From a candidate division KSB1 bacterium (lineage in GTDB: Bacteria > Zhuqueibacterota > JdFR-76 > DREG01): 45,858 bases of DNA. Within the stretch, counting starts at the first letter, position 1. Each line of letters starts with the position of its first letter. The position numbers and the translations under genes were made by a program. Below the pieces are notes generated by a model. The model saw nothing but the letters and a program-made list of their open reading frames with translations, searched no databases and had not been told where the DNA came from. Positions 1-45,858 of the stretch are shown in pieces. The stretch is taken from the NCBI GenBank assembly GCA_022566355.1, contig JADFJB010000019.1:1-45858 (forward strand), in the 5' to 3' direction.

Positions 1-1
1 A

Positions 2-409
2 CAAACACTGGCAATTTTAAAGCCGGATTGCACGGAAGCTAATAAAACAGGTAAGGTAATCGATAGAATTCTTCAGGCAGGATTTAAAATACTCGGTATG
101 AAATTGATACGATTAAGTGGAAAGACTGCGGGTGAATTTTATGCTGTTCACAAAGAAAGGCCCTTTTATAATGATTTAGTTGCATTTATGACTTCAGGAC
201 AATGCATCCCCATGGTACTTGAAAAAGCAAATTCCGTATCTGCATTCCGAGAATTGATAGGCGTAACTGATCCGGCTGAAGCATCTGAAGGCACAATCCG
301 AAAAGAATTTGCCACAAGTAAACAGAATAATATTGTTCATGGTTCGGATTCCCCTGAAAATGCAAAAATTGAAGTTGGTTTTTTCTTTTCAAGATCGGAA
401 CTAACTTAA
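2..409 (+). CDS. ndk: Nucleoside diphosphate kinase, 5' end cut by window edge
   Basis: Ndk transfers the gamma phosphate from ATP to nucleoside diphosphates through a phospho-histidine. The reading frame is open from the first bases of the window, beginning with the typical TLAILKPD strand, so the true start lies upstream. The ATG at 98 is internal. The active-site histidine is in NIVHGSDS near the C-terminus, and the family ending (EVGFFF) is present. About 135 of the usual 140-150 residues are visible, so only a few are missing. A terminator hairpin follows about 60 bases later, so this gene ends a transcription unit. Confidence 0.95.
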
Positions 410-469
410 ATATTATAATATTATATTTTCAATTTATCTTAATTTAATTATAATTCTTTAAAATATCAT

Positions 470-501
470 GCCCATGATTTTATTTCTTCATGGGCTTTTT
501 T
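470..501 (+). terminator. Intrinsic terminator after ndk
   Basis: An 8-bp stem, GCCCATGA pairing with TCATGGGC, encloses a 10-base AT-rich loop. It is followed directly by a run of six T residues. Its place about 60 bases after the ndk stop fits a rho-independent terminator. Confidence 0.8.
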
Positions 502-627
502 ATTATTGACTTTTAAATGAATATCCTTGAAAACGAAGGTTTTAGAAGAATCTAAAAAGTTCTTAACCATAATTAAATTGTGATGTTTTCACATAATTTC
601 CTATTGTTGTTATTCAAGATATAAATG

Positions 628-655
628 TTGACTAATGAGGATATTTTATTATATT
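628..655 (+). promoter_or_regulatory. Candidate housekeeping promoter for the yceD-fab operon
   Basis: TTGACT at 628-633 and TATATT at 650-655 are separated by 16 bases; a TATTCT at 652 with an 18-base spacer is an alternative. The 13-mer ending in TTGACT (621-633) is identical to the one at the -35 of the sigma factor gene promoter (10161-10173). The predicted transcript would start about 50 bases before the yceD ATG. The rest of the 410-711 gap shows nothing else beyond the ndk terminator. Confidence 0.5.
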
Positions 656-711
656 CTAATCTATTTTTGCAGAAAAATAATTGAAATCAACAAAGTTCTT
701 TGATTTTTAAT

Positions 712-1233
712 ATGAAAATTCCAATTGTAAAATTGACTTCAGGGTATCACGAGTTGGAATATAAGGAGTTACCTTCTGTTTATGGCTTTGAAAATGATAA
801 GATTTTTAATAAGCCTGTTTTTAGTGTTGTAAAGGTAGATAAAAGTGTAACTCATATTTATCTGCAGGTAGAGTCCAAAACCGTGGGTTCATTTGATTGT
901 GATCGGTGCTTGCAAGATTTTGGAAAAGAGCTAACCGGCGAATTAAAGCTTTACTTTGAAGTGACTGGCTCCGGTGGACATTTTGATCCGGATATAATTG
1001 AAGAAGAAAAGAATGTTAATTTTAGAAGTTATAAAGCAAACGAAGCCAATATTGACCTTTCTGATGACATTAGAGATGTTTTGTTACTAGCATTACCTAT
1101 GAAAAATTTATGTTCTAAAAATTGTAAAGGATTCTGTCCTGGATGTGGAAATAATTTAAATCAATTCGAATGCGTTTGTGAGAAAATCACAATTGATCCT
1201 CGCTGGGATGCATTGAAAAAATTACAGCTCTAA
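712..1233 (+). CDS. YceD/DUF177 family protein
   Basis: This is the DUF177 (YceD) protein usually encoded just before rpmF. In other bacteria it is linked to 23S rRNA accumulation or ribosome assembly, and in plants to 50S biogenesis. The family features are visible: an N-terminal strand beginning MKIPIVKL, a CDRCL motif in the middle and a C-terminal cysteine cluster of the form CxxxCxGxCxxCG. The start is taken as ATG 712. A TTG at 700 in the same frame would add four residues and has no ribosome binding site. About 55 bases separate it from rpmF, and it is probably the first gene of the fatty-acid operon. Confidence 0.85.
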   Translation: MKIPIVKLTSGYHELEYKELPSVYGFENDKIFNKPVFSVVKVDKSVTHIYLQVESKTVGSFDCDRCLQDFGKELTGELKLYFEVTGSGGHFDPDIIEEEKNVNFRSYKANEANIDLSDDIRDVLLLALPMKNLCSKNCKGFCPGCGNNLNQFECVCEKITIDPRWDALKKLQL

Positions 1234-1288
1234 AATTAATTTGTAAAGGAAAGAGAATTTTTAAATAGTTAAGGAATAAGTAAATACT

Positions 1289-1468
1289 ATGGCAAATCCA
1301 AAAAGAAAAATATCCAGAACTCGCCGTGATAAGCGTCGGACGCATTGGAAGTTAAAAGCTCCGGCTACAAGTAATTGTTCCCAATGTCACCAACCAAAAC
1401 TTCCGCACAGAGTTTGCCCGCATTGTGGCTATTATGCCGGAAGAATGGTTTATCCTCCGAAAGAGTAG
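1289..1468 (+). CDS. rpmF: 50S ribosomal protein L32
   Basis: This 59-residue protein begins MANPKRKISRTRRDKRR, the L32 signature, and carries a zinc ribbon with cysteine pairs CSQC and CPHC separated by a basic linker. It is therefore the zinc-binding (C+) form of L32, a component of the large ribosomal subunit. An AAGGAA ribosome binding site lies upstream of the ATG. The yceD-rpmF-plsX order is conserved across many bacteria and supports the call. Confidence 0.96.
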   Translation: MANPKRKISRTRRDKRRTHWKLKAPATSNCSQCHQPKLPHRVCPHCGYYAGRMVYPPKE

Positions 1469-1581
1469 AAAATTGAGGGATAAATATTGTTTTCGGCGTT
1501 TATGAAATTAGAATTTGAACCACATATCCCATTCAGGTTAATTTGGACTGAAAAGAGATCTTTTTGTTGAGCGATTAAAAT

Positions 1582-2607
1582 ATGAAGATAGCGGTTGACG
1601 CGATGGGTGGGGATTTCGCTCCTGAGGCGACGGTAGATGGTGCAATTCAGGCTGCAAGAGTATCCCGGGGCAAATATGAAATTATTTTGGTTGGAGATGA
1701 ACATAAAATCCGAAAGGAGTTGTCCAGGTTTTCTATTAAAAATTTATCTATAAGCATTTATCATGCGTCTGAAGTCATTGAGATGGAAGAATCGCCAACC
1801 AAAGCATTGAAGCAAAAGAAAGATGCCTCAATGGTGGTTGCATCGAATCTGCTTAAAAAGGGAATGGCAGATGCTGTAGTAAGCGCAGGTAACACCGGAG
1901 CTTTCATGGCAACTTCCCTTTTGACCCTTGGACGGTTGCCAGGTGTACTAAGGCCTGGACTGGGATCATTTATACCAAATGAGGAAGGCGTTTGTGTGGT
2001 GATAGATGTTGGAGCAAATTCAGATTGTAAACCAATAAATATGCTACAGTTTGCGACGATGGGTTCCATTTATATGAAATATATATTCGATATTCAAAAT
2101 CCGAAAGTTGGCTTATTAAGTATCGGTGAGGAGGAGTCTAAAGGAAATGAATTGGTTCGGGCTGCACACAAACTATTGAAAAGCAGCAGCTTGAATTTTA
2201 TTGGCAATATGGAAGGCAGAGATATTCTTAAAGGAACTGCAGAAGTTGTGGTTTGTGATGGATTTGTTGGGAATATTGTTTTGAAGTTTGCGGAAAGCAT
2301 AATTGGTATGTTTACAAGAACTCTAAAGAAAAGCGTTGGACGTAATATACCTGCAAATTTAGGCGCCATCTTAATGAAACCCGCTTTTAGAAAGTTGAGC
2401 CAATTGATGGATTACCAAGAATATGGTGGAGTGCCTCTTTTAGGTCTAAACGGCATTTGTATCGTTTGTCATGGTCGATCAACCCCAAAGGCAATTCGTA
2501 ATGCGATCCGTGAAGCGAGAAAGATGTTTACTTTAAACCTGAATAAAAAGTTACAAGATGCTCTGGGAGAAAACACACTACAAGAGGTTGGAATTGAGTT
2601 TACCTAA
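1582..2607 (+). CDS. plsX: Phosphate acyltransferase PlsX
   Basis: PlsX converts acyl-ACP and phosphate to acyl-phosphate, the donor for the first acylation of glycerol-3-phosphate in membrane lipid synthesis. The 341-residue protein starts with the canonical MKIAVDAMGGDFAPE. It also has the conserved GNTGAFMA region (about residues 110-117) and a C-terminal segment with GGVPLLGLNG typical of the family. Length matches the family norm. The 3' end overlaps the start of fabH, indicating translational coupling. It peripherally associates with the membrane in characterised bacteria. Confidence 0.97.
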   Translation: MKIAVDAMGGDFAPEATVDGAIQAARVSRGKYEIILVGDEHKIRKELSRFSIKNLSISIYHASEVIEMEESPTKALKQKKDASMVVASNLLKKGMADAVVSAGNTGAFMATSLLTLGRLPGVLRPGLGSFIPNEEGVCVVIDVGANSDCKPINMLQFATMGSIYMKYIFDIQNPKVGLLSIGEEESKGNELVRAAHKLLKSSSLNFIGNMEGRDILKGTAEVVVCDGFVGNIVLKFAESIIGMFTRTLKKSVGRNIPANLGAILMKPAFRKLSQLMDYQEYGGVPLLGLNGICIVCHGRSTPKAIRNAIREARKMFTLNLNKKLQDALGENTLQEVGIEFT

Positions 2608-3586
2608 GATATTTGCGGAAATAGCAGGTACAGGCGCATCTGTGCCTGAAAGAGTCCTAACAAATAAAGAACTTTCTGAAATGGTTGATACTTCTGATGA
2701 ATGGATTCAATCTAGAACGGGAATCCAGGAAAGACGAATTGCCGACAACGGACAATTACCTTCAGATTTGGCCATGGAAGCTTCAAAGATTGCACTCAAG
2801 AATTCTGGCATTTCGCCGGAAGATTTAGATTTGATAATCGTGGGAACAGTAACACCGGATATGATCTTCCCATCCACTGGCTGTTTTTTGCAACAAAAGC
2901 TTGGTGCAAAAAACGCAGCTGCATTCGATATTAGCGCAGCATGTACGGGATTTATTTATGGTCTTTCCATTGCAGATGGAATGATATCCTCAGGGAAATA
3001 TGAAAATATACTCGTAGTTGGTGTTGAGATATTATCAAGAATAATAAATTGGGAAGATCGTGATACATGTATCCTTTTTGGTGATGGAGCAGGCGCTGTG
3101 GTTGTCCGGAAAGCTGCTGGAGATCGCAGAATAATAAATACGTATATTAAAAGCGATGGTAATTTAAGTCATCTATTGAATGTGGAAGGTGGCGGCTCAC
3201 TTTATCCTTCTCAAAAATTTAATGAACATCCCGAAAAGTTTTATATTAGAATGGAAGGCCGGGAAGTATTTCGCCATGCTGTGAGTTGCATGGGAGATGC
3301 AGCCACAAGACTAATTGAGGAAAATGGTTTTTCCGTTGATGAGATAAAATTGGTTATTCCGCATCAAGCCAATATTAGAATCATTGATGCGATTGCTAAA
3401 CGCCTATCAGTTCCAAAAGAAAGGGTTTATATTAATGTGAATCGGTTTGGGAATACATCTTCTGCTTCGATTCCGATTGCATTGCATGAGGCCTATGAGA
3501 ACGGGCAGATAAAAGAAAATGATATTGTTTTATTGGTAGCCTTTGGTGGTGGTTTTACCTGGGGTTCTGCTTTAATTGAATTTTAA
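2594..3586 (+). CDS. fabH: 3-oxoacyl-ACP synthase III (KAS III)
   Basis: FabH condenses acetyl-CoA (or a short acyl-CoA) with malonyl-ACP to start fatty-acid synthesis. The Cys-His-Asn triad is visible as SAACTG (Cys about 117), HQANIR and NTSSAS near the C-terminus. The start is set at TTG 2594, which has AGAGG 7 bases upstream and places the IAGTGASVPE motif near the N-terminus as usual. An in-frame ATG at 2558 would add 12 non-conserved residues. The gene overlaps the end of plsX by 14 bases. Confidence 0.95.
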   Translation: MSLPKIFAEIAGTGASVPERVLTNKELSEMVDTSDEWIQSRTGIQERRIADNGQLPSDLAMEASKIALKNSGISPEDLDLIIVGTVTPDMIFPSTGCFLQQKLGAKNAAAFDISAACTGFIYGLSIADGMISSGKYENILVVGVEILSRIINWEDRDTCILFGDGAGAVVVRKAAGDRRIINTYIKSDGNLSHLLNVEGGGSLYPSQKFNEHPEKFYIRMEGREVFRHAVSCMGDAATRLIEENGFSVDEIKLVIPHQANIRIIDAIAKRLSVPKERVYINVNRFGNTSSASIPIALHEAYENGQIKENDIVLLVAFGGGFTWGSALIEF

Positions 3587-3592
3587 GAGATT

Positions 3593-4525
3593 ATGGATTC
3601 AGGTTTTTTATTTCCAGGGCAAGGTTCTCAATATGTTGGTATGGGAAATGATTTTTATAATGAATTTTCCTGCGCGAAAGAAATATATCAGGAAGCATCT
3701 GATATCCTGGAATTTGATCTGGCGAAAATCTCGTTTGAAGGTCCGGAGGATGAGCTTAGGCAAACTCGCATAACACAGCCAGCGATTTTTACCAATAGTT
3801 ACTTGGTTTTTAAGCTCATTATAGATTTTGGTATAGAGCCTGGTGTCGTTGCTGGCCATAGTCTTGGTGAATATTCCGCCTTAGTAGCATGTGGAGCGAT
3901 ATCATTTACTGATGGCCTAAGAGTAGTGAAGCTTCGTGGCGAATTAATGCAAAATGCAGACGAAATGGAGCCTGGTACTATGGCTGCAATTATTGGATTG
4001 TCCGCCGAACAAGTTGACAAAATTTGTAAAGAAGCATCTCAGATGGGGGTTGTTGTTCCGGCAAATTATAATTCTCCGGAACAAATTGTGATTTCCGGAT
4101 CTATGGCCGGTGTTAAGAAGGCAATGGAATTGGCGCAGGATTCCGGGGCAAAACGTGCGTTGGAATTAATGGTCAGTGCTGCATTTCATTCACCCTTGAT
4201 GTCTCCTACTACGCAAGAAATGACAAATGCATTACAAGAACTTCAGATCAATAAACCGGATTGTCCAATCGTTCCTAATGTAACAGCAAAACCCACAAAC
4301 TCGCCTGAAGAAATCAGATTGCTATTAATTAAGCAATTAACACACCCGGTGCGATGGGTGGAATCCGTTCAAAATATGATTTTGCTGAGTGGTTCGGAAT
4401 TTTACGAAGTTGGACCAGGTAAAGTCCTAACCGGTTTACTGCGTAGAATAGATCGATCTTGTTCTTGTACTCCGGTTGGAAAAGCTGAAGATTTGGAAAG
4501 ACTAAAAGAAAAGCAAGCAGTCTAA
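3593..4525 (+). CDS. fabD: Malonyl-CoA:ACP transacylase
   Basis: FabD moves the malonyl group from CoA to acyl carrier protein. The protein begins with LFPGQGSQYVGMG, and the nucleophile elbow GHSLGEYSA places the catalytic Ser near residue 90. The catalytic His lies in AAFHSPLM near residue 198. Length is 310 residues, normal for the family. It starts 6 bases after fabH stops with a GAGA element just upstream, so it is in the same operon. Confidence 0.96.
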   Translation: MDSGFLFPGQGSQYVGMGNDFYNEFSCAKEIYQEASDILEFDLAKISFEGPEDELRQTRITQPAIFTNSYLVFKLIIDFGIEPGVVAGHSLGEYSALVACGAISFTDGLRVVKLRGELMQNADEMEPGTMAAIIGLSAEQVDKICKEASQMGVVVPANYNSPEQIVISGSMAGVKKAMELAQDSGAKRALELMVSAAFHSPLMSPTTQEMTNALQELQINKPDCPIVPNVTAKPTNSPEEIRLLLIKQLTHPVRWVESVQNMILLSGSEFYEVGPGKVLTGLLRRIDRSCSCTPVGKAEDLERLKEKQAV

Positions 4526-4557
4526 TAAAATGAGAGTTAATCTTGGGAGATCATCTA

Positions 4558-5301
4558 ATGACACGGTTGCAAAATAGAGTTGCCATAGTTACAGGATCTG
4601 CTCGTGGAATTGGTAAAGTCATTGTTGATCGACTTGCTGCGGAAGGGGCCATTACAATCATATCTGACGTTAGTGTTGAAGCTGGTGAAGACGCTGTAAA
4701 TCAGCTGGTTTCGAATGGAGTGAATGCCATTTTCATCCCATGTGACGTTTCAAATGTTGAAGATTCAAACAATCTTGTAGCAAAAACGATGGAGAAATTC
4801 GGAAGAATTGATATTTTGGTAAATAACGCCGGTATCAGGCGCGATGCTTTACTTGTAAGAATGAAAGATGATGATTGGGATTTGGTACTCAATATCAACT
4901 TGAAAGGTGCTTTCAACTGTTCCCGAGCTGTAGCAAAAACCATGATGAAGCAGAAAGAAGGAAGGATCATAAACATTTCTTCTGTAGTCGGTCTAATGGG
5001 CAATGCAGGCCAGGTAAATTACTCCGCGTCAAAGGCCGGACTTTTTGGATTAACCAAATCTGTGGCAAAAGAATTGGGCCTTAGAAATATTACGGTGAAT
5101 GCAATTGCACCGGGTTATATTGATACTGAAATGACCAGGGAGCTTTCGGACAAAGTGAAAGAAGAATATTTACAGCACATCCCGCTTCGTGATTTTGGAC
5201 AGCCCGAAGATGTTGCAAATTTAGTATTATTTCTTGCTTCTGATGAAGCTCGGTATATTACAGGGGAAATTATTCGTGTAGATGGCGGATTAAGTATGTA
5301 A
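4558..5301 (+). CDS. fabG: 3-oxoacyl-ACP reductase
   Basis: FabG is the NADPH-dependent short-chain reductase that performs the first reduction of each elongation cycle. It shows the Rossmann TGSARGIG motif near residue 12, NNAG in the middle, the catalytic Ser in ISSVVG and YxxxK as YSASK. The start is ATG 4558, with GGGAGA 7 bases upstream. An in-frame TTG at 4543 is less likely. The product is 247 residues, standard length. It lies between fabD and acpP, the usual place. Confidence 0.95.
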   Translation: MTRLQNRVAIVTGSARGIGKVIVDRLAAEGAITIISDVSVEAGEDAVNQLVSNGVNAIFIPCDVSNVEDSNNLVAKTMEKFGRIDILVNNAGIRRDALLVRMKDDDWDLVLNINLKGAFNCSRAVAKTMMKQKEGRIINISSVVGLMGNAGQVNYSASKAGLFGLTKSVAKELGLRNITVNAIAPGYIDTEMTRELSDKVKEEYLQHIPLRDFGQPEDVANLVLFLASDEARYITGEIIRVDGGLSM

Positions 5302-5355
5302 ATTAGTTCGTAAATAAGGATTAAGTTAAAACCATAAATTAACGGAGGAAGTAAA

Positions 5356-5592
5356 ATGTCAGTTCAAGATCAAGTGAAAGAGATCATAGTAGATAAATTA
5401 GGAGTAGATCCTAGTCAAGTAACCTCTGAAGCCAGTTTTATAGATGATTTGGGTGCGGATTCTTTGGATACTGTTGAGTTAGTGATGGAATTTGAAGAGC
5501 AATTTGGAATCGAAATTCCGGATGAAGATGCTGAAAAAATTACGACGGTTGGTAGTGCTGTAGAATATTTGGAAGGTAAAACTTCAAAATAA
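5356..5592 (+). CDS. acpP: Acyl carrier protein
   Basis: This 78-residue acidic protein carries growing acyl chains on a phosphopantetheine arm. The attachment serine is in [12 protein letters not shown] (Ser about 36), followed by the acidic recognition helix [16 protein letters not shown] strong GGAGG ribosome binding site precedes the ATG, consistent with high expression. It sits between fabG and fabF. Confidence 0.98.
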
Positions 5593-5643
5593 TTCTGCAA
5601 AAGACATTAGTTTGTTTAACAAGATGTGTCATAAGGAGAGGGA

Positions 5644-6888
5644 ATGGATCGAAGAGTAGTGGTCACTGGTATGGGATCTGTAACACCTGTTGGTTTAAAT
5701 AACGACGAGTTGTGGCAATCATTAATCAAAGGTGTTAGTGGTATTTTCCCTATCTCCAAATTTGATACCGAAAACCATACGACAAAATTTGCGGGGGAAA
5801 TAAAGAACTTTGATATATTGGATTTTATCGATGACCGAAAGTTAGCCAGGAGACTGGATGATTTCACTAAATATGCGGTGGCATCAGCCTCAATGGCAAT
5901 TCAGGATTCCGGGTTAGACTTAGAGAAAGAAGATCGCAATAGAATCGGTGTTATTTCTGGGTCAGGAATCGGTGGATTGTCGACCTTTGAACGAGAATTT
6001 AGAAAATTGATTGAAAGTGGTCCACGGCGAGTGAGTCCATTTTTTATTCCGATGATGATATCAGATATTGCTCCCGGGCAAATCTCGATCATGTATGGTT
6101 TAAAAGGTCCAAATTACTCTACGACTTCTGCTTGTGCCACAAGCGCCCATGCAATTGCTAGTGCTCTTCGGACAATTCAATTTGGCGAAGCTGATGTGAT
6201 GATTACAGGGGGAAGTGAAGCATCGGTCACTTCTATGGGGATAGCAGGTTTTAATAATATGAAAGCTTTGTCTGAACGAAATGACGATCCCCAGGGAGCA
6301 AGCCGGCCCTTTGACGCAGAAAGAGATGGCTTTGTATTAGCGGAGGGAGGCGGCATTTTAGTTTTAGAAGAACTTGGTCGGGCGAAAGCGCGGGGGGCGA
6401 AAATCTATGCTGAATTATGCGGTATTGGTAACACTGCTGACGCATATCATATTACTGCTCCTGATGAAACAGGCGATGGCGCTACTCGAGCAATGCAATT
6501 GGCATTAAAAGATGCCGGTCTTGGAATCCATGATGTCGATTATATCAATGCTCATGGTACCTCTACTCTTTACAATGACAAAATAGAAACGATGGCCATT
6601 AAAAAAGTTTTCGGAGATCATGCCTATAATTTAGCCATTAGCTCCACTAAATCTATGATGGGACATATGTTAGGGGCTGCTGGTTCTGTTGAAGCAATTA
6701 TATGTATTATGGCTATTCAGAATAGCATAGTTCCCCCAACAATTAACTATACCACTCCGGATCCTGAATGTAATCTAAATTATACCGCAAATAAAGCGGT
6801 TGAGCGAGAAATAAATTTGGCTTTAACGAACTCCTTTGGCTTTGGCGGCCATAATGTTTGTATGGCAATAAAATCATATAAGGATTAA
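5644..6888 (+). CDS. fabF: 3-oxoacyl-ACP synthase II (KAS II)
   Basis: FabF elongates acyl-ACP by condensation with malonyl-ACP. The active-site Cys lies in TTSACATSAH (about residue 165), and the two catalytic histidines in NAHGTST and a later K/H region; the C-terminal SFGFGGHN motif is present. Length is 414 residues, typical. AAGGAGAGG lies upstream of the ATG. The two-histidine pattern fits FabF/FabB and not FabH. Between the Cys and the first His, GFVLAEGGG and GDG motifs also fit the family. Confidence 0.96.
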   Translation: MDRRVVVTGMGSVTPVGLNNDELWQSLIKGVSGIFPISKFDTENHTTKFAGEIKNFDILDFIDDRKLARRLDDFTKYAVASASMAIQDSGLDLEKEDRNRIGVISGSGIGGLSTFEREFRKLIESGPRRVSPFFIPMMISDIAPGQISIMYGLKGPNYSTTSACATSAHAIASALRTIQFGEADVMITGGSEASVTSMGIAGFNNMKALSERNDDPQGASRPFDAERDGFVLAEGGGILVLEELGRAKARGAKIYAELCGIGNTADAYHITAPDETGDGATRAMQLALKDAGLGIHDVDYINAHGTSTLYNDKIETMAIKKVFGDHAYNLAISSTKSMMGHMLGAAGSVEAIICIMAIQNSIVPPTINYTTPDPECNLNYTANKAVEREINLALTNSFGFGGHNVCMAIKSYKD

Positions 6889-6916
6889 TTAAGGCACTTC
6901 TTAGAATCTTTGTCTA

Positions 6917-7666
6917 ATGAAGTTTTTTCAATGGATTAGAAGGCTTTTAAAAAGTAACAAAGGCCTAAATTTAAATCAAGGATCTCTTAAGGAACTTGAA
7001 AAAAAATGCAATTATCGTTTTAAAGATTTAAAATGGTTGCAGCTTGCATTAGTTCATCGTTCTTATTTGAACATTTCAGGGGGTAAACATTATGATACGT
7101 TTGAGAGATTAGAATTCCTTGGTGATGCAATTTTAGGTTTGTTGGTCACCGAATATCTTTTTCACAATTATCCACTCAAAAGTGAAGGAACATTGACAAG
7201 GTATAAATCCGTGATTGTCAGTAGGAAAATGTTGGCCAATTTTGCTCGGGAGATTGACTTGGGGAAATACTTGTATTTAGGACAGGGAGAGGAACTTTCC
7301 GGTGGTAGGCGTAGAGAGTCAATATTAGCGGATGCGTTTGAAGCCTTGTTAGGTGCAATTTACATAGATGGAAAACAAAAAGGTGTGAATTCGATCTTAA
7401 ACAAACTATTATTCCACAATATGGAAAAAATATTGCAAGATGAGTTGCATAAAAACTATAAAAGTCAATTATTGGAATATTCACAGGGGCATGGATTAGG
7501 TTTACCAAGGTATGAGATAAAGGTGGAGACAGGGCCAGAGCATAATAAATCATTTGAAGTGGGTGTTCGGATAAATGGTGAACTATTAGGTATCGGCTTT
7601 GGAAAAAGTAAGAAAAAAGCAGAGCAAAAAGCAGCAAAAATAGCGATAGAAAAACTTATATCATAA
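6917..7666 (+). CDS. rnc: Ribonuclease III
   Basis: RNase III cleaves double-stranded RNA in rRNA maturation and mRNA turnover. The signature ERLEFLGDAILG (about residues 63-74) and the second acidic motif LADAFEALLGAIY hold the metal-binding residues. The last 70 residues form a double-stranded-RNA-binding domain ending in KSKKKAEQKAAKIAIEKL. At 249 residues it is slightly long because of a basic N-terminal extension. The acpP-fabF-rnc order is widespread. Confidence 0.96.
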   Translation: MKFFQWIRRLLKSNKGLNLNQGSLKELEKKCNYRFKDLKWLQLALVHRSYLNISGGKHYDTFERLEFLGDAILGLLVTEYLFHNYPLKSEGTLTRYKSVIVSRKMLANFAREIDLGKYLYLGQGEELSGGRRRESILADAFEALLGAIYIDGKQKGVNSILNKLLFHNMEKILQDELHKNYKSQLLEYSQGHGLGLPRYEIKVETGPEHNKSFEVGVRINGELLGIGFGKSKKKAEQKAAKIAIEKLIS

Positions 7667-7685
7667 TTATTTTTTGGAAGAAGTC

Positions 7686-8156
7686 ATGAGTGATCAAAAT
7701 TGTTGGCTAATGAAGAGTGAACCATATGTATATTCTATTGATGATTTGGAAAAGGATAGTACAACCCATTGGGAGGGTGTCCGCAATTATAAAGCACGAA
7801 ATTATATGAAAAATGAAATGCAAATCGGGGATTGGGTTTTATTCTATCATTCTAATGCTGAACCGCCCGGTGTAGCTGGAATAGCAAAAGTATGTAAATT
7901 AGCATATCCTGATTACTTTGCTTTCGATCCTTCAAACAAGTATTTTGATCCCAAATCATCTAAAGAGAATCCAACTTGGTATATGGTAGATATCGAGTTT
8001 ATTGAGAAGTTTCCCCATTTTTTATCTTTGGGTGAATTAAGAGAGAATGAAGATCTTGATGGTATTATGGTCACAAAACGAGGTATTCGGCTATCGGTGC
8101 AACCGGTTGGATATAAACATTTCGAAATCATAAAAAGTTTGGGGCGCAATGAGTAG
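7686..8156 (+). CDS. EVE domain-containing protein
   Basis: This 157-residue protein is an EVE domain protein, a PUA/YTH-like fold related to human THYN1. Members are thought to bind modified bases, but the role in bacteria is not settled. Diagnostic features are WLMKSEP at the N-terminus, WEGVRNYKARN, a GDWVLFYHSN strand and the C-terminal RLSVQPV segment. ATG 7686 is the chosen start, with GGAAG five bases upstream; an in-frame TTG at 7674 is possible. It follows rnc by about 20 bases and may be co-transcribed. Confidence 0.85.
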   Translation: MSDQNCWLMKSEPYVYSIDDLEKDSTTHWEGVRNYKARNYMKNEMQIGDWVLFYHSNAEPPGVAGIAKVCKLAYPDYFAFDPSNKYFDPKSSKENPTWYMVDIEFIEKFPHFLSLGELRENEDLDGIMVTKRGIRLSVQPVGYKHFEIIKSLGRNE

Positions 8157-8194
8157 AATAAATAAATATTAAATCTAATAAAGGACCAGTTGAC

Positions 8195-9595
8195 ATGTCG
8201 TCTGACAAATTCAGAATTGAAACCGATTCAATGGGAGAAATGAAAGTCCCGTAAAAAGCGTATTGGGGAGCACAGACACAACGGGCAATTGAAAATTTTC
8301 CAATAAGCGATCTTAGGTTTCCAAGGAGATTCTTGCGCGCATTAGGAATGGTTAAATTATCTGCCGCAAAAGCAAATTCACAACTCGGGTTACTAGATGA
8401 AAAACTAAAAAATATAATATCCCAGGCAGCAAAAGAAGTAATGGATGGAAATTATGATGACCAGTTCGTTTTAGATATTTTTCAGACTGGTTCGGGAACG
8501 TCGACCAATATGAATGCGAATGAAGTAATCGGAAATCGAGCAAATGAGATATTAGGTGGCAGTATCGGTGATAAAAAACCGGTTCATCCGAATGACCATG
8601 TAAACATGGGACAATCTAGCAATGATGTAATTCCTACGTGTATTCATATTTCCGTACTCGAAGCAATACATAATGATTTAATGCCAGCATTAAAGCAGTT
8701 AGCAGAAGCTTTAATTTCAAAAGAAAAAGAATTTGATAAGATAATAAAAATCGGCCGTACACATTTACAGGATGCAACGCCAATTCGACTTGGTCAAGAA
8801 TTCAGCGGTTACGCGAGCATGATACAACATGGCATTAAGCGCCTAATGAATGTTTACGAAAACCTGTCCGAACTGGCCATCGGAGGAACTGCTGTTGGTA
8901 CCGGAATAAATACTCATCCGCAATTTGCTCAACTGGTTATTAAAGAGGTCAAAAGGATAACTGGGTTGGAATTTCGGGAAGCGGAAAACCATTTTGAAGC
9001 TCAAGGTGCGAAAGATGCAACGGTTGAAGTAAGTGCTGTACTGAAAACAATTGCAGTTAGTCTTACTAAAATAGCCAATGACATACGATGGCTGGGTTCC
9101 GGCCCACGCTGTGGCATTGGAGAAATATTGATTCCTGAAGTGCAGCCAGGATCCTCAATTATGCCGGGTAAGGTGAATCCCGTCATTGCTGAAGCATTAT
9201 GTATGGTAGCTGCACAAATCATAGGCAATGATGCCGCTGTAACAGTCGGTGGACTAACCGGTAATTTCGAATTGAATGTAATGATGCCGGTAATTACTTA
9301 TAACCTGCTGCAGTCAATTGATTTATTAAGCAAAGGAGTATTGGTTTTTACAGAAAAATGTATTTCCGGTTTACGTGCAAATGAAACTAGAACCAAAGAG
9401 TTAGTTGAATTAAGTCTGGCAATGTGTACAGCTTTATCCCCGAAAATAGGTTATGATTCTGCTGCCAAAATTGCAAAACAGGCGTATGCAACAGGTAAGA
9501 CGATCCGTGAAGTTGCACAGGAGCTTAATGTATTACCACCGGATGAACTAAATAAAGTTCTGGATCCCTGGTCGATGACAGAACCTGGAGTGTGA
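8195..9595 (+). CDS. fumC: Class II fumarate hydratase, interrupted by an in-frame TAA near the N-terminus
   Basis: FumC interconverts fumarate and malate in the TCA cycle. The frame starting at ATG 8195 (MSSDKFRIETDSMG) is homologous to FumC from its first residues, but TAA at 8252-8254 replaces codon 20. The same frame then continues with KAYWGAQTQRA, matching VPxxxYWGAQTQR, and stays open to 9595. The rest looks intact: TGSGTSTNMNANEV, GRTHLQDATP and the signature GSSIMPGKVNP. Without readthrough, translation could only restart at an internal codon such as TTG 8333, losing about 46 residues. Causes could be a real nonsense mutation, stop-codon readthrough or a sequence error. The other genes use TAA normally, so code reassignment is unlikely. 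Confidence 0.88.
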
Positions 9596-9624
9596 AAAAA
9601 CAAGAGAAAAATAATTACGAAGGA

Positions 9625-10050
9625 TTAACGAAATATCGCTTTAATACTTCCCCAAGTATGACGGACAGCAGAAATGTTGGGGGATACTTCACGAATTTCA
9701 GTTGATGTTACAATTTGTCCGTCTTTGTTCATTACCGCTATTTGATAATAATAAGACCTTCCGTCAGATTTAAATACGGATTTATCAGTATATTCATACT
9801 TTTTTGTACTACCGGGAGGGATTGTTTCGCTCGTTGCATTAATGAACTCCAGACTTCTAAGTTGAGTGGGATCAAAACCTTTAAGAACTTTGTAACCGTT
9901 TATATCAGTTTCCAGACTAACATACCAAGCCAAATAAACTTTATTCATCCCGGGTTCAGCCCGAAATTCTTTTATAACCGAATCACCAAATCCAATTGTA
10001 GAAAAAATAAGCAGTGATAAAAGTAAGCAGGTAAGTTGGAGTTTATTCAT
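9625..10050 (-). CDS. Secreted fibronectin type III-like protein of unknown function
   Basis: I do not recognise a specific family. The product is about 141 residues with a signal peptide (MNKLQLTCLLLSLLIFSTIGFG). One beta-rich domain follows that resembles a fibronectin type III module, with a strand pattern like VYLAWYV...INGYKVLKG...YYYQIAVMNKDG. It is probably exported to the periplasm or surface. The start is placed at ATG 10050 because a well-formed promoter upstream predicts transcription from about 10073, which would leave the alternative ATG at 10071 almost leaderless. It is convergent with fumC and divergent from the sigma factor gene. Confidence 0.6.
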   Translation of the reverse strand: MNKLQLTCLLLSLLIFSTIGFGDSVIKEFRAEPGMNKVYLAWYVSLETDINGYKVLKGFDPTQLRSLEFINATSETIPPGSTKKYEYTDKSVFKSDGRSYYYQIAVMNKDGQIVTSTEIREVSPNISAVRHTWGSIKAIFR

Positions 10051-10079
10051 TGTTTTTCTATTTAATTTCATTTGTTACT

Positions 10080-10108
10080 AACATATATTCGAGTGATAAC
10101 ATTGTCAA
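10080..10108 (-). promoter_or_regulatory. Housekeeping promoter of the fibronectin-like gene
   Basis: Read on the minus strand, TTGACA (10108-10103) and TATGTT (10085-10080) are separated by 17 bases. The -35 is a perfect consensus. Expected transcription start is near 10073, which decides in favour of the downstream ATG at 10050 as the start codon. Confidence 0.65.
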
Positions 10109-10167
10109 GTATTTTTTTATATCGATCACGATTTTGATAATATTAACTTAAAAAAATTAAATAAATG

Positions 10168-10196
10168 TTGACTTTTTGTAATATACCGTATATATT
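10168..10196 (+). promoter_or_regulatory. Housekeeping promoter of the principal sigma factor gene
   Basis: TTGACT at 10168-10173 and TATATT at 10191-10196 are spaced 17 bases apart, with AT-rich sequence before the -35. The transcript would carry a leader of about 135 bases before the GTG at 10339, in which I see no clear riboswitch or attenuator. Confidence 0.7.
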
Positions 10197-10338
10197 TGCC
10201 TCCACATTTAGTAAAACTCACTAAATAAGAATGCACGAAAACACCTTCAACATGCCCCAAAAATTGATTTATTTCTACTAACATGAATTATTATTAATTT
10301 TGCTGAATCATTTTCCATGACTCTTGAGGAGGAGGAAT

Positions 10339-11199
10339 GTGAAAAACATATCAAAAAATTATCTGCCAAATAATGCTTCATTGGAGAAGTATCTTCAAGA
10401 AATTGGAGAAGTGCCTCTTTTAACCCCGGATGAGGAGGTTTACCTTGCACGTCAAATAAAACATGATGATGCAGAAGCTTTAGAAAAGCTAACAAAATCA
10501 AATTTACGTTTTGTCGTCAGCGTTGCTAAACAATACCAAAATCAAGGCTTATCTCTCGGAGATATAATTAATGAAGGGAATCTCGGCCTGATCAAAGCGG
10601 CAAAACGTTTCGACGAAACAAGAGGTTTCAAATTTATATCATATGCTGTTTGGTGGATTAGACAGGCTATTTTACAAGCTCTTGCAGAGCAATCAAGAGT
10701 GGTTAGATTACCGCTCAATCGGGTTGGGGCTTTGAATAAAATTGGTAAAGCACTAAGCCATTTAGAACAAGAGTTTGAGAGAGAGCCAACTTCCGAAGAA
10801 ATTGCCACCGAATTGGATATGACTTTAAAGGAAGTGAACGATGCTATGAGAATTGCTGGACGCCATCTTTCTTTAGATGCACCGATGAACATCAAAGAAA
10901 ATAGTGAAAATAACTTGTTAGATTTGATTCAAGATAAGGAAGAACCTTCTCCTGATGATGATGTCCTTACCGAGTCCTTAAAGGTTGACTTGGAAGTAGC
11001 TCTTAACTCGCTGTCAAATCGAGAAGCTGAAGTCATTCGATTATATTTTGGCCTGGGCCGCGAACGTGCTTTGACTTTGGAGGAGATAGGAGAAGTTTTC
11101 CGGTTAACTAGAGAACGAGTTAGGCAAATTAAGGAAAAAGCACTTCACAGACTACGGCACGTAACCAGAAGCCGGTCTTTGCGTGTATACTTAGGTTAA
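10339..11199 (+). CDS. rpoD: RNA polymerase principal sigma factor (RpoD/SigA family)
   Basis: This 286-residue sigma-70 protein directs RNA polymerase to housekeeping promoters. It has region 1.2 ([20 protein letters not shown]), region 2 with [12 protein letters not shown] and the -10 reading segment [13 protein letters not shown], region 3 (VRLPLNR) and region 4 ending in a helix-turn-helix ([25 protein letters not shown]). There is no region 1.1 and no long spacer, as in Bacteroidota and relatives. GTG 10339 is chosen because AGGAGG lies six bases upstream; the TTG at 10324 would start inside that site. Confidence 0.93.
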
Positions 11200-11406
11200 G
11201 TCATTTCATCAATTATTACTAAATCTATACTATCAGTTGAATGAAAATTATGATTTTTAGAATATAATTTAGTTATTATTAAGAAAATGTAACTTTACTA
11301 TTGATAATTGCACAATAAATAGTTAAATTGCTGAAAATTTAAAAATTAATAAAAGAAATTGAGAAGAATAGGGGAAATAAAACTGTTTAAATTGTCAGGA
11401 GCATTT

Positions 11407-12333
11407 ATGGAGTTCCGGAATCTCAAGTTGTTGTTTTTCATTGAAGATGGATCAGATTTCAAAAGTTATAATATCAATTTCAAAAAATTAATTTTTATAA
11501 TATCTCTTATTTTAATAGGGTGCCTTCTTCTTACTGGCGCTTCAACTTACGTTCTTATTAAAGTTTATAGAAGTTATAAGATAAGTCATCTAAATCGTCA
11601 AAATGCTGTTTTGATATCGCAATTATCATCAATGGAGTCAAAAGTTGGATATATTAAGGATCAACTAAAAATTTTGGAGGATTTTGATAATGATTTGAGG
11701 ATGTTAACCGGTTTGCCTAAAGTTGATGAGGACGTCTGGGATGTAGGGGTTGGTGGCTCTTCAGTGAATTTTAAAGGCTCAGGATTGGAAGATTTACCGG
11801 TTCCTCTTAATAACCAGGTAACTTCCGTAAATATTGATTTAGCACAATTGGAAAGAGAAATTGATCTTGAGTTTAGTAGTTTCAGTGAAATTCAAACCAT
11901 ATTAGAAGAGAATAAGAGAAAAGCTCGAACAACACCCACGATACGGCCTGTGGAAGAGGGCTGGTTACAAAGTCCTTTTGGTAAACGAATTGATCCTTTT
12001 GAAGATATAGAAAAACTTCATTATGGGATGGATATTGCCTCAACCAAAGGTACAATTGTAAGAGCTCCAGCAGATGGTGAAGTTATTGTTGTGAGAGATA
12101 ATGATTTCAAATATGGTTATGGGAAATATCTAATTATTGATCATGGGGATGGACTTAAAACACTTTTTGGTCATTTATCTACTGTCATAGTAAAAAAGAA
12201 TCAAAAGGTTAAAAGACGAGATCCAATTGGTGAAGTGGGAAGGTCTGGTAGGGCAACCGGATATCATTTACATTATGAAGTTAAGCGTAATGGCAAAGCA
12301 ATTAACCCAAAATATTTTTTCCTGGATCAATAA
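11407..12333 (+). CDS. Membrane-anchored M23 family peptidase
   Basis: This 308-residue protein is a LytM/M23 zinc endopeptidase homologue, which cuts peptidoglycan cross-bridges or regulates amidases. A membrane segment (about residues 27-50) is followed by a coiled-coil region and then the M23 domain (about residues 195-305). The zinc ligands are visible in HYGMDIA and HLHYEV, with a further conserved His in LFGHLS. ATG 11407 has AGGA six bases upstream; an earlier TTG is less likely. The topology suggests a periplasmic catalytic domain. A terminator follows. The 11200-11406 gap upstream holds no clear feature. Confidence 0.88.
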   Translation: MEFRNLKLLFFIEDGSDFKSYNINFKKLIFIISLILIGCLLLTGASTYVLIKVYRSYKISHLNRQNAVLISQLSSMESKVGYIKDQLKILEDFDNDLRMLTGLPKVDEDVWDVGVGGSSVNFKGSGLEDLPVPLNNQVTSVNIDLAQLEREIDLEFSSFSEIQTILEENKRKARTTPTIRPVEEGWLQSPFGKRIDPFEDIEKLHYGMDIASTKGTIVRAPADGEVIVVRDNDFKYGYGKYLIIDHGDGLKTLFGHLSTVIVKKNQKVKRRDPIGEVGRSGRATGYHLHYEVKRNGKAINPKYFFLDQ

Positions 12334-12361
12334 AATTTTTGTAGAACAACTTTCTAAACAA

Positions 12362-12390
12362 AAAATTGACCAACGGGTCAATTTTTTTTG
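12362..12390 (+). terminator. Intrinsic terminator after the M23 peptidase gene
   Basis: A perfect 10-bp inverted repeat (AAAATTGACC and GGTCAATTTT) with a four-base AACG loop runs into a T tract. It lies 29 bases after the stop codon, so bshC probably has its own promoter. Confidence 0.85.
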
Positions 12391-12482
12391 CCTAAATTAA
12401 TTTAAATTAAATATGAAACTTCTATTACGATGTATTACTTTGATGAAAATCAAAAATAAGTAATAATGAGAAATCAAAAGAA

Positions 12483-14111
12483 TTGAATCACACAATCCCT
12501 TATTCTGAATTCTACCCGCCTAAAAGTTTCGTTATTGATTATTTGGACGGACGAAACTTAACCAAGTTTTTACCATTTCATTTTTCTGATTTTGATGCTT
12601 ATCAAAAAATAGCTAAACAATTATCTCACAGGAGCTTCCCGCGGAAATTGATCTCTGAAGCACTACTAGAGCAAAATAAATTATTTGATTCCGGAGATTT
12701 GACGTTAGACAATATTGAATCGTTGAAGGATTCCGAGTCTTTTGTGGTTGTGGGCGGGCAACAAACCGGGTTGTTTGGCGGTCCTCTTTATACACTTTAC
12801 AAAGCAATTACCGTAATTAAGCTTGCTGATAGCTTATCCAAAAAGACCGGCCGAATAGTCTTACCTATATTTTGGATGGCGTCGGATGATCATGATTTCG
12901 CCGAGGTGAATCACATAAATTTGCTTAGCTTGTCTGGACAAGTTGAACAAATTTCATATAGCGGGGAAGACAATGGGAAAATCCCAATTTCGGCGAGGAA
13001 CTTATCAACTGACATTGAAGATAATTTTCAATTATTGAAATCACATTTGCCAGAAACAGAATTTCGGACATCCATCCTGGATCGTCTCGAATCTGCTTAT
13101 CAAAAAAATAATTACTTTGCAGATTCATTTGCGATTTGGCTTCAACACGTTTTAAGAGATTATGGTTTAATTGTGATTAATCCTTCTGATAAAATATTTA
13201 AGCAAATTGCAATTCCATTATTTCAAAAAGAGATTGAAGAAGAAAGTCCGGTTTCCAAGGCTGTGATGGATCAAACAGAAGCATTGGTCAAATTGGGCTA
13301 TACTCCTCAACTTCAATTAAAAGGTGGGCTATTAAATCTATTTTATCATAACCCTGAAAGAGAGATTATTGCTATTTCCAATGGGAATTTGGTGTTTAAG
13401 GATTCGCAAAAACAATACTCAAAATCCGAGCTTGTTCAAATCCTCTGTGAACACCCTGAGCAATTTAGTCCCAATGCAGCCTTACGGCCGTTATTTCAAG
13501 ATACACTGTTCCCAACCTTGGCTATTGTGTTAGGTCCTTCTGAACTTGCCTATTTTGCCCAACTAAAAAAAGCATATGATTGCATGGATGTTATAATGCC
13601 AATTGCTTTCCCGAGAACTTCTGTAACACTTATTGAACCTAAAACAGAAAAAATACTACGAAAATATCATCTAACGATTCAGGATATTTTTCAACAAAGA
13701 ACAAGAATTATTAATTTAGTAGCTGAACGGGAAATACCAAAATCAATGTTTTCAAGCATCGATGATGGTGAAAAAGTTGTTGCGAAAATCTGGCAAGAAC
13801 TTGTTGAAATTGCCAATCAATTTGATCAAAACTTAAAAAAACCAGCTGAGATTGCTAAAGGGAGAAGTGCAAATCAATTTGATTTCCTGAGGAAGAAATT
13901 AATGCAAGCTGCCCGGCAAAAGGATGAAACTCTTAAATCTCAAATGCAAAAATTAGTTAACTCTGTTTATCCTAACAATGCTCCACAGGAAAGAGTTTTT
14001 AATTTACTACCTTTTTACGTACGATATGGTGAGCAGTTTATTAAAATTCTCTTTGAACAAATTGATATTTTTAATTCGAATCATCAATTGATCAATTTGA
14101 AATCTAATTAA
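12483..14111 (+). CDS. bshC: Bacillithiol biosynthesis cysteine-adding enzyme BshC
   Basis: BshC adds cysteine to glucosamine-malate in the last step of bacillithiol synthesis. Family motifs seen are VVGGQQTGLFGGPLYTLYK (about residues 89-107), IFWMASDDHDFAEV and ALRPLFQDTLFPTLAIVLGPSE-like sequence in the middle, with a C-terminal coiled-coil region. At 542 residues it matches the family. The start is TTG 12483; no stronger start with this N-terminus is visible. bshB1 follows 12 bases after its stop, which makes a bacillithiol operon. No BshA homologue is in the window. Confidence 0.95.
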   Translation: MNHTIPYSEFYPPKSFVIDYLDGRNLTKFLPFHFSDFDAYQKIAKQLSHRSFPRKLISEALLEQNKLFDSGDLTLDNIESLKDSESFVVVGGQQTGLFGGPLYTLYKAITVIKLADSLSKKTGRIVLPIFWMASDDHDFAEVNHINLLSLSGQVEQISYSGEDNGKIPISARNLSTDIEDNFQLLKSHLPETEFRTSILDRLESAYQKNNYFADSFAIWLQHVLRDYGLIVINPSDKIFKQIAIPLFQKEIEEESPVSKAVMDQTEALVKLGYTPQLQLKGGLLNLFYHNPEREIIAISNGNLVFKDSQKQYSKSELVQILCEHPEQFSPNAALRPLFQDTLFPTLAIVLGPSELAYFAQLKKAYDCMDVIMPIAFPRTSVTLIEPKTEKILRKYHLTIQDIFQQRTRIINLVAEREIPKSMFSSIDDGEKVVAKIWQELVEIANQFDQNLKKPAEIAKGRSANQFDFLRKKLMQAARQKDETLKSQMQKLVNSVYPNNAPQERVFNLLPFYVRYGEQFIKILFEQIDIFNSNHQLINLKSN

Positions 14112-14123
14112 TTATTAAAGTTT

Positions 14124-14849
14124 ATGAAACTGGATATACTTGCATTTGGAGCACATCCGGATGATGTGGAACTGACGTGCGGAGGCACTTTAGTTAAAGT
14201 TGTTCGGAAGGGCGCTTCTGTCGGAATCATCCCATTGACTCGAGGTGAAATGGGAACACGCGGCAGTGAGGAATTACGTGCTAAAGAATTTGAAAACGCA
14301 GCTAAAATTATCGGCGCTAAAGTTTACCATCCATTGGATTTGCCCGATAGTTATTTGACAGTTGAAAAAAATGCTAAATTAAAAGTCATTCGGGAGATCC
14401 GTAAATACCAACCTACTTTAATTTTACTGCCACATTGGGATGACAGGCATCCTGACCACGGCAATGCATCTCGTATTATAGAAGAAGCTTCTTTCCTTTC
14501 CGGTCTAAAAAAAATAGATACCAACCAGGAACATTATCGGCCAGCTCATTTGATTTATTATATGTTAACCTGGGATTTTGAACCCGATTTTGTGATGGAT
14601 ATATCTGACGAAATGGACACCAAAAAGGAGGCAATCTTGGCTTATCATAGTCAGGTACATAATAAATCCTATCTCAGGACTGATGAAGAAGAGACATTCA
14701 TATCGAGCCCGCAATTTATGGAAATGTTAATCACAAGGGCATCTTATTATGGTCATCGAATTGGAAAAAAATTTGGAGAACCATTTAAGATAAAGACCAC
14801 GCTTGAAATAAAAGATTTACTCGATACTTTTGGTGATCGGGTTTATTAA
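14124..14849 (+). CDS. bshB1: Bacillithiol biosynthesis deacetylase BshB1
   Basis: This 241-residue PIG-L/LmbE-type zinc deacetylase removes the acetyl group from GlcNAc-malate in bacillithiol synthesis. The zinc motif AHPDDVE begins at residue 10, and the second motif HPDHGNAS supplies another ligand. GEMGTRG and the C-terminal ASYYGHRIG are typical of BshB1. Its position directly after bshC makes the BshB1 assignment more likely than a general LmbE deacetylase. Confidence 0.93.
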   Translation: MKLDILAFGAHPDDVELTCGGTLVKVVRKGASVGIIPLTRGEMGTRGSEELRAKEFENAAKIIGAKVYHPLDLPDSYLTVEKNAKLKVIREIRKYQPTLILLPHWDDRHPDHGNASRIIEEASFLSGLKKIDTNQEHYRPAHLIYYMLTWDFEPDFVMDISDEMDTKKEAILAYHSQVHNKSYLRTDEEETFISSPQFMEMLITRASYYGHRIGKKFGEPFKIKTTLEIKDLLDTFGDRVY

Positions 14850-14873
14850 AAAAATACCCGCCTTTAATCGAAA

Positions 14874-16148
14874 ATGTCAATAAAAATAAAAAATCGAGAA
14901 CTTATAATCGAACAGGTTCGGGTTTCACAAATTGCTCAAGCGTACCCAACACCAGCATACATCTACTCTCGAGCAAAGCTGGAAAAGAATTTGCTGGAAT
15001 GGCCATCTTCAAAGGATGGTCAAAACGCATTATTCTGCTTCGCTTTAAAAGCAAATGATAATCTCGAATTGTTAAAAATCATAGCTAAAAATCGGTTCGG
15101 TGCCGATGTTGTTTCGGGTGGAGAATTATTTCTAGCCTTGAAAGCTGGATTTTCTCCCGAAAGAATCGTTTTTGCCGGAGTGGGGAAACAGGCAGATGAA
15201 ATACGCTTTGCTCTAAAAGAAAATATAAAAGCGTTTAACATCGAAAGTTCTCAAGAGTTGGAATTGATTCATTCATGGGCTAAACAGGACAACAGCAAAG
15301 CAAATATTCATATCCGTGTGAACCCGGATATCGATGCGAAGAGCCATCCTTACATCAGTACAGGTTTGACACAAAATAAATTCGGCATCGAAAAACAAGA
15401 TGCAATTGAACTCGCTAAATTAGCTGATTCATTACCATTTGTTGAATTAAAGGGAATTCATGTCCACATTGGTTCTCAAATCACTGAAATTTCACCATTC
15501 GAAGATACAAGCCAGGCAATTCGAGAACTTTATTTTGAATTAATAAATTGTGGTATCCAGATTGAAAATATAGATCTTGGTGGTGGATTGGGTATTGAGT
15601 ATAGAAATATTAAAGGAATTTATCCTGGTGATGATAACAATACTCAACTGACTGTAAATGATTATTTACAAGCAATTAGAAAACATTTACAAGATTTACC
15701 GATTAACTTCATTTTTGAGCCGGGGCGTGCTGTGATAGCAAATACCGCTATTTTATTAACAACCGTGCTTTACATCAAAAAAACCAGAACTAAAAAATTT
15801 ATCATTGTTGATGCGGGAATGAATGATTTGATCCGTCCAAGTTTATACGGGGCTTATCATCACATATTGCCAATCTCTAGCATGGATCGATGTGAGGAGG
15901 AGGTTGTAGATGTTGTTGGACCGATTTGTGAAACGGGAGATTTTTTTGCAAGAGATCGATTAATGCCAGCTCTTGAAACAGGCGAGCAAGTTGCTATATT
16001 TTCCGTGGGAGCATATGGATACTCACTAAGCTCAAATTACAACGGCAGGTGCCGAGTGGCGGAAATTTTGGTTGATAACACCAATTTCCGTATTATCCGT
16101 AGGGCGGAACACTACGAAGATTTTCTGAAATTATATAACGAAGTGTAA
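14874..16148 (+). CDS. lysA: Diaminopimelate decarboxylase
   Basis: LysA decarboxylates meso-diaminopimelate to lysine using PLP. The N-terminal barrel has the PLP lysine in FALKAND (about residue 58), the HIGSQI phosphate-contact region, LGGGLGIEY and EPGRAV. The C-terminal domain has CETGDFFARDR, which holds the substrate-contacting Cys, and GAYGYSLSSNYN. The 424-residue length fits. It follows bshB1 by 24 bases and may be part of the same transcript. Ornithine/arginine decarboxylases are less likely given the full LysA motif set. Confidence 0.95.
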   Translation: MSIKIKNRELIIEQVRVSQIAQAYPTPAYIYSRAKLEKNLLEWPSSKDGQNALFCFALKANDNLELLKIIAKNRFGADVVSGGELFLALKAGFSPERIVFAGVGKQADEIRFALKENIKAFNIESSQELELIHSWAKQDNSKANIHIRVNPDIDAKSHPYISTGLTQNKFGIEKQDAIELAKLADSLPFVELKGIHVHIGSQITEISPFEDTSQAIRELYFELINCGIQIENIDLGGGLGIEYRNIKGIYPGDDNNTQLTVNDYLQAIRKHLQDLPINFIFEPGRAVIANTAILLTTVLYIKKTRTKKFIIVDAGMNDLIRPSLYGAYHHILPISSMDRCEEEVVDVVGPICETGDFFARDRLMPALETGEQVAIFSVGAYGYSLSSNYNGRCRVAEILVDNTNFRIIRRAEHYEDFLKLYNEV

Positions 16149-16171
16149 TCGTTAACTCAATTATCTTTATT

Positions 16172-17503
16172 TTGTCCAATAAATCTACCAGGAACTTACT
16201 TTTTATTTCCTATTATTTTCCACCATTAGGTATGGGTGGCGTGCAAAGATCGACAAAATTTGCCCGGTATCTACCTGAATTTGGTTGGCAACCCTATGTT
16301 GTAACAGTAAAAGATATTCTTTACTATGCCTTTGATAACACTTTACTGAACGAAGTCAATCATCTTCCGATTAATCGAACCGGTTCTTTGGACCCTGCAC
16401 GCATGGCGAAGATTCTTTCGTTTATAAATCGTAAGCAAAAAGGAAGTGCCACAAAAAAACACGGAAATGGAACGAGCGCCCAATTCTCTTTTTGGGCTAA
16501 ATTGCTCCGTAAAGTTTTTTACCCGGATTCAAAAATTCTCTGGATACCCTTTGCGATGAATAGAATTCGCAATCTCTCTTCAAAAATCCAGTTTGATGCC
16601 GTTTATTCGACCTCACCGCCGGTATCAGCGCATCTAATCGCAGGTAAATTAAAACTCCCCTGGATTGCAGATTTTAGGGATTATTGGACTACCGAGGATG
16701 AAGTCTATGCCCCAACGAAATGGCATAAGCGTAAATACCATAAGATCATGTCAATGATTTCACAAAATGCTGAAAAAATCATTGCGGTTTCCGAACCCAT
16801 CGCTGAATCAATACGATCAAACGCTAAAGAGCAGGATAAAGAAAAAGTTATCGTAATTCCAAACGGATTTGATCCATCTGATTTTGTAGATACAGTACCA
16901 ATTAAATTTGATAAGTTTACCATTTCTTATCTTGGTAACCTCAACCCTCAAAGATCTCCGACATTGATAATCAAAGTTTTAGATGAGTTTATACAAGAAA
17001 ATCCAAATTATGTTGGAAAATTTCAATTCTATTTTATCGGAAAACATTTTGGTATAACATTACCTCAGGTTACTAATTCTGTGGATGAGATCGTTTATTT
17101 TGAAGACTATATGCCGCATAGAGAAAGTCTTGCTTATGCTTTGGGATCAAATGCTCTCCTCTTTATTTTATCGAAGGAAAATGCACGGGGAATTGTAACT
17201 GGTAAGATTTTCGAATATTTAGGGACCGGAAAGCCAATTTTAGCAATTGTTCCGAAACACACTTCAGCATTTGAATTGCTTAAAAATAAGCCCGATTGTT
17301 ATCTTGCTGAACCTGATAATCCAGGTCAAATTAAGGAAGCTCTGTCTTTTTTACTTCTTCATCATCTTCATAAAAAACAAGACAGGTTTTCTATAACCAA
17401 AATTCCTGATAATCTCATTCAATATACCCGCAGAAACCAGGCCCGGGAATTAGCTAATTTGTTAGATGCTTGTGTTGGCAACCATCTGTTAAATAATGTC
17501 TGA
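16172..17503 (+). CDS. Glycosyltransferase, GT4-like (GT-B fold)
   Basis: This 443-residue protein appears to be a cytoplasmic GT-B glycosyltransferase. The N-terminal half has the acceptor-side motif ISYYFPPLGMGGVQR typical of group 1 transferases. The C-terminal half has YLGNLNP and the nucleotide-sugar region GKIFEYLGTGKPILAIVP, with the conserved Glu. Substrate is unknown; capsule, O-antigen or other envelope glycan is likely. It does not look like BshA. The start is TTG 16172 without a clear ribosome binding site. The last codons and TGA stop lie inside the left inverted repeat of a MITE-like element, so the natural C-terminus may have been replaced. Confidence 0.82.
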   Translation: MSNKSTRNLLFISYYFPPLGMGGVQRSTKFARYLPEFGWQPYVVTVKDILYYAFDNTLLNEVNHLPINRTGSLDPARMAKILSFINRKQKGSATKKHGNGTSAQFSFWAKLLRKVFYPDSKILWIPFAMNRIRNLSSKIQFDAVYSTSPPVSAHLIAGKLKLPWIADFRDYWTTEDEVYAPTKWHKRKYHKIMSMISQNAEKIIAVSEPIAESIRSNAKEQDKEKVIVIPNGFDPSDFVDTVPIKFDKFTISYLGNLNPQRSPTLIIKVLDEFIQENPNYVGKFQFYFIGKHFGITLPQVTNSVDEIVYFEDYMPHRESLAYALGSNALLFILSKENARGIVTGKIFEYLGTGKPILAIVPKHTSAFELLKNKPDCYLAEPDNPGQIKEALSFLLLHHLHKKQDRFSITKIPDNLIQYTRRNQARELANLLDACVGNHLLNNV

Positions 17504-17639
17504 ATGAAAACAGCATCTCAGCTTTTCCCACAATTTGTCAGCCCCATAGCCTTTTTTGTCACTCCCATATGCTTCTAGCGTGAGTATACTCTAGAGCAAT
17601 GAGTGGTATGGGCAATGAGTTTTCGTTCAGACACTATTT
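17491..17639. mobile_element. MITE-like element with terminal inverted repeats
   Basis: Two 21-base inverted repeats (17491-17511 and 17619-17639) match at 19 positions around the core TGTCTGAAYGAAAAC. They enclose 107 bases with no coding capacity. Inside is a second partial palindrome (TGCTTCTAG with CTAGAGCA) and two copies of GCAATGAG. The size and structure suit a nonautonomous transposable element or a large structured RNA. No clear target-site duplication is visible. The remaining gap from 17640 to 17817 shows nothing I can name. Confidence 0.5.
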
Positions 17640-17817
17640 AAGAAAAAATAACCCCCAGATAAACTTGTACCCGAATGTTTTTATCCGGTAAGCATTTACG
17701 GCTGATATTTTCAGGTACAACAGTTAGCATGAAAGATTATCTAAATGACATTGTTTTGAGAGGTTTATTCAGAAAATAAGTAGCAAAATTATGAATAAAG
17801 GAAAGTAGAATTAGCTA

Positions 17818-18792
17818 TTAAACCATCATTTTGCCATTGGAAATTACCGGTCTGCCATCAATACTAAGCTCGGCCTTGCGTAGAGTGATCCGGAAATAAT
17901 TAAGTAAGTTTGATCGGCGACTAGATTGGCTAAATTGCCCGATTCCCAAATGAATTCTTCCGTAAGCCACTTCATCTTCGTAAGGATTACCGGAAACTTT
18001 AGCATTGTGATTTGTACCCACGCCAATTCGAATCAAATCTCTTGCGGTTGAGAACGGCTTATTTTTTAGGAATTTTCGCAGCAAATCTGCCTGACCATTC
18101 CCGAAAATTCTAACTAAACGGCCATTCCTAAAATTTAACTTTATTTCTTCTGTTATTTGTCCTACTCCCTGGATAGACCCATCGACGACAACTGTACCAT
18201 TCGTTGAATTACTTACGGGACACACTTGTGCTTTCCCGCTAGGGAAAATAGAAAATATTCCCTTCTCATTCATCTTACCATCCAATGTAATGCCATTTTC
18301 TTTTTTAATTGACAATTGCAGAAGAGTTCCACCATCACTTTTTAATTCCAGATTCTTACCGATTGAAAAAATATCTGCAAGGCGGTTACTCATTAATTTG
18401 AGCTTGTTATAATTAACGTGTATTGATTTTTTCCTTATTGATTGATTGAAATAGGGGAAATAGATAATGCGGGAGTTGTGATCAATTTGCTGGTTCAAAC
18501 TTTCCAGGTATCGAAAATCCATATCACATGCTATAATTAAAACATCTATTTCGCTTAGCATTCTCAATATCGGAGATAAAAAACCCGGCTTCTGTAGCTC
18601 CGGAATTTGAACCAGGTATGCATTATTTGTTAGAGTAAGCGTGTAATTCAAAAGAGCTGTTGCGGGAGTAATCGATTTTAAGTTAGCTATGATGAGAGTC
18701 GTTTCATGCTTTTTTAGTTTAATACACTCCCGGATAAAAGTTCCGATTGCGCGCTCAAATTTATTTCCTGACTGATTTTTCATAATAAACAC
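17818..18792 (-). CDS. M29 aminopeptidase-like protein, possibly without full metal site
   Basis: The C-terminal half resembles M29 (aminopeptidase T-like) metallopeptidases: GVGTNHNAKVSGNPYEDEVAYGRIHLGIGQ matches the region with a glutamate and a histidine metal ligand. In active M29 enzymes a later His-Asp pair lies near the C-terminus. Here the equivalent stretch (NYFRITLRKAELSIDGRPV) lacks that pattern, so peptidase activity is uncertain. The N-terminal half is an alpha/beta domain with weak similarity only. The length is 324 residues, somewhat short. It is transcribed alone from a good promoter about 100 bases upstream. Confidence 0.6.
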   Translation of the reverse strand: MFIMKNQSGNKFERAIGTFIRECIKLKKHETTLIIANLKSITPATALLNYTLTLTNNAYLVQIPELQKPGFLSPILRMLSEIDVLIIACDMDFRYLESLNQQIDHNSRIIYFPYFNQSIRKKSIHVNYNKLKLMSNRLADIFSIGKNLELKSDGGTLLQLSIKKENGITLDGKMNEKGIFSIFPSGKAQVCPVSNSTNGTVVVDGSIQGVGQITEEIKLNFRNGRLVRIFGNGQADLLRKFLKNKPFSTARDLIRIGVGTNHNAKVSGNPYEDEVAYGRIHLGIGQFSQSSRRSNLLNYFRITLRKAELSIDGRPVISNGKMMV

Positions 18793-18888
18793 ATCGAAAA
18801 CAAATGTACCACCCTAGTTTTGATATACCATGTAAACTAATCTAATTTACCAACACTATAGAGAAATATTAAATCTTGAAGTAGTATT

Positions 18889-18917
18889 AAAATAAATTTT
18901 AGATGAATCATTGTCAA
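18889..18917 (-). promoter_or_regulatory. Housekeeping promoter of the M29-like gene
   Basis: On the minus strand TTGACA (18917-18912) and TATTTT (18894-18889) are separated by 17 bases. Predicted start is near 18882, giving a leader of about 90 bases before the ATG at 18792. Confidence 0.6.
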
Positions 18918-18974
18918 GCAATTTTTTAAAAACATTTGGTTTATTTTTTCTAAAAATGGTAATTCCCTTTTTAT

Positions 18975-19002
18975 TTGAATTTCCCGGCAATTTTATTATA
19001 TT
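18975..19002 (+). promoter_or_regulatory. Candidate promoter of ecfT-truA-aldolase
   Basis: TTGAAT (18975-18980) and TATATT (18997-19002) are 16 bases apart and lie just upstream of the ATG at 19025. This leaves a leader of about 16 bases and only a weak ribosome binding site. Confidence 0.45.
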
Positions 19003-19024
19003 TATATCAAAAAGATAGAAATAA

Positions 19025-19822
19025 ATGTCGATTATTCATGATATTACAATAGGCCAATATTACCCTTCTAATTCCCCAATCCATCAATTAGATCCTCGTT
19101 CTAAAAGCATTGTTTTATTAATAATAATGATTTTCCTGGTTTTGAATATTAATTTATTCATTTATCTTTTCTTTTCTTTGTTTCTTTTCTGTGTGATTTA
19201 TTTTTCAGAAATTTCCTTTACAGTTGTTTTTAGAAATCTCAGACCATTTCTATGGTTATTTTTACTAACCTTTATCTTGAATGCGATTATTGAATCCGGT
19301 GAAATTCTATTCACCATTCCTATTATTAATTTAGGCATTACAGATGAAGGAATACTACGAGCAACCGCATTTTCAATCAGGCTAGGATTATTAATTGGCT
19401 ATTCGACTATTTTTACTTTGACAACCACACCAATGGAATTGACTGATGGCTTATCAAGAATGCTTGCGCCGTTTAAGAAATTGAAATTCCCGGTAAATGA
19501 GTTTGCCATAATGCTTACACTCGCTATTCGGTTTATTCCGATTTTATTGGAAGAAGCTGAAAGAATAAAATTGGCACAGGTAGCAAGAGGCGCACATTTC
19601 AATGGAAAATTTATCCAAAGAATACGAAATTTAATTCCTTTATTGGTCCCTCTGTTTATTTCTTCTTTTAGAAAAGCAGATGATATCGCTTTAGCAATGG
19701 AATCTCGATGTTTCCAAATAGGAAAAGAGAGAACAAGTTTTAGCAGGTTACAATTTAGGTTTTTGGATTATGCCTCTATCGCAGGGGTATTTTTGGTCGC
19801 TGTTTTTATTACTATTATTTGA
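19025..19822 (+). CDS. ecfT: Energy-coupling factor transporter transmembrane protein EcfT
   Basis: EcfT links the two ATPases of an ECF-type vitamin or metal importer to the substrate-binding S component in the membrane. The 265-residue protein has about five hydrophobic segments (for example residues 27-60, 70-90 and 245-264). It has the two cytoplasmic coupling motifs, seen here as ARGAHF and AMESRCF, plus the N-terminal LDPRSK. No EcfA ATPase or S component gene is adjacent. Its stop overlaps the truA start (TGATG). Confidence 0.88.
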   Translation: MSIIHDITIGQYYPSNSPIHQLDPRSKSIVLLIIMIFLVLNINLFIYLFFSLFLFCVIYFSEISFTVVFRNLRPFLWLFLLTFILNAIIESGEILFTIPIINLGITDEGILRATAFSIRLGLLIGYSTIFTLTTTPMELTDGLSRMLAPFKKLKFPVNEFAIMLTLAIRFIPILLEEAERIKLAQVARGAHFNGKFIQRIRNLIPLLVPLFISSFRKADDIALAMESRCFQIGKERTSFSRLQFRFLDYASIAGVFLVAVFITII

Positions 19823-20580
19823 TGCCAAAATATTCCTTTAAACTTGTTGTTGAATATGACGGAACAGATTACGCAGGATGGCAAATACAACCCAATAAAC
19901 GGACAATTCAAAGTGAATTAGAAAATGCTCTTTCAAAACTTTTTCAAGAGGAAATATCTGTTAATGGTGCAGGAAGAACCGATGCAGGAGTACACGCTAA
20001 AGAACAGGTTGTAAATTTTACATCTACAAAGAACCGTGATATAAAGTCTCTCATCTATGGCGTGAATAGTTTACTTCCAGGCTCAATTAGTATTATTTCC
20101 GCTCAACCGATAGATGAGAAATTTAATGCCCGCTTCGACGCAATTCGCCGGCATTACCTGTATCAAATAACTCGCAGTAAGAGCGCATTGAATTCAAGGT
20201 TTTCCTGGTGTGTTCAAGAGAATCTTAATATTTCTGAGATGCAGCAAGGTTCTCGACTCTTAATCGGCGAACATGATTTTCAATCTTTTTGTAGTACACA
20301 AGCAGAAGTAAATCATTATCTTTGTACAGTCCTTGAAGTCTATTGGCGGTATACAATGCCAGATATTTTAACCTTTTACATTTGTGCTAATCGTTTCTTA
20401 CATAAAATGGTTCGAATATTAGTCGGTACAATGGTTGAAGTAGGTAAAGGCCGTTTTTCTGTTGAAGATTTTAAGTTAATGTTAATACAAAAAGATCGAA
20501 AAGTTGCCGGAATTACTGCACCCGCTAAGGGATTATGTTTAATAAAAATTGAATATGATAGAAATATATTGGAGGTATAA
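19822..20580 (+). CDS. truA: tRNA pseudouridine(38-40) synthase
   Basis: TruA isomerises uridines 38-40 in the anticodon arm of tRNA. The catalytic Asp is in [11 protein letters not shown] (about residue 54). Other family segments are [14 protein letters not shown] near the N-terminus and [20 protein letters not shown] near the end. At 252 residues it is a normal length. ATG 19822 overlaps the ecfT stop by one base, and its stop overlaps the next ATG, so three genes are translationally coupled. Confidence 0.95.
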
Positions 20581-21233
20581 TGAAGTTTTTTATCGACACA
20601 GCAAACGTAACTGAAATACGTGAAGCAGCAGATATGGGTTTGCTTGATGGCGTTACGACCAATCCATCCTTGCTATCAAAAGTGGCAGGCGATGGAAAAT
20701 CACCCAGGAATATCCTGGAAGAAATCTGCGAAATTGTCGATGGGCCGATTAGTGCCGAGGTTGTGGCGAACGATTATGAAGGTATGTTGCGAGAAGGTCG
20801 GGAACATGCAGGGATTCATGAAAATATAGTTGTGAAAGTGCCGTTAACATTGGCTGGTTTAAAAGCTGCGCAAACATTTAAAAAAGAAGGAATCCGCACC
20901 AACGTGACCCTGGTGTTTTCGCCATCGCAAGCTCTTCTAGCCGCAAAGGCGGGTGCTGCTTTTGTGAGTCCGTTTGTGGGACGAATTGATGACGTTAGCA
21001 ATAGCGGCATGGAAATGGTTGAGCAGATCATCCAAATTTTTGACAATTATTCTTTTGAAACAGAAGTTTTAGTAGCAAGTATCAGGCATCCAATTCATGT
21101 AGTGCAGGCTGCATTAATGGGGGCGGATATTGCGACAATGCCCTTAAAAGTGATTGGACAGCTCGTTAAACATCCGCTAACCGATTTAGGTATTGATAAA
21201 TTTCTACAGGATTGGGAAAAAATTAACCAGTAA
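20580..21233 (+). CDS. fsa: Transaldolase-like fructose-6-phosphate aldolase
   Basis: This 217-residue protein belongs to the small transaldolase/FSA (TalC/MipB) family. It begins [13 protein letters not shown] and has DGVTTNPSL, the Schiff-base lysine in NIVVKVPLT (about residue 86) and FVGRIDD. Small members act either as transaldolase in the pentose phosphate pathway or as fructose-6-phosphate aldolase, and sequence alone does not separate the two. The ATG overlaps the truA stop (TAATG). Confidence 0.9.
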
Positions 21234-21254
21234 GGTTTGGTAGATCATAAACTT

Positions 21255-22457
21255 ATGATGAAATTTCACGAAACAATATTCAAGGTCATTACGGTTTTTT
21301 TCAGCATAATTATATTTGCATGTGGAAAGAGTAACGAAGAACCAAAGCAGGCAATATCCAATGTCTCTTTAATTGAAAATAGTGTTGTAGAACCTAGGAT
21401 TAGCTCAAACCAAAGTTCTATCCATGATGATATTACTAATTCCAGATCCAATTCGATAACCCGGGCAATTAGTAAATTAACGCCATGTGTTGTTGGGATC
21501 AATGTAACTCAATTTCGAGAATATGTAACCAGAAACCCCTTTAGTGATTGGTTTTTTGAACCGTATTTTCCTGAAAGAAGACGCCAAAAGAAAGTAAAAA
21601 GTATTGGTTCCGGATTTATTCTTTCTTCTGATGGTTATATTGTAACCAATGATCACGTAGTTGATAATGCAGTAAGGGCTGAAGTTTTTCTAGCTAACGG
21701 AGAGAAATATGAAGCCGAAATAATCGGATCCGATTATATTTCGGATATCGCTTTGTTAAAAATCAACGGGAATAATTTACCGTATTGCGAATTAGGCGAT
21801 TCGGATGAAATTATCATCGGCGAGTGGGCAATAGCTCTTGGCAATCCATTTGGATTGTTTGAATTGGGGCAACAGCCTACTGCTACTGTTGGGGTAATCA
21901 GTGCAAAAAATATGAATTTTGGCAGGCAGGAAGATGACCGTGTTTATCAAGGAATGGTTCAAACTGATGCAGCTATAAACCCGGGTAACTCAGGTGGTGC
22001 TATGGCAAACGCGCTTGGCCAGGTAATTGGAGTCAACACCTTTATATATACGGGCAACCAGCAAACCCAGGGCTCTATCGGTCTGGGATTTGCAATTCCG
22101 ATCAACAAAGTCAAAGAAGTTGTTGAAGAATTAAAAAGATTCGGTAAGATAGATAGACAATTTATAACAGGATTGGAAGTTGAAAATCTCCGCCTAAGTG
22201 TAGCTAGATATTTCGGATTGAAAACTACTAAAGGAGTCATCGTTTCCAATGTAGAACGGAATAGTCCTGCCAGTGACGCTGGTTTTAATGTAGGTGATAT
22301 TATTACAGAATTTGGCGGTGACAAAATAAATTCAACAAAAGATATTTGGAAAGTACTTGACAATAAAGATGCCCGTGCTGGAGATTTAATAGAGGTTATT
22401 ATCCTGCGGAAAACACGCTTATATAAGCTTCAATTAAAATTAGGAAAGGTCAGTTGA
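21255..22457 (+). CDS. HtrA/DegP-like serine protease, probable lipoprotein
   Basis: This is a trypsin-like protease with one PDZ domain that probably degrades damaged proteins in the periplasm. The N-terminal hydrophobic stretch ends in IFAC followed by G, a plausible lipobox, so it is likely a lipoprotein. The catalytic triad is seen as TNDHVV (His), SDIALLK (Asp) and GNSGGA (Ser). The single PDZ region covers about the last 100 residues, with GVIVSNVERNSPASDAGFNVGDII. The start is ATG 21255; a TTG at 21237 is possible. With one PDZ it resembles DegS in layout, but membrane attachment is different. Confidence 0.92.
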   Translation: MMKFHETIFKVITVFFSIIIFACGKSNEEPKQAISNVSLIENSVVEPRISSNQSSIHDDITNSRSNSITRAISKLTPCVVGINVTQFREYVTRNPFSDWFFEPYFPERRRQKKVKSIGSGFILSSDGYIVTNDHVVDNAVRAEVFLANGEKYEAEIIGSDYISDIALLKINGNNLPYCELGDSDEIIIGEWAIALGNPFGLFELGQQPTATVGVISAKNMNFGRQEDDRVYQGMVQTDAAINPGNSGGAMANALGQVIGVNTFIYTGNQQTQGSIGLGFAIPINKVKEVVEELKRFGKIDRQFITGLEVENLRLSVARYFGLKTTKGVIVSNVERNSPASDAGFNVGDIITEFGGDKINSTKDIWKVLDNKDARAGDLIEVIILRKTRLYKLQLKLGKVS

Positions 22458-22470
22458 AAAAAGTTTTATT

Positions 22471-23769
22471 ATGATTGCTAGATATACACGGCCGGAAATG
22501 GGTAAAATATGGACAGAAGAAAATAAATTTCAAAAGTGGCTTGATGTTGAACTTGCTGTTTGTGAAGCGTATGCAGAAACCGAAAAAATCCCATCCTCCG
22601 CCTGGATGAATATTCGGGAAAAAGCCAGGTTCAATGTCGATCGAATTTTGGAAATTGAGGCCGAGACCAACCATGATGTTATCGCCTTTTTGACCAATGT
22701 TGCCGAATACGTTGGTCCCGATTCCAGGTATATTCACTATGGGATGACATCTTCCGACGTTTTGGATACAGCCTTTGCGCTTCAAATTGTGGAATCTGGT
22801 AATCTTCTTTTGGCTGATATCCAGAGTGTTTTATCAGTTTTAAAACGACGGGCCCTGGAATTCAAAAATACTCCATGTATCGGCCGAACCCATGGAGTTC
22901 ATTCGGAACCCATTACTTTTGGATTAAAATTGGCAATATGGTATTCCGAATTTAAACGTCATGAAAAAAGGTTGGTAAATGCCCTTGAGGATATACGTGT
23001 GGGAAAAATCTCTGGCGCAGTCGGAACATTTGCATATATCGATCCACTAATTGAGGAGAAAGCATGTGCAAAACTTGGATTAAAACCAGACGAAATTTCT
23101 AATCAAATCATACAACGTGATCGGCATGCCCACTTTATGACTACTATTGCATTAATCGCTTCAACGCTTGAAAAAGTGGCCATTGAAATCCGTGCTTTGC
23201 AAAAAACAGAAGTATTAGAAGTTGAAGAATATTTTGCGAAAGGTCAAAAAGGATCATCGGCAATGCCTCATAAGCGCAACCCGATTACATGTGAGCGTAT
23301 TTCAGGCTTGGCGAGACTACTGAGAGGGAATGCTCTTGCAGCTTTAGAAAATGTGCCGCTCTGGCATGAAAGAGATATTAGCCATTCATCGGTTGAACGG
23401 GTTATTTTTCCGGATAGCTGCATCGTCCTGGATTACATCCTTACGAAAACGAAAGATGTGATTGACCGGTTGCTTGTATACCCGGATACAATGCTAAACA
23501 ATTTGGAAAAGACAAATGGATTGGTTTTTTCACAGGCATTACTATTGAAACTCATTGAAAAGGAAGTAAGCAGGGAAGAAGCCTACCGAATTGTGCAATC
23601 GTTGGCTCATTCAATTTGGAATAAAAATAATGTAGCCTTCAAACAGGTTGTTTTGGAATCTGAGGAAATTCATTCATATATTTCAAAAGATGAAATTGAT
23701 ACCTGTTTTGATTTACAAAATAATTTAAGACATGTAAATACAATCTTTGAAAGAATAGGACTTAATTAA
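22471..23769 (+). CDS. purB: Adenylosuccinate lyase
   Basis: PurB acts twice in purine synthesis, cleaving SAICAR and adenylosuccinate to release fumarate. The signature SSAMPHKRNPITCE lies near residue 263, with the catalytic loop serine in SSAM, and GRTHGVHSEPITFG has a catalytic His. It starts MIARYTRPEMGKIW, typical of the short bacterial type, and is 432 residues long. purC follows after 15 bases. Confidence 0.96.
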   Translation: MIARYTRPEMGKIWTEENKFQKWLDVELAVCEAYAETEKIPSSAWMNIREKARFNVDRILEIEAETNHDVIAFLTNVAEYVGPDSRYIHYGMTSSDVLDTAFALQIVESGNLLLADIQSVLSVLKRRALEFKNTPCIGRTHGVHSEPITFGLKLAIWYSEFKRHEKRLVNALEDIRVGKISGAVGTFAYIDPLIEEKACAKLGLKPDEISNQIIQRDRHAHFMTTIALIASTLEKVAIEIRALQKTEVLEVEEYFAKGQKGSSAMPHKRNPITCERISGLARLLRGNALAALENVPLWHERDISHSSVERVIFPDSCIVLDYILTKTKDVIDRLLVYPDTMLNNLEKTNGLVFSQALLLKLIEKEVSREEAYRIVQSLAHSIWNKNNVAFKQVVLESEEIHSYISKDEIDTCFDLQNNLRHVNTIFERIGLN

Positions 23770-23784
23770 AGATGGGAGGGTTTA

Positions 23785-24492
23785 TTGAAGAAGGGTAATG
23801 TAATTTACGAAGGAAAAGCTAAGAAGCTGTTCGACACAGAAGATGAAAATTTGCTGGTGATCGAATTCAAGGATGATGCCACAGCCTTGGATGGAAAGAA
23901 AAAGGGTATCATTAAAGATAAAGGTATAGTAAACAATAAAATTACTGTCTACCTGTTAAATTATTTGGAGAGCTATCATATTCGGACACATCTGACAAAA
24001 GCCTTGTCAGATCGGGAAATGCTAGTAAAAAAGTTGGAAATGATACCGGTGGAAGTTATTATTAGGAATATTGCCACGACAAGTTTATCTGCCAAATATG
24101 GCTGTAAAGAAGGCGAGGATTTAAAATATCCGATATTGGAATTCTATCTTAAAAATGACGATCTCAATGATCCAATGATGAACGAATACCATGCAGCTGC
24201 TTTTGGCCTTGCTACTCCTGAAGAGATGAAATTCATTGTAAGATCTGCGACTAAAATTAATGCGATTTTAAAATCATTTTTCATTAGACGAAAAGTCAGA
24301 TTAGTGGATTTTAAACTCGAGTATGGCAGGTTTAAGAATGAATTGTATCTTGGTGATGAAATATCACCGGACACCTGTCGATTTTTAGATTTGGAAACCG
24401 GCAAGCAGCTTGATAAAGATGGTTTCCGAAAAAATTTGGGCGGTGTTGAAGAAGCGTACCAGGAAATGATGAGAAGAGTGTTGAAATTATAA
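23785..24492 (+). CDS. purC: Phosphoribosylaminoimidazole-succinocarboxamide synthase
   Basis: PurC joins aspartate to CAIR using ATP to form SAICAR, the substrate of PurB. Visible features are YEGKAKKLFDT at the N-terminus, EVIIRNIATTSL in the middle and LVDFKLEYGRF followed by DEISPDTCRFLD. The 235-residue length matches bacterial enzymes. It starts at TTG 23785, where GGGAGG lies about 7 bases upstream. It is co-transcribed with purB. Confidence 0.96.
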   Translation: MKKGNVIYEGKAKKLFDTEDENLLVIEFKDDATALDGKKKGIIKDKGIVNNKITVYLLNYLESYHIRTHLTKALSDREMLVKKLEMIPVEVIIRNIATTSLSAKYGCKEGEDLKYPILEFYLKNDDLNDPMMNEYHAAAFGLATPEEMKFIVRSATKINAILKSFFIRRKVRLVDFKLEYGRFKNELYLGDEISPDTCRFLDLETGKQLDKDGFRKNLGGVEEAYQEMMRRVLKL

Positions 24493-24510
24493 TCAAAAAG
24501 AAGTTAACTT

Positions 24511-25158
24511 ATGGCTAAAGATGGAATCGGAATTCTAATAGCTGTTTTACTTCCGACTGTTTTATTTTCGGTAATTAGTATAATCAACTATTCGCATCCA
24601 ATTATTATGGTGGCTGGATTTGGCTGGTTGTTTTCTTTTTTTATCGTTTATTTTTTTCGTGATCCGGAGCGATCTATACCCAATGATGAAAACGTAATAC
24701 TGTCTCCGGGTGATGGTAAAGTCGTTCAAATTACAGAAGTTGATGAGAATACATATCTACAATCCAAAGCAAGACAGGTTAGTATTTTTTTATCAGTTTT
24801 TGATGTTCATATAAATAGAATTCCCATATCCGGGAAGGTAGGATATTTCAGCTATATAAAAGGAAAATTCCTCCAGGCATTTCGTCCGGAAGCGTCAATA
24901 GTAAATGAACAAACGATTATCGGAATTGAAAACCATAATTGCAAAATTCTTTTTAAACAGATCGCAGGTATCCTGGCGCGTCGAATTGTATGTAATATCC
25001 GTGAAGGATTTGCGGTAGAAAGAGGCAAACGATTTGGTATGATTAAGTTCGGTTCGCGTGTCGATGTACTTATGCCGCTTGATGTGGAAATTATGGTAAC
25101 TAAAAACCAAAAGGTTAAAGGAGGTGAGACAGTCATTGGGAAATATGCAACCAAATAA
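24511..25158 (+). CDS. psd: Phosphatidylserine decarboxylase, small (PsdA) type
   Basis: Psd makes phosphatidylethanolamine from phosphatidylserine using a self-generated pyruvoyl group. The autocleavage site is seen as KFGSRVDVLMP, with Gly-Ser near residue 186. Two hydrophobic segments lie at the N-terminus (about residues 5-50), followed by FFRDPERSIP and LSPGDGKV. The 215-residue size is typical of the short form found in many non-proteobacterial lineages. Its 3' end overlaps the start of pssA. Confidence 0.93.
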   Translation: MAKDGIGILIAVLLPTVLFSVISIINYSHPIIMVAGFGWLFSFFIVYFFRDPERSIPNDENVILSPGDGKVVQITEVDENTYLQSKARQVSIFLSVFDVHINRIPISGKVGYFSYIKGKFLQAFRPEASIVNEQTIIGIENHNCKILFKQIAGILARRIVCNIREGFAVERGKRFGMIKFGSRVDVLMPLDVEIMVTKNQKVKGGETVIGKYATK

Positions 25159-25873
25159 GCGCGCTTTGATTCCTGGAATTCTTACGATCGGGAATCTTTT
25201 TTGTGGTTTTCTGGCTATTAAGAATACTTTGGAAGGCGATTTGACAGCTGCTGCTTGGTTGATTATTTTAGCGGGAATTATTGATGGTTTAGATGGGACT
25301 GTTGCAAGAATCACCAAAAGTTTCAGTAAACTTGGAGTTGAAATAGACTCGTTTGCGGATGTGGTTTCTTTTGGTGTTGCCCCGTCAATTTTATTGTATA
25401 CCTGGTATTTTAATGAAATTGGTAACCTTGGAATTGTGATTAGTTTCTTACCTCTCTTATTCGGAGTTTTCAGATTAGCGCGGTTCAACCTGATGTTAAA
25501 GGGATTTGAAAAAGAAAATTTTGTTGGCTTGCCTATTCCTGCTCAAGCCTCAACTCTTGCTTCTTATTTAATTTTTTGTGAAACTGTATGGGGGGCGATA
25601 CGATTTCCGGTAGGCTTGGCTGCTTCTGTAATTTTTCTGAGTCTTTTAATGATTAGCCATTTTGAATATGAAACTTACCCCAAGATTACAAAACACGGTA
25701 GTATTAAAAACAAAATTAAGTTGGCTTTTTTTATCATCTTTTTTTTCCTTATTGTGCTTTATCCCAAGGTTACTTTTTTCCCAATCTGCGTTACGTATAT
25801 CATTTTCGGGTTTGTTAAAGGCATAATAGACGTACAACATGATGAAGAAGAGATCCGTGATGTATCGATATGA
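25145..25873 (+). CDS. pssA: CDP-diacylglycerol--serine O-phosphatidyltransferase
   Basis: PssA makes phosphatidylserine, the substrate of the neighbouring Psd. The CDP-alcohol phosphotransferase motif, of the form DGxxGxxAR...GxxxDxxxD, spans DGLDGTVARI to EIDSFAD (about residues 45-71). Several membrane segments follow. ATG 25145 is preferred. An in-frame GTG at 25124 lies within a GGAGG-like stretch and would lengthen the overlap with psd. The psd-pssA pair forms a complete phosphatidylethanolamine branch inside the purine cluster. Confidence 0.93.
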   Translation: MQPNKRALIPGILTIGNLFCGFLAIKNTLEGDLTAAAWLIILAGIIDGLDGTVARITKSFSKLGVEIDSFADVVSFGVAPSILLYTWYFNEIGNLGIVISFLPLLFGVFRLARFNLMLKGFEKENFVGLPIPAQASTLASYLIFCETVWGAIRFPVGLAASVIFLSLLMISHFEYETYPKITKHGSIKNKIKLAFFIIFFFLIVLYPKVTFFPICVTYIIFGFVKGIIDVQHDEEEIRDVSI

Positions 25874-25888
25874 TCTGATGAGCAATTA

Positions 25889-26140
25889 ATGGCGAAAGCA
25901 AAAATAAATGTCTACCTAAAAAATGGCATTCTGGATCCCCAGGGTCAAGCTATTCATAATATTTTAAAAACAATGGATATGAAACAGGTTGAGAGAGTTC
26001 GTGTTGGCAAAATAATTACCTTGGATTTTTCCTCACAATTGTCTGAGAAACAGGTTACCCAGCAGAGTGAAGAAATTTGTAAGAAGATCCTGGCCAATCC
26101 TATAATCGAAGATTTTAAAATTGAAGTTTTTCTTGACTGA
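25889..26140 (+). CDS. purS: Phosphoribosylformylglycinamidine synthase subunit PurS
   Basis: PurS is the small structural subunit of the three-part FGAM synthase (PurSQL). The 83-residue sequence begins AKAKINVYLKNGILDPQG, has QAIHNILKTMDM and ends in a beta strand, as expected. It lies directly before purQ; no purL is visible in the window. Confidence 0.95.
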   Translation: MAKAKINVYLKNGILDPQGQAIHNILKTMDMKQVERVRVGKIITLDFSSQLSEKQVTQQSEEICKKILANPIIEDFKIEVFLD

Positions 26141-26154
26141 AGCGGTTCATTCTA

Positions 26155-26844
26155 ATGAAATTTGGTGTAGTTGTTTTTCCCGGTTCCAATTGCGACCATG
26201 ACGTTTATGATGTCTTAAAAAGGCATTTTAATCAAAAAGTAGTATACCTGTGGCATAATAACAATTCTTTAGAAGATTCTGATGTTGTAATCCTCCCCGG
26301 GGGTTTTGCTTATGGCGACTATTTAAGAACCGGGGCGATTGCCAGATTCTCACCCATCATGAACCAGGTTATTCAATTTGCAAAAATAGGCAAACCGGTA
26401 ATCGGAATTTGTAATGGTTTTCAAATCTTGCTGGAAAGTAGACTATTACCGGGTGCAATGTTAAGGAATAAACATCTTCGGTTTGCCTGTAAATTTGTAA
26501 GTTTAAAAGTCTGCAACTCAAATTCAATGTTTACAAATTGTTGTGAAAAGCAACAAATACTGAACATCCCAATTGCTCATATTGAAGGTAATTATTATGT
26601 AGATGATCCTTTGTTAAATGAGTTAGAGGATAATCAACAAATCTTAATGCGTTATTGTTCTCCGGAAGGGACTATTGCAGAAGATCATAATCCTAACGGT
26701 TCAAGGGATAATATTGCAGGCGTGATGAATAAACAAGGTAATGTTTTTGGATTAATGCCACACCCGGAGAGGGCATCCGAAAAGTTACTTGGATCCGATG
26801 ATGGTAAGTTAATATTTCAATCAATTATTGAAAGTTTATCTTAA
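26155..26844 (+). CDS. purQ: Phosphoribosylformylglycinamidine synthase subunit PurQ
   Basis: PurQ is the class I glutaminase subunit that supplies ammonia to PurL. The nucleophile Cys is in GICNGFQIL (about residue 87), the His-Glu pair in PHPERASE near the C-terminus, and VVFPGSNCDHD at the start is characteristic. Length is 229 residues, as usual. It starts 14 bases after purS. Confidence 0.96.
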   Translation: MKFGVVVFPGSNCDHDVYDVLKRHFNQKVVYLWHNNNSLEDSDVVILPGGFAYGDYLRTGAIARFSPIMNQVIQFAKIGKPVIGICNGFQILLESRLLPGAMLRNKHLRFACKFVSLKVCNSNSMFTNCCEKQQILNIPIAHIEGNYYVDDPLLNELEDNQQILMRYCSPEGTIAEDHNPNGSRDNIAGVMNKQGNVFGLMPHPERASEKLLGSDDGKLIFQSIIESLS

Positions 26845-26864
26845 CATGAATGGAGATGTGGATT

Positions 26865-27137
26865 GTGTTTAAATCAAAAAATAAATCGCTTGGATTTATT
26901 ATTTTTGTTTTATTGGCAGGCGCCCTGGTCGGTTCCGGATTAGGAGAAATTCTCGGGTTAATTATTCCCGAGGGCGTTGTAAGAGATTTTTTTTTAAAAT
27001 CAATTGAAGGAGGTTTCGGACCTGCAACTTTAAATGTGATTTTACTGACGTTTACTATTGGATTTACTATTAAACTAAATGTGGTTGGAATTACAGGCAT
27101 TGCAATGGTTGCCTACCTTCTAAGATGGTATAAATAA
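26865..27137 (+). CDS. DUF4321 domain-containing small membrane protein
   Basis: The product is about 90 residues and consists of two or three hydrophobic helices with the pattern LAGALVGSGLGEILG, which matches DUF4321. Its function is unknown. The start is set at GTG 26865, with TGGAG nine bases upstream; an in-frame ATG at 26850 would add five residues. It lies between purQ and the TatA genes, a context in which small membrane proteins are common. Confidence 0.7.
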   Translation: MFKSKNKSLGFIIFVLLAGALVGSGLGEILGLIIPEGVVRDFFLKSIEGGFGPATLNVILLTFTIGFTIKLNVVGITGIAMVAYLLRWYK

Positions 27138-27232
27138 GGTGAGGTGGTATTATTAATTAAAAATTTGTCGGAACCATTGCAGATATTGACGTATTATTAT
27201 TAATTACTTTAGATTTAAAGGTTCAGTGAACA

Positions 27233-27610
27233 ATGTTTAACGCAATCGGACCAGTTGAAATGATGGTCATTTTTATCATTGTACTTATGGTGTTTGGTGC
27301 GGATAAAATACCGGAATTGGCGCGTGGGTTGGGTAAAGGAATTCGGGAATTTAAAAAAGCTGCGAATATGGTAAGAAATGAAATCCTGTCTGAGACGGAT
27401 AATCTAAAAATTGAAAACCCGATTAAAAAAGAGATTGATGAAATAAGCAATTCAATTAAAACAGATCCTACTCTGAACATGGATTTTATGGGCGAAGAAG
27501 AAAAAAAACAACCACAGCAAAATTCTCTAAAGAGCCAAAACAATCAAAAAAATAAAATTTCGAATGGCAATCAGCCATCTTCAAAAAATTTAGAGTCTGA
27601 TAATCAATAA
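27233..27610 (+). CDS. tatA: Sec-independent translocase protein TatA/TatB-like
   Basis: This 125-residue protein has the Tat pore/receptor layout. A short N-terminal membrane helix (about residues 5-22) contains the GP hinge (AIGPVEM). An amphipathic helix with FGADKIPELARGLGKGIREFKKA follows, then a long charged, poorly ordered tail rich in Q, N and K. The longer tail could mean a TatB role, but the hinge motif is TatA/E-like. A second TatA gene follows after 39 bases. No tatC is in the window. Confidence 0.85.
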   Translation: MFNAIGPVEMMVIFIIVLMVFGADKIPELARGLGKGIREFKKAANMVRNEILSETDNLKIENPIKKEIDEISNSIKTDPTLNMDFMGEEEKKQPQQNSLKSQNNQKNKISNGNQPSSKNLESDNQ

Positions 27611-27649
27611 AAAAAATACGATAATAAATTATTCTAATTTGGAGGCTTT

Positions 27650-27844
27650 ATGGGTATACCCGGACCAACTGAGTTAATCATCATCCTTGTGATTCTTTTA
27701 TTGATCTTTGGCGGTAGTAAATTGCCGGGTCTTGCAAAGGGTCTTGGACAAGGAATCAAAGAATTCAAAAACGCATTGGGTGGAAAAGATGAAAAGGACA
27801 AGGAGAAAAAAGAAATCTCCGAAAGTGATTCTGAGAAATCCTAA
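27650..27844 (+). CDS. tatA: Sec-independent translocase protein TatA
   Basis: This 64-residue protein is a typical short TatA. It has an N-terminal helix ([19 protein letters not shown]), a hinge followed by [21 protein letters not shown], and a short charged tail. It forms the multimeric translocation element for folded proteins with twin-arginine signals. A GGAGG ribosome binding site precedes the ATG. With the gene before it, it forms a tandem TatA/TatB-like pair. Confidence 0.92.
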
Positions 27845-27865
27845 AGAGAAAAGTGAATACGGCAT

Positions 27866-29290
27866 TTGGACACAGAGGATTATTTAACCACGCGAGATTT
27901 ACTCGATAAGAGAAAACTGAGTTGCAGTGAATTAGTTGAACAATTCTTAAAAAATATAGAAGCCAATTCCCACCTTAACGCTTTTATCTCCTTATTTCCA
28001 GAAAAAACGAGAGCTCATGCAAAAGAAATCGATGAAAAAATCAAAGCCAATCACGCTGGAAAACTTGCCGGTTTAATTATAGCTGTTAAAGATAATATCG
28101 CCATGGTAGGGGAAAAGTTGACTTGCGGCTCCAGAATCCTGGAGAATTTCGAGTCTCTCTTCAATGCCACTGTTGTGCAAAAACTGTTGTATGAAGATGC
28201 CATCATCATCGGAAAAACCAACCTGGATCAATACGCCATGGGTTCATCCAACGAAAATTCTTATTTTGGGCCGGTGAAAAATCCGCATGATCCAGAGAGA
28301 ATTCCTGGTGGATCTTCCGGCGGTTCTGCTGCTTCAGTCGCTGCGAATCTTGCTGCCGCCGCTTTGGGATCGGACACCGGGGGATCTATTCGTCAACCTG
28401 CATCCATGTGCGGAGTGGTGGGATTGAAACCCAGTTACGGACGAGTTTCCCGATATGGACTTGTCGCTTTTGCCTCTTCCCTCGATCAAATTGGACCAAT
28501 CACTCGATCGGTAAAAGATTCTGCCGCAATTTTATCGGTAATAGCAGGTCATGACAGAAAAGATTCCACTTCTGCATCAGTGCCAGTGCCGGATTATTTT
28601 GAAGATATTGATCTCGGTGTAAACGGATTATCCATTGCATATCCTCGTGAGTATTATACGCAGGGACTAGATCCGCAAGTTAGAGCCGCCGTAGAGAGTG
28701 TGTTGCAATTGTTGACTGATGGTGGCGCCGATATCGAAGAAATCTCTTTACCTCATACGGAGTACGGCATAGCAACATATTACATACTGGCCACTGCGGA
28801 AGCCTCGGCTAATTTAGCCAGGTACGACGGTGTTCGTTATGGATTTAGAGCTGATAATATTTCCAACCTGGAAGAAATGTATACAGAAAGCCGCAGCCAG
28901 GGATTTGGAGAAGAGGTTAAGCGAAGAATTATGCTTGGCACTTATGTGCTTTCGGCAGGATATTATGAAGCCTATTACCGTAAAGCCCAAAAAGTGAGAA
29001 CTTTAATTAAACAGGATTTCGATTTGGCTTTTGAGAAATTTGATTGTATCGTAACGCCTACAAGTCCTACGACCGCTTTTAAAATTGGTGAAAAACTTGA
29101 GGATCCATTACAAATGTATTTATCAGATATTTATAATATATCAGCAAATTTAGCGGGAATAAATGGTATCTCTATTCCCTGTGGAAAAGATTCTAAAAAC
29201 CTGCCAATTGGAGTGCAACTGTTTTCCCAATCTTTTAATGAAAAAACAACTTTCAGGGTAGCACAATATGTAGAACAAGCACTGCAATAA
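27866..29290 (+). CDS. gatA: Asp-tRNA(Asn)/Glu-tRNA(Gln) amidotransferase subunit A
   Basis: GatA is the amidase subunit of the GatCAB complex, which converts Glu-tRNA(Gln) (and often Asp-tRNA(Asn)) to the amidated form. The Ser-cisSer-Lys triad is visible: Lys in IAVKDNIA (about residue 76), and the serines in GGSSGGSAA and GSDTGGSIRQPA. It is 474 residues, as expected. The start is TTG 27866 with a weak ribosome binding site. gatB and gatC are not in the window. Confidence 0.95.
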   Translation: MDTEDYLTTRDLLDKRKLSCSELVEQFLKNIEANSHLNAFISLFPEKTRAHAKEIDEKIKANHAGKLAGLIIAVKDNIAMVGEKLTCGSRILENFESLFNATVVQKLLYEDAIIIGKTNLDQYAMGSSNENSYFGPVKNPHDPERIPGGSSGGSAASVAANLAAAALGSDTGGSIRQPASMCGVVGLKPSYGRVSRYGLVAFASSLDQIGPITRSVKDSAAILSVIAGHDRKDSTSASVPVPDYFEDIDLGVNGLSIAYPREYYTQGLDPQVRAAVESVLQLLTDGGADIEEISLPHTEYGIATYYILATAEASANLARYDGVRYGFRADNISNLEEMYTESRSQGFGEEVKRRIMLGTYVLSAGYYEAYYRKAQKVRTLIKQDFDLAFEKFDCIVTPTSPTTAFKIGEKLEDPLQMYLSDIYNISANLAGINGISIPCGKDSKNLPIGVQLFSQSFNEKTTFRVAQYVEQALQ

Positions 29291-29327
29291 TAGATAAACT
29301 TAATTTTTAAAGGCAGTATAAATCAAG

Positions 29328-30314
29328 ATGGTTAAACTGACAAAACCGCAGGTTATTTCCTTATTAAATAATTTCCGTGATAAAAAAGTATTGGTTCTGG
29401 GCGACGTCATGCTGGATCGCTATTTATGGGGGCAAGTATCCAGGTTGTCACCTGAAGCGCCGGTTCCAATCGTTGAAATTGAGGATGAATACAGCAGGCT
29501 TGGCGGAGCTGCAAATGTAGGCAATAATATCGCATCATTAGGCGCCGTTCCTTACTTGGTTGGTGTAATTGGAGATGATTCATCCGGGCAGGAATTGTCA
29601 GGTCTCATGGAAAAAGATCGTTTTTCGACAATCGGGTTGGTTAAAGCTAACGATCGACCAACCACCGTTAAAACCAGGGTTATTGCCCATTCCCAGCATG
29701 TGGTCCGAATTGATCGTGAAAATCGGGATCCCATTAATAGCCCGACTTTCGAGAAAGTTAAACAGATTGTATTGAATTTAATTTCGGAAGTCGATGCTGT
29801 CATTTTTGAAGATTACAACAAGGGATTGATCACAGCAGAGCTGATTCGGTTTGTGATAACCGAAGCGCAGCGGCATAATAAAGTTATTACAGTCGATCCA
29901 AAGTTTGATCATTTTTTCGAGTATAAAGGAGTGACGGTATTTAAACCCAATCGCCGTGAAACCGAAAACATTCTTGGTGTTCGGTTGGATAATAACGAAC
30001 AAATCACAAAGTCGGTTAAATCTCTATATGAACAATTGAAATGCAAAAGTATTCTCATCACTCTTGGCGAGAATGGCATGGCGCTGTTTAACGGCGATGA
30101 TGAGTTGAAGATGATCCCGACCCGGGCTCAAAAAGTTGCTGATGTATCTGGAGCAGGGGATACTGTTATCAGTACTTTAACTTTAGCTTTATTATCCGGC
30201 GCCAGCCTGGAAGAAGCTGCTAGCTTAGCTAACTACGCTGCCGGGGTAGTTTGCGGAGAAGTCGGAATTGCACCGATTACAAGAGAGCGGTTGTTGGAGG
30301 GGATGTTTGGGTGA
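29328..30314 (+). CDS. rfaE1: D-glycero-beta-D-manno-heptose-7-phosphate kinase (RfaE domain I)
   Basis: This PfkB-family kinase phosphorylates heptose-7-phosphate at C1 on the way to ADP-heptose for LPS inner core. Key features are LGDVMLDRYLWGQVSRLSPEAPVP and GGAANVGNNIASLG near the N-terminus, and the catalytic DVSGAGDTV motif near residue 274. At 328 residues it holds only the kinase domain; the adenylyltransferase domain found fused in E. coli HldE is absent and should be encoded elsewhere. Confidence 0.93.
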   Translation: MVKLTKPQVISLLNNFRDKKVLVLGDVMLDRYLWGQVSRLSPEAPVPIVEIEDEYSRLGGAANVGNNIASLGAVPYLVGVIGDDSSGQELSGLMEKDRFSTIGLVKANDRPTTVKTRVIAHSQHVVRIDRENRDPINSPTFEKVKQIVLNLISEVDAVIFEDYNKGLITAELIRFVITEAQRHNKVITVDPKFDHFFEYKGVTVFKPNRRETENILGVRLDNNEQITKSVKSLYEQLKCKSILITLGENGMALFNGDDELKMIPTRAQKVADVSGAGDTVISTLTLALLSGASLEEAASLANYAAGVVCGEVGIAPITRERLLEGMFG

Positions 30315-30423
30315 CGGGTTGAGCTTAAGAATCTTTAAAGATAATTTAATGAATTTTTTTATTGAATTAGAATAAAGCGAACCTTGTTTTTCTTCTTAAA
30401 TTATCATAAATTAGATTAAAATT

Positions 30424-30657
30424 ATGGAAAAATATAAATTTACAATTATCGTTGAGCCAGACGAAGATAGCTTTCACGCTTATGTACCAGCTTTACCTGG
30501 GTGTCACTCATTTGGCGCTACTATAGATGAGGCACAATCGAATATTTCGGAGGCGATTGCTCTCCATGTTGAATGTATGAAGAAAGATGGAGAGCCCATT
30601 CGAGTTGAGAAACAGCCATTAGTTATTACACAAATGACTGTTACTGTTCCCTTATAA
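30424..30657 (+). CDS. hicB: HicB family antitoxin
   Basis: This 77-residue protein has the HicB partial RNase H-like fold: YKFTIIVEPDEDSFHAYVPALPGCHSFGATIDEAQSN-type sequence followed by a helix with EAIALHVE. It normally neutralises HicA. No C-terminal DNA-binding domain is visible, so autoregulation would need another factor. Here it precedes hicA by 144 bases, so the pair is not tightly coupled. Confidence 0.85.
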   Translation: MEKYKFTIIVEPDEDSFHAYVPALPGCHSFGATIDEAQSNISEAIALHVECMKKDGEPIRVEKQPLVITQMTVTVPL

Positions 30658-30801
30658 AAATACCTTAGTTGAATTTTTGTTGATAAGGTAAAATATTAAA
30701 TAATTAAATAAGTATTTATTATCCCATAGTTAAGTTGTATAAAACCATTTTTTAAGGATAGTATGAATTAAACTGAACTTAAACAAGTAATGAAGAATTA
30801 A

Positions 30802-31032
30802 ATGACCCCGAAGCTTCCGAATATTACTGGCACTAAGCTTCTACGTGTTTTAAAAAAAGCTGGTTTCGAAGAGGTTAGACAAAAAGGAAGCCATTTACAT
30901 ATGAAGCGAGAAATAGATAAAAAACGAGTTACAATCCCTATTCACAAAGGTAAATCAATTCCCACTGGTACTCTCCATTCAATTTTGACTGATGCTGATA
31001 TTAGTGTGAAGAAACTATATGAACTTCTTTGA
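30802..31032 (+). CDS. hicA: HicA family mRNA interferase toxin
   Basis: This 76-residue protein has the double-stranded RNA-binding-like HicA fold. Its signature is TGTKLLRVLKKAGFEEVRQKGSHLHM, with the catalytic His in GSHLHM (about residue 34), and VTIPIHKGKSIPTGTL follows. The active His is kept, so it may be functional. The partner hicB is 144 bases upstream on the same strand. The gap between them holds no recognisable feature. Confidence 0.87.
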   Translation: MTPKLPNITGTKLLRVLKKAGFEEVRQKGSHLHMKREIDKKRVTIPIHKGKSIPTGTLHSILTDADISVKKLYELL

Positions 31033-31344
31033 ATCGAATCATTTTTGGGTTTACGTTTTCAATAAATACTTTTATTCATAGCACAGTTCAAGGCTGCAAA
31101 CAGATTAAAACTTTGATAAAGAAACAAAGTTTTTGTCGGTAATAGCATAACAAGCGATTTAAATGGGAAGAATTTGGCAAGAAGCCCCATTCTATAAAAT
31201 ATATTTACAGTTATAAGTGTCATTAAAGTCTTAGTATTCAATATTTACAAAGCGTTGCTCATATCATTTTGGAGATATGTAATGCGGTTGAAACTTGGCC
31301 TTAAGCCATTTAGAGGCATGGACAACTGTTCCAATTAATTACCA
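31033..31344. other. Non-coding gap after hicA
   Basis: I see no confident gene, RNA or repeat here. A 60-codon open frame on the minus strand lacks recognisable features. Around 31282 a short stretch on the plus strand reads like the segment before the helicase domain of Cas3 (LKPFRGM), so the decayed cas3 gene may begin inside this gap. Confidence 0.4.
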
Positions 31345-31831
31345 GTACCCCCTTTTCCGCTGCAATCTATAAGATATCAGATAACAGAAAGCATATAATC
31401 GTTACAGCTCCAACCGGTGCCTTCCGTCAAAGTCCTTACCTCGCACCAAATGGATTCTATTGTTTTCGGCACGCGAGGCTTTGAAGCAATGCTGTTAGAT
31501 GTAATGGACTGCGATGTAATTTTAGATGAAATCCATACCTACACGGATGTAACCAAAGCCATTGTACTAAAAATCGTAGAAGTATTAAACCACTTCAACT
31601 GCAAAATACATATTGGCACTGCTACGATGCCGTGTGTTCTTTACAAAGATATTTTAAAATCCTGAATGAAAAAAATGTTTATCAGATAAAGCCCGGACCT
31701 GACACATTGGATTCTTTCGATCGGCATATTATTCACAAAGTTGCTGACTTTGATCAAGTAGATCCTTTGATTGTGGAGGCTAGTTATGAGTTACATCATT
31801 ATGTTTTGCCGTTTCACTTTTGCGGTCTCTC
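31345..31831 (+). pseudogene. cas3: Degraded CRISPR-associated helicase Cas3 remnant
   Basis: Pieces of a type I Cas3 helicase occur in order on one strand but in different frames. They are FPLQS, HIIVTAPTGA (motif I, 31392-31421), then VKVLTSHQMDSIVFGTRG, CDVILDEIHTY (DExH, motif II) and IGTATMP (motif III), and finally EKNVYQIKP and LDSFDRHIIHKV in another frame. Between motif I and VKVLT roughly 100 residues are missing, which points to an internal deletion. There are frameshifts near 31370, 31421 and between 31632 and 31665. The HD nuclease domain and helicase C-terminal half are absent. No CRISPR array or other cas genes are nearby. Confidence 0.75.
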
Positions 31832-31833
31832 GT

Positions 31834-33195
31834 TTAAAACCTCAGAATAAAAATAGTTTCTTCATTCGGTTTAGATACCGCACTAATCGCTCCACGGTGG
31901 GAGCGCATAATTTGCCTGGATAAACTTAAACCAATACCAGTCCCGCCTTTTTTAGTAGTAAAAAACGGGATGAATACTTTTTCCAGGACGTCTTTTAAAA
32001 TACCGGGGCCATTGTCAATCACCTTAATCAAAATTCTGCCTCGGTCATCCATTTCTGCGGTTAATGTTAATTTTGGCTCATATTGCTGACCAACTGATTG
32101 TATGGAATTCGAAAGCAGGTTGATCAATACTTGCTCGATCAATTCCGGGTCGGCCGTTAATTCCAGGCTTTCCGGATTAATACTCGATTCGAAATGAATT
32201 TTATTGTCATCTATTTGAGTTTGCATCAATCGAATAATGCGATCGAACAATTCCGAAACCGCAAAGATCTGAAAATTGGGCTTGGGAATACGAGTGAGAC
32301 TCCGGTAAGCATCGACAAAATGAAGTAACCCCTCGCTGCGTTTTTGAATGGTCTGTATAGCGCCTCGGATATCTGCTATGGTTTCTTCACTTGTTTCATT
32401 TCCAAAAATTAGATTTTCATCAGCGCCATTAGAGGTCAGCATGTTGTTCACAGTAGAGGCAAGGGATGAAATTGGCGTCACGGAATTCATGATTTCATGA
32501 GTTAAAACACGGATCAGCTTTTGCCAGGCTTCCATCTCTTTTTCTTCCAATTCGCTTTGAATATTTTGCAAAGAAACAAGCTTTAGCTTTTGCTGTTGTC
32601 TTTTGAATTCGGTTGCATAAATGGCAATTTGCAGCAACTCATTGTTATCGTAGATTTTAGCCAATGTCTTTTCACCGGATTTAAGCTTGAACAAAATATC
32701 CACAAGGGGTTTGCTAAAGGATTCTAATTTGTTGATATTCTTCAAGTGCGGTATTCTTAGTAATCGTTTGGCTGCGGTATTGATGAGCTCAACATTGCCA
32801 TCATCTTCGAAGGCGATCAGTCCAATTCCAACATGCTGTACAATAATTTGTAAATAACGGAAATGTTCTTCCTTCTCACTCCTGGTTTTGCGAAATTTAT
32901 CAGATACTTCATTAAACGCTTCCTTTAAATCGTTAAATGCAGAGCCGAGTCCGGTTACGGAAAATGACTGGGAAAAATCGGAATGTTTAATCGCATCCAA
33001 GAAGCGGGTTAAATCCCGGTTGGTTTTTTCAACATAATAAATCAAGCCATAGATTTGGTAGATTGTGAAACTTACAACGATGATCATTGTGGCATAAAGT
33101 TCTGTCTCAAATAGTAGATAGAAAAACAGATAGATGAATAGGGCGATAAGAAGTACACGGAATATACAGTTAACGCGGAAATGTTTATATACCAT
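31834..33195 (-). CDS. NtrY-like sensor histidine kinase
   Basis: This is a membrane histidine kinase of about 453 residues. Two hydrophobic segments lie near the N-terminus (about 10-30 and 34-52), then a HAMP-like/PAS region with VGIGLIAFEDDGNVELIN. The phospho-acceptor His is in LTHEIMNSVTPIS (about residue 237). The ATP-binding domain has the N box in INLLSNSIQSV and G boxes DNGPGI and GGTGIGLSLS. Its signal is unknown. ATG 33195 lies within the end of the response regulator gene, an 11-base overlap; a TTG at 33204 is possible. It forms a two-component pair with the activator next to it. Confidence 0.9.
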   Translation of the reverse strand: MVYKHFRVNCIFRVLLIALFIYLFFYLLFETELYATMIIVVSFTIYQIYGLIYYVEKTNRDLTRFLDAIKHSDFSQSFSVTGLGSAFNDLKEAFNEVSDKFRKTRSEKEEHFRYLQIIVQHVGIGLIAFEDDGNVELINTAAKRLLRIPHLKNINKLESFSKPLVDILFKLKSGEKTLAKIYDNNELLQIAIYATEFKRQQQKLKLVSLQNIQSELEEKEMEAWQKLIRVLTHEIMNSVTPISSLASTVNNMLTSNGADENLIFGNETSEETIADIRGAIQTIQKRSEGLLHFVDAYRSLTRIPKPNFQIFAVSELFDRIIRLMQTQIDDNKIHFESSINPESLELTADPELIEQVLINLLSNSIQSVGQQYEPKLTLTAEMDDRGRILIKVIDNGPGILKDVLEKVFIPFFTTKKGGTGIGLSLSRQIMRSHRGAISAVSKPNEETIFILRF

Positions 33196-34562
33196 ATTTT
33201 TCAAGCCTGCGATAGAGTGATGTTCGTGTAAGCCCTAATTCTTTGGCAGCCTGGCTAATGTTCCCTCCATGTTTGGTGAGCGCTTTGCGGATAACTATCT
33301 TTTCGACTTCATCCAGTTGAAAGTTGTCAAATACCAGTCCTTCTTCTTTGGTTCCCGGGATCGTAAAGAAAAAATCTGAAGGCTGTAGGACCTGGTTTTC
33401 ACTCATTATTATTGCCCGTTCGATTGCATGCTGCAATTCCCTGATATTTCCTGGCCAGCTATATTTTTCCAGTTTTTTTAAAGTGGATGGATTAATTCTT
33501 TTCATCGGTTTTTGATATTTCTTACAGTAAAACCCTAAAAAATGATCAACCAATAACGGGATATCGCTTCCTCGTTCTCGAAGCAGAGGTAAGTGAATTT
33601 CTACGGTGTTAATCCGGTATAATAAATCTTGCCGGAAATTATTTTCCGCCACCATGTCATGGATTGGCAGGTTGGAAGCGCATAATAACCGGATATCGAT
33701 TGGACGAGGTTGATTGGAGCCTACCCGGATCACATGTCGGTTCTGTAAAACATTTAACAACTTGGCTTGTAGTGGCAGTGACAGATTACCAATTTCATCG
33801 AGAAAAAGTGTACCGCCGGATGCAATTTCAAATCTACCGGCGCGATCTTCCTTTGCATCGGTAAAGGCTCCCTTTACATGGCCGTATAATTCACTTTCGA
33901 AAAGCGTTTCGGTGATGGCGCCCATATCGACGCTAATAAACACTTCATTAGCCCTGAGTGATTGGCGATGGAGTTCCCGCGCAACAAGCTCTTTGCCGGT
34001 GCCGTTATCGCCCATGATTAAGATATTAGCCTCGGTTTTTGCGACCTTTTTAATGGTATCAAATACGATTTGTATGGCAGGGCAATCTCCAACAAAACCC
34101 TGGAATTGCCTGTCGAGATCGGCGCTAAGTTGAATCTGGCGATGTTTGAGAGAATCCACATCTTTACGGGATTGGCGTAGATTCATAGCAGCTGACAATG
34201 TGGCCAGCAGTTTTTCGTTTTGCCAGGGTTTTAAAACGAAATCCGTCGCTCCTTCTTTGATGGACCGTACAGCCATCTCAACATCACCGTATGCAGTAAT
34301 CAAGACCACAACTGCATCGGGATCGATTTCCATGATTTTATTCAACCATTGAAACCCCTCAACACCACTCGTGCTATCCCTGGCAAAATTCATATCCAAC
34401 AAAATCACATCGTAATTTTCATTCTTCAAAAGATTGGGTATCTTTTGAGGATTCTTTTTCCGTATGAACCAATTCCATGTATTGTTTGAGGAGAAGTTTG
34501 GCTGCCAATAGGACATCTTCGTCGTCATCTATAACCAGCAACCTGCCATATTTATTACTCAT
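33185..34562 (-). CDS. NtrC-family sigma-54 activator, frameshifted in the receiver domain
   Basis: The gene encodes receiver, AAA+ and Fis-type HTH domains. The AAA+ part shows Walker A GDNGTGKE, the sigma-54 contact loop as GAFTDA (normally GAFTGA), Walker B GGTLFLDEIGN and R-finger region; the HTH is SQAAKELGLTRTSLYRRL. From ATG 34562 the frame reads MSNKYGRLLVIDDDED, the start of a receiver, but stops after 45 codons. The phospho-acceptor region VILLDMNF is in the next frame. The shift maps to an A5 run (plus-strand T5 at 34455-34459); one A fewer restores an intact 458-residue protein. Without repair the encoded product would lose the receiver's first acidic residues. Confidence 0.88.
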
Positions 34563-34906
34563 ATATTCTCTAACCTTATTCGTCAGTTTTTCAAGGGATT
34601 ACGGCAATAATTGAACCAGGATAAAATATTTATTTTATCAGCTATTAAAATTTATTATATTATTATTTCTTGAAGAATAGTTCAACTAAACTGTACGATA
34701 ACGAACACATTCTGTAGTATCAGCGTATACTTTTCACGAAATATATTTTTGATACTTTAAGACTATCGCATGCAATCAATTTTGGTATGATTCTTGGAAT
34801 TGTATATTTCATGTAACTGTTTGTATGAATTTAACGTCTAATTGAAAATTGAATACTTTGGCTTTTTTTGTTAATATAATTTTAAAGTTTCAATAAGGAG
34901 ATGCCC
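34563..34906. other. Divergent intergenic region between regulators and efflux operon
   Basis: This 344-base AT-rich gap separates the regulator pair from the adaptor gene. It holds the candidate sigma-54 site described separately and an 11-base-apart inverted repeat TTGAA/TTCAA at 34670-34685, a weak candidate activator site. I see no open frame of interest. Confidence 0.5.
34782..34797 (+). promoter_or_regulatory. Candidate sigma-54 promoter for the efflux operon
   Basis: TTGGTATGATTCTTGGA resembles the -24/-12 consensus TGGCACG-N4-TTGCW with correct spacing, but the -12 element has GG in place of GC. It is oriented towards the adaptor gene 110 bases downstream and lies next to an NtrC-family activator gene. 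Supported mainly by context. Confidence 0.4.
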
Positions 34907-36166
34907 ATGTCAATGGATCGTCAGATAAAAAAGAAAAGATTTACTCCAAAAAGAATTATTGGTTTTGGTTTAGGCGGCCTCTTTTTTGTCGTTGTGATTT
35001 ACAATTTGGTATTTGGAGATCGAAGTTCAAAATTGAATGTAGAAATTGAGAAGATAACGATTTCCACAGTTTCCATGGGGCCTTTTGTGGAGTTTATTCC
35101 GGTAACTGGTACGGTTCTACCCATTAAGACCGTTTATTTAGATGCAATCGAGGGGGGAAGAGTAGAAAAAAAGATTATTGAAGCGGGAACGTTTGTAAAA
35201 GAAGGGGATCCTATCCTGCAATTATCGAATACCAACTTACTACTGGATATCATGTTCCGTGAAGCCGAGTTTTTTGAACAACAGAATAACTTACGCAATA
35301 CACGTTTGGAAATGGAACGTTATCGTCTTGCTCTGAAACAGCAAATGGTGGAAATTGATTATCAGATTAAACAATTGAAAAGAAGATATGGACGGGGAAC
35401 CGAATTAAGGAACCGAAATTTAATTTCCCAGGAAGAATATGATCAGTTAAAAGATGAATACGAATATAATATCAAACGAAGAGATCTAGCTTTGGTGACC
35501 TACGAACAAGATTCTGTTTTTCGCAAGGTGCAAATCGGACAGTTAGAAGCTTCCATCGATCGTATGCAGTCGAACCTGGGTATCGTTAAGAAAAAGTTAG
35601 ATAATTTAGTGGTAAAAGCCCCCATAACCGGACAGCTTACATCGTTGAATGCTGAAGTCGGAGAGTCTAAATCACCAGGACAACGATTAGGTCAGGTTGA
35701 TGTTTTGGATGGATTTAAAGTGCGCGCTAGCCCGGATGAACATTATCTTGCCCGAATAACATTGGGTCTTCCTGCCAGGTTTGATTTTGCTGGCGGAACT
35801 TATGAATTGATTACCAAAAAGATATTTCCGGAGATCCGCGATGGGCGCTTCGACATCGATTTGGAGTTTGTTGGAGTTGAGCCAAAAGGGATTCGTCGTG
35901 GACAAACCGTGCATATTCGCCTGGACTTAGGCGATCTGGATGAGGCAACGGTCCTGCTTAATAGAGGGGGATTCTGGCAAAAAACCGGTGGACAATGGGT
36001 GTATTTGGTTGATAAATCCGGAGAATTTGCAACCAAGAGAATGATCCGTTTGGGCAGGCAAAATACCCAGGTTTATGAAGTACTTGCCGGCCTTGAGCCT
36101 GGTGAAAAGGTGATTACTTCTACATATGACAGTTTTGGCGACATTGATAAGTTGATTTTGAAATGA
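34907..36166 (+). CDS. HlyD/MacA-family periplasmic adaptor (efflux)
   Basis: The protein (about 419 residues) is a membrane-fusion adaptor that would link inner-membrane permeases to an outer-membrane channel. One membrane helix lies near residues 17-37, followed by a lipoyl half (GTVLPIKTVYLDAIEGGRV), a long coiled coil (about 95-220), the second lipoyl half (VKAPITGQLTSL) and beta-barrel domains. ATG 34907 is chosen since AAGGAG lies six bases upstream; the ATG at 34901 abuts that site. Together with the ATPases and FtsX-type permeases downstream it resembles MacA. Confidence 0.88.
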   Translation: MSMDRQIKKKRFTPKRIIGFGLGGLFFVVVIYNLVFGDRSSKLNVEIEKITISTVSMGPFVEFIPVTGTVLPIKTVYLDAIEGGRVEKKIIEAGTFVKEGDPILQLSNTNLLLDIMFREAEFFEQQNNLRNTRLEMERYRLALKQQMVEIDYQIKQLKRRYGRGTELRNRNLISQEEYDQLKDEYEYNIKRRDLALVTYEQDSVFRKVQIGQLEASIDRMQSNLGIVKKKLDNLVVKAPITGQLTSLNAEVGESKSPGQRLGQVDVLDGFKVRASPDEHYLARITLGLPARFDFAGGTYELITKKIFPEIRDGRFDIDLEFVGVEPKGIRRGQTVHIRLDLGDLDEATVLLNRGGFWQKTGGQWVYLVDKSGEFATKRMIRLGRQNTQVYEVLAGLEPGEKVITSTYDSFGDIDKLILK

Positions 36167-36230
36167 CGGCAAACGGCAAACGGCAAACGGCAAACGGCAA
36201 ACGGCAAACGGCAAACGGCAAACGGCAAAC
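36166..36230 (+). repeat. Heptamer tandem array (ACGGCAA), nine copies
   Basis: Nine perfect copies of the 7-base unit ACGGCAA plus two bases begin at the last base of the adaptor stop codon. Read on the other strand the unit is TTTGCCG, the word that reappears in the array at 36702-36729 on the far side of the four-helix-bundle gene. A long minus-strand open frame across it is an artefact of the repeat. Confidence 0.95.
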
Positions 36231-36292
36231 AATAAAATATTAAAGATATGAATTTTAACATAAATAACCTATTAGATGAAAGGGGGAGTACT

Positions 36293-36649
36293 ATGTTGAA
36301 ATTAAACCATAAAAAGTTAAAGGTTTGGCAATTAAGCTTGGATTTTGTAAGTTTGATTTACCAAACGACAAGCCTTTTTCCAAAAGTAGAGATTTATGGA
36401 ATAACTAACCAATTACGGAGAGCTGCTGTTTCGCTTCCATCGAATATTGCAGAAGGTGCATCTAGAAATTCACTACAAGAAAGGAATCGCTTTTACGAAA
36501 TCGCTAGATCATCACTAGTGGAGATTGATACTCAAATAGAATTATCCAAGAGACTTGCATATTGTAAAAAAGAGGATTTGTTAGCATTGGAAGAGCAAAT
36601 GAATCATTTATTTGCAATGTTGTCTAATATGATAAAGAGGTCGAATTGA
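36293..36649 (+). CDS. Four helix bundle protein (TIGR02436 / S23-like)
   Basis: This 118-residue protein belongs to the four-helix-bundle family once called S23 ribosomal protein, also related to the Avd accessory proteins of diversity-generating retroelements. Features are LKVWQLSLDFVSLIYQTT, the conserved QLRRAAVSLPSNIAEGASR and a C-terminal helix. AGGGGGAG precedes the ATG. Function is unknown. No reverse transcriptase is nearby. Heptamer arrays in opposite orientation flank it, and it interrupts the efflux operon, so it may be an inserted cassette. Confidence 0.88.
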   Translation: MLKLNHKKLKVWQLSLDFVSLIYQTTSLFPKVEIYGITNQLRRAAVSLPSNIAEGASRNSLQERNRFYEIARSSLVEIDTQIELSKRLAYCKKEDLLALEEQMNHLFAMLSNMIKRSN

Positions 36650-36701
36650 AGCATTCAAATCCGCTACGAGGTAGCCGTCCGTTCGTCTGTTGTGTTTTTC
36701 A

Positions 36702-36729
36702 TTTCACGTTTTACGTTTGCCGTTTCACG
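36702..36729 (+). repeat. Degenerate heptamer array of form TTTNNCG
   Basis: Four consecutive 7-base units follow the pattern TTTNNCG: TTTCACG, TTTTACG, TTTGCCG and again TTTCACG. One unit is the exact reverse complement word of the array at 36166-36230. The two arrays lie on either side of the four-helix-bundle gene in inverted orientation. Confidence 0.7.
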
Positions 36730-36820
36730 TCAAATATGCCAAATTACTTATCTACAATAAGGATTAAAGTTAAAATTAAATTATTATAGTTGAATACTAA
36801 TTAAAAAAAAGGAGAAAGAA

Positions 36821-37510
36821 ATGATTCGAACCAACGGCCTGAAAAAGGTCTATACTACAGAGGAAGTTGAAACTACCGCTTTAAATAATATTAATTTGGA
36901 ATTAAAGGAAAGTGAATTCATCGCCATAATGGGACCTTCCGGTTGTGGAAAATCAACATTGTTGAATTTATTAGGCCTATTGGACAATCCCAGTGGTGGT
37001 GAATATTATTTTCTTGATCAAGAAGTGGCGAATTTCTCGGAGCGACAAAGAGCAAATCTACGTAAAAACAATATCGGTTTTGTCTTTCAAAGCTTTAACC
37101 TGATTGATGAATTGACAGTATTTGAAAATGTTGAATTGCCTCTTTTATACCTGGGCTATTCCGGTGCTCAACGAAAAGAAAGAGTAAATGAAGTATTAGA
37201 ACACATGCAAATAATGCACCGCAAGAATCACTTTCCACAACAGTTATCAGGTGGTCAACAACAGCGTGTTGCGGTATCAAGAGCCGTTGTTGCAAAACCA
37301 AAGTTGATTCTTGCCGACGAACCAACAGGAAACCTGGATTCTGCAAATGGCGATGAAGTAATGAATATGTTAACAGAATTAAATGAAAATGGAACGGCAA
37401 TCGTGATGGTTACACACTCGCCCACGTATGCAGAATACAGCCATCGCATTGTTCATTTATTTGATGGACATATCGTCACCGAAAATATTAAAGAAGGATT
37501 TCATGTTTAA
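36821..37510 (+). CDS. ABC transporter ATP-binding protein (LolD/MacB-type), first copy
   Basis: This 229-residue ATPase powers the FtsX-type permeases downstream. It has Walker A GPSGCGKST (about residues 39-47), Q-loop FVFQSFNLIDELTV, signature LSGGQQQRVAVSRA, Walker B LILADEPTGNLD with D-loop NLDS, and the H-switch in VTHSP. The signature and length match LolD/MacB/BceA-type enzymes. AAGGAGAAAG precedes the ATG. The gap before it (36650-36820) contains the heptamer array. Confidence 0.93.
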   Translation: MIRTNGLKKVYTTEEVETTALNNINLELKESEFIAIMGPSGCGKSTLLNLLGLLDNPSGGEYYFLDQEVANFSERQRANLRKNNIGFVFQSFNLIDELTVFENVELPLLYLGYSGAQRKERVNEVLEHMQIMHRKNHFPQQLSGGQQQRVAVSRAVVAKPKLILADEPTGNLDSANGDEVMNMLTELNENGTAIVMVTHSPTYAEYSHRIVHLFDGHIVTENIKEGFHV

Positions 37511-37562
37511 ATATTTCCGGCAACTCAATTTTGGTTCGATTATACAATTTTAGGTGACAGCT

Positions 37563-38234
37563 ATGATGGTCTTAAAGAATATTTTCAAATATTATAAAAG
37601 CGGGTTTGGCAAAACATATGTTTTGCAGGATATTAATCTTGAGATTAAAAAAGGTGAGTTTGTCACAATAATGGGACCATCGGGAGCTGGGAAATCAACA
37701 TTACTTTATATTATGGGTATGTTAGATAATTCCTCCGATGGTGAATATTATTTTCTTGGCGAACCGGTACATAAACTAAAGGAACGGAATCGTTCTTCAC
37801 TACATTCTCATTATATCGGGTTTGTTTTTCAAAGCTATCATTTAATCGATGAATTGACAGTATATGAAAACCTGGAGACTCCATTACTTTATAAGAAAAT
37901 TAAAGGGGCGGAGCGAAAGGGCATGGTTTGCGATACCTTAGATCGTTTTAATATTGTTGCCAAACAAAAACTTTTTCCGAATCAATTATCGGGAGGCCAG
38001 CAACAGCTTGTTGGCGTCGCCCGAGCTGTTATTATAAAACCAAAACTTATTTTAGCCGATGAACCCACGGGAAATTTAAACTCTGCCCAGGGTGAAGAGA
38101 TCATGGCTTTGTTTAAAACTCTGAATGAAGAGGGAACAACGATAATTCAAGTAACCCATTCGGAGAAAAATGCGACTTATGGGAATAGAATTATTCATCT
38201 ACTCGATGGCAGAATTGACCATCAGGAAAGGTAA
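37563..38234 (+). CDS. ABC transporter ATP-binding protein (LolD/MacB-type), second copy
   Basis: This tandem paralogue (223 residues) shows Walker A GPSGAGKST, Q-loop FVFQSYHLIDELTV, Walker B LILADEPTGN and H-switch VTHSE. Two positions are unusual: the signature reads LSGGQQQLVGVARA, with Leu in place of the usual Arg, and the D-loop is NLNS in place of NLDS. That could mean a specialised or weaker site if it dimerises with the first copy. ATG 37563 follows AGGTGA by seven bases; a GTG at 37554 is also in frame. Confidence 0.92.
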   Translation: MMVLKNIFKYYKSGFGKTYVLQDINLEIKKGEFVTIMGPSGAGKSTLLYIMGMLDNSSDGEYYFLGEPVHKLKERNRSSLHSHYIGFVFQSYHLIDELTVYENLETPLLYKKIKGAERKGMVCDTLDRFNIVAKQKLFPNQLSGGQQQLVGVARAVIIKPKLILADEPTGNLNSAQGEEIMALFKTLNEEGTTIIQVTHSEKNATYGNRIIHLLDGRIDHQER

Positions 38235-38283
38235 CGGTTAAAAACAATTTAAATTTAGGCGCATTTTTCAAAAGGAGATAATC

Positions 38284-39096
38284 ATGTCAAAATCATCATT
38301 TTTAAGAATGTTGTGTCCAGTGTTATTGAGTGTTGCCTGCTATTCTTGTGCAACGGCACAGCAGTGGTCCAAAATTGATGAAAAGTGGGAGAATGATAAC
38401 CACCGTCGGGATAGAAAATATTGTGAAGTTCGTGAAATTACTTTACCTGCTGATCGAGATGTGATTTCAGTAGATGGATTGGCAAACGGGGGAATCCGGG
38501 TAGAAGGCTGGAGGCGTGATGAGATCCGTATTCGGGCTAATGTTTGTGCCTGGGATCGAGATAGAAGTGAGGCCAAAGAATTGGTTTCAAGAATTGACGT
38601 GTTAACCAATGGCAAAACCATTCGTGCTGAAGGGCCAAGTTGGAGAAGGCGTAAGGGATGGTCTGTAAGTTATCGTTTAATGGTACCAGAAAAATCAGAC
38701 CTTTCCCTGGAAACCACTAACGGTGGCATCACAATAACAAATGTACATGGAGAAATTGAATTCGATGCTACTAATGGTGGAATAAAACTTTCCGAGGTGG
38801 GCGGTGATGTCCATGGCAGCACCACAAATGGGGGAATCGAGGTAGATTTAGACGGGAACAAATGGAACGGAAGAGGCCTGGATGTAAAGACTACTAACGG
38901 TAGTGTAAGATTAGACATACCTGAAGATTATTCAGCCGATCTTGAAACGGGAACGGTCAATGGCACTATCCATATCGATTTTCCTATCATGGTCCAGGGT
39001 GATTTAAGTCGGCGGCTCCGCACTAAAATCGGTGATGGTGGCCCGAGAATTCGAGCGGTTACAACCAACGGCAGTGTGAGAATTCGGCAGCATTAA
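38284..39096 (+). CDS. DUF4097 family beta-helix-like secreted protein
   Basis: The 270-residue protein has a signal peptide (about residues 1-25, ending SCATAQ) and repeated beta strands of the DUF4097 type, with several TNGGI or TNGSV repeats (for example TNGGITITN, TNGGIKLSE, TTNGSVRIR). It is probably periplasmic or cell-surface and its role is unknown; the domain often lies next to transport or envelope-stress genes. AAGGAG precedes the ATG, and it lies between the ATPases and the permeases, suggesting a part in the same system. Confidence 0.85.
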   Translation: MSKSSFLRMLCPVLLSVACYSCATAQQWSKIDEKWENDNHRRDRKYCEVREITLPADRDVISVDGLANGGIRVEGWRRDEIRIRANVCAWDRDRSEAKELVSRIDVLTNGKTIRAEGPSWRRRKGWSVSYRLMVPEKSDLSLETTNGGITITNVHGEIEFDATNGGIKLSEVGGDVHGSTTNGGIEVDLDGNKWNGRGLDVKTTNGSVRLDIPEDYSADLETGTVNGTIHIDFPIMVQGDLSRRLRTKIGDGGPRIRAVTTNGSVRIRQH

Positions 39097-39416
39097 GGTT
39101 TGAGGAGATGTTATTCAGAAGAATCTATTTCAATATTAAGGGGTGTTGTTTGTTAAATATATTTCCTTCGACTTTGTTCAGGATGTCGTCTTCTGAAGGA
39201 CATTTGCATATAATATCATTTCCTGCGAAATTCCTTTTTTGAAATTTTCTCTTAATCCATGGCTTCAATCCTTTTAGAACTACTCTAAAACCAATTTTAA
39301 CCTGTTCACTGGCGTACACTTGATGTAATGTCAGCGGATACTTCTTTCCCATTACTATTCATCTGAACATTAGAGTATTCCTTATAATGTATTGTGGCAT
39401 GCTTATTGTAAAAACT
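39097..39416. other. Gene-free gap before the first permease
   Basis: I see no convincing gene here. A 75-codon minus-strand frame (39125-39352) has no recognisable motif. A short inverted repeat, TCCTTC with GAAGGA near 39166-39203, could form a hairpin. The last part of the interval before the permease carries the heptamer array described separately. Confidence 0.4.
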
Positions 39417-39464
39417 CAATGACCAAAGGCTAATGGCTAATGGCCAATGAACAACAAACAATGA
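39417..39464 (+). repeat. Degenerate heptamer array (CAATGA/CTAATGG words)
   Basis: The stretch consists of near-7-base units such as CAATGAC, CTAATGG (twice), CCAATGA, ACAACAA and ACAATGA, with one unit shortened to six bases. It ends 30 bases before the first permease start and has the same period and related words as the arrays at 41895 and 42345. Confidence 0.6.
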
Positions 39465-39493
39465 TCAGATCTATTTAGAAAGAGGAATCATTT

Positions 39494-41893
39494 ATGTTAA
39501 AGAACTATCTGAAAATTGCTCTTCGAAATCTAATAAAACACAAGGCTTATTCTATCATTAACTTATTGGGTTTAACCATCGGCCTGATGTCTTGTATCTT
39601 GATTTCTCTTTATGTTTTAGACGAGCTTAACTTCGATCGTTTCCATTCTAAAGCTGAAAGAATTTACCGTATAGTCGAAACCCAGGCTTCTCCGGATCAA
39701 GGCGAACGACAATTCGGCGTTACTGTAGCGCCTTTGGGTCCTACTATGGCTGAAGAGATTCCTGAAGTCATAAATTATGCCCGCTTGGTCCGTTTAGGCA
39801 GGATGGTTGTTCAATATGGTCAGAACAAGTTTTATGAGGAGTTCCTTGCCGCCGATCCGAATTTCTTTGAGATTTTTGACTTTGAGTTTATTGCTGGCGG
39901 AAATGAATTGTTTAGCGATCCAGCTACCGTAATATTGACTGAAGACGCTGCCAAAAAGTATTTTGGTGATGAAAATCCAATTGGCAAAATCCTTCATACT
40001 AACCGGAATTTAGATTTTAATATAGTGGGGGTTCTTCGTCGTTTACCGCAAAACTCCCATTTGCAATTCGATATGTTGTTTTCATTAGCTACTGTACAAG
40101 CTGATGAAAACAGGAGTCCTTTCCTACAGCGTTGGGACGTTATCGGGTTTCAAACCTATGTGCTATTAGATGAGCATAATAATTCGGATCAGGTAGAAGC
40201 AAAACTTCCGGCTTTACTAAAGAAATACCAACCGCCGGAGTCTACAGTTGAGAAAAAAATTGCCCTGCAAAACCTTTCAGATGTTCATTTTTATTCCGAA
40301 AACATCGAATTTGAACGAAACTATGGAAAAAGCAAAATTGCATACATTTATATCTTTGCAACAATTGCCTTCTTTATTGTTATTATTGCCAGTATTAACT
40401 ATATGAACCTGGCCACAGCAAGAACTGTAAATCGCGCCAATGAAGTGGGTTTACGAAAAGTTGTTGGGGCTCAACCCATACAGCTTGTCGGCCAATTTAT
40501 CAGCGAGTCCATGTTGATGTCTTTTGCTGCTTTTTTGTTGGCCTATGCCCTTGCACAAATTATTTTACCTCAATTCAACGCATTTACAGGTAAGGAACTA
40601 TCTTTCGATTTAAACAATGTAGGGCAATTGTTCTTTGGCCTGGTCTCTTTAACATTTATAGTGGGTCTGGCTTCCGGAAGTTATCCCGCTTTTTATTTAT
40701 CAAAAATTCCAATTATCAGTGTTTTGAAAAGTAATTTCAAATCAGGGAGCAGGGCAAACAGTTTAAGACGATCACTTGTTGTAACCCAGTTCGTTTTGTC
40801 CATTATCATGATTGTGACAACTTTGGTTACATTTAACCAAATGAACTACATCAAGAATATGGAGCTTGGTTTTAATAAAAATCAACTTGTGGTTGTAGAC
40901 ATTAACAGCGGGGCTGTCCGGAGTAGTTTTGCTGCAATGCGAAGTGAGTTCTTGCAAATTCCTACTGTCCAATCCGTATCTGTTACTTCACGTGTGCCTG
41001 GCGAATGGAAGAATATCCTGGAGTTTGAAGTAATTCCACAGGGGGCAACAGAGGCCGATGCCCGCACCATGAATTTTTTCGGGGTCGACAGTCATTTTTT
41101 GGAAACATTCGAGGTTGAACTTGCAGCCGGCCGTAATTTTATTGAGACTATGACTACCGATACAACTGCTGTACTAATCAATGAAGCTGCCGCAAAAGCG
41201 TTTGGTTGGGATGATCCGATTAATAAAACTTTCACAATCCCAAGTCAAAACTTCGAGGCGCATATAATCGGAATTGTCAGGGATTTTAACTTCCGTTCCT
41301 TACATGAGAAGGTTGGCCCGCTCATTCTTGGACATAGTCACAATCCAATCCATGCTATTGATTATTTTACTTCGAAAATTGCAAACGTCGATATTCCGGC
41401 CACTATTAAATCCTTGGAAGATATTCATGAAAAGTATGACAAGGTTACACCCTTCGAATATCATTTTCTGGACCAGCAACTAGAAAATTTTTATGAATCC
41501 GATCAACGTGTAAGCGCTCTATTTGGTATGGCTGCCGGCTTAGCCATTTTTATCAGCTGTCTTGGGCTTTTTGGATTAGCAGCATTTACAGCAGAGCAGA
41601 GAACAAACGAGATCGGGGTTAGGAAAGTATTAGGAGCCACAGTTACACAGATCATTTTGTTGCTATCCAAAGAGTTTACCAAACTCGTAATTATAGCTCT
41701 ATTCATCGCTGTGCCGATTGCGTATTTTGCTTCGAATAAATGGCTCCAGGAATTTGCTTATCGCATAGATATCGGCTTGGGAACATTCCTAATCGCTGGA
41801 TTATTAGTGTTAATCATAGCCTGGAGTACCATAGCTTATCAAGCTATCAAAGCTGCTCTAACAAATCCGGTAGATGCTTTGAGATACGAATAA
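39494..41893 (+). CDS. FtsX/MacB-type ABC transporter permease, first copy
   Basis: This 799-residue permease has two FtsX-type halves. The N-terminal segment (MLKNYLKIALRNLIKHKAYSIINLLGLTIGL) includes the first membrane helix (about 21-41), then a large periplasmic MacB-PCD domain. A group of four helices lies near residues 285-450, a second periplasmic domain follows, and three helices end the protein (about 685-790). Both cytoplasmic loops have the EVGLRKVVGA/EIGVRKVLGA motif. It ends in LRYE. It likely forms a mechanotransmission export pump with the ATPases and adaptor, for a lipid, peptide or toxic compound. Confidence 0.92.
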   Translation: MLKNYLKIALRNLIKHKAYSIINLLGLTIGLMSCILISLYVLDELNFDRFHSKAERIYRIVETQASPDQGERQFGVTVAPLGPTMAEEIPEVINYARLVRLGRMVVQYGQNKFYEEFLAADPNFFEIFDFEFIAGGNELFSDPATVILTEDAAKKYFGDENPIGKILHTNRNLDFNIVGVLRRLPQNSHLQFDMLFSLATVQADENRSPFLQRWDVIGFQTYVLLDEHNNSDQVEAKLPALLKKYQPPESTVEKKIALQNLSDVHFYSENIEFERNYGKSKIAYIYIFATIAFFIVIIASINYMNLATARTVNRANEVGLRKVVGAQPIQLVGQFISESMLMSFAAFLLAYALAQIILPQFNAFTGKELSFDLNNVGQLFFGLVSLTFIVGLASGSYPAFYLSKIPIISVLKSNFKSGSRANSLRRSLVVTQFVLSIIMIVTTLVTFNQMNYIKNMELGFNKNQLVVVDINSGAVRSSFAAMRSEFLQIPTVQSVSVTSRVPGEWKNILEFEVIPQGATEADARTMNFFGVDSHFLETFEVELAAGRNFIETMTTDTTAVLINEAAAKAFGWDDPINKTFTIPSQNFEAHIIGIVRDFNFRSLHEKVGPLILGHSHNPIHAIDYFTSKIANVDIPATIKSLEDIHEKYDKVTPFEYHFLDQQLENFYESDQRVSALFGMAAGLAIFISCLGLFGLAAFTAEQRTNEIGVRKVLGATVTQIILLLSKEFTKLVIIALFIAVPIAYFASNKWLQEFAYRIDIGLGTFLIAGLLVLIIAWSTIAYQAIKAALTNPVDALRYE

Positions 41894-41894
41894 A

Positions 41895-41923
41895 CCATGA
41901 ACAATGAGCAAGTAAGCAATGAA
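41895..41923 (+). repeat. Degenerate heptamer array (CAATGAR)
   Basis: Units CCATGAA, CAATGAG, CAAGTAA and CAATGAA (one extra G before the last) lie between the first permease stop and the four-helix-bundle remnant. The reverse complements include TTCATTG and CTCATTG, the words of the array at 42345-42386 on the far side of that remnant. Confidence 0.6.
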
Positions 41924-41951
41924 CCTTTATAAAGGAGTGCAAGACTGAAAA

Positions 41952-42273
41952 ATTGTGATTTATGAAAAGGCTTATGAGTTTGCAATTAGAATTGTTAAGG
42001 CTTATCAGTTTTTGACTAAGGATAAAAAGGAGTTTGTATTATCAAAGTAGTTATTCAGAAGCGGTACTTCTAATTGGAGCAAATATTGCGGAAGCAAATG
42101 GTGCAATCTCAAAACCTGATATTTCTAACAAAATATTGGTTGCATCCTAGGAAAGTCTTGAATCAAAATATTGGGTGAGCTTAATGAGGGATTCTGGATT
42201 AATTGATCAAAAGACATTTGAAAGTGCTTATGAATAAACTGATCAAATTGCTAAATATTATGTTCAAATCTAA
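41952..42273 (+). pseudogene. Decayed four helix bundle protein gene
   Basis: Translation shows VIYEKAYEFAIRIVKAYQFL and LFRSGTS...IGANIAEANGA, then ESLESKYWVSLMRDSGLI, which is the TIGR02436 four-helix-bundle pattern. The frame is broken by a TAG before LFRSG (a Gln codon elsewhere in the family), a frameshift after GTS, a TAG before ESLE and a TAA further on. At least four lesions make this a true pseudogene, not a single sequencing error. It lies between permease one and permease two and is bracketed by inverted heptamer arrays. Confidence 0.75.
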
Positions 42274-42344
42274 AAAAGACAAGAATTAAGAAATCATAAT
42301 AATAACAATGAAGTACTGCATTGATTACTGACAAAAAGCAATTC

Positions 42345-42386
42345 TTCATTGTTCATTGATCATTGTTCATTGCTCATTGCTCATTG
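42345..42386 (+). repeat. Heptamer array (NTCATTG), six copies
   Basis: Six consecutive 7-base units NTCATTG, with the first base T, T, A, T, C and C, run straight into the GGAGG ribosome binding site of the second permease. It is inverted relative to the array at 41895-41923. Confidence 0.9.
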
Positions 42387-42394
42387 GAGGATGC

Positions 42395-44833
42395 ATGTTT
42401 AAGAATTATTTGAAAATATCACTTCGTAATCTTCTTCGCTACAAAGGGTACTCGCTCATAAATATAGTAGGACTGGCAATCGGAATAACTTGCACTATCA
42501 TGATTTTTCTGTTTGTACAGGATGAAATGTCATTTGACAATTTCCATACAAAATCGGATAGACTTTATCGACTGAACAAGAAAGTAACTCCCCAAACTGG
42601 TGGCACTGAATGGCATGCAATTACACCTGGATTAATGGGACCGACGATGGTGTCTGATTTCCCCGAAGTGGAGCAAAGCCTGCGTTTGCTGCCATGGTTT
42701 GATGATGTATTGATGACCCGAGGTGAAACTTCATTGAAAGTGTCAAATGTTGTTTTTGCTGATTCAAATTTCTTTGATATTTTTGATTTTCGTCTGTTAC
42801 AAGGGAATGCTAAAACTGCTCTGGTTGAGCCATTATCTATCATCTTATCAGAAAAAACAGCCGGGAAGTTTTTTGGTAATTCCGATCCTATTGGCCAGGT
42901 TATTCAAGGATTAAATGATTTATCATACAAAGTGACGGGAATTATTGAGGAAACTCCGGCCAATTCCTCATTGAGATATAATGCTTTGATCTCCTGGACT
43001 TCGACAATTCCCGGTACTGGTCCGCTCAACTGGAGTTGGTTGAATCGATGGATTACACAAGTCAACTTCACTTATTTACTATTATTTCCTGAGACCGATG
43101 TTCCTGCCTTTGAGAAAAAATTGGCTGATTTTATGGTGAAGTATATGCCAAGGCAAGCAGAATATTACAAACTGTATCTACAGCCATTGGCGGATATCTA
43201 TCTAAAATCATCACAAATTCGATTTAATGATAGTTTGTTGTTGGGTAATATTACTACTGTCTACATCTTCTCGGCCATCGCTTTGTTAACCTTACTTATT
43301 GCATGCATTAACTTCACAAATCTATCAACAGCCCGGGCCACAAAACGAGCAAGAGAAGTTGGTATTCGGAAAGTCTTGGGCGCCGAGAGAAAACAGTTAG
43401 CGAAGCAGTTTCTTGGTGAATCGATATTTTGAGTTTTTTGGCAGCAATTATTGCAATGAACTTTGTCGAGGTCATTTTACCTTATTTCAATGCGTTTGCC
43501 GGCAAATCTTTAGCATTTGATGCAATGAATAATTGGACTTTATTTTGGAGTCTGGTTTGTATTCCGGTTTTTGTCGGTACAATTTCAGGAATTTATCCGG
43601 CGCTGTTATTGTCATCCTATCGTCCAATAGCTGTTTTAAGCGGAAACACGCCAATTATTCCTTGAAACTACCTTCTTTAAAACGTGGCTCGACAAAAAGT
43701 ATAAAAAGTACAACATTCCGAAGCGGACTGGTTGTGTTTCAGTTTGGGATATCAATCATTTTGATTGCAGGTACTATCATTATTTACCAGCAAATGCAAT
43801 TTATGCAAACAAAAAAGTTAGGATTTGATAAGGAACAGATTGTTGTTTTGCCTATTGGAAATACAGAAATATCGGATCAGTACCAGGCTTTAAGAATGAA
43901 CTAATACAACATTCCAACATTTCCCACGTTGCCGGGAGTAATAGTGTTCCGGGTTTGGGAATGATGAGCTTCGGACTTCGTCCGGAAGGGAAATCGGAAG
44001 ATGAAGAATGGATCGCTTATTCGATTCGTGTGGATGATTATGATTTTCTTGGGACGTATGGACTTGAAATGACAGCAGGCCGGTATTTTTCCAGGGAATT
44101 TGCAACTGATGAAACGAACGCAGTTGTCATTAATGAATCCCTTGCAAAAAGCTTAGGCTGGAAAAATCCAGTTGGAAAGCAATTGGATATAAAAGGTGAG
44201 CTGGAGGATGGAATTGTGATAGGCGTCATCAAAGATTTTCATACAAGGTCGCTTCACCATAAGATTGAACCTTTGATCTTTTATTTTGCTCCTCGCTGGG
44301 AAAATGTTTCAGTACGAATCGCAGGGGAAAATATACCTGCTACAATTCAGTTTTTACAAAACAAATGGCAGGCATTTGAGTCGAGATATCCTTTCGAATA
44401 TTATTTCCTGGATCAAAAGTTTACTCAATTTTATGAATCCGAACAACACTTGATGAAAACATTCGGGCTTTTTTCTGCACTTGCCATTTTTATAGCGAGC
44501 TTGGGATTATTGGGTTTGGCTGCTTATACAGCTGAACAGCGGACCAAAGAAATTGGCGTACGAAAAGTCCTTGGGGCTACGGTTACCAGCATTATCATGC
44601 TGCTATCAAAGCAATTCAGTCGGCTCGTTTTGTTTGCATTTATAGTCGCTTCTCCGGTAGTCTATTTTGTAATGAATCGCTGGTTGCAGGATTTCGCCTT
44701 TAGAATTAATGTTAGCTGGTGGGTCTATGCACTGGCCGGTGGGCTGGCGTTGGTGATTGCCCTGCTTACGGTGAGCACACAAGCGATTCGGGCGGCATTG
44801 ATTAATCCGGTAGAAGCGTTGCGGTATGAGTAA
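42395..44833 (+). pseudogene. FtsX/MacB-type ABC permease, second copy, broken by three frameshifts
   Basis: The gene starts at ATG 42395 after GGAGG and reads MFKNYLKISLRNLLRYKGYSLINIVGLAIGI, a paralogue of the first permease. The frame is lost three times, each repaired by adding one base in a short run: T4 at 43427-43430, TT at 43662-43663 and AA at 43892-43893. With these repairs the protein continues through EVGIRKVLGA and the second half to the C-terminus NPVEALRYE, about 810 residues. Everything else looks normal, so either it decayed recently or the assembly under-calls runs here. The window's first permease has no such breaks. Confidence 0.82.
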
Positions 44834-44911
44834 ACTTGATTGTGGAAAGCGGTTTGGCGATTGTGGATTCACTCCGCGATATGCATTCAGAAACCCTCAT
44901 TGGAGGCATTA

Positions 44912-45858
44912 ATGTTCAATAGCTATCTCAAAATTGCATTAAGAATCTTACGGCAACAAAAAGCATACGCTTTCATCAACATTTTCGGCCTGGCCGTTGG
45001 CATCGCGTGCTGTTTATTGATTGTGCTGTTCGTCCAACATGAACTCAGTTATGACAGACATCATGAACGTGGCGATAGAATTTATCGTGTGATTACGGAC
45101 AGGATTTCCGGCAACATGCCAATACGGGGTCCTTTATCGTTTGGCGAATTAGCCCTTGAAATTGAAAAGGCATTACCGGATGTGCAACGCGCTGTCAGAA
45201 TTAAAAATTTTCAGAATTCTACATTAATAAAGTTCGATGGTGAATTTGTCTCCGTTGAAAATGTGCTGTACACTGATGCAAGCCTTTTTGACATTTTTTC
45301 GTTTCCGCTTGTGCGCGGGGATGTCTCGCGGCTGCTCGAACAGAACTCAGCCGTTTTAACCGCTTCAATAGCAAGAAAATTGTTTGGCGAGGATGATCCG
45401 ATAGGCAAGGTATTTTATGTGCAAGTCGGGAAGGCAGAAGAGGCTTTTGTCGTCAATGCGATTGCTCGGGATGTTCCTGGAAATTCGCATTTCACATTTA
45501 CAATGTTGCTCCCTTTCCAAACACTTTACGGGGTAACTTCTATCAACAACAATCAGTTCTGGACCTATGTTTTGTTGCGGGAAGACCATTCTGTGGATGT
45601 GCTTGAGGGCAAGCTGCCGGTTTTTGCCCGCCAATATCATGGAGAAGATTATATAAAACACTACAATTTTCGCTATGAACTGCAGCCATTAAATGATATT
45701 TACTTCGGTAACGAATATGCGCCGAACAAAGGGGATGAGCGCTACATCCTGATTTTTTCAACTATTGCGCTGTTGATTTTATTGACCGCATGTGCAAATT
45801 TTATGAATCTGGCCATTGCTCGATCGTTCAAGCGTAGCAAAGAAGTCGGTGTCAGAAA
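44912..45858 (+). CDS. FtsX/MacB-type ABC permease, third copy, 3' end beyond window
   Basis: ATG 44912, with TGGAGG five bases upstream, opens a frame that stays open to the window edge (about 315 residues seen). It begins MFNSYLKIALRILRQQKAYAFINIFGLAVGIACC, shows a membrane helix at about 21-41 and a periplasmic MacB-PCD domain, and reaches the second helix (ILIFSTIALLILLTACANFMNLAIA) and KRSKEVGVR loop. It is a third paralogue of the permeases upstream. Confidence 0.9.
   Translation, partial: MFNSYLKIALRILRQQKAYAFINIFGLAVGIACCLLIVLFVQHELSYDRHHERGDRIYRVITDRISGNMPIRGPLSFGELALEIEKALPDVQRAVRIKNFQNSTLIKFDGEFVSVENVLYTDASLFDIFSFPLVRGDVSRLLEQNSAVLTASIARKLFGEDDPIGKVFYVQVGKAEEAFVVNAIARDVPGNSHFTFTMLLPFQTLYGVTSINNNQFWTYVLLREDHSVDVLEGKLPVFARQYHGEDYIKHYNFRYELQPLNDIYFGNEYAPNKGDERYILIFSTIALLILLTACANFMNLAIARSFKRSKEVGVR

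Follow-up and report, generated by a model that had tools for sequence, protein, structure and literature searches.

Probable relic of a type I-B CRISPR-Cas operon, reduced to broken cas6 and cas3 pieces, in a candidate division KSB1 genome

Introduction

Degenerate cas loci and cas pseudogenes consist of partial cas genes that remain after the loss of a CRISPR-Cas system. Complete type I-B operons of two kinds are relevant to the locus described here. Those on the plasmids of Flammeovirga sp. MY04 (NZ_CP003562.2) and Salinibacter ruber (pSR66, NZ_CP030366.1) have the gene order cas6-cas5-cas3-cas8-cas7-cas4-cas1-cas2. Those found in a genome of the same order as our bacterium (G005:C112) and in another of the same phylum (G022:C52) encode Cas8b1/Cst1, a Cst2/DevR-type Cas7 and Cas5t, with three cas genes between cas6 and cas3. 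In an I-B operon of the former genome (L050), which is otherwise complete, an open reading frame (ORF) at 7695-8276 lies between cas6 and cas8 and, judging by its sequence, looks like a REP-associated (Y1) transposase.

We analyzed a stretch of 45,858 nucleotides from a candidate division KSB1 bacterium (contig JADFJB010000019.1; hereafter, the window), in which a scar of about 500 bases lies between two ordinary genes and joins the start of cas6 to a broken piece of cas3. We found nothing in the literature describing this locus. As detailed below, 31282-31781 is, with high confidence, a dead relic without biochemical function, derived from a type I-B CRISPR-Cas operon.

Results

The best preserved part of the scar is an 82-aa ORF (31417-31665, frame of 31273) that contains both the DExH box (DEIH) and motif III (TATMP) of the Cas3 helicase, the Cas3 segment itself spanning 31423-31659 on the forward strand. 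Its best profile match is the PADLOC Cas3b family PDLC02079 (E 3e-41 over 79 positions, model 299-385), which bears out the preliminary description of a Cas3 remnant at this site; the match to TIGR01587 (cas3_core; E 3e-9) falls below the cut-off because only about one-quarter of the domain remains. The segment is collinear with, and 57% and 54% identical to, the intact Cas3 proteins of the Flammeovirga and Salinibacter plasmid operons, respectively. The closest intact Cas3 proteins identified are all plasmid-borne, within a search that covered plasmid and phage records only, and the Cas3 cores of G005:C112 and G022:C52 are more distant (30-36% identity). In a tree of Cas3 proteins only, the fragment groups with those of L008-L011 and L015 (support 84/81). 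No PDB match for the fragment was obtained. On sequence similarity, we regard the DEIH/TATMP segment as Cas3 beyond reasonable doubt.

Two further Cas3 pieces flank this segment, both in the frame of 31272 on the forward strand. Upstream, SDNRKHIIVTAPTGA (31377-31421) ends in motif I, TAPTGA (31404-31421), aligns in tblastn with residues 226-252 of Salinibacter Cas3, and reaches a Cas3 profile score unmatched by any of 2000 dinucleotide shuffles or 1324 window tiles. Downstream, LDSFDRHIIHKV... (31660-31781), which includes LDSFDRH, independently matches PDLC02079 (E 7e-8, model 382-427) and can be traced by tblastn to residue 433 of Flammeovirga Cas3. Because model positions 299-385 are directly continued by 382-427, the break between these two segments is a frameshift without a large deletion. 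Motif I, the DExH box and motif III thus occur in the order and in the shifting frames previously reported, and in profile searches of the frames the segments match Cas3 first, with no other family ahead. Between motif I and the DExH box, at approximately 31422-31425, the spacing in the closest intact relatives indicates that some 70-75 residues, including the GKT of motif I, are missing, a smaller loss than the roughly 100 residues estimated earlier.

The helicase core is therefore matched by the family profiles TIGR01587 and PDLC02079, whereas a complete Walker A motif (GKT), the HD nuclease and the second RecA domain are lacking: TAPTGA runs into the deletion, and no HD or C-terminal Cas3 sequence was detected in 30315-31836. 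The Cas3 piece is a pseudogene fragment and does not encode a working Cas3. We looked for an intact gene with the same breaks in other genomes, the case that would have argued against a remnant, and found none; neither did we find relatives of the scar in viral contigs or phages. A candidate locus from Saprospiraceae (L043), retrieved in the search of genome contigs, was rejected, because an unrelated intact gene there happens to contain the matching peptide (NHFNCKIH).

Immediately upstream of the cas3 part, 95 bases (31282-31376) read as the start of Cas6 in three shifting frames of the forward strand: MRLKLGLKP... (31282-31327, frame of 31273), VPINYQYPL (31328-31354, frame of 31271) and (P)FSAAIYKI (31350-31376, frame of 31272), the last being preceded by a frame change within a C/T homopolymer run. 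From the start codon to VPINY there are 46 bases, fitting the 15-16 residues at this place in intact Cas6 proteins of relatives, which start, for example, with MRLKLSLIPLNPKTVVPINYNYPLSSALYKIL or MRIKLSLQPVNRHAQIPINYQYPLSAAIYKIL. A Cas6 N-terminal profile built from 19 starts of relatives scores 20.8 bits for VPINYQYPL, 5.8 and 5.9 bits in the other two frames, with the first piece at model 1-10, the third at 23-31 and all three collinear; neither the best score nor the sum was reached in 2991 shuffles or 2223 window tiles on either strand. This profile is somewhat sharpened because the 19 starts were chosen by motif pattern, and the shuffle and tile controls share the same profile. The three pieces together carry the N-terminal signature MR(L/I)..L...(V/I)P.NYQY.LS..IY..L of Cas6 (TIGR01877). 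Of the remaining protein, including the C-terminal Cas6 domain, nothing is left beyond about 31 codons, and searches of the whole genome with the full Cas6 profile and with full-length Cas6 yielded nothing, as expected for a frameshifted 31-codon piece. The stretch SAAIYKIS could alternatively be read as the part of Cas3 before motif I (SALYPLS in Salinibacter).

Because the Cas6 start lies directly upstream of the Cas3 pieces, we read the scar as a cas6'-'cas3' fusion in operon order. From 5' to 3', it comprises about 31 codons of cas6, cas3 motif I in frame with them, a deletion, the DEIH/TATMP segment, a frameshift and the RH segment, with at least three frame breaks in all. The Cas3 remnant does lie within the span of 31345-31831 given in the preliminary description, yet the feature is longer, beginning with Cas6 at 31282 and being traceable to about 31781. 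The position of cas6 upstream of cas3 on a single strand corresponds to that in type I-B loci L049, L050, L112 and L113. The scar has neither adaptation nor effector genes and no repeat array, which makes it a relic rather than a type I-B locus. No remnants of cas8, cas7, cas5, cas4, cas1 or cas2 were detected, either in 31033-31836 with chromosomal I-B proteins as queries or in 30315-31836 with plasmid I-B proteins.

The remainder of the genome, a draft of 213 contigs that is 98.5% complete, contains no Cas1, no Cst2/DevR-type Cas7, no intact Cas6 and no other Cas3 above the cut-off, these four proteins being the ones searched for. The leftover weak matches to the Cas3 profile fall within long open frames and have the appearance of other helicases. 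I-B-type repeats, represented by one repeat sequence in each case, were found neither in the genome nor in the window. Together with the cas6 piece upstream in I-B order, the absence of the searched-for machinery elsewhere in the genome agrees with the earlier suggestion of a scar left by a lost type I CRISPR-Cas island.

The scar lies between hldE and ntrY, the latter ending at 31834 on the opposite strand. No cas genes were found in eight sister loci around hldE or ntrY, the comparison that had been proposed in search of an intact operon at this junction; in two relatives (G002 and G012) the two genes are on different contigs. Because the two genes are separate there and no cas genes accompany them, the junction is probably specific to this lineage, the relatives compared belonging to other genera.

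Upstream of the scar, an apparently intact hicB-hicA pair occupies 30424-31032, with hicB first (PF15919, HicB-like; PF07927, HicA). The repeat that follows at 31073-31150 is intergenic and dispersed, and has two modules, TTCATAGC.CAG.TCAAGGCTGCAAAC and AAACAAAGTTTTT...TAATAGCATAA; 11 other places in the genome carry partial copies with 79-93% identity, and of four copies in G012, three begin some 40 bases from the end of a contig. The copies in other contigs do not support an interpretation of this repeat as an integron attC site. Elsewhere in the window, a MacB/FtsX-like permease gene at 42356-44833 is distributed over ORFs in shifting frames (42356-43432, 43429-43665 and 43955-44833) that match, one after the other, consecutive stretches of the roughly 800-aa intact permeases of relatives, and is probably a second pseudogene.

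Discussion

From the identity and order of the pieces, the frame breaks and the genome-wide absence of cas1, cas6, Cst2-type cas7 and intact cas3, all observed directly, we infer that a whole, working operon was formerly present, as well as the order and mechanism of the deletions that followed. The ancestral operon would have read rightwards, with cas6 upstream of cas3. By a first deletion, cas6 would have been cut at about codon 31 and fused in frame to motif I of cas3, and the remainder of cas6, any intervening genes and the part of cas3 encoding the HD nuclease would have been lost. The size of this deletion would be about 1.8 kb under an operon of the Flammeovirga/Salinibacter kind and about 5 kb under one of the Cst1/Cst2 kind. 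Some 220 bases of cas3 would have been lost in a second deletion, extending from the final part of motif I to the segment ahead of the DExH box; cas3 beyond about residue 433 would have been lost on the ntrY side, with the 3' part of the operon, and small indels would have broken the frame at least three times. That the in-frame product of the Cas6 start and Cas3 motif I, or its transcript, was retained awhile for regulatory use before decaying seems to us exceedingly improbable.

Most likely, then, the lineage once had a CRISPR system that has since been lost. The alternative of most weight, which we nevertheless consider unlikely, is that the cas operon fragment was already broken on arrival, having come as a passenger on a mobile element or through recombination next to hicBA; in that case there would never have been a working CRISPR system at this place in the lineage. 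The plasmid location of the closest intact Cas3 relatives points in this direction, although that bias stems from the collection searched; so do the hicBA toxin-antitoxin pair and the dispersed repeat just upstream, and the separation of hldE and ntrY in two relatives, which makes the junction a rearrangement point. However, the interval from hldE to ntrY contains no integrase or transposase gene, and pieces that have stayed in operon order, with deletions inside them, are consistent with decay in place.

The other readings fare far worse. Continued expression of the 82-aa ORF, or of the in-frame cas6-cas3 fusion, in a new role might be suggested by the open ORF and the well-preserved residues near DEIH, but is very improbable for a product without the motif I GKT, the HD domain and the second RecA domain, with at least three frame breaks and with no conserved relative of the broken form found on searching. 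Even less credence can be given to assembly or sequencing errors interrupting an otherwise intact gene: the assembly is a draft, and among the frame changes there are small shifts, one of them in a homopolymer run, but base errors cannot explain the loss of at least about 1.8 kb between cas6 and cas3, nor do they account for the deletion inside cas3 or the absent 3' part. There is next to no chance that the central ORF derives from another SF2 helicase (RecG, PriA, UvrB and the like); further helicase-like genes of this genome do weakly match the same Cas3 profile, but the Cas3b families are far ahead of anything else for this ORF, the plasmid matches are all annotated as Cas3, and the fragment has its place among the Cas3 proteins of the tree.

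Compared with complete type I-B operons, the relic combines features of both kinds. Like the Flammeovirga and Salinibacter operons, it has cas6 upstream of cas3 on the same strand, and its Cas3 is of their kind; unlike them, it consists of two broken pieces, and the N-terminus of their Cas6 differs from that of the scar. The NYQYPLSAAIYKI start instead represents the Cas6 type of other I-B operons in the same phylum, of the Cst1/Cst2 kind: Cas6 of G005:C112 and G022:C52 begins similarly, with MR(L/I)..L...VPVNYQYP(L/V)SAAIY, although those operons are complete and, unlike the scar, have their three intervening genes.

A single-gene 'remnant' call can thus hide pieces of neighboring operon genes that are legible only frame by frame. 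The scar appears to document that a type I-B immune system was lost, at a point of rearrangement, from a lineage some of whose relatives retain one, and studies of CRISPR loss can use it as an example. The event is an ordinary one that involves no new kind of system, and the scar is no different in kind from degenerate cas loci in general.

Follow-up and report, generated by a model that had tools for sequence, protein, structure and literature searches.

The 23S rRNA intervening-sequence protein (IVP, or S23p; Pfam family PF05635) is a homopentamer of four-helix bundles, and some 23S rRNA intervening sequences (IVSs) do not encode it. Short tandemly repeated repetitive (STRR) sequences are heptamer repeats of cyanobacteria. 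The efflux locus described here lies in a 45.9-kb stretch of DNA (45,858 nucleotides, hereafter the window) from a candidate division KSB1 bacterium, and it contains elements that can be compared with both.

The closest described system is the 23S IVS of Coxiella burnetii. It has complementary ends and an S23p/IVP open reading frame (ORF), it is excised by RNase III, and the tandem heptamers beside the ORF are present in two or three copies depending on the strain, according to the accessible sections of the report (PMC4990558). The elements described below resemble this IVS, as far as those sections describe it, in their complementary ends around a PF05635 ORF and in heptamers of variable copy number. 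In contrast to 23S IVSs, they lie between protein genes rather than in a 23S rRNA helix, and each arm consists of an entire array of a private word.

Heptamer repeats as such are already known, as the available portions of three reports make clear (PMC4692102, PMC4679880, PMC2700814). Intergenic GGGAATC heptamers of Xanthomonas form 70 convergent inverted pairs in Xcc, but they use one word per genome, and no link to a gene family is reported in the accessible text (PMC4692102). Beggiatoaceae carry TAACTGA heptamers mostly just upstream of start codons. These also differ in having one word, arranged as direct repeats with a single inverted case, and the excerpts available mention no IVP gene (PMC4679880). 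In the P6b stem of the trnL intron, heptamer units on the two sides of the stem pair with each other. Judging from the available part of that article, cyanobacterial STRR and P6b repeats are unlike the present elements in that they use few fixed words without an IVP gene, and P6b resides in a group I intron (PMC4476775). The host here is also a candidate division KSB1 bacterium rather than a cyanobacterium. The initial annotation of the window likened its arrays to STRR sequences. This likeness extends to direct repeats of seven bases, in tandem between genes, but it misses the inverted word-matched pairs around IVP genes and the common unit length of 8. Terminal inverted repeats are also common to insertion sequences and MITEs, but a transposase, own or related, was not found in the window elements. 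A search of mainly open-access literature found no published account of inverted, word-matched arrays around IVP genes in intergenic DNA.

We conclude that the period-7 arrays are mostly the ends of small insertable elements, each composed of a left array, an IVP gene and an inverted right array. We give a probability of about 0.6 to the whole reading, in which these elements are intergenic relatives of 23S rRNA IVSs with stems of slippage-prone words. This reading would assign to PF05635 genes ('four helix bundle protein') outside rRNA, in intergenic DNA, a physical unit whose ends are recognisable without sequence similarity. It would also join two threads, intergenic heptamer repeats and the old question of the nature and spread of 23S rRNA IVSs.

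Period-7 arrays of the efflux locus

An array with CAATGA-like words had been proposed upstream of the first permease gene, at 39417-39464, and it is real. Its lag-7 identity is 30/41, a score reached in none of 2,000 Markov resamples of the gap at lag 7 and in none of 500 when all lags of 4-12 are considered. At this threshold the window holds three clusters, around 36152, 39417 and 42331. All are at lag 7, and no cluster appears at lags 4-6 or 8-12. TRF lists period-7 entries at 36166-36230, 36702-36730, 39428-39449 and 42341-42386. Most gaps of the locus had been said to carry arrays, and an array or arm is indeed present in five of eight. The other three are 37511-37553, 38235-38283 and 44834-44911, the last with a single CTCATTGGAGG unit. 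The words had also been called site-specific, but CAATGAN is common to the arrays at 39417, 41896 and 42341, and ACGGCAA to those at 36166 and 36702. CAATGAN at 42341 is on the strand opposite to that at 39417 and 41896, and the two ACGGCAA arrays likewise have opposite orientations.

Each four-helix-bundle (PF05635) gene of the locus is bracketed by two reverse-complementary arrays (Table 1). The IVP of element 1 is a relative of the solved protein XCC0516 (PDB 2gsc), and the ACGGCAA word of this element recurs on the opposite strand at 36707. When the flanks are aligned as inverted repeats, element 1 scores 30 (shuffles at most 20) and element 2 scores 24 (shuffles at most 22; 200 shuffles each). 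The predicted folds of both elements pair the left arm with the right arm, with z values of -3.39 and -2.62, and none of 100 shuffles is as stable. PF05635 is the only family found between the arms of the window elements, with no transposase. Both elements lie between protein genes and not in a 23S rRNA gene, and an rRNA search of five stretches of the same genome, three of them with other IVP sites, found none. PADLOC holds no defence-system label for the IVP.

Table 1. Coordinates of the arrays, arms and associated genes in the window
Feature	Position	Strand	Description
Membrane-fusion protein gene	34901-36166		Upstream of element 1
Element 1, left arm	36162-36237	+	ACGGCAA x9; starts at stop codon of upstream gene
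Element 1, IVP gene	36248-36649	+	PF05635, E 9e-34; TIGR02436 'four helix bundle protein'
Element 1, right arm	36696-36731	-	Inverted array ACGTGAA ACGGCAA ACGTAAA ACGTGAA (read on -)
Array	39417-39464	+	Degenerate CAATGAN/TAATGGC heptamers, 5' of permease 1, without adjoining IVP gene
Element 2, left arm	41896-41924	+	Weak CAATGAN units; 3 nt past permease 1 stop
Element 2, decayed IVP gene	41947-42255	+	PF05635, 46.2 bits across four in-frame stops
Element 2, right arm	42341-42388	-	Inverted CAATGAN array entering GGAGG of permease 2

An array at 42345-42386 had been described as touching the GGAGG of permease 2, and this contact is borne out. The array extends over 42341-42388, the GGAGG occupies 42386-42390 and the ATG follows at 42395. 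Permease 2 (42395-44833) is not one continuous ORF but three, each in a different frame (42356-43432, 43533-43904 and 43955-44833), which reflects either a decaying gene or sequence errors.

IVP sites and junctions in other genomes

PF05635 matches 21 stretches of the host genome, taken as 17 sites, and is present in 35 of 39 genomes of relatives. Inverted flanks score above all 200 shuffles at seven of the 17 host sites, and the other ten fail to beat their shuffles. Among the sites from relatives within the phylum (40 fetched, 38 usable), own arms have a mean score of 21.5, versus 12.7 for mismatched pairs. We also examined 80 named loci, the best matches to a motif of canonical IVPs, from Bacteroidota, Acidobacteria, Gemmatimonadota, Nitrospirota, Proteobacteria, Planctomycetes, Firmicutes, candidate phyla and one archaeal bin. 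Own flanks of the 77 usable loci average 25.2 versus 12.5 for mismatched flanks. The highest mean in 10,000 permutations is 14.6, and 63 of the 77 reach or exceed the 95th percentile of mismatched pairs. A flank score of at least 18 is found at 63/77 IVP loci versus 5/74 control ORFs of 100-200 amino acids, all taken from the window's own genome. Some high own-flank scores come from coding-like sequence rather than tandem arms (for example, L166, L193 and L194). Repeat words differ between elements, such that each word is private to its element and common to both of its arms.

Arrays are concentrated near IVP genes. Within 260 bp, the three sets contain 1.58, 1.73 and 2.28 arrays per kb, versus 0.19, 0.10 and 0.27 further out, an 8- to 17-fold difference relative to far flanks that may contain other elements. 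At least one array is found at 10/17 sites of the host genome, 22/40 sites of relatives and 57/80 named loci. One locus carries two names (L208 and L120); it is double-counted in the pooled density and polarity counts and counted once in each arm-matching set. The unit length near IVP genes is 7 in 98 arrays, 8 in 35, 6 in five, 9 in three and 4 in one. A fixed length of 7, as originally suggested, does not extend to the whole genome, which also has lag-8 arrays and four-helix-bundle sites with units of 6 or 8.

The elements have a preferred position and polarity. Among the 80 named loci, the IVP gene is codirectional with both neighbours in 52 and with the upstream neighbour in 66. At 51 of the 52 loci with a placed left arm, no more than 30 nt separate the arm's start from the upstream stop codon. 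The median start is 3 nt before the end of this codon, in a placement search that itself began 30 nt before it. Strict tandem inverted arms occur at 56 of the 126 sites given, a set that took six of the 17 host sites, picked for visible inverted repeats or arrays. On the IVP strand, the left arm is G-rich at 51 of these 56 sites, C-rich at three and neutral at two, and the right arm is the reverse. Under a replication-strand effect, the skew of the two arms would share one sign. Stop codons are present in all three frames in 38/56 left arms (about 20 expected) and 18/56 right arms (about 11 expected). Stop-codon insulation as the sole cause of 7-8-nt units is ruled out, since ACGGCAA gives no stop.

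As genome comparisons show, the elements lie mostly inside operons, in gene direction, and can be present or absent at one junction between species. At one Winogradskyella gene junction, sampled in 60 genomes, eight carry an IVP element and 16 have both flanks without an IVP gene. Seven of these 16 have 38-49 nt between the anchors, six have 106-121 nt of other sequence, and two carry a single array with a different word. The last, L262 (G088), has an inverted array pair of about 190 bp that lacks an IVP gene, and sister species hold the full element there; the pair may be a miniature form of the element.

Across the eight filled Winogradskyella genomes, left arms measure 66-277 nt, and 52-217 nt lie before the next gene. 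All eight IVP genes have a length of 357 nt, with dN/dS of 0.03-0.31 in 27 of 28 pairs (the computable ones). These comparisons indicate that the IVP is under purifying selection while arm length varies greatly. The next gene (cysQ by eye) is open and in frame from an ATG just 3' of the IVP gene in all eight genomes (L239-L243 and L270-L272), and its product carries the in-frame translation of the right arm as an N-terminal extension. Slippage of this right array is therefore constrained by the reading frame.

A second junction, in Flavobacterium, lies between what appear by eye to be transport genes. In G113 it is empty, the two genes lying end to end, whereas G117, G201 and the genome of L179 have it filled. 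In G163 (L298), this junction holds a short heptamer stretch and two ORFs that look nucleotidyltransferase/HEPN-like by eye, possibly other cargo. No target-site duplication was seen by eye at the Winogradskyella and Flavobacterium junctions.

The window operon itself varies among relatives. G002, from the same family, has 59 bp and no IVP gene between the membrane-fusion and ATPase genes. G001 holds an IVP gene at the place of element 1, but the left word there is a different one. The two arms of this G001 element match poorly, with a score of 9, whereas the left arm of G000 scores 13 against the right arm of G001. Relatives of element 2 precede permeases in G001 and have well-matched arms, with a score of 22. 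The IVP relatives at L284 and L286 belong to this group, which precedes MacB-type permease genes at three places in the genome.

A proposed RNA stem or a possible DNA hairpin

In the reading that we prefer, the transcribed arms would pair into a long stem whose loop contains the IVP gene, as in 23S rRNA IVSs. Slippage of short units would make an arm longer or shorter while its partner is still found, and arm-to-arm templating would keep the two words matched. The putative function of the IVP would be to bind the arm structure and serve the element. We infer this pairing of the arms as RNA because the arrangement, complementary ends with an S23p/IVP ORF, is that of 23S IVSs. The polarity of the arms, the direction of the genes and their place in operons agree with such a stem. 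A G-U wobble test of arm mismatches ran the opposite way, with 108 G-U-bridgeable versus 145 non-bridgeable mismatches (p 0.02). Bridgeable mismatches are thus fewer, not more, which gives no sign of pairing kept at the RNA level, and a wobble signature was rejected as evidence. Other observations that weigh against our reading are the ten host sites that do not exceed their shuffles, the high flank scores without tandem arms, the restriction of strict arms to 56 of 126 sites, the poorly matched arms of element 1 in G001 and the solo arrays described below. The IVS-like reading predicts a stem in the transcript, binding of the IVP to its own arms and concerted arm-to-arm change.

A DNA-level hairpin with template switching is a serious rival to the RNA stem. 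The arms would then be terminal inverted repeats or hairpin/cruciform ends that are recognised by the IVP and moved by host enzymes or a reverse transcriptase acting in trans, and their likeness would arise by quasi-palindrome template switching. Presence or absence at precise junctions, the missing G-U wobble signal and the IVP-less inverted form in G088 (L262) are all compatible with such a DNA element. The IVP also resembles Avd, the accessory protein of diversity-generating retroelements (DGRs), in the sections available of one report (PMC10053308). However, there is no transposase inside the elements and no target duplication visible by eye, and a DNA transposon would not need the polarity and gene-direction bias. 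The reverse transcriptase that partners DGR Avd is also not a constant companion of the IVP. RVT_1 is matched in seven of 12 IVP-bearing genomes, including G000, and missing in G045, G040, G005, G002 and G039, and dependence on a reverse transcriptase was rejected on this basis. On balance, movement and matching at the DNA level seem rather unlikely.

Two further explanations involve no element. Neutral repeats of the cyanobacterial STRR or long-SSR kind could arise anywhere in intergenic DNA by polymerase slips of about 7 nt, which would make proximity to IVP genes incidental. Heptamers are the top class of long SSRs in many genomes in the Mrazek survey, as relayed in the accessible text of two reports (PMC4679880, PMC4692102), and the host genome has solo arrays and varying copy numbers. 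We nevertheless consider this origin improbable, as it leaves the strong enrichment at IVP genes, the arm-to-arm word matching and the opposite GC skew of the arms unexpected. A contingency function, in which slippage alters the distance to a ribosome binding site or promoter and efflux genes vary in phase, is very unlikely. The contact of the element 2 right arm with GGAGG and the difference in unit number at another CAATGAN array (below) would suit it, but in many phyla this architecture is found beside genes that are not related, the right arms of all eight Winogradskyella genomes have lengths that leave the next gene in frame, and permease 2 is broken into three ORFs.

The IVS-like reading can be taken further, in a form that we offer as possible but doubtful. 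Across bacteria, IVP genes might mark a family of largely unrecognised selfish elements that invade operons, with stop codons as insertion sites. A dedicated templated process, linked to the IVP, would generate their polar arms of private 7-8-nt words and maintain the match between them, with the word acting as the element's own address.

Solo arrays in the host genome

Arrays that stand alone, with no IVP gene beside them, are common in the host genome. CAATGAN arrays account for 35 overlapping matches on six contigs and ACGGCAA arrays for 22 matches on six contigs, and both also occur at places without an IVP gene. The initial annotation looked to lag-7 periodicity and to copy number for confirmation. 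A 400-kb sample of other contigs contains three lag-7 arrays, with none in resamples, but the signal is not exclusive to this lag: there are four arrays at lag 8 too, and one each at lags 4, 6, 9 and 14. Copy number does differ at one CAATGAN locus represented at two contig ends, with nine units at the end of C116 (L054) and four at the start of C71 (L056). The near flanks are identical, with a small difference downstream of the array. The difference probably reflects variation in copy number between strains, or else the assembly.

The array at 39417 aligns in the same orientation to CAATGAN arrays on C83 (score 31), C199 (20) and C39 (18) and to the element 2 right arm (21). Against 55 other left arms, its mean score is 8 and its highest is 17; it scores 13 with the left arm of element 2 and 17 with that of element 1. 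Because it has CAATGAN words but no IVP gene, it is probably a solo arm of an element. The arm may have lost an earlier IVP gene or may never have had one. A decayed gene under 39128-39358 (- strand) was considered and rejected, as this interval has no Pfam match up to E 1.

Solo arrays of period 8, with CTTTGTGC- and CAAAGTAA-type words, also occur in the host genome (L075:9676-9739, L079:9498-9626, L082:7387-7451 and L084:5274-5305).
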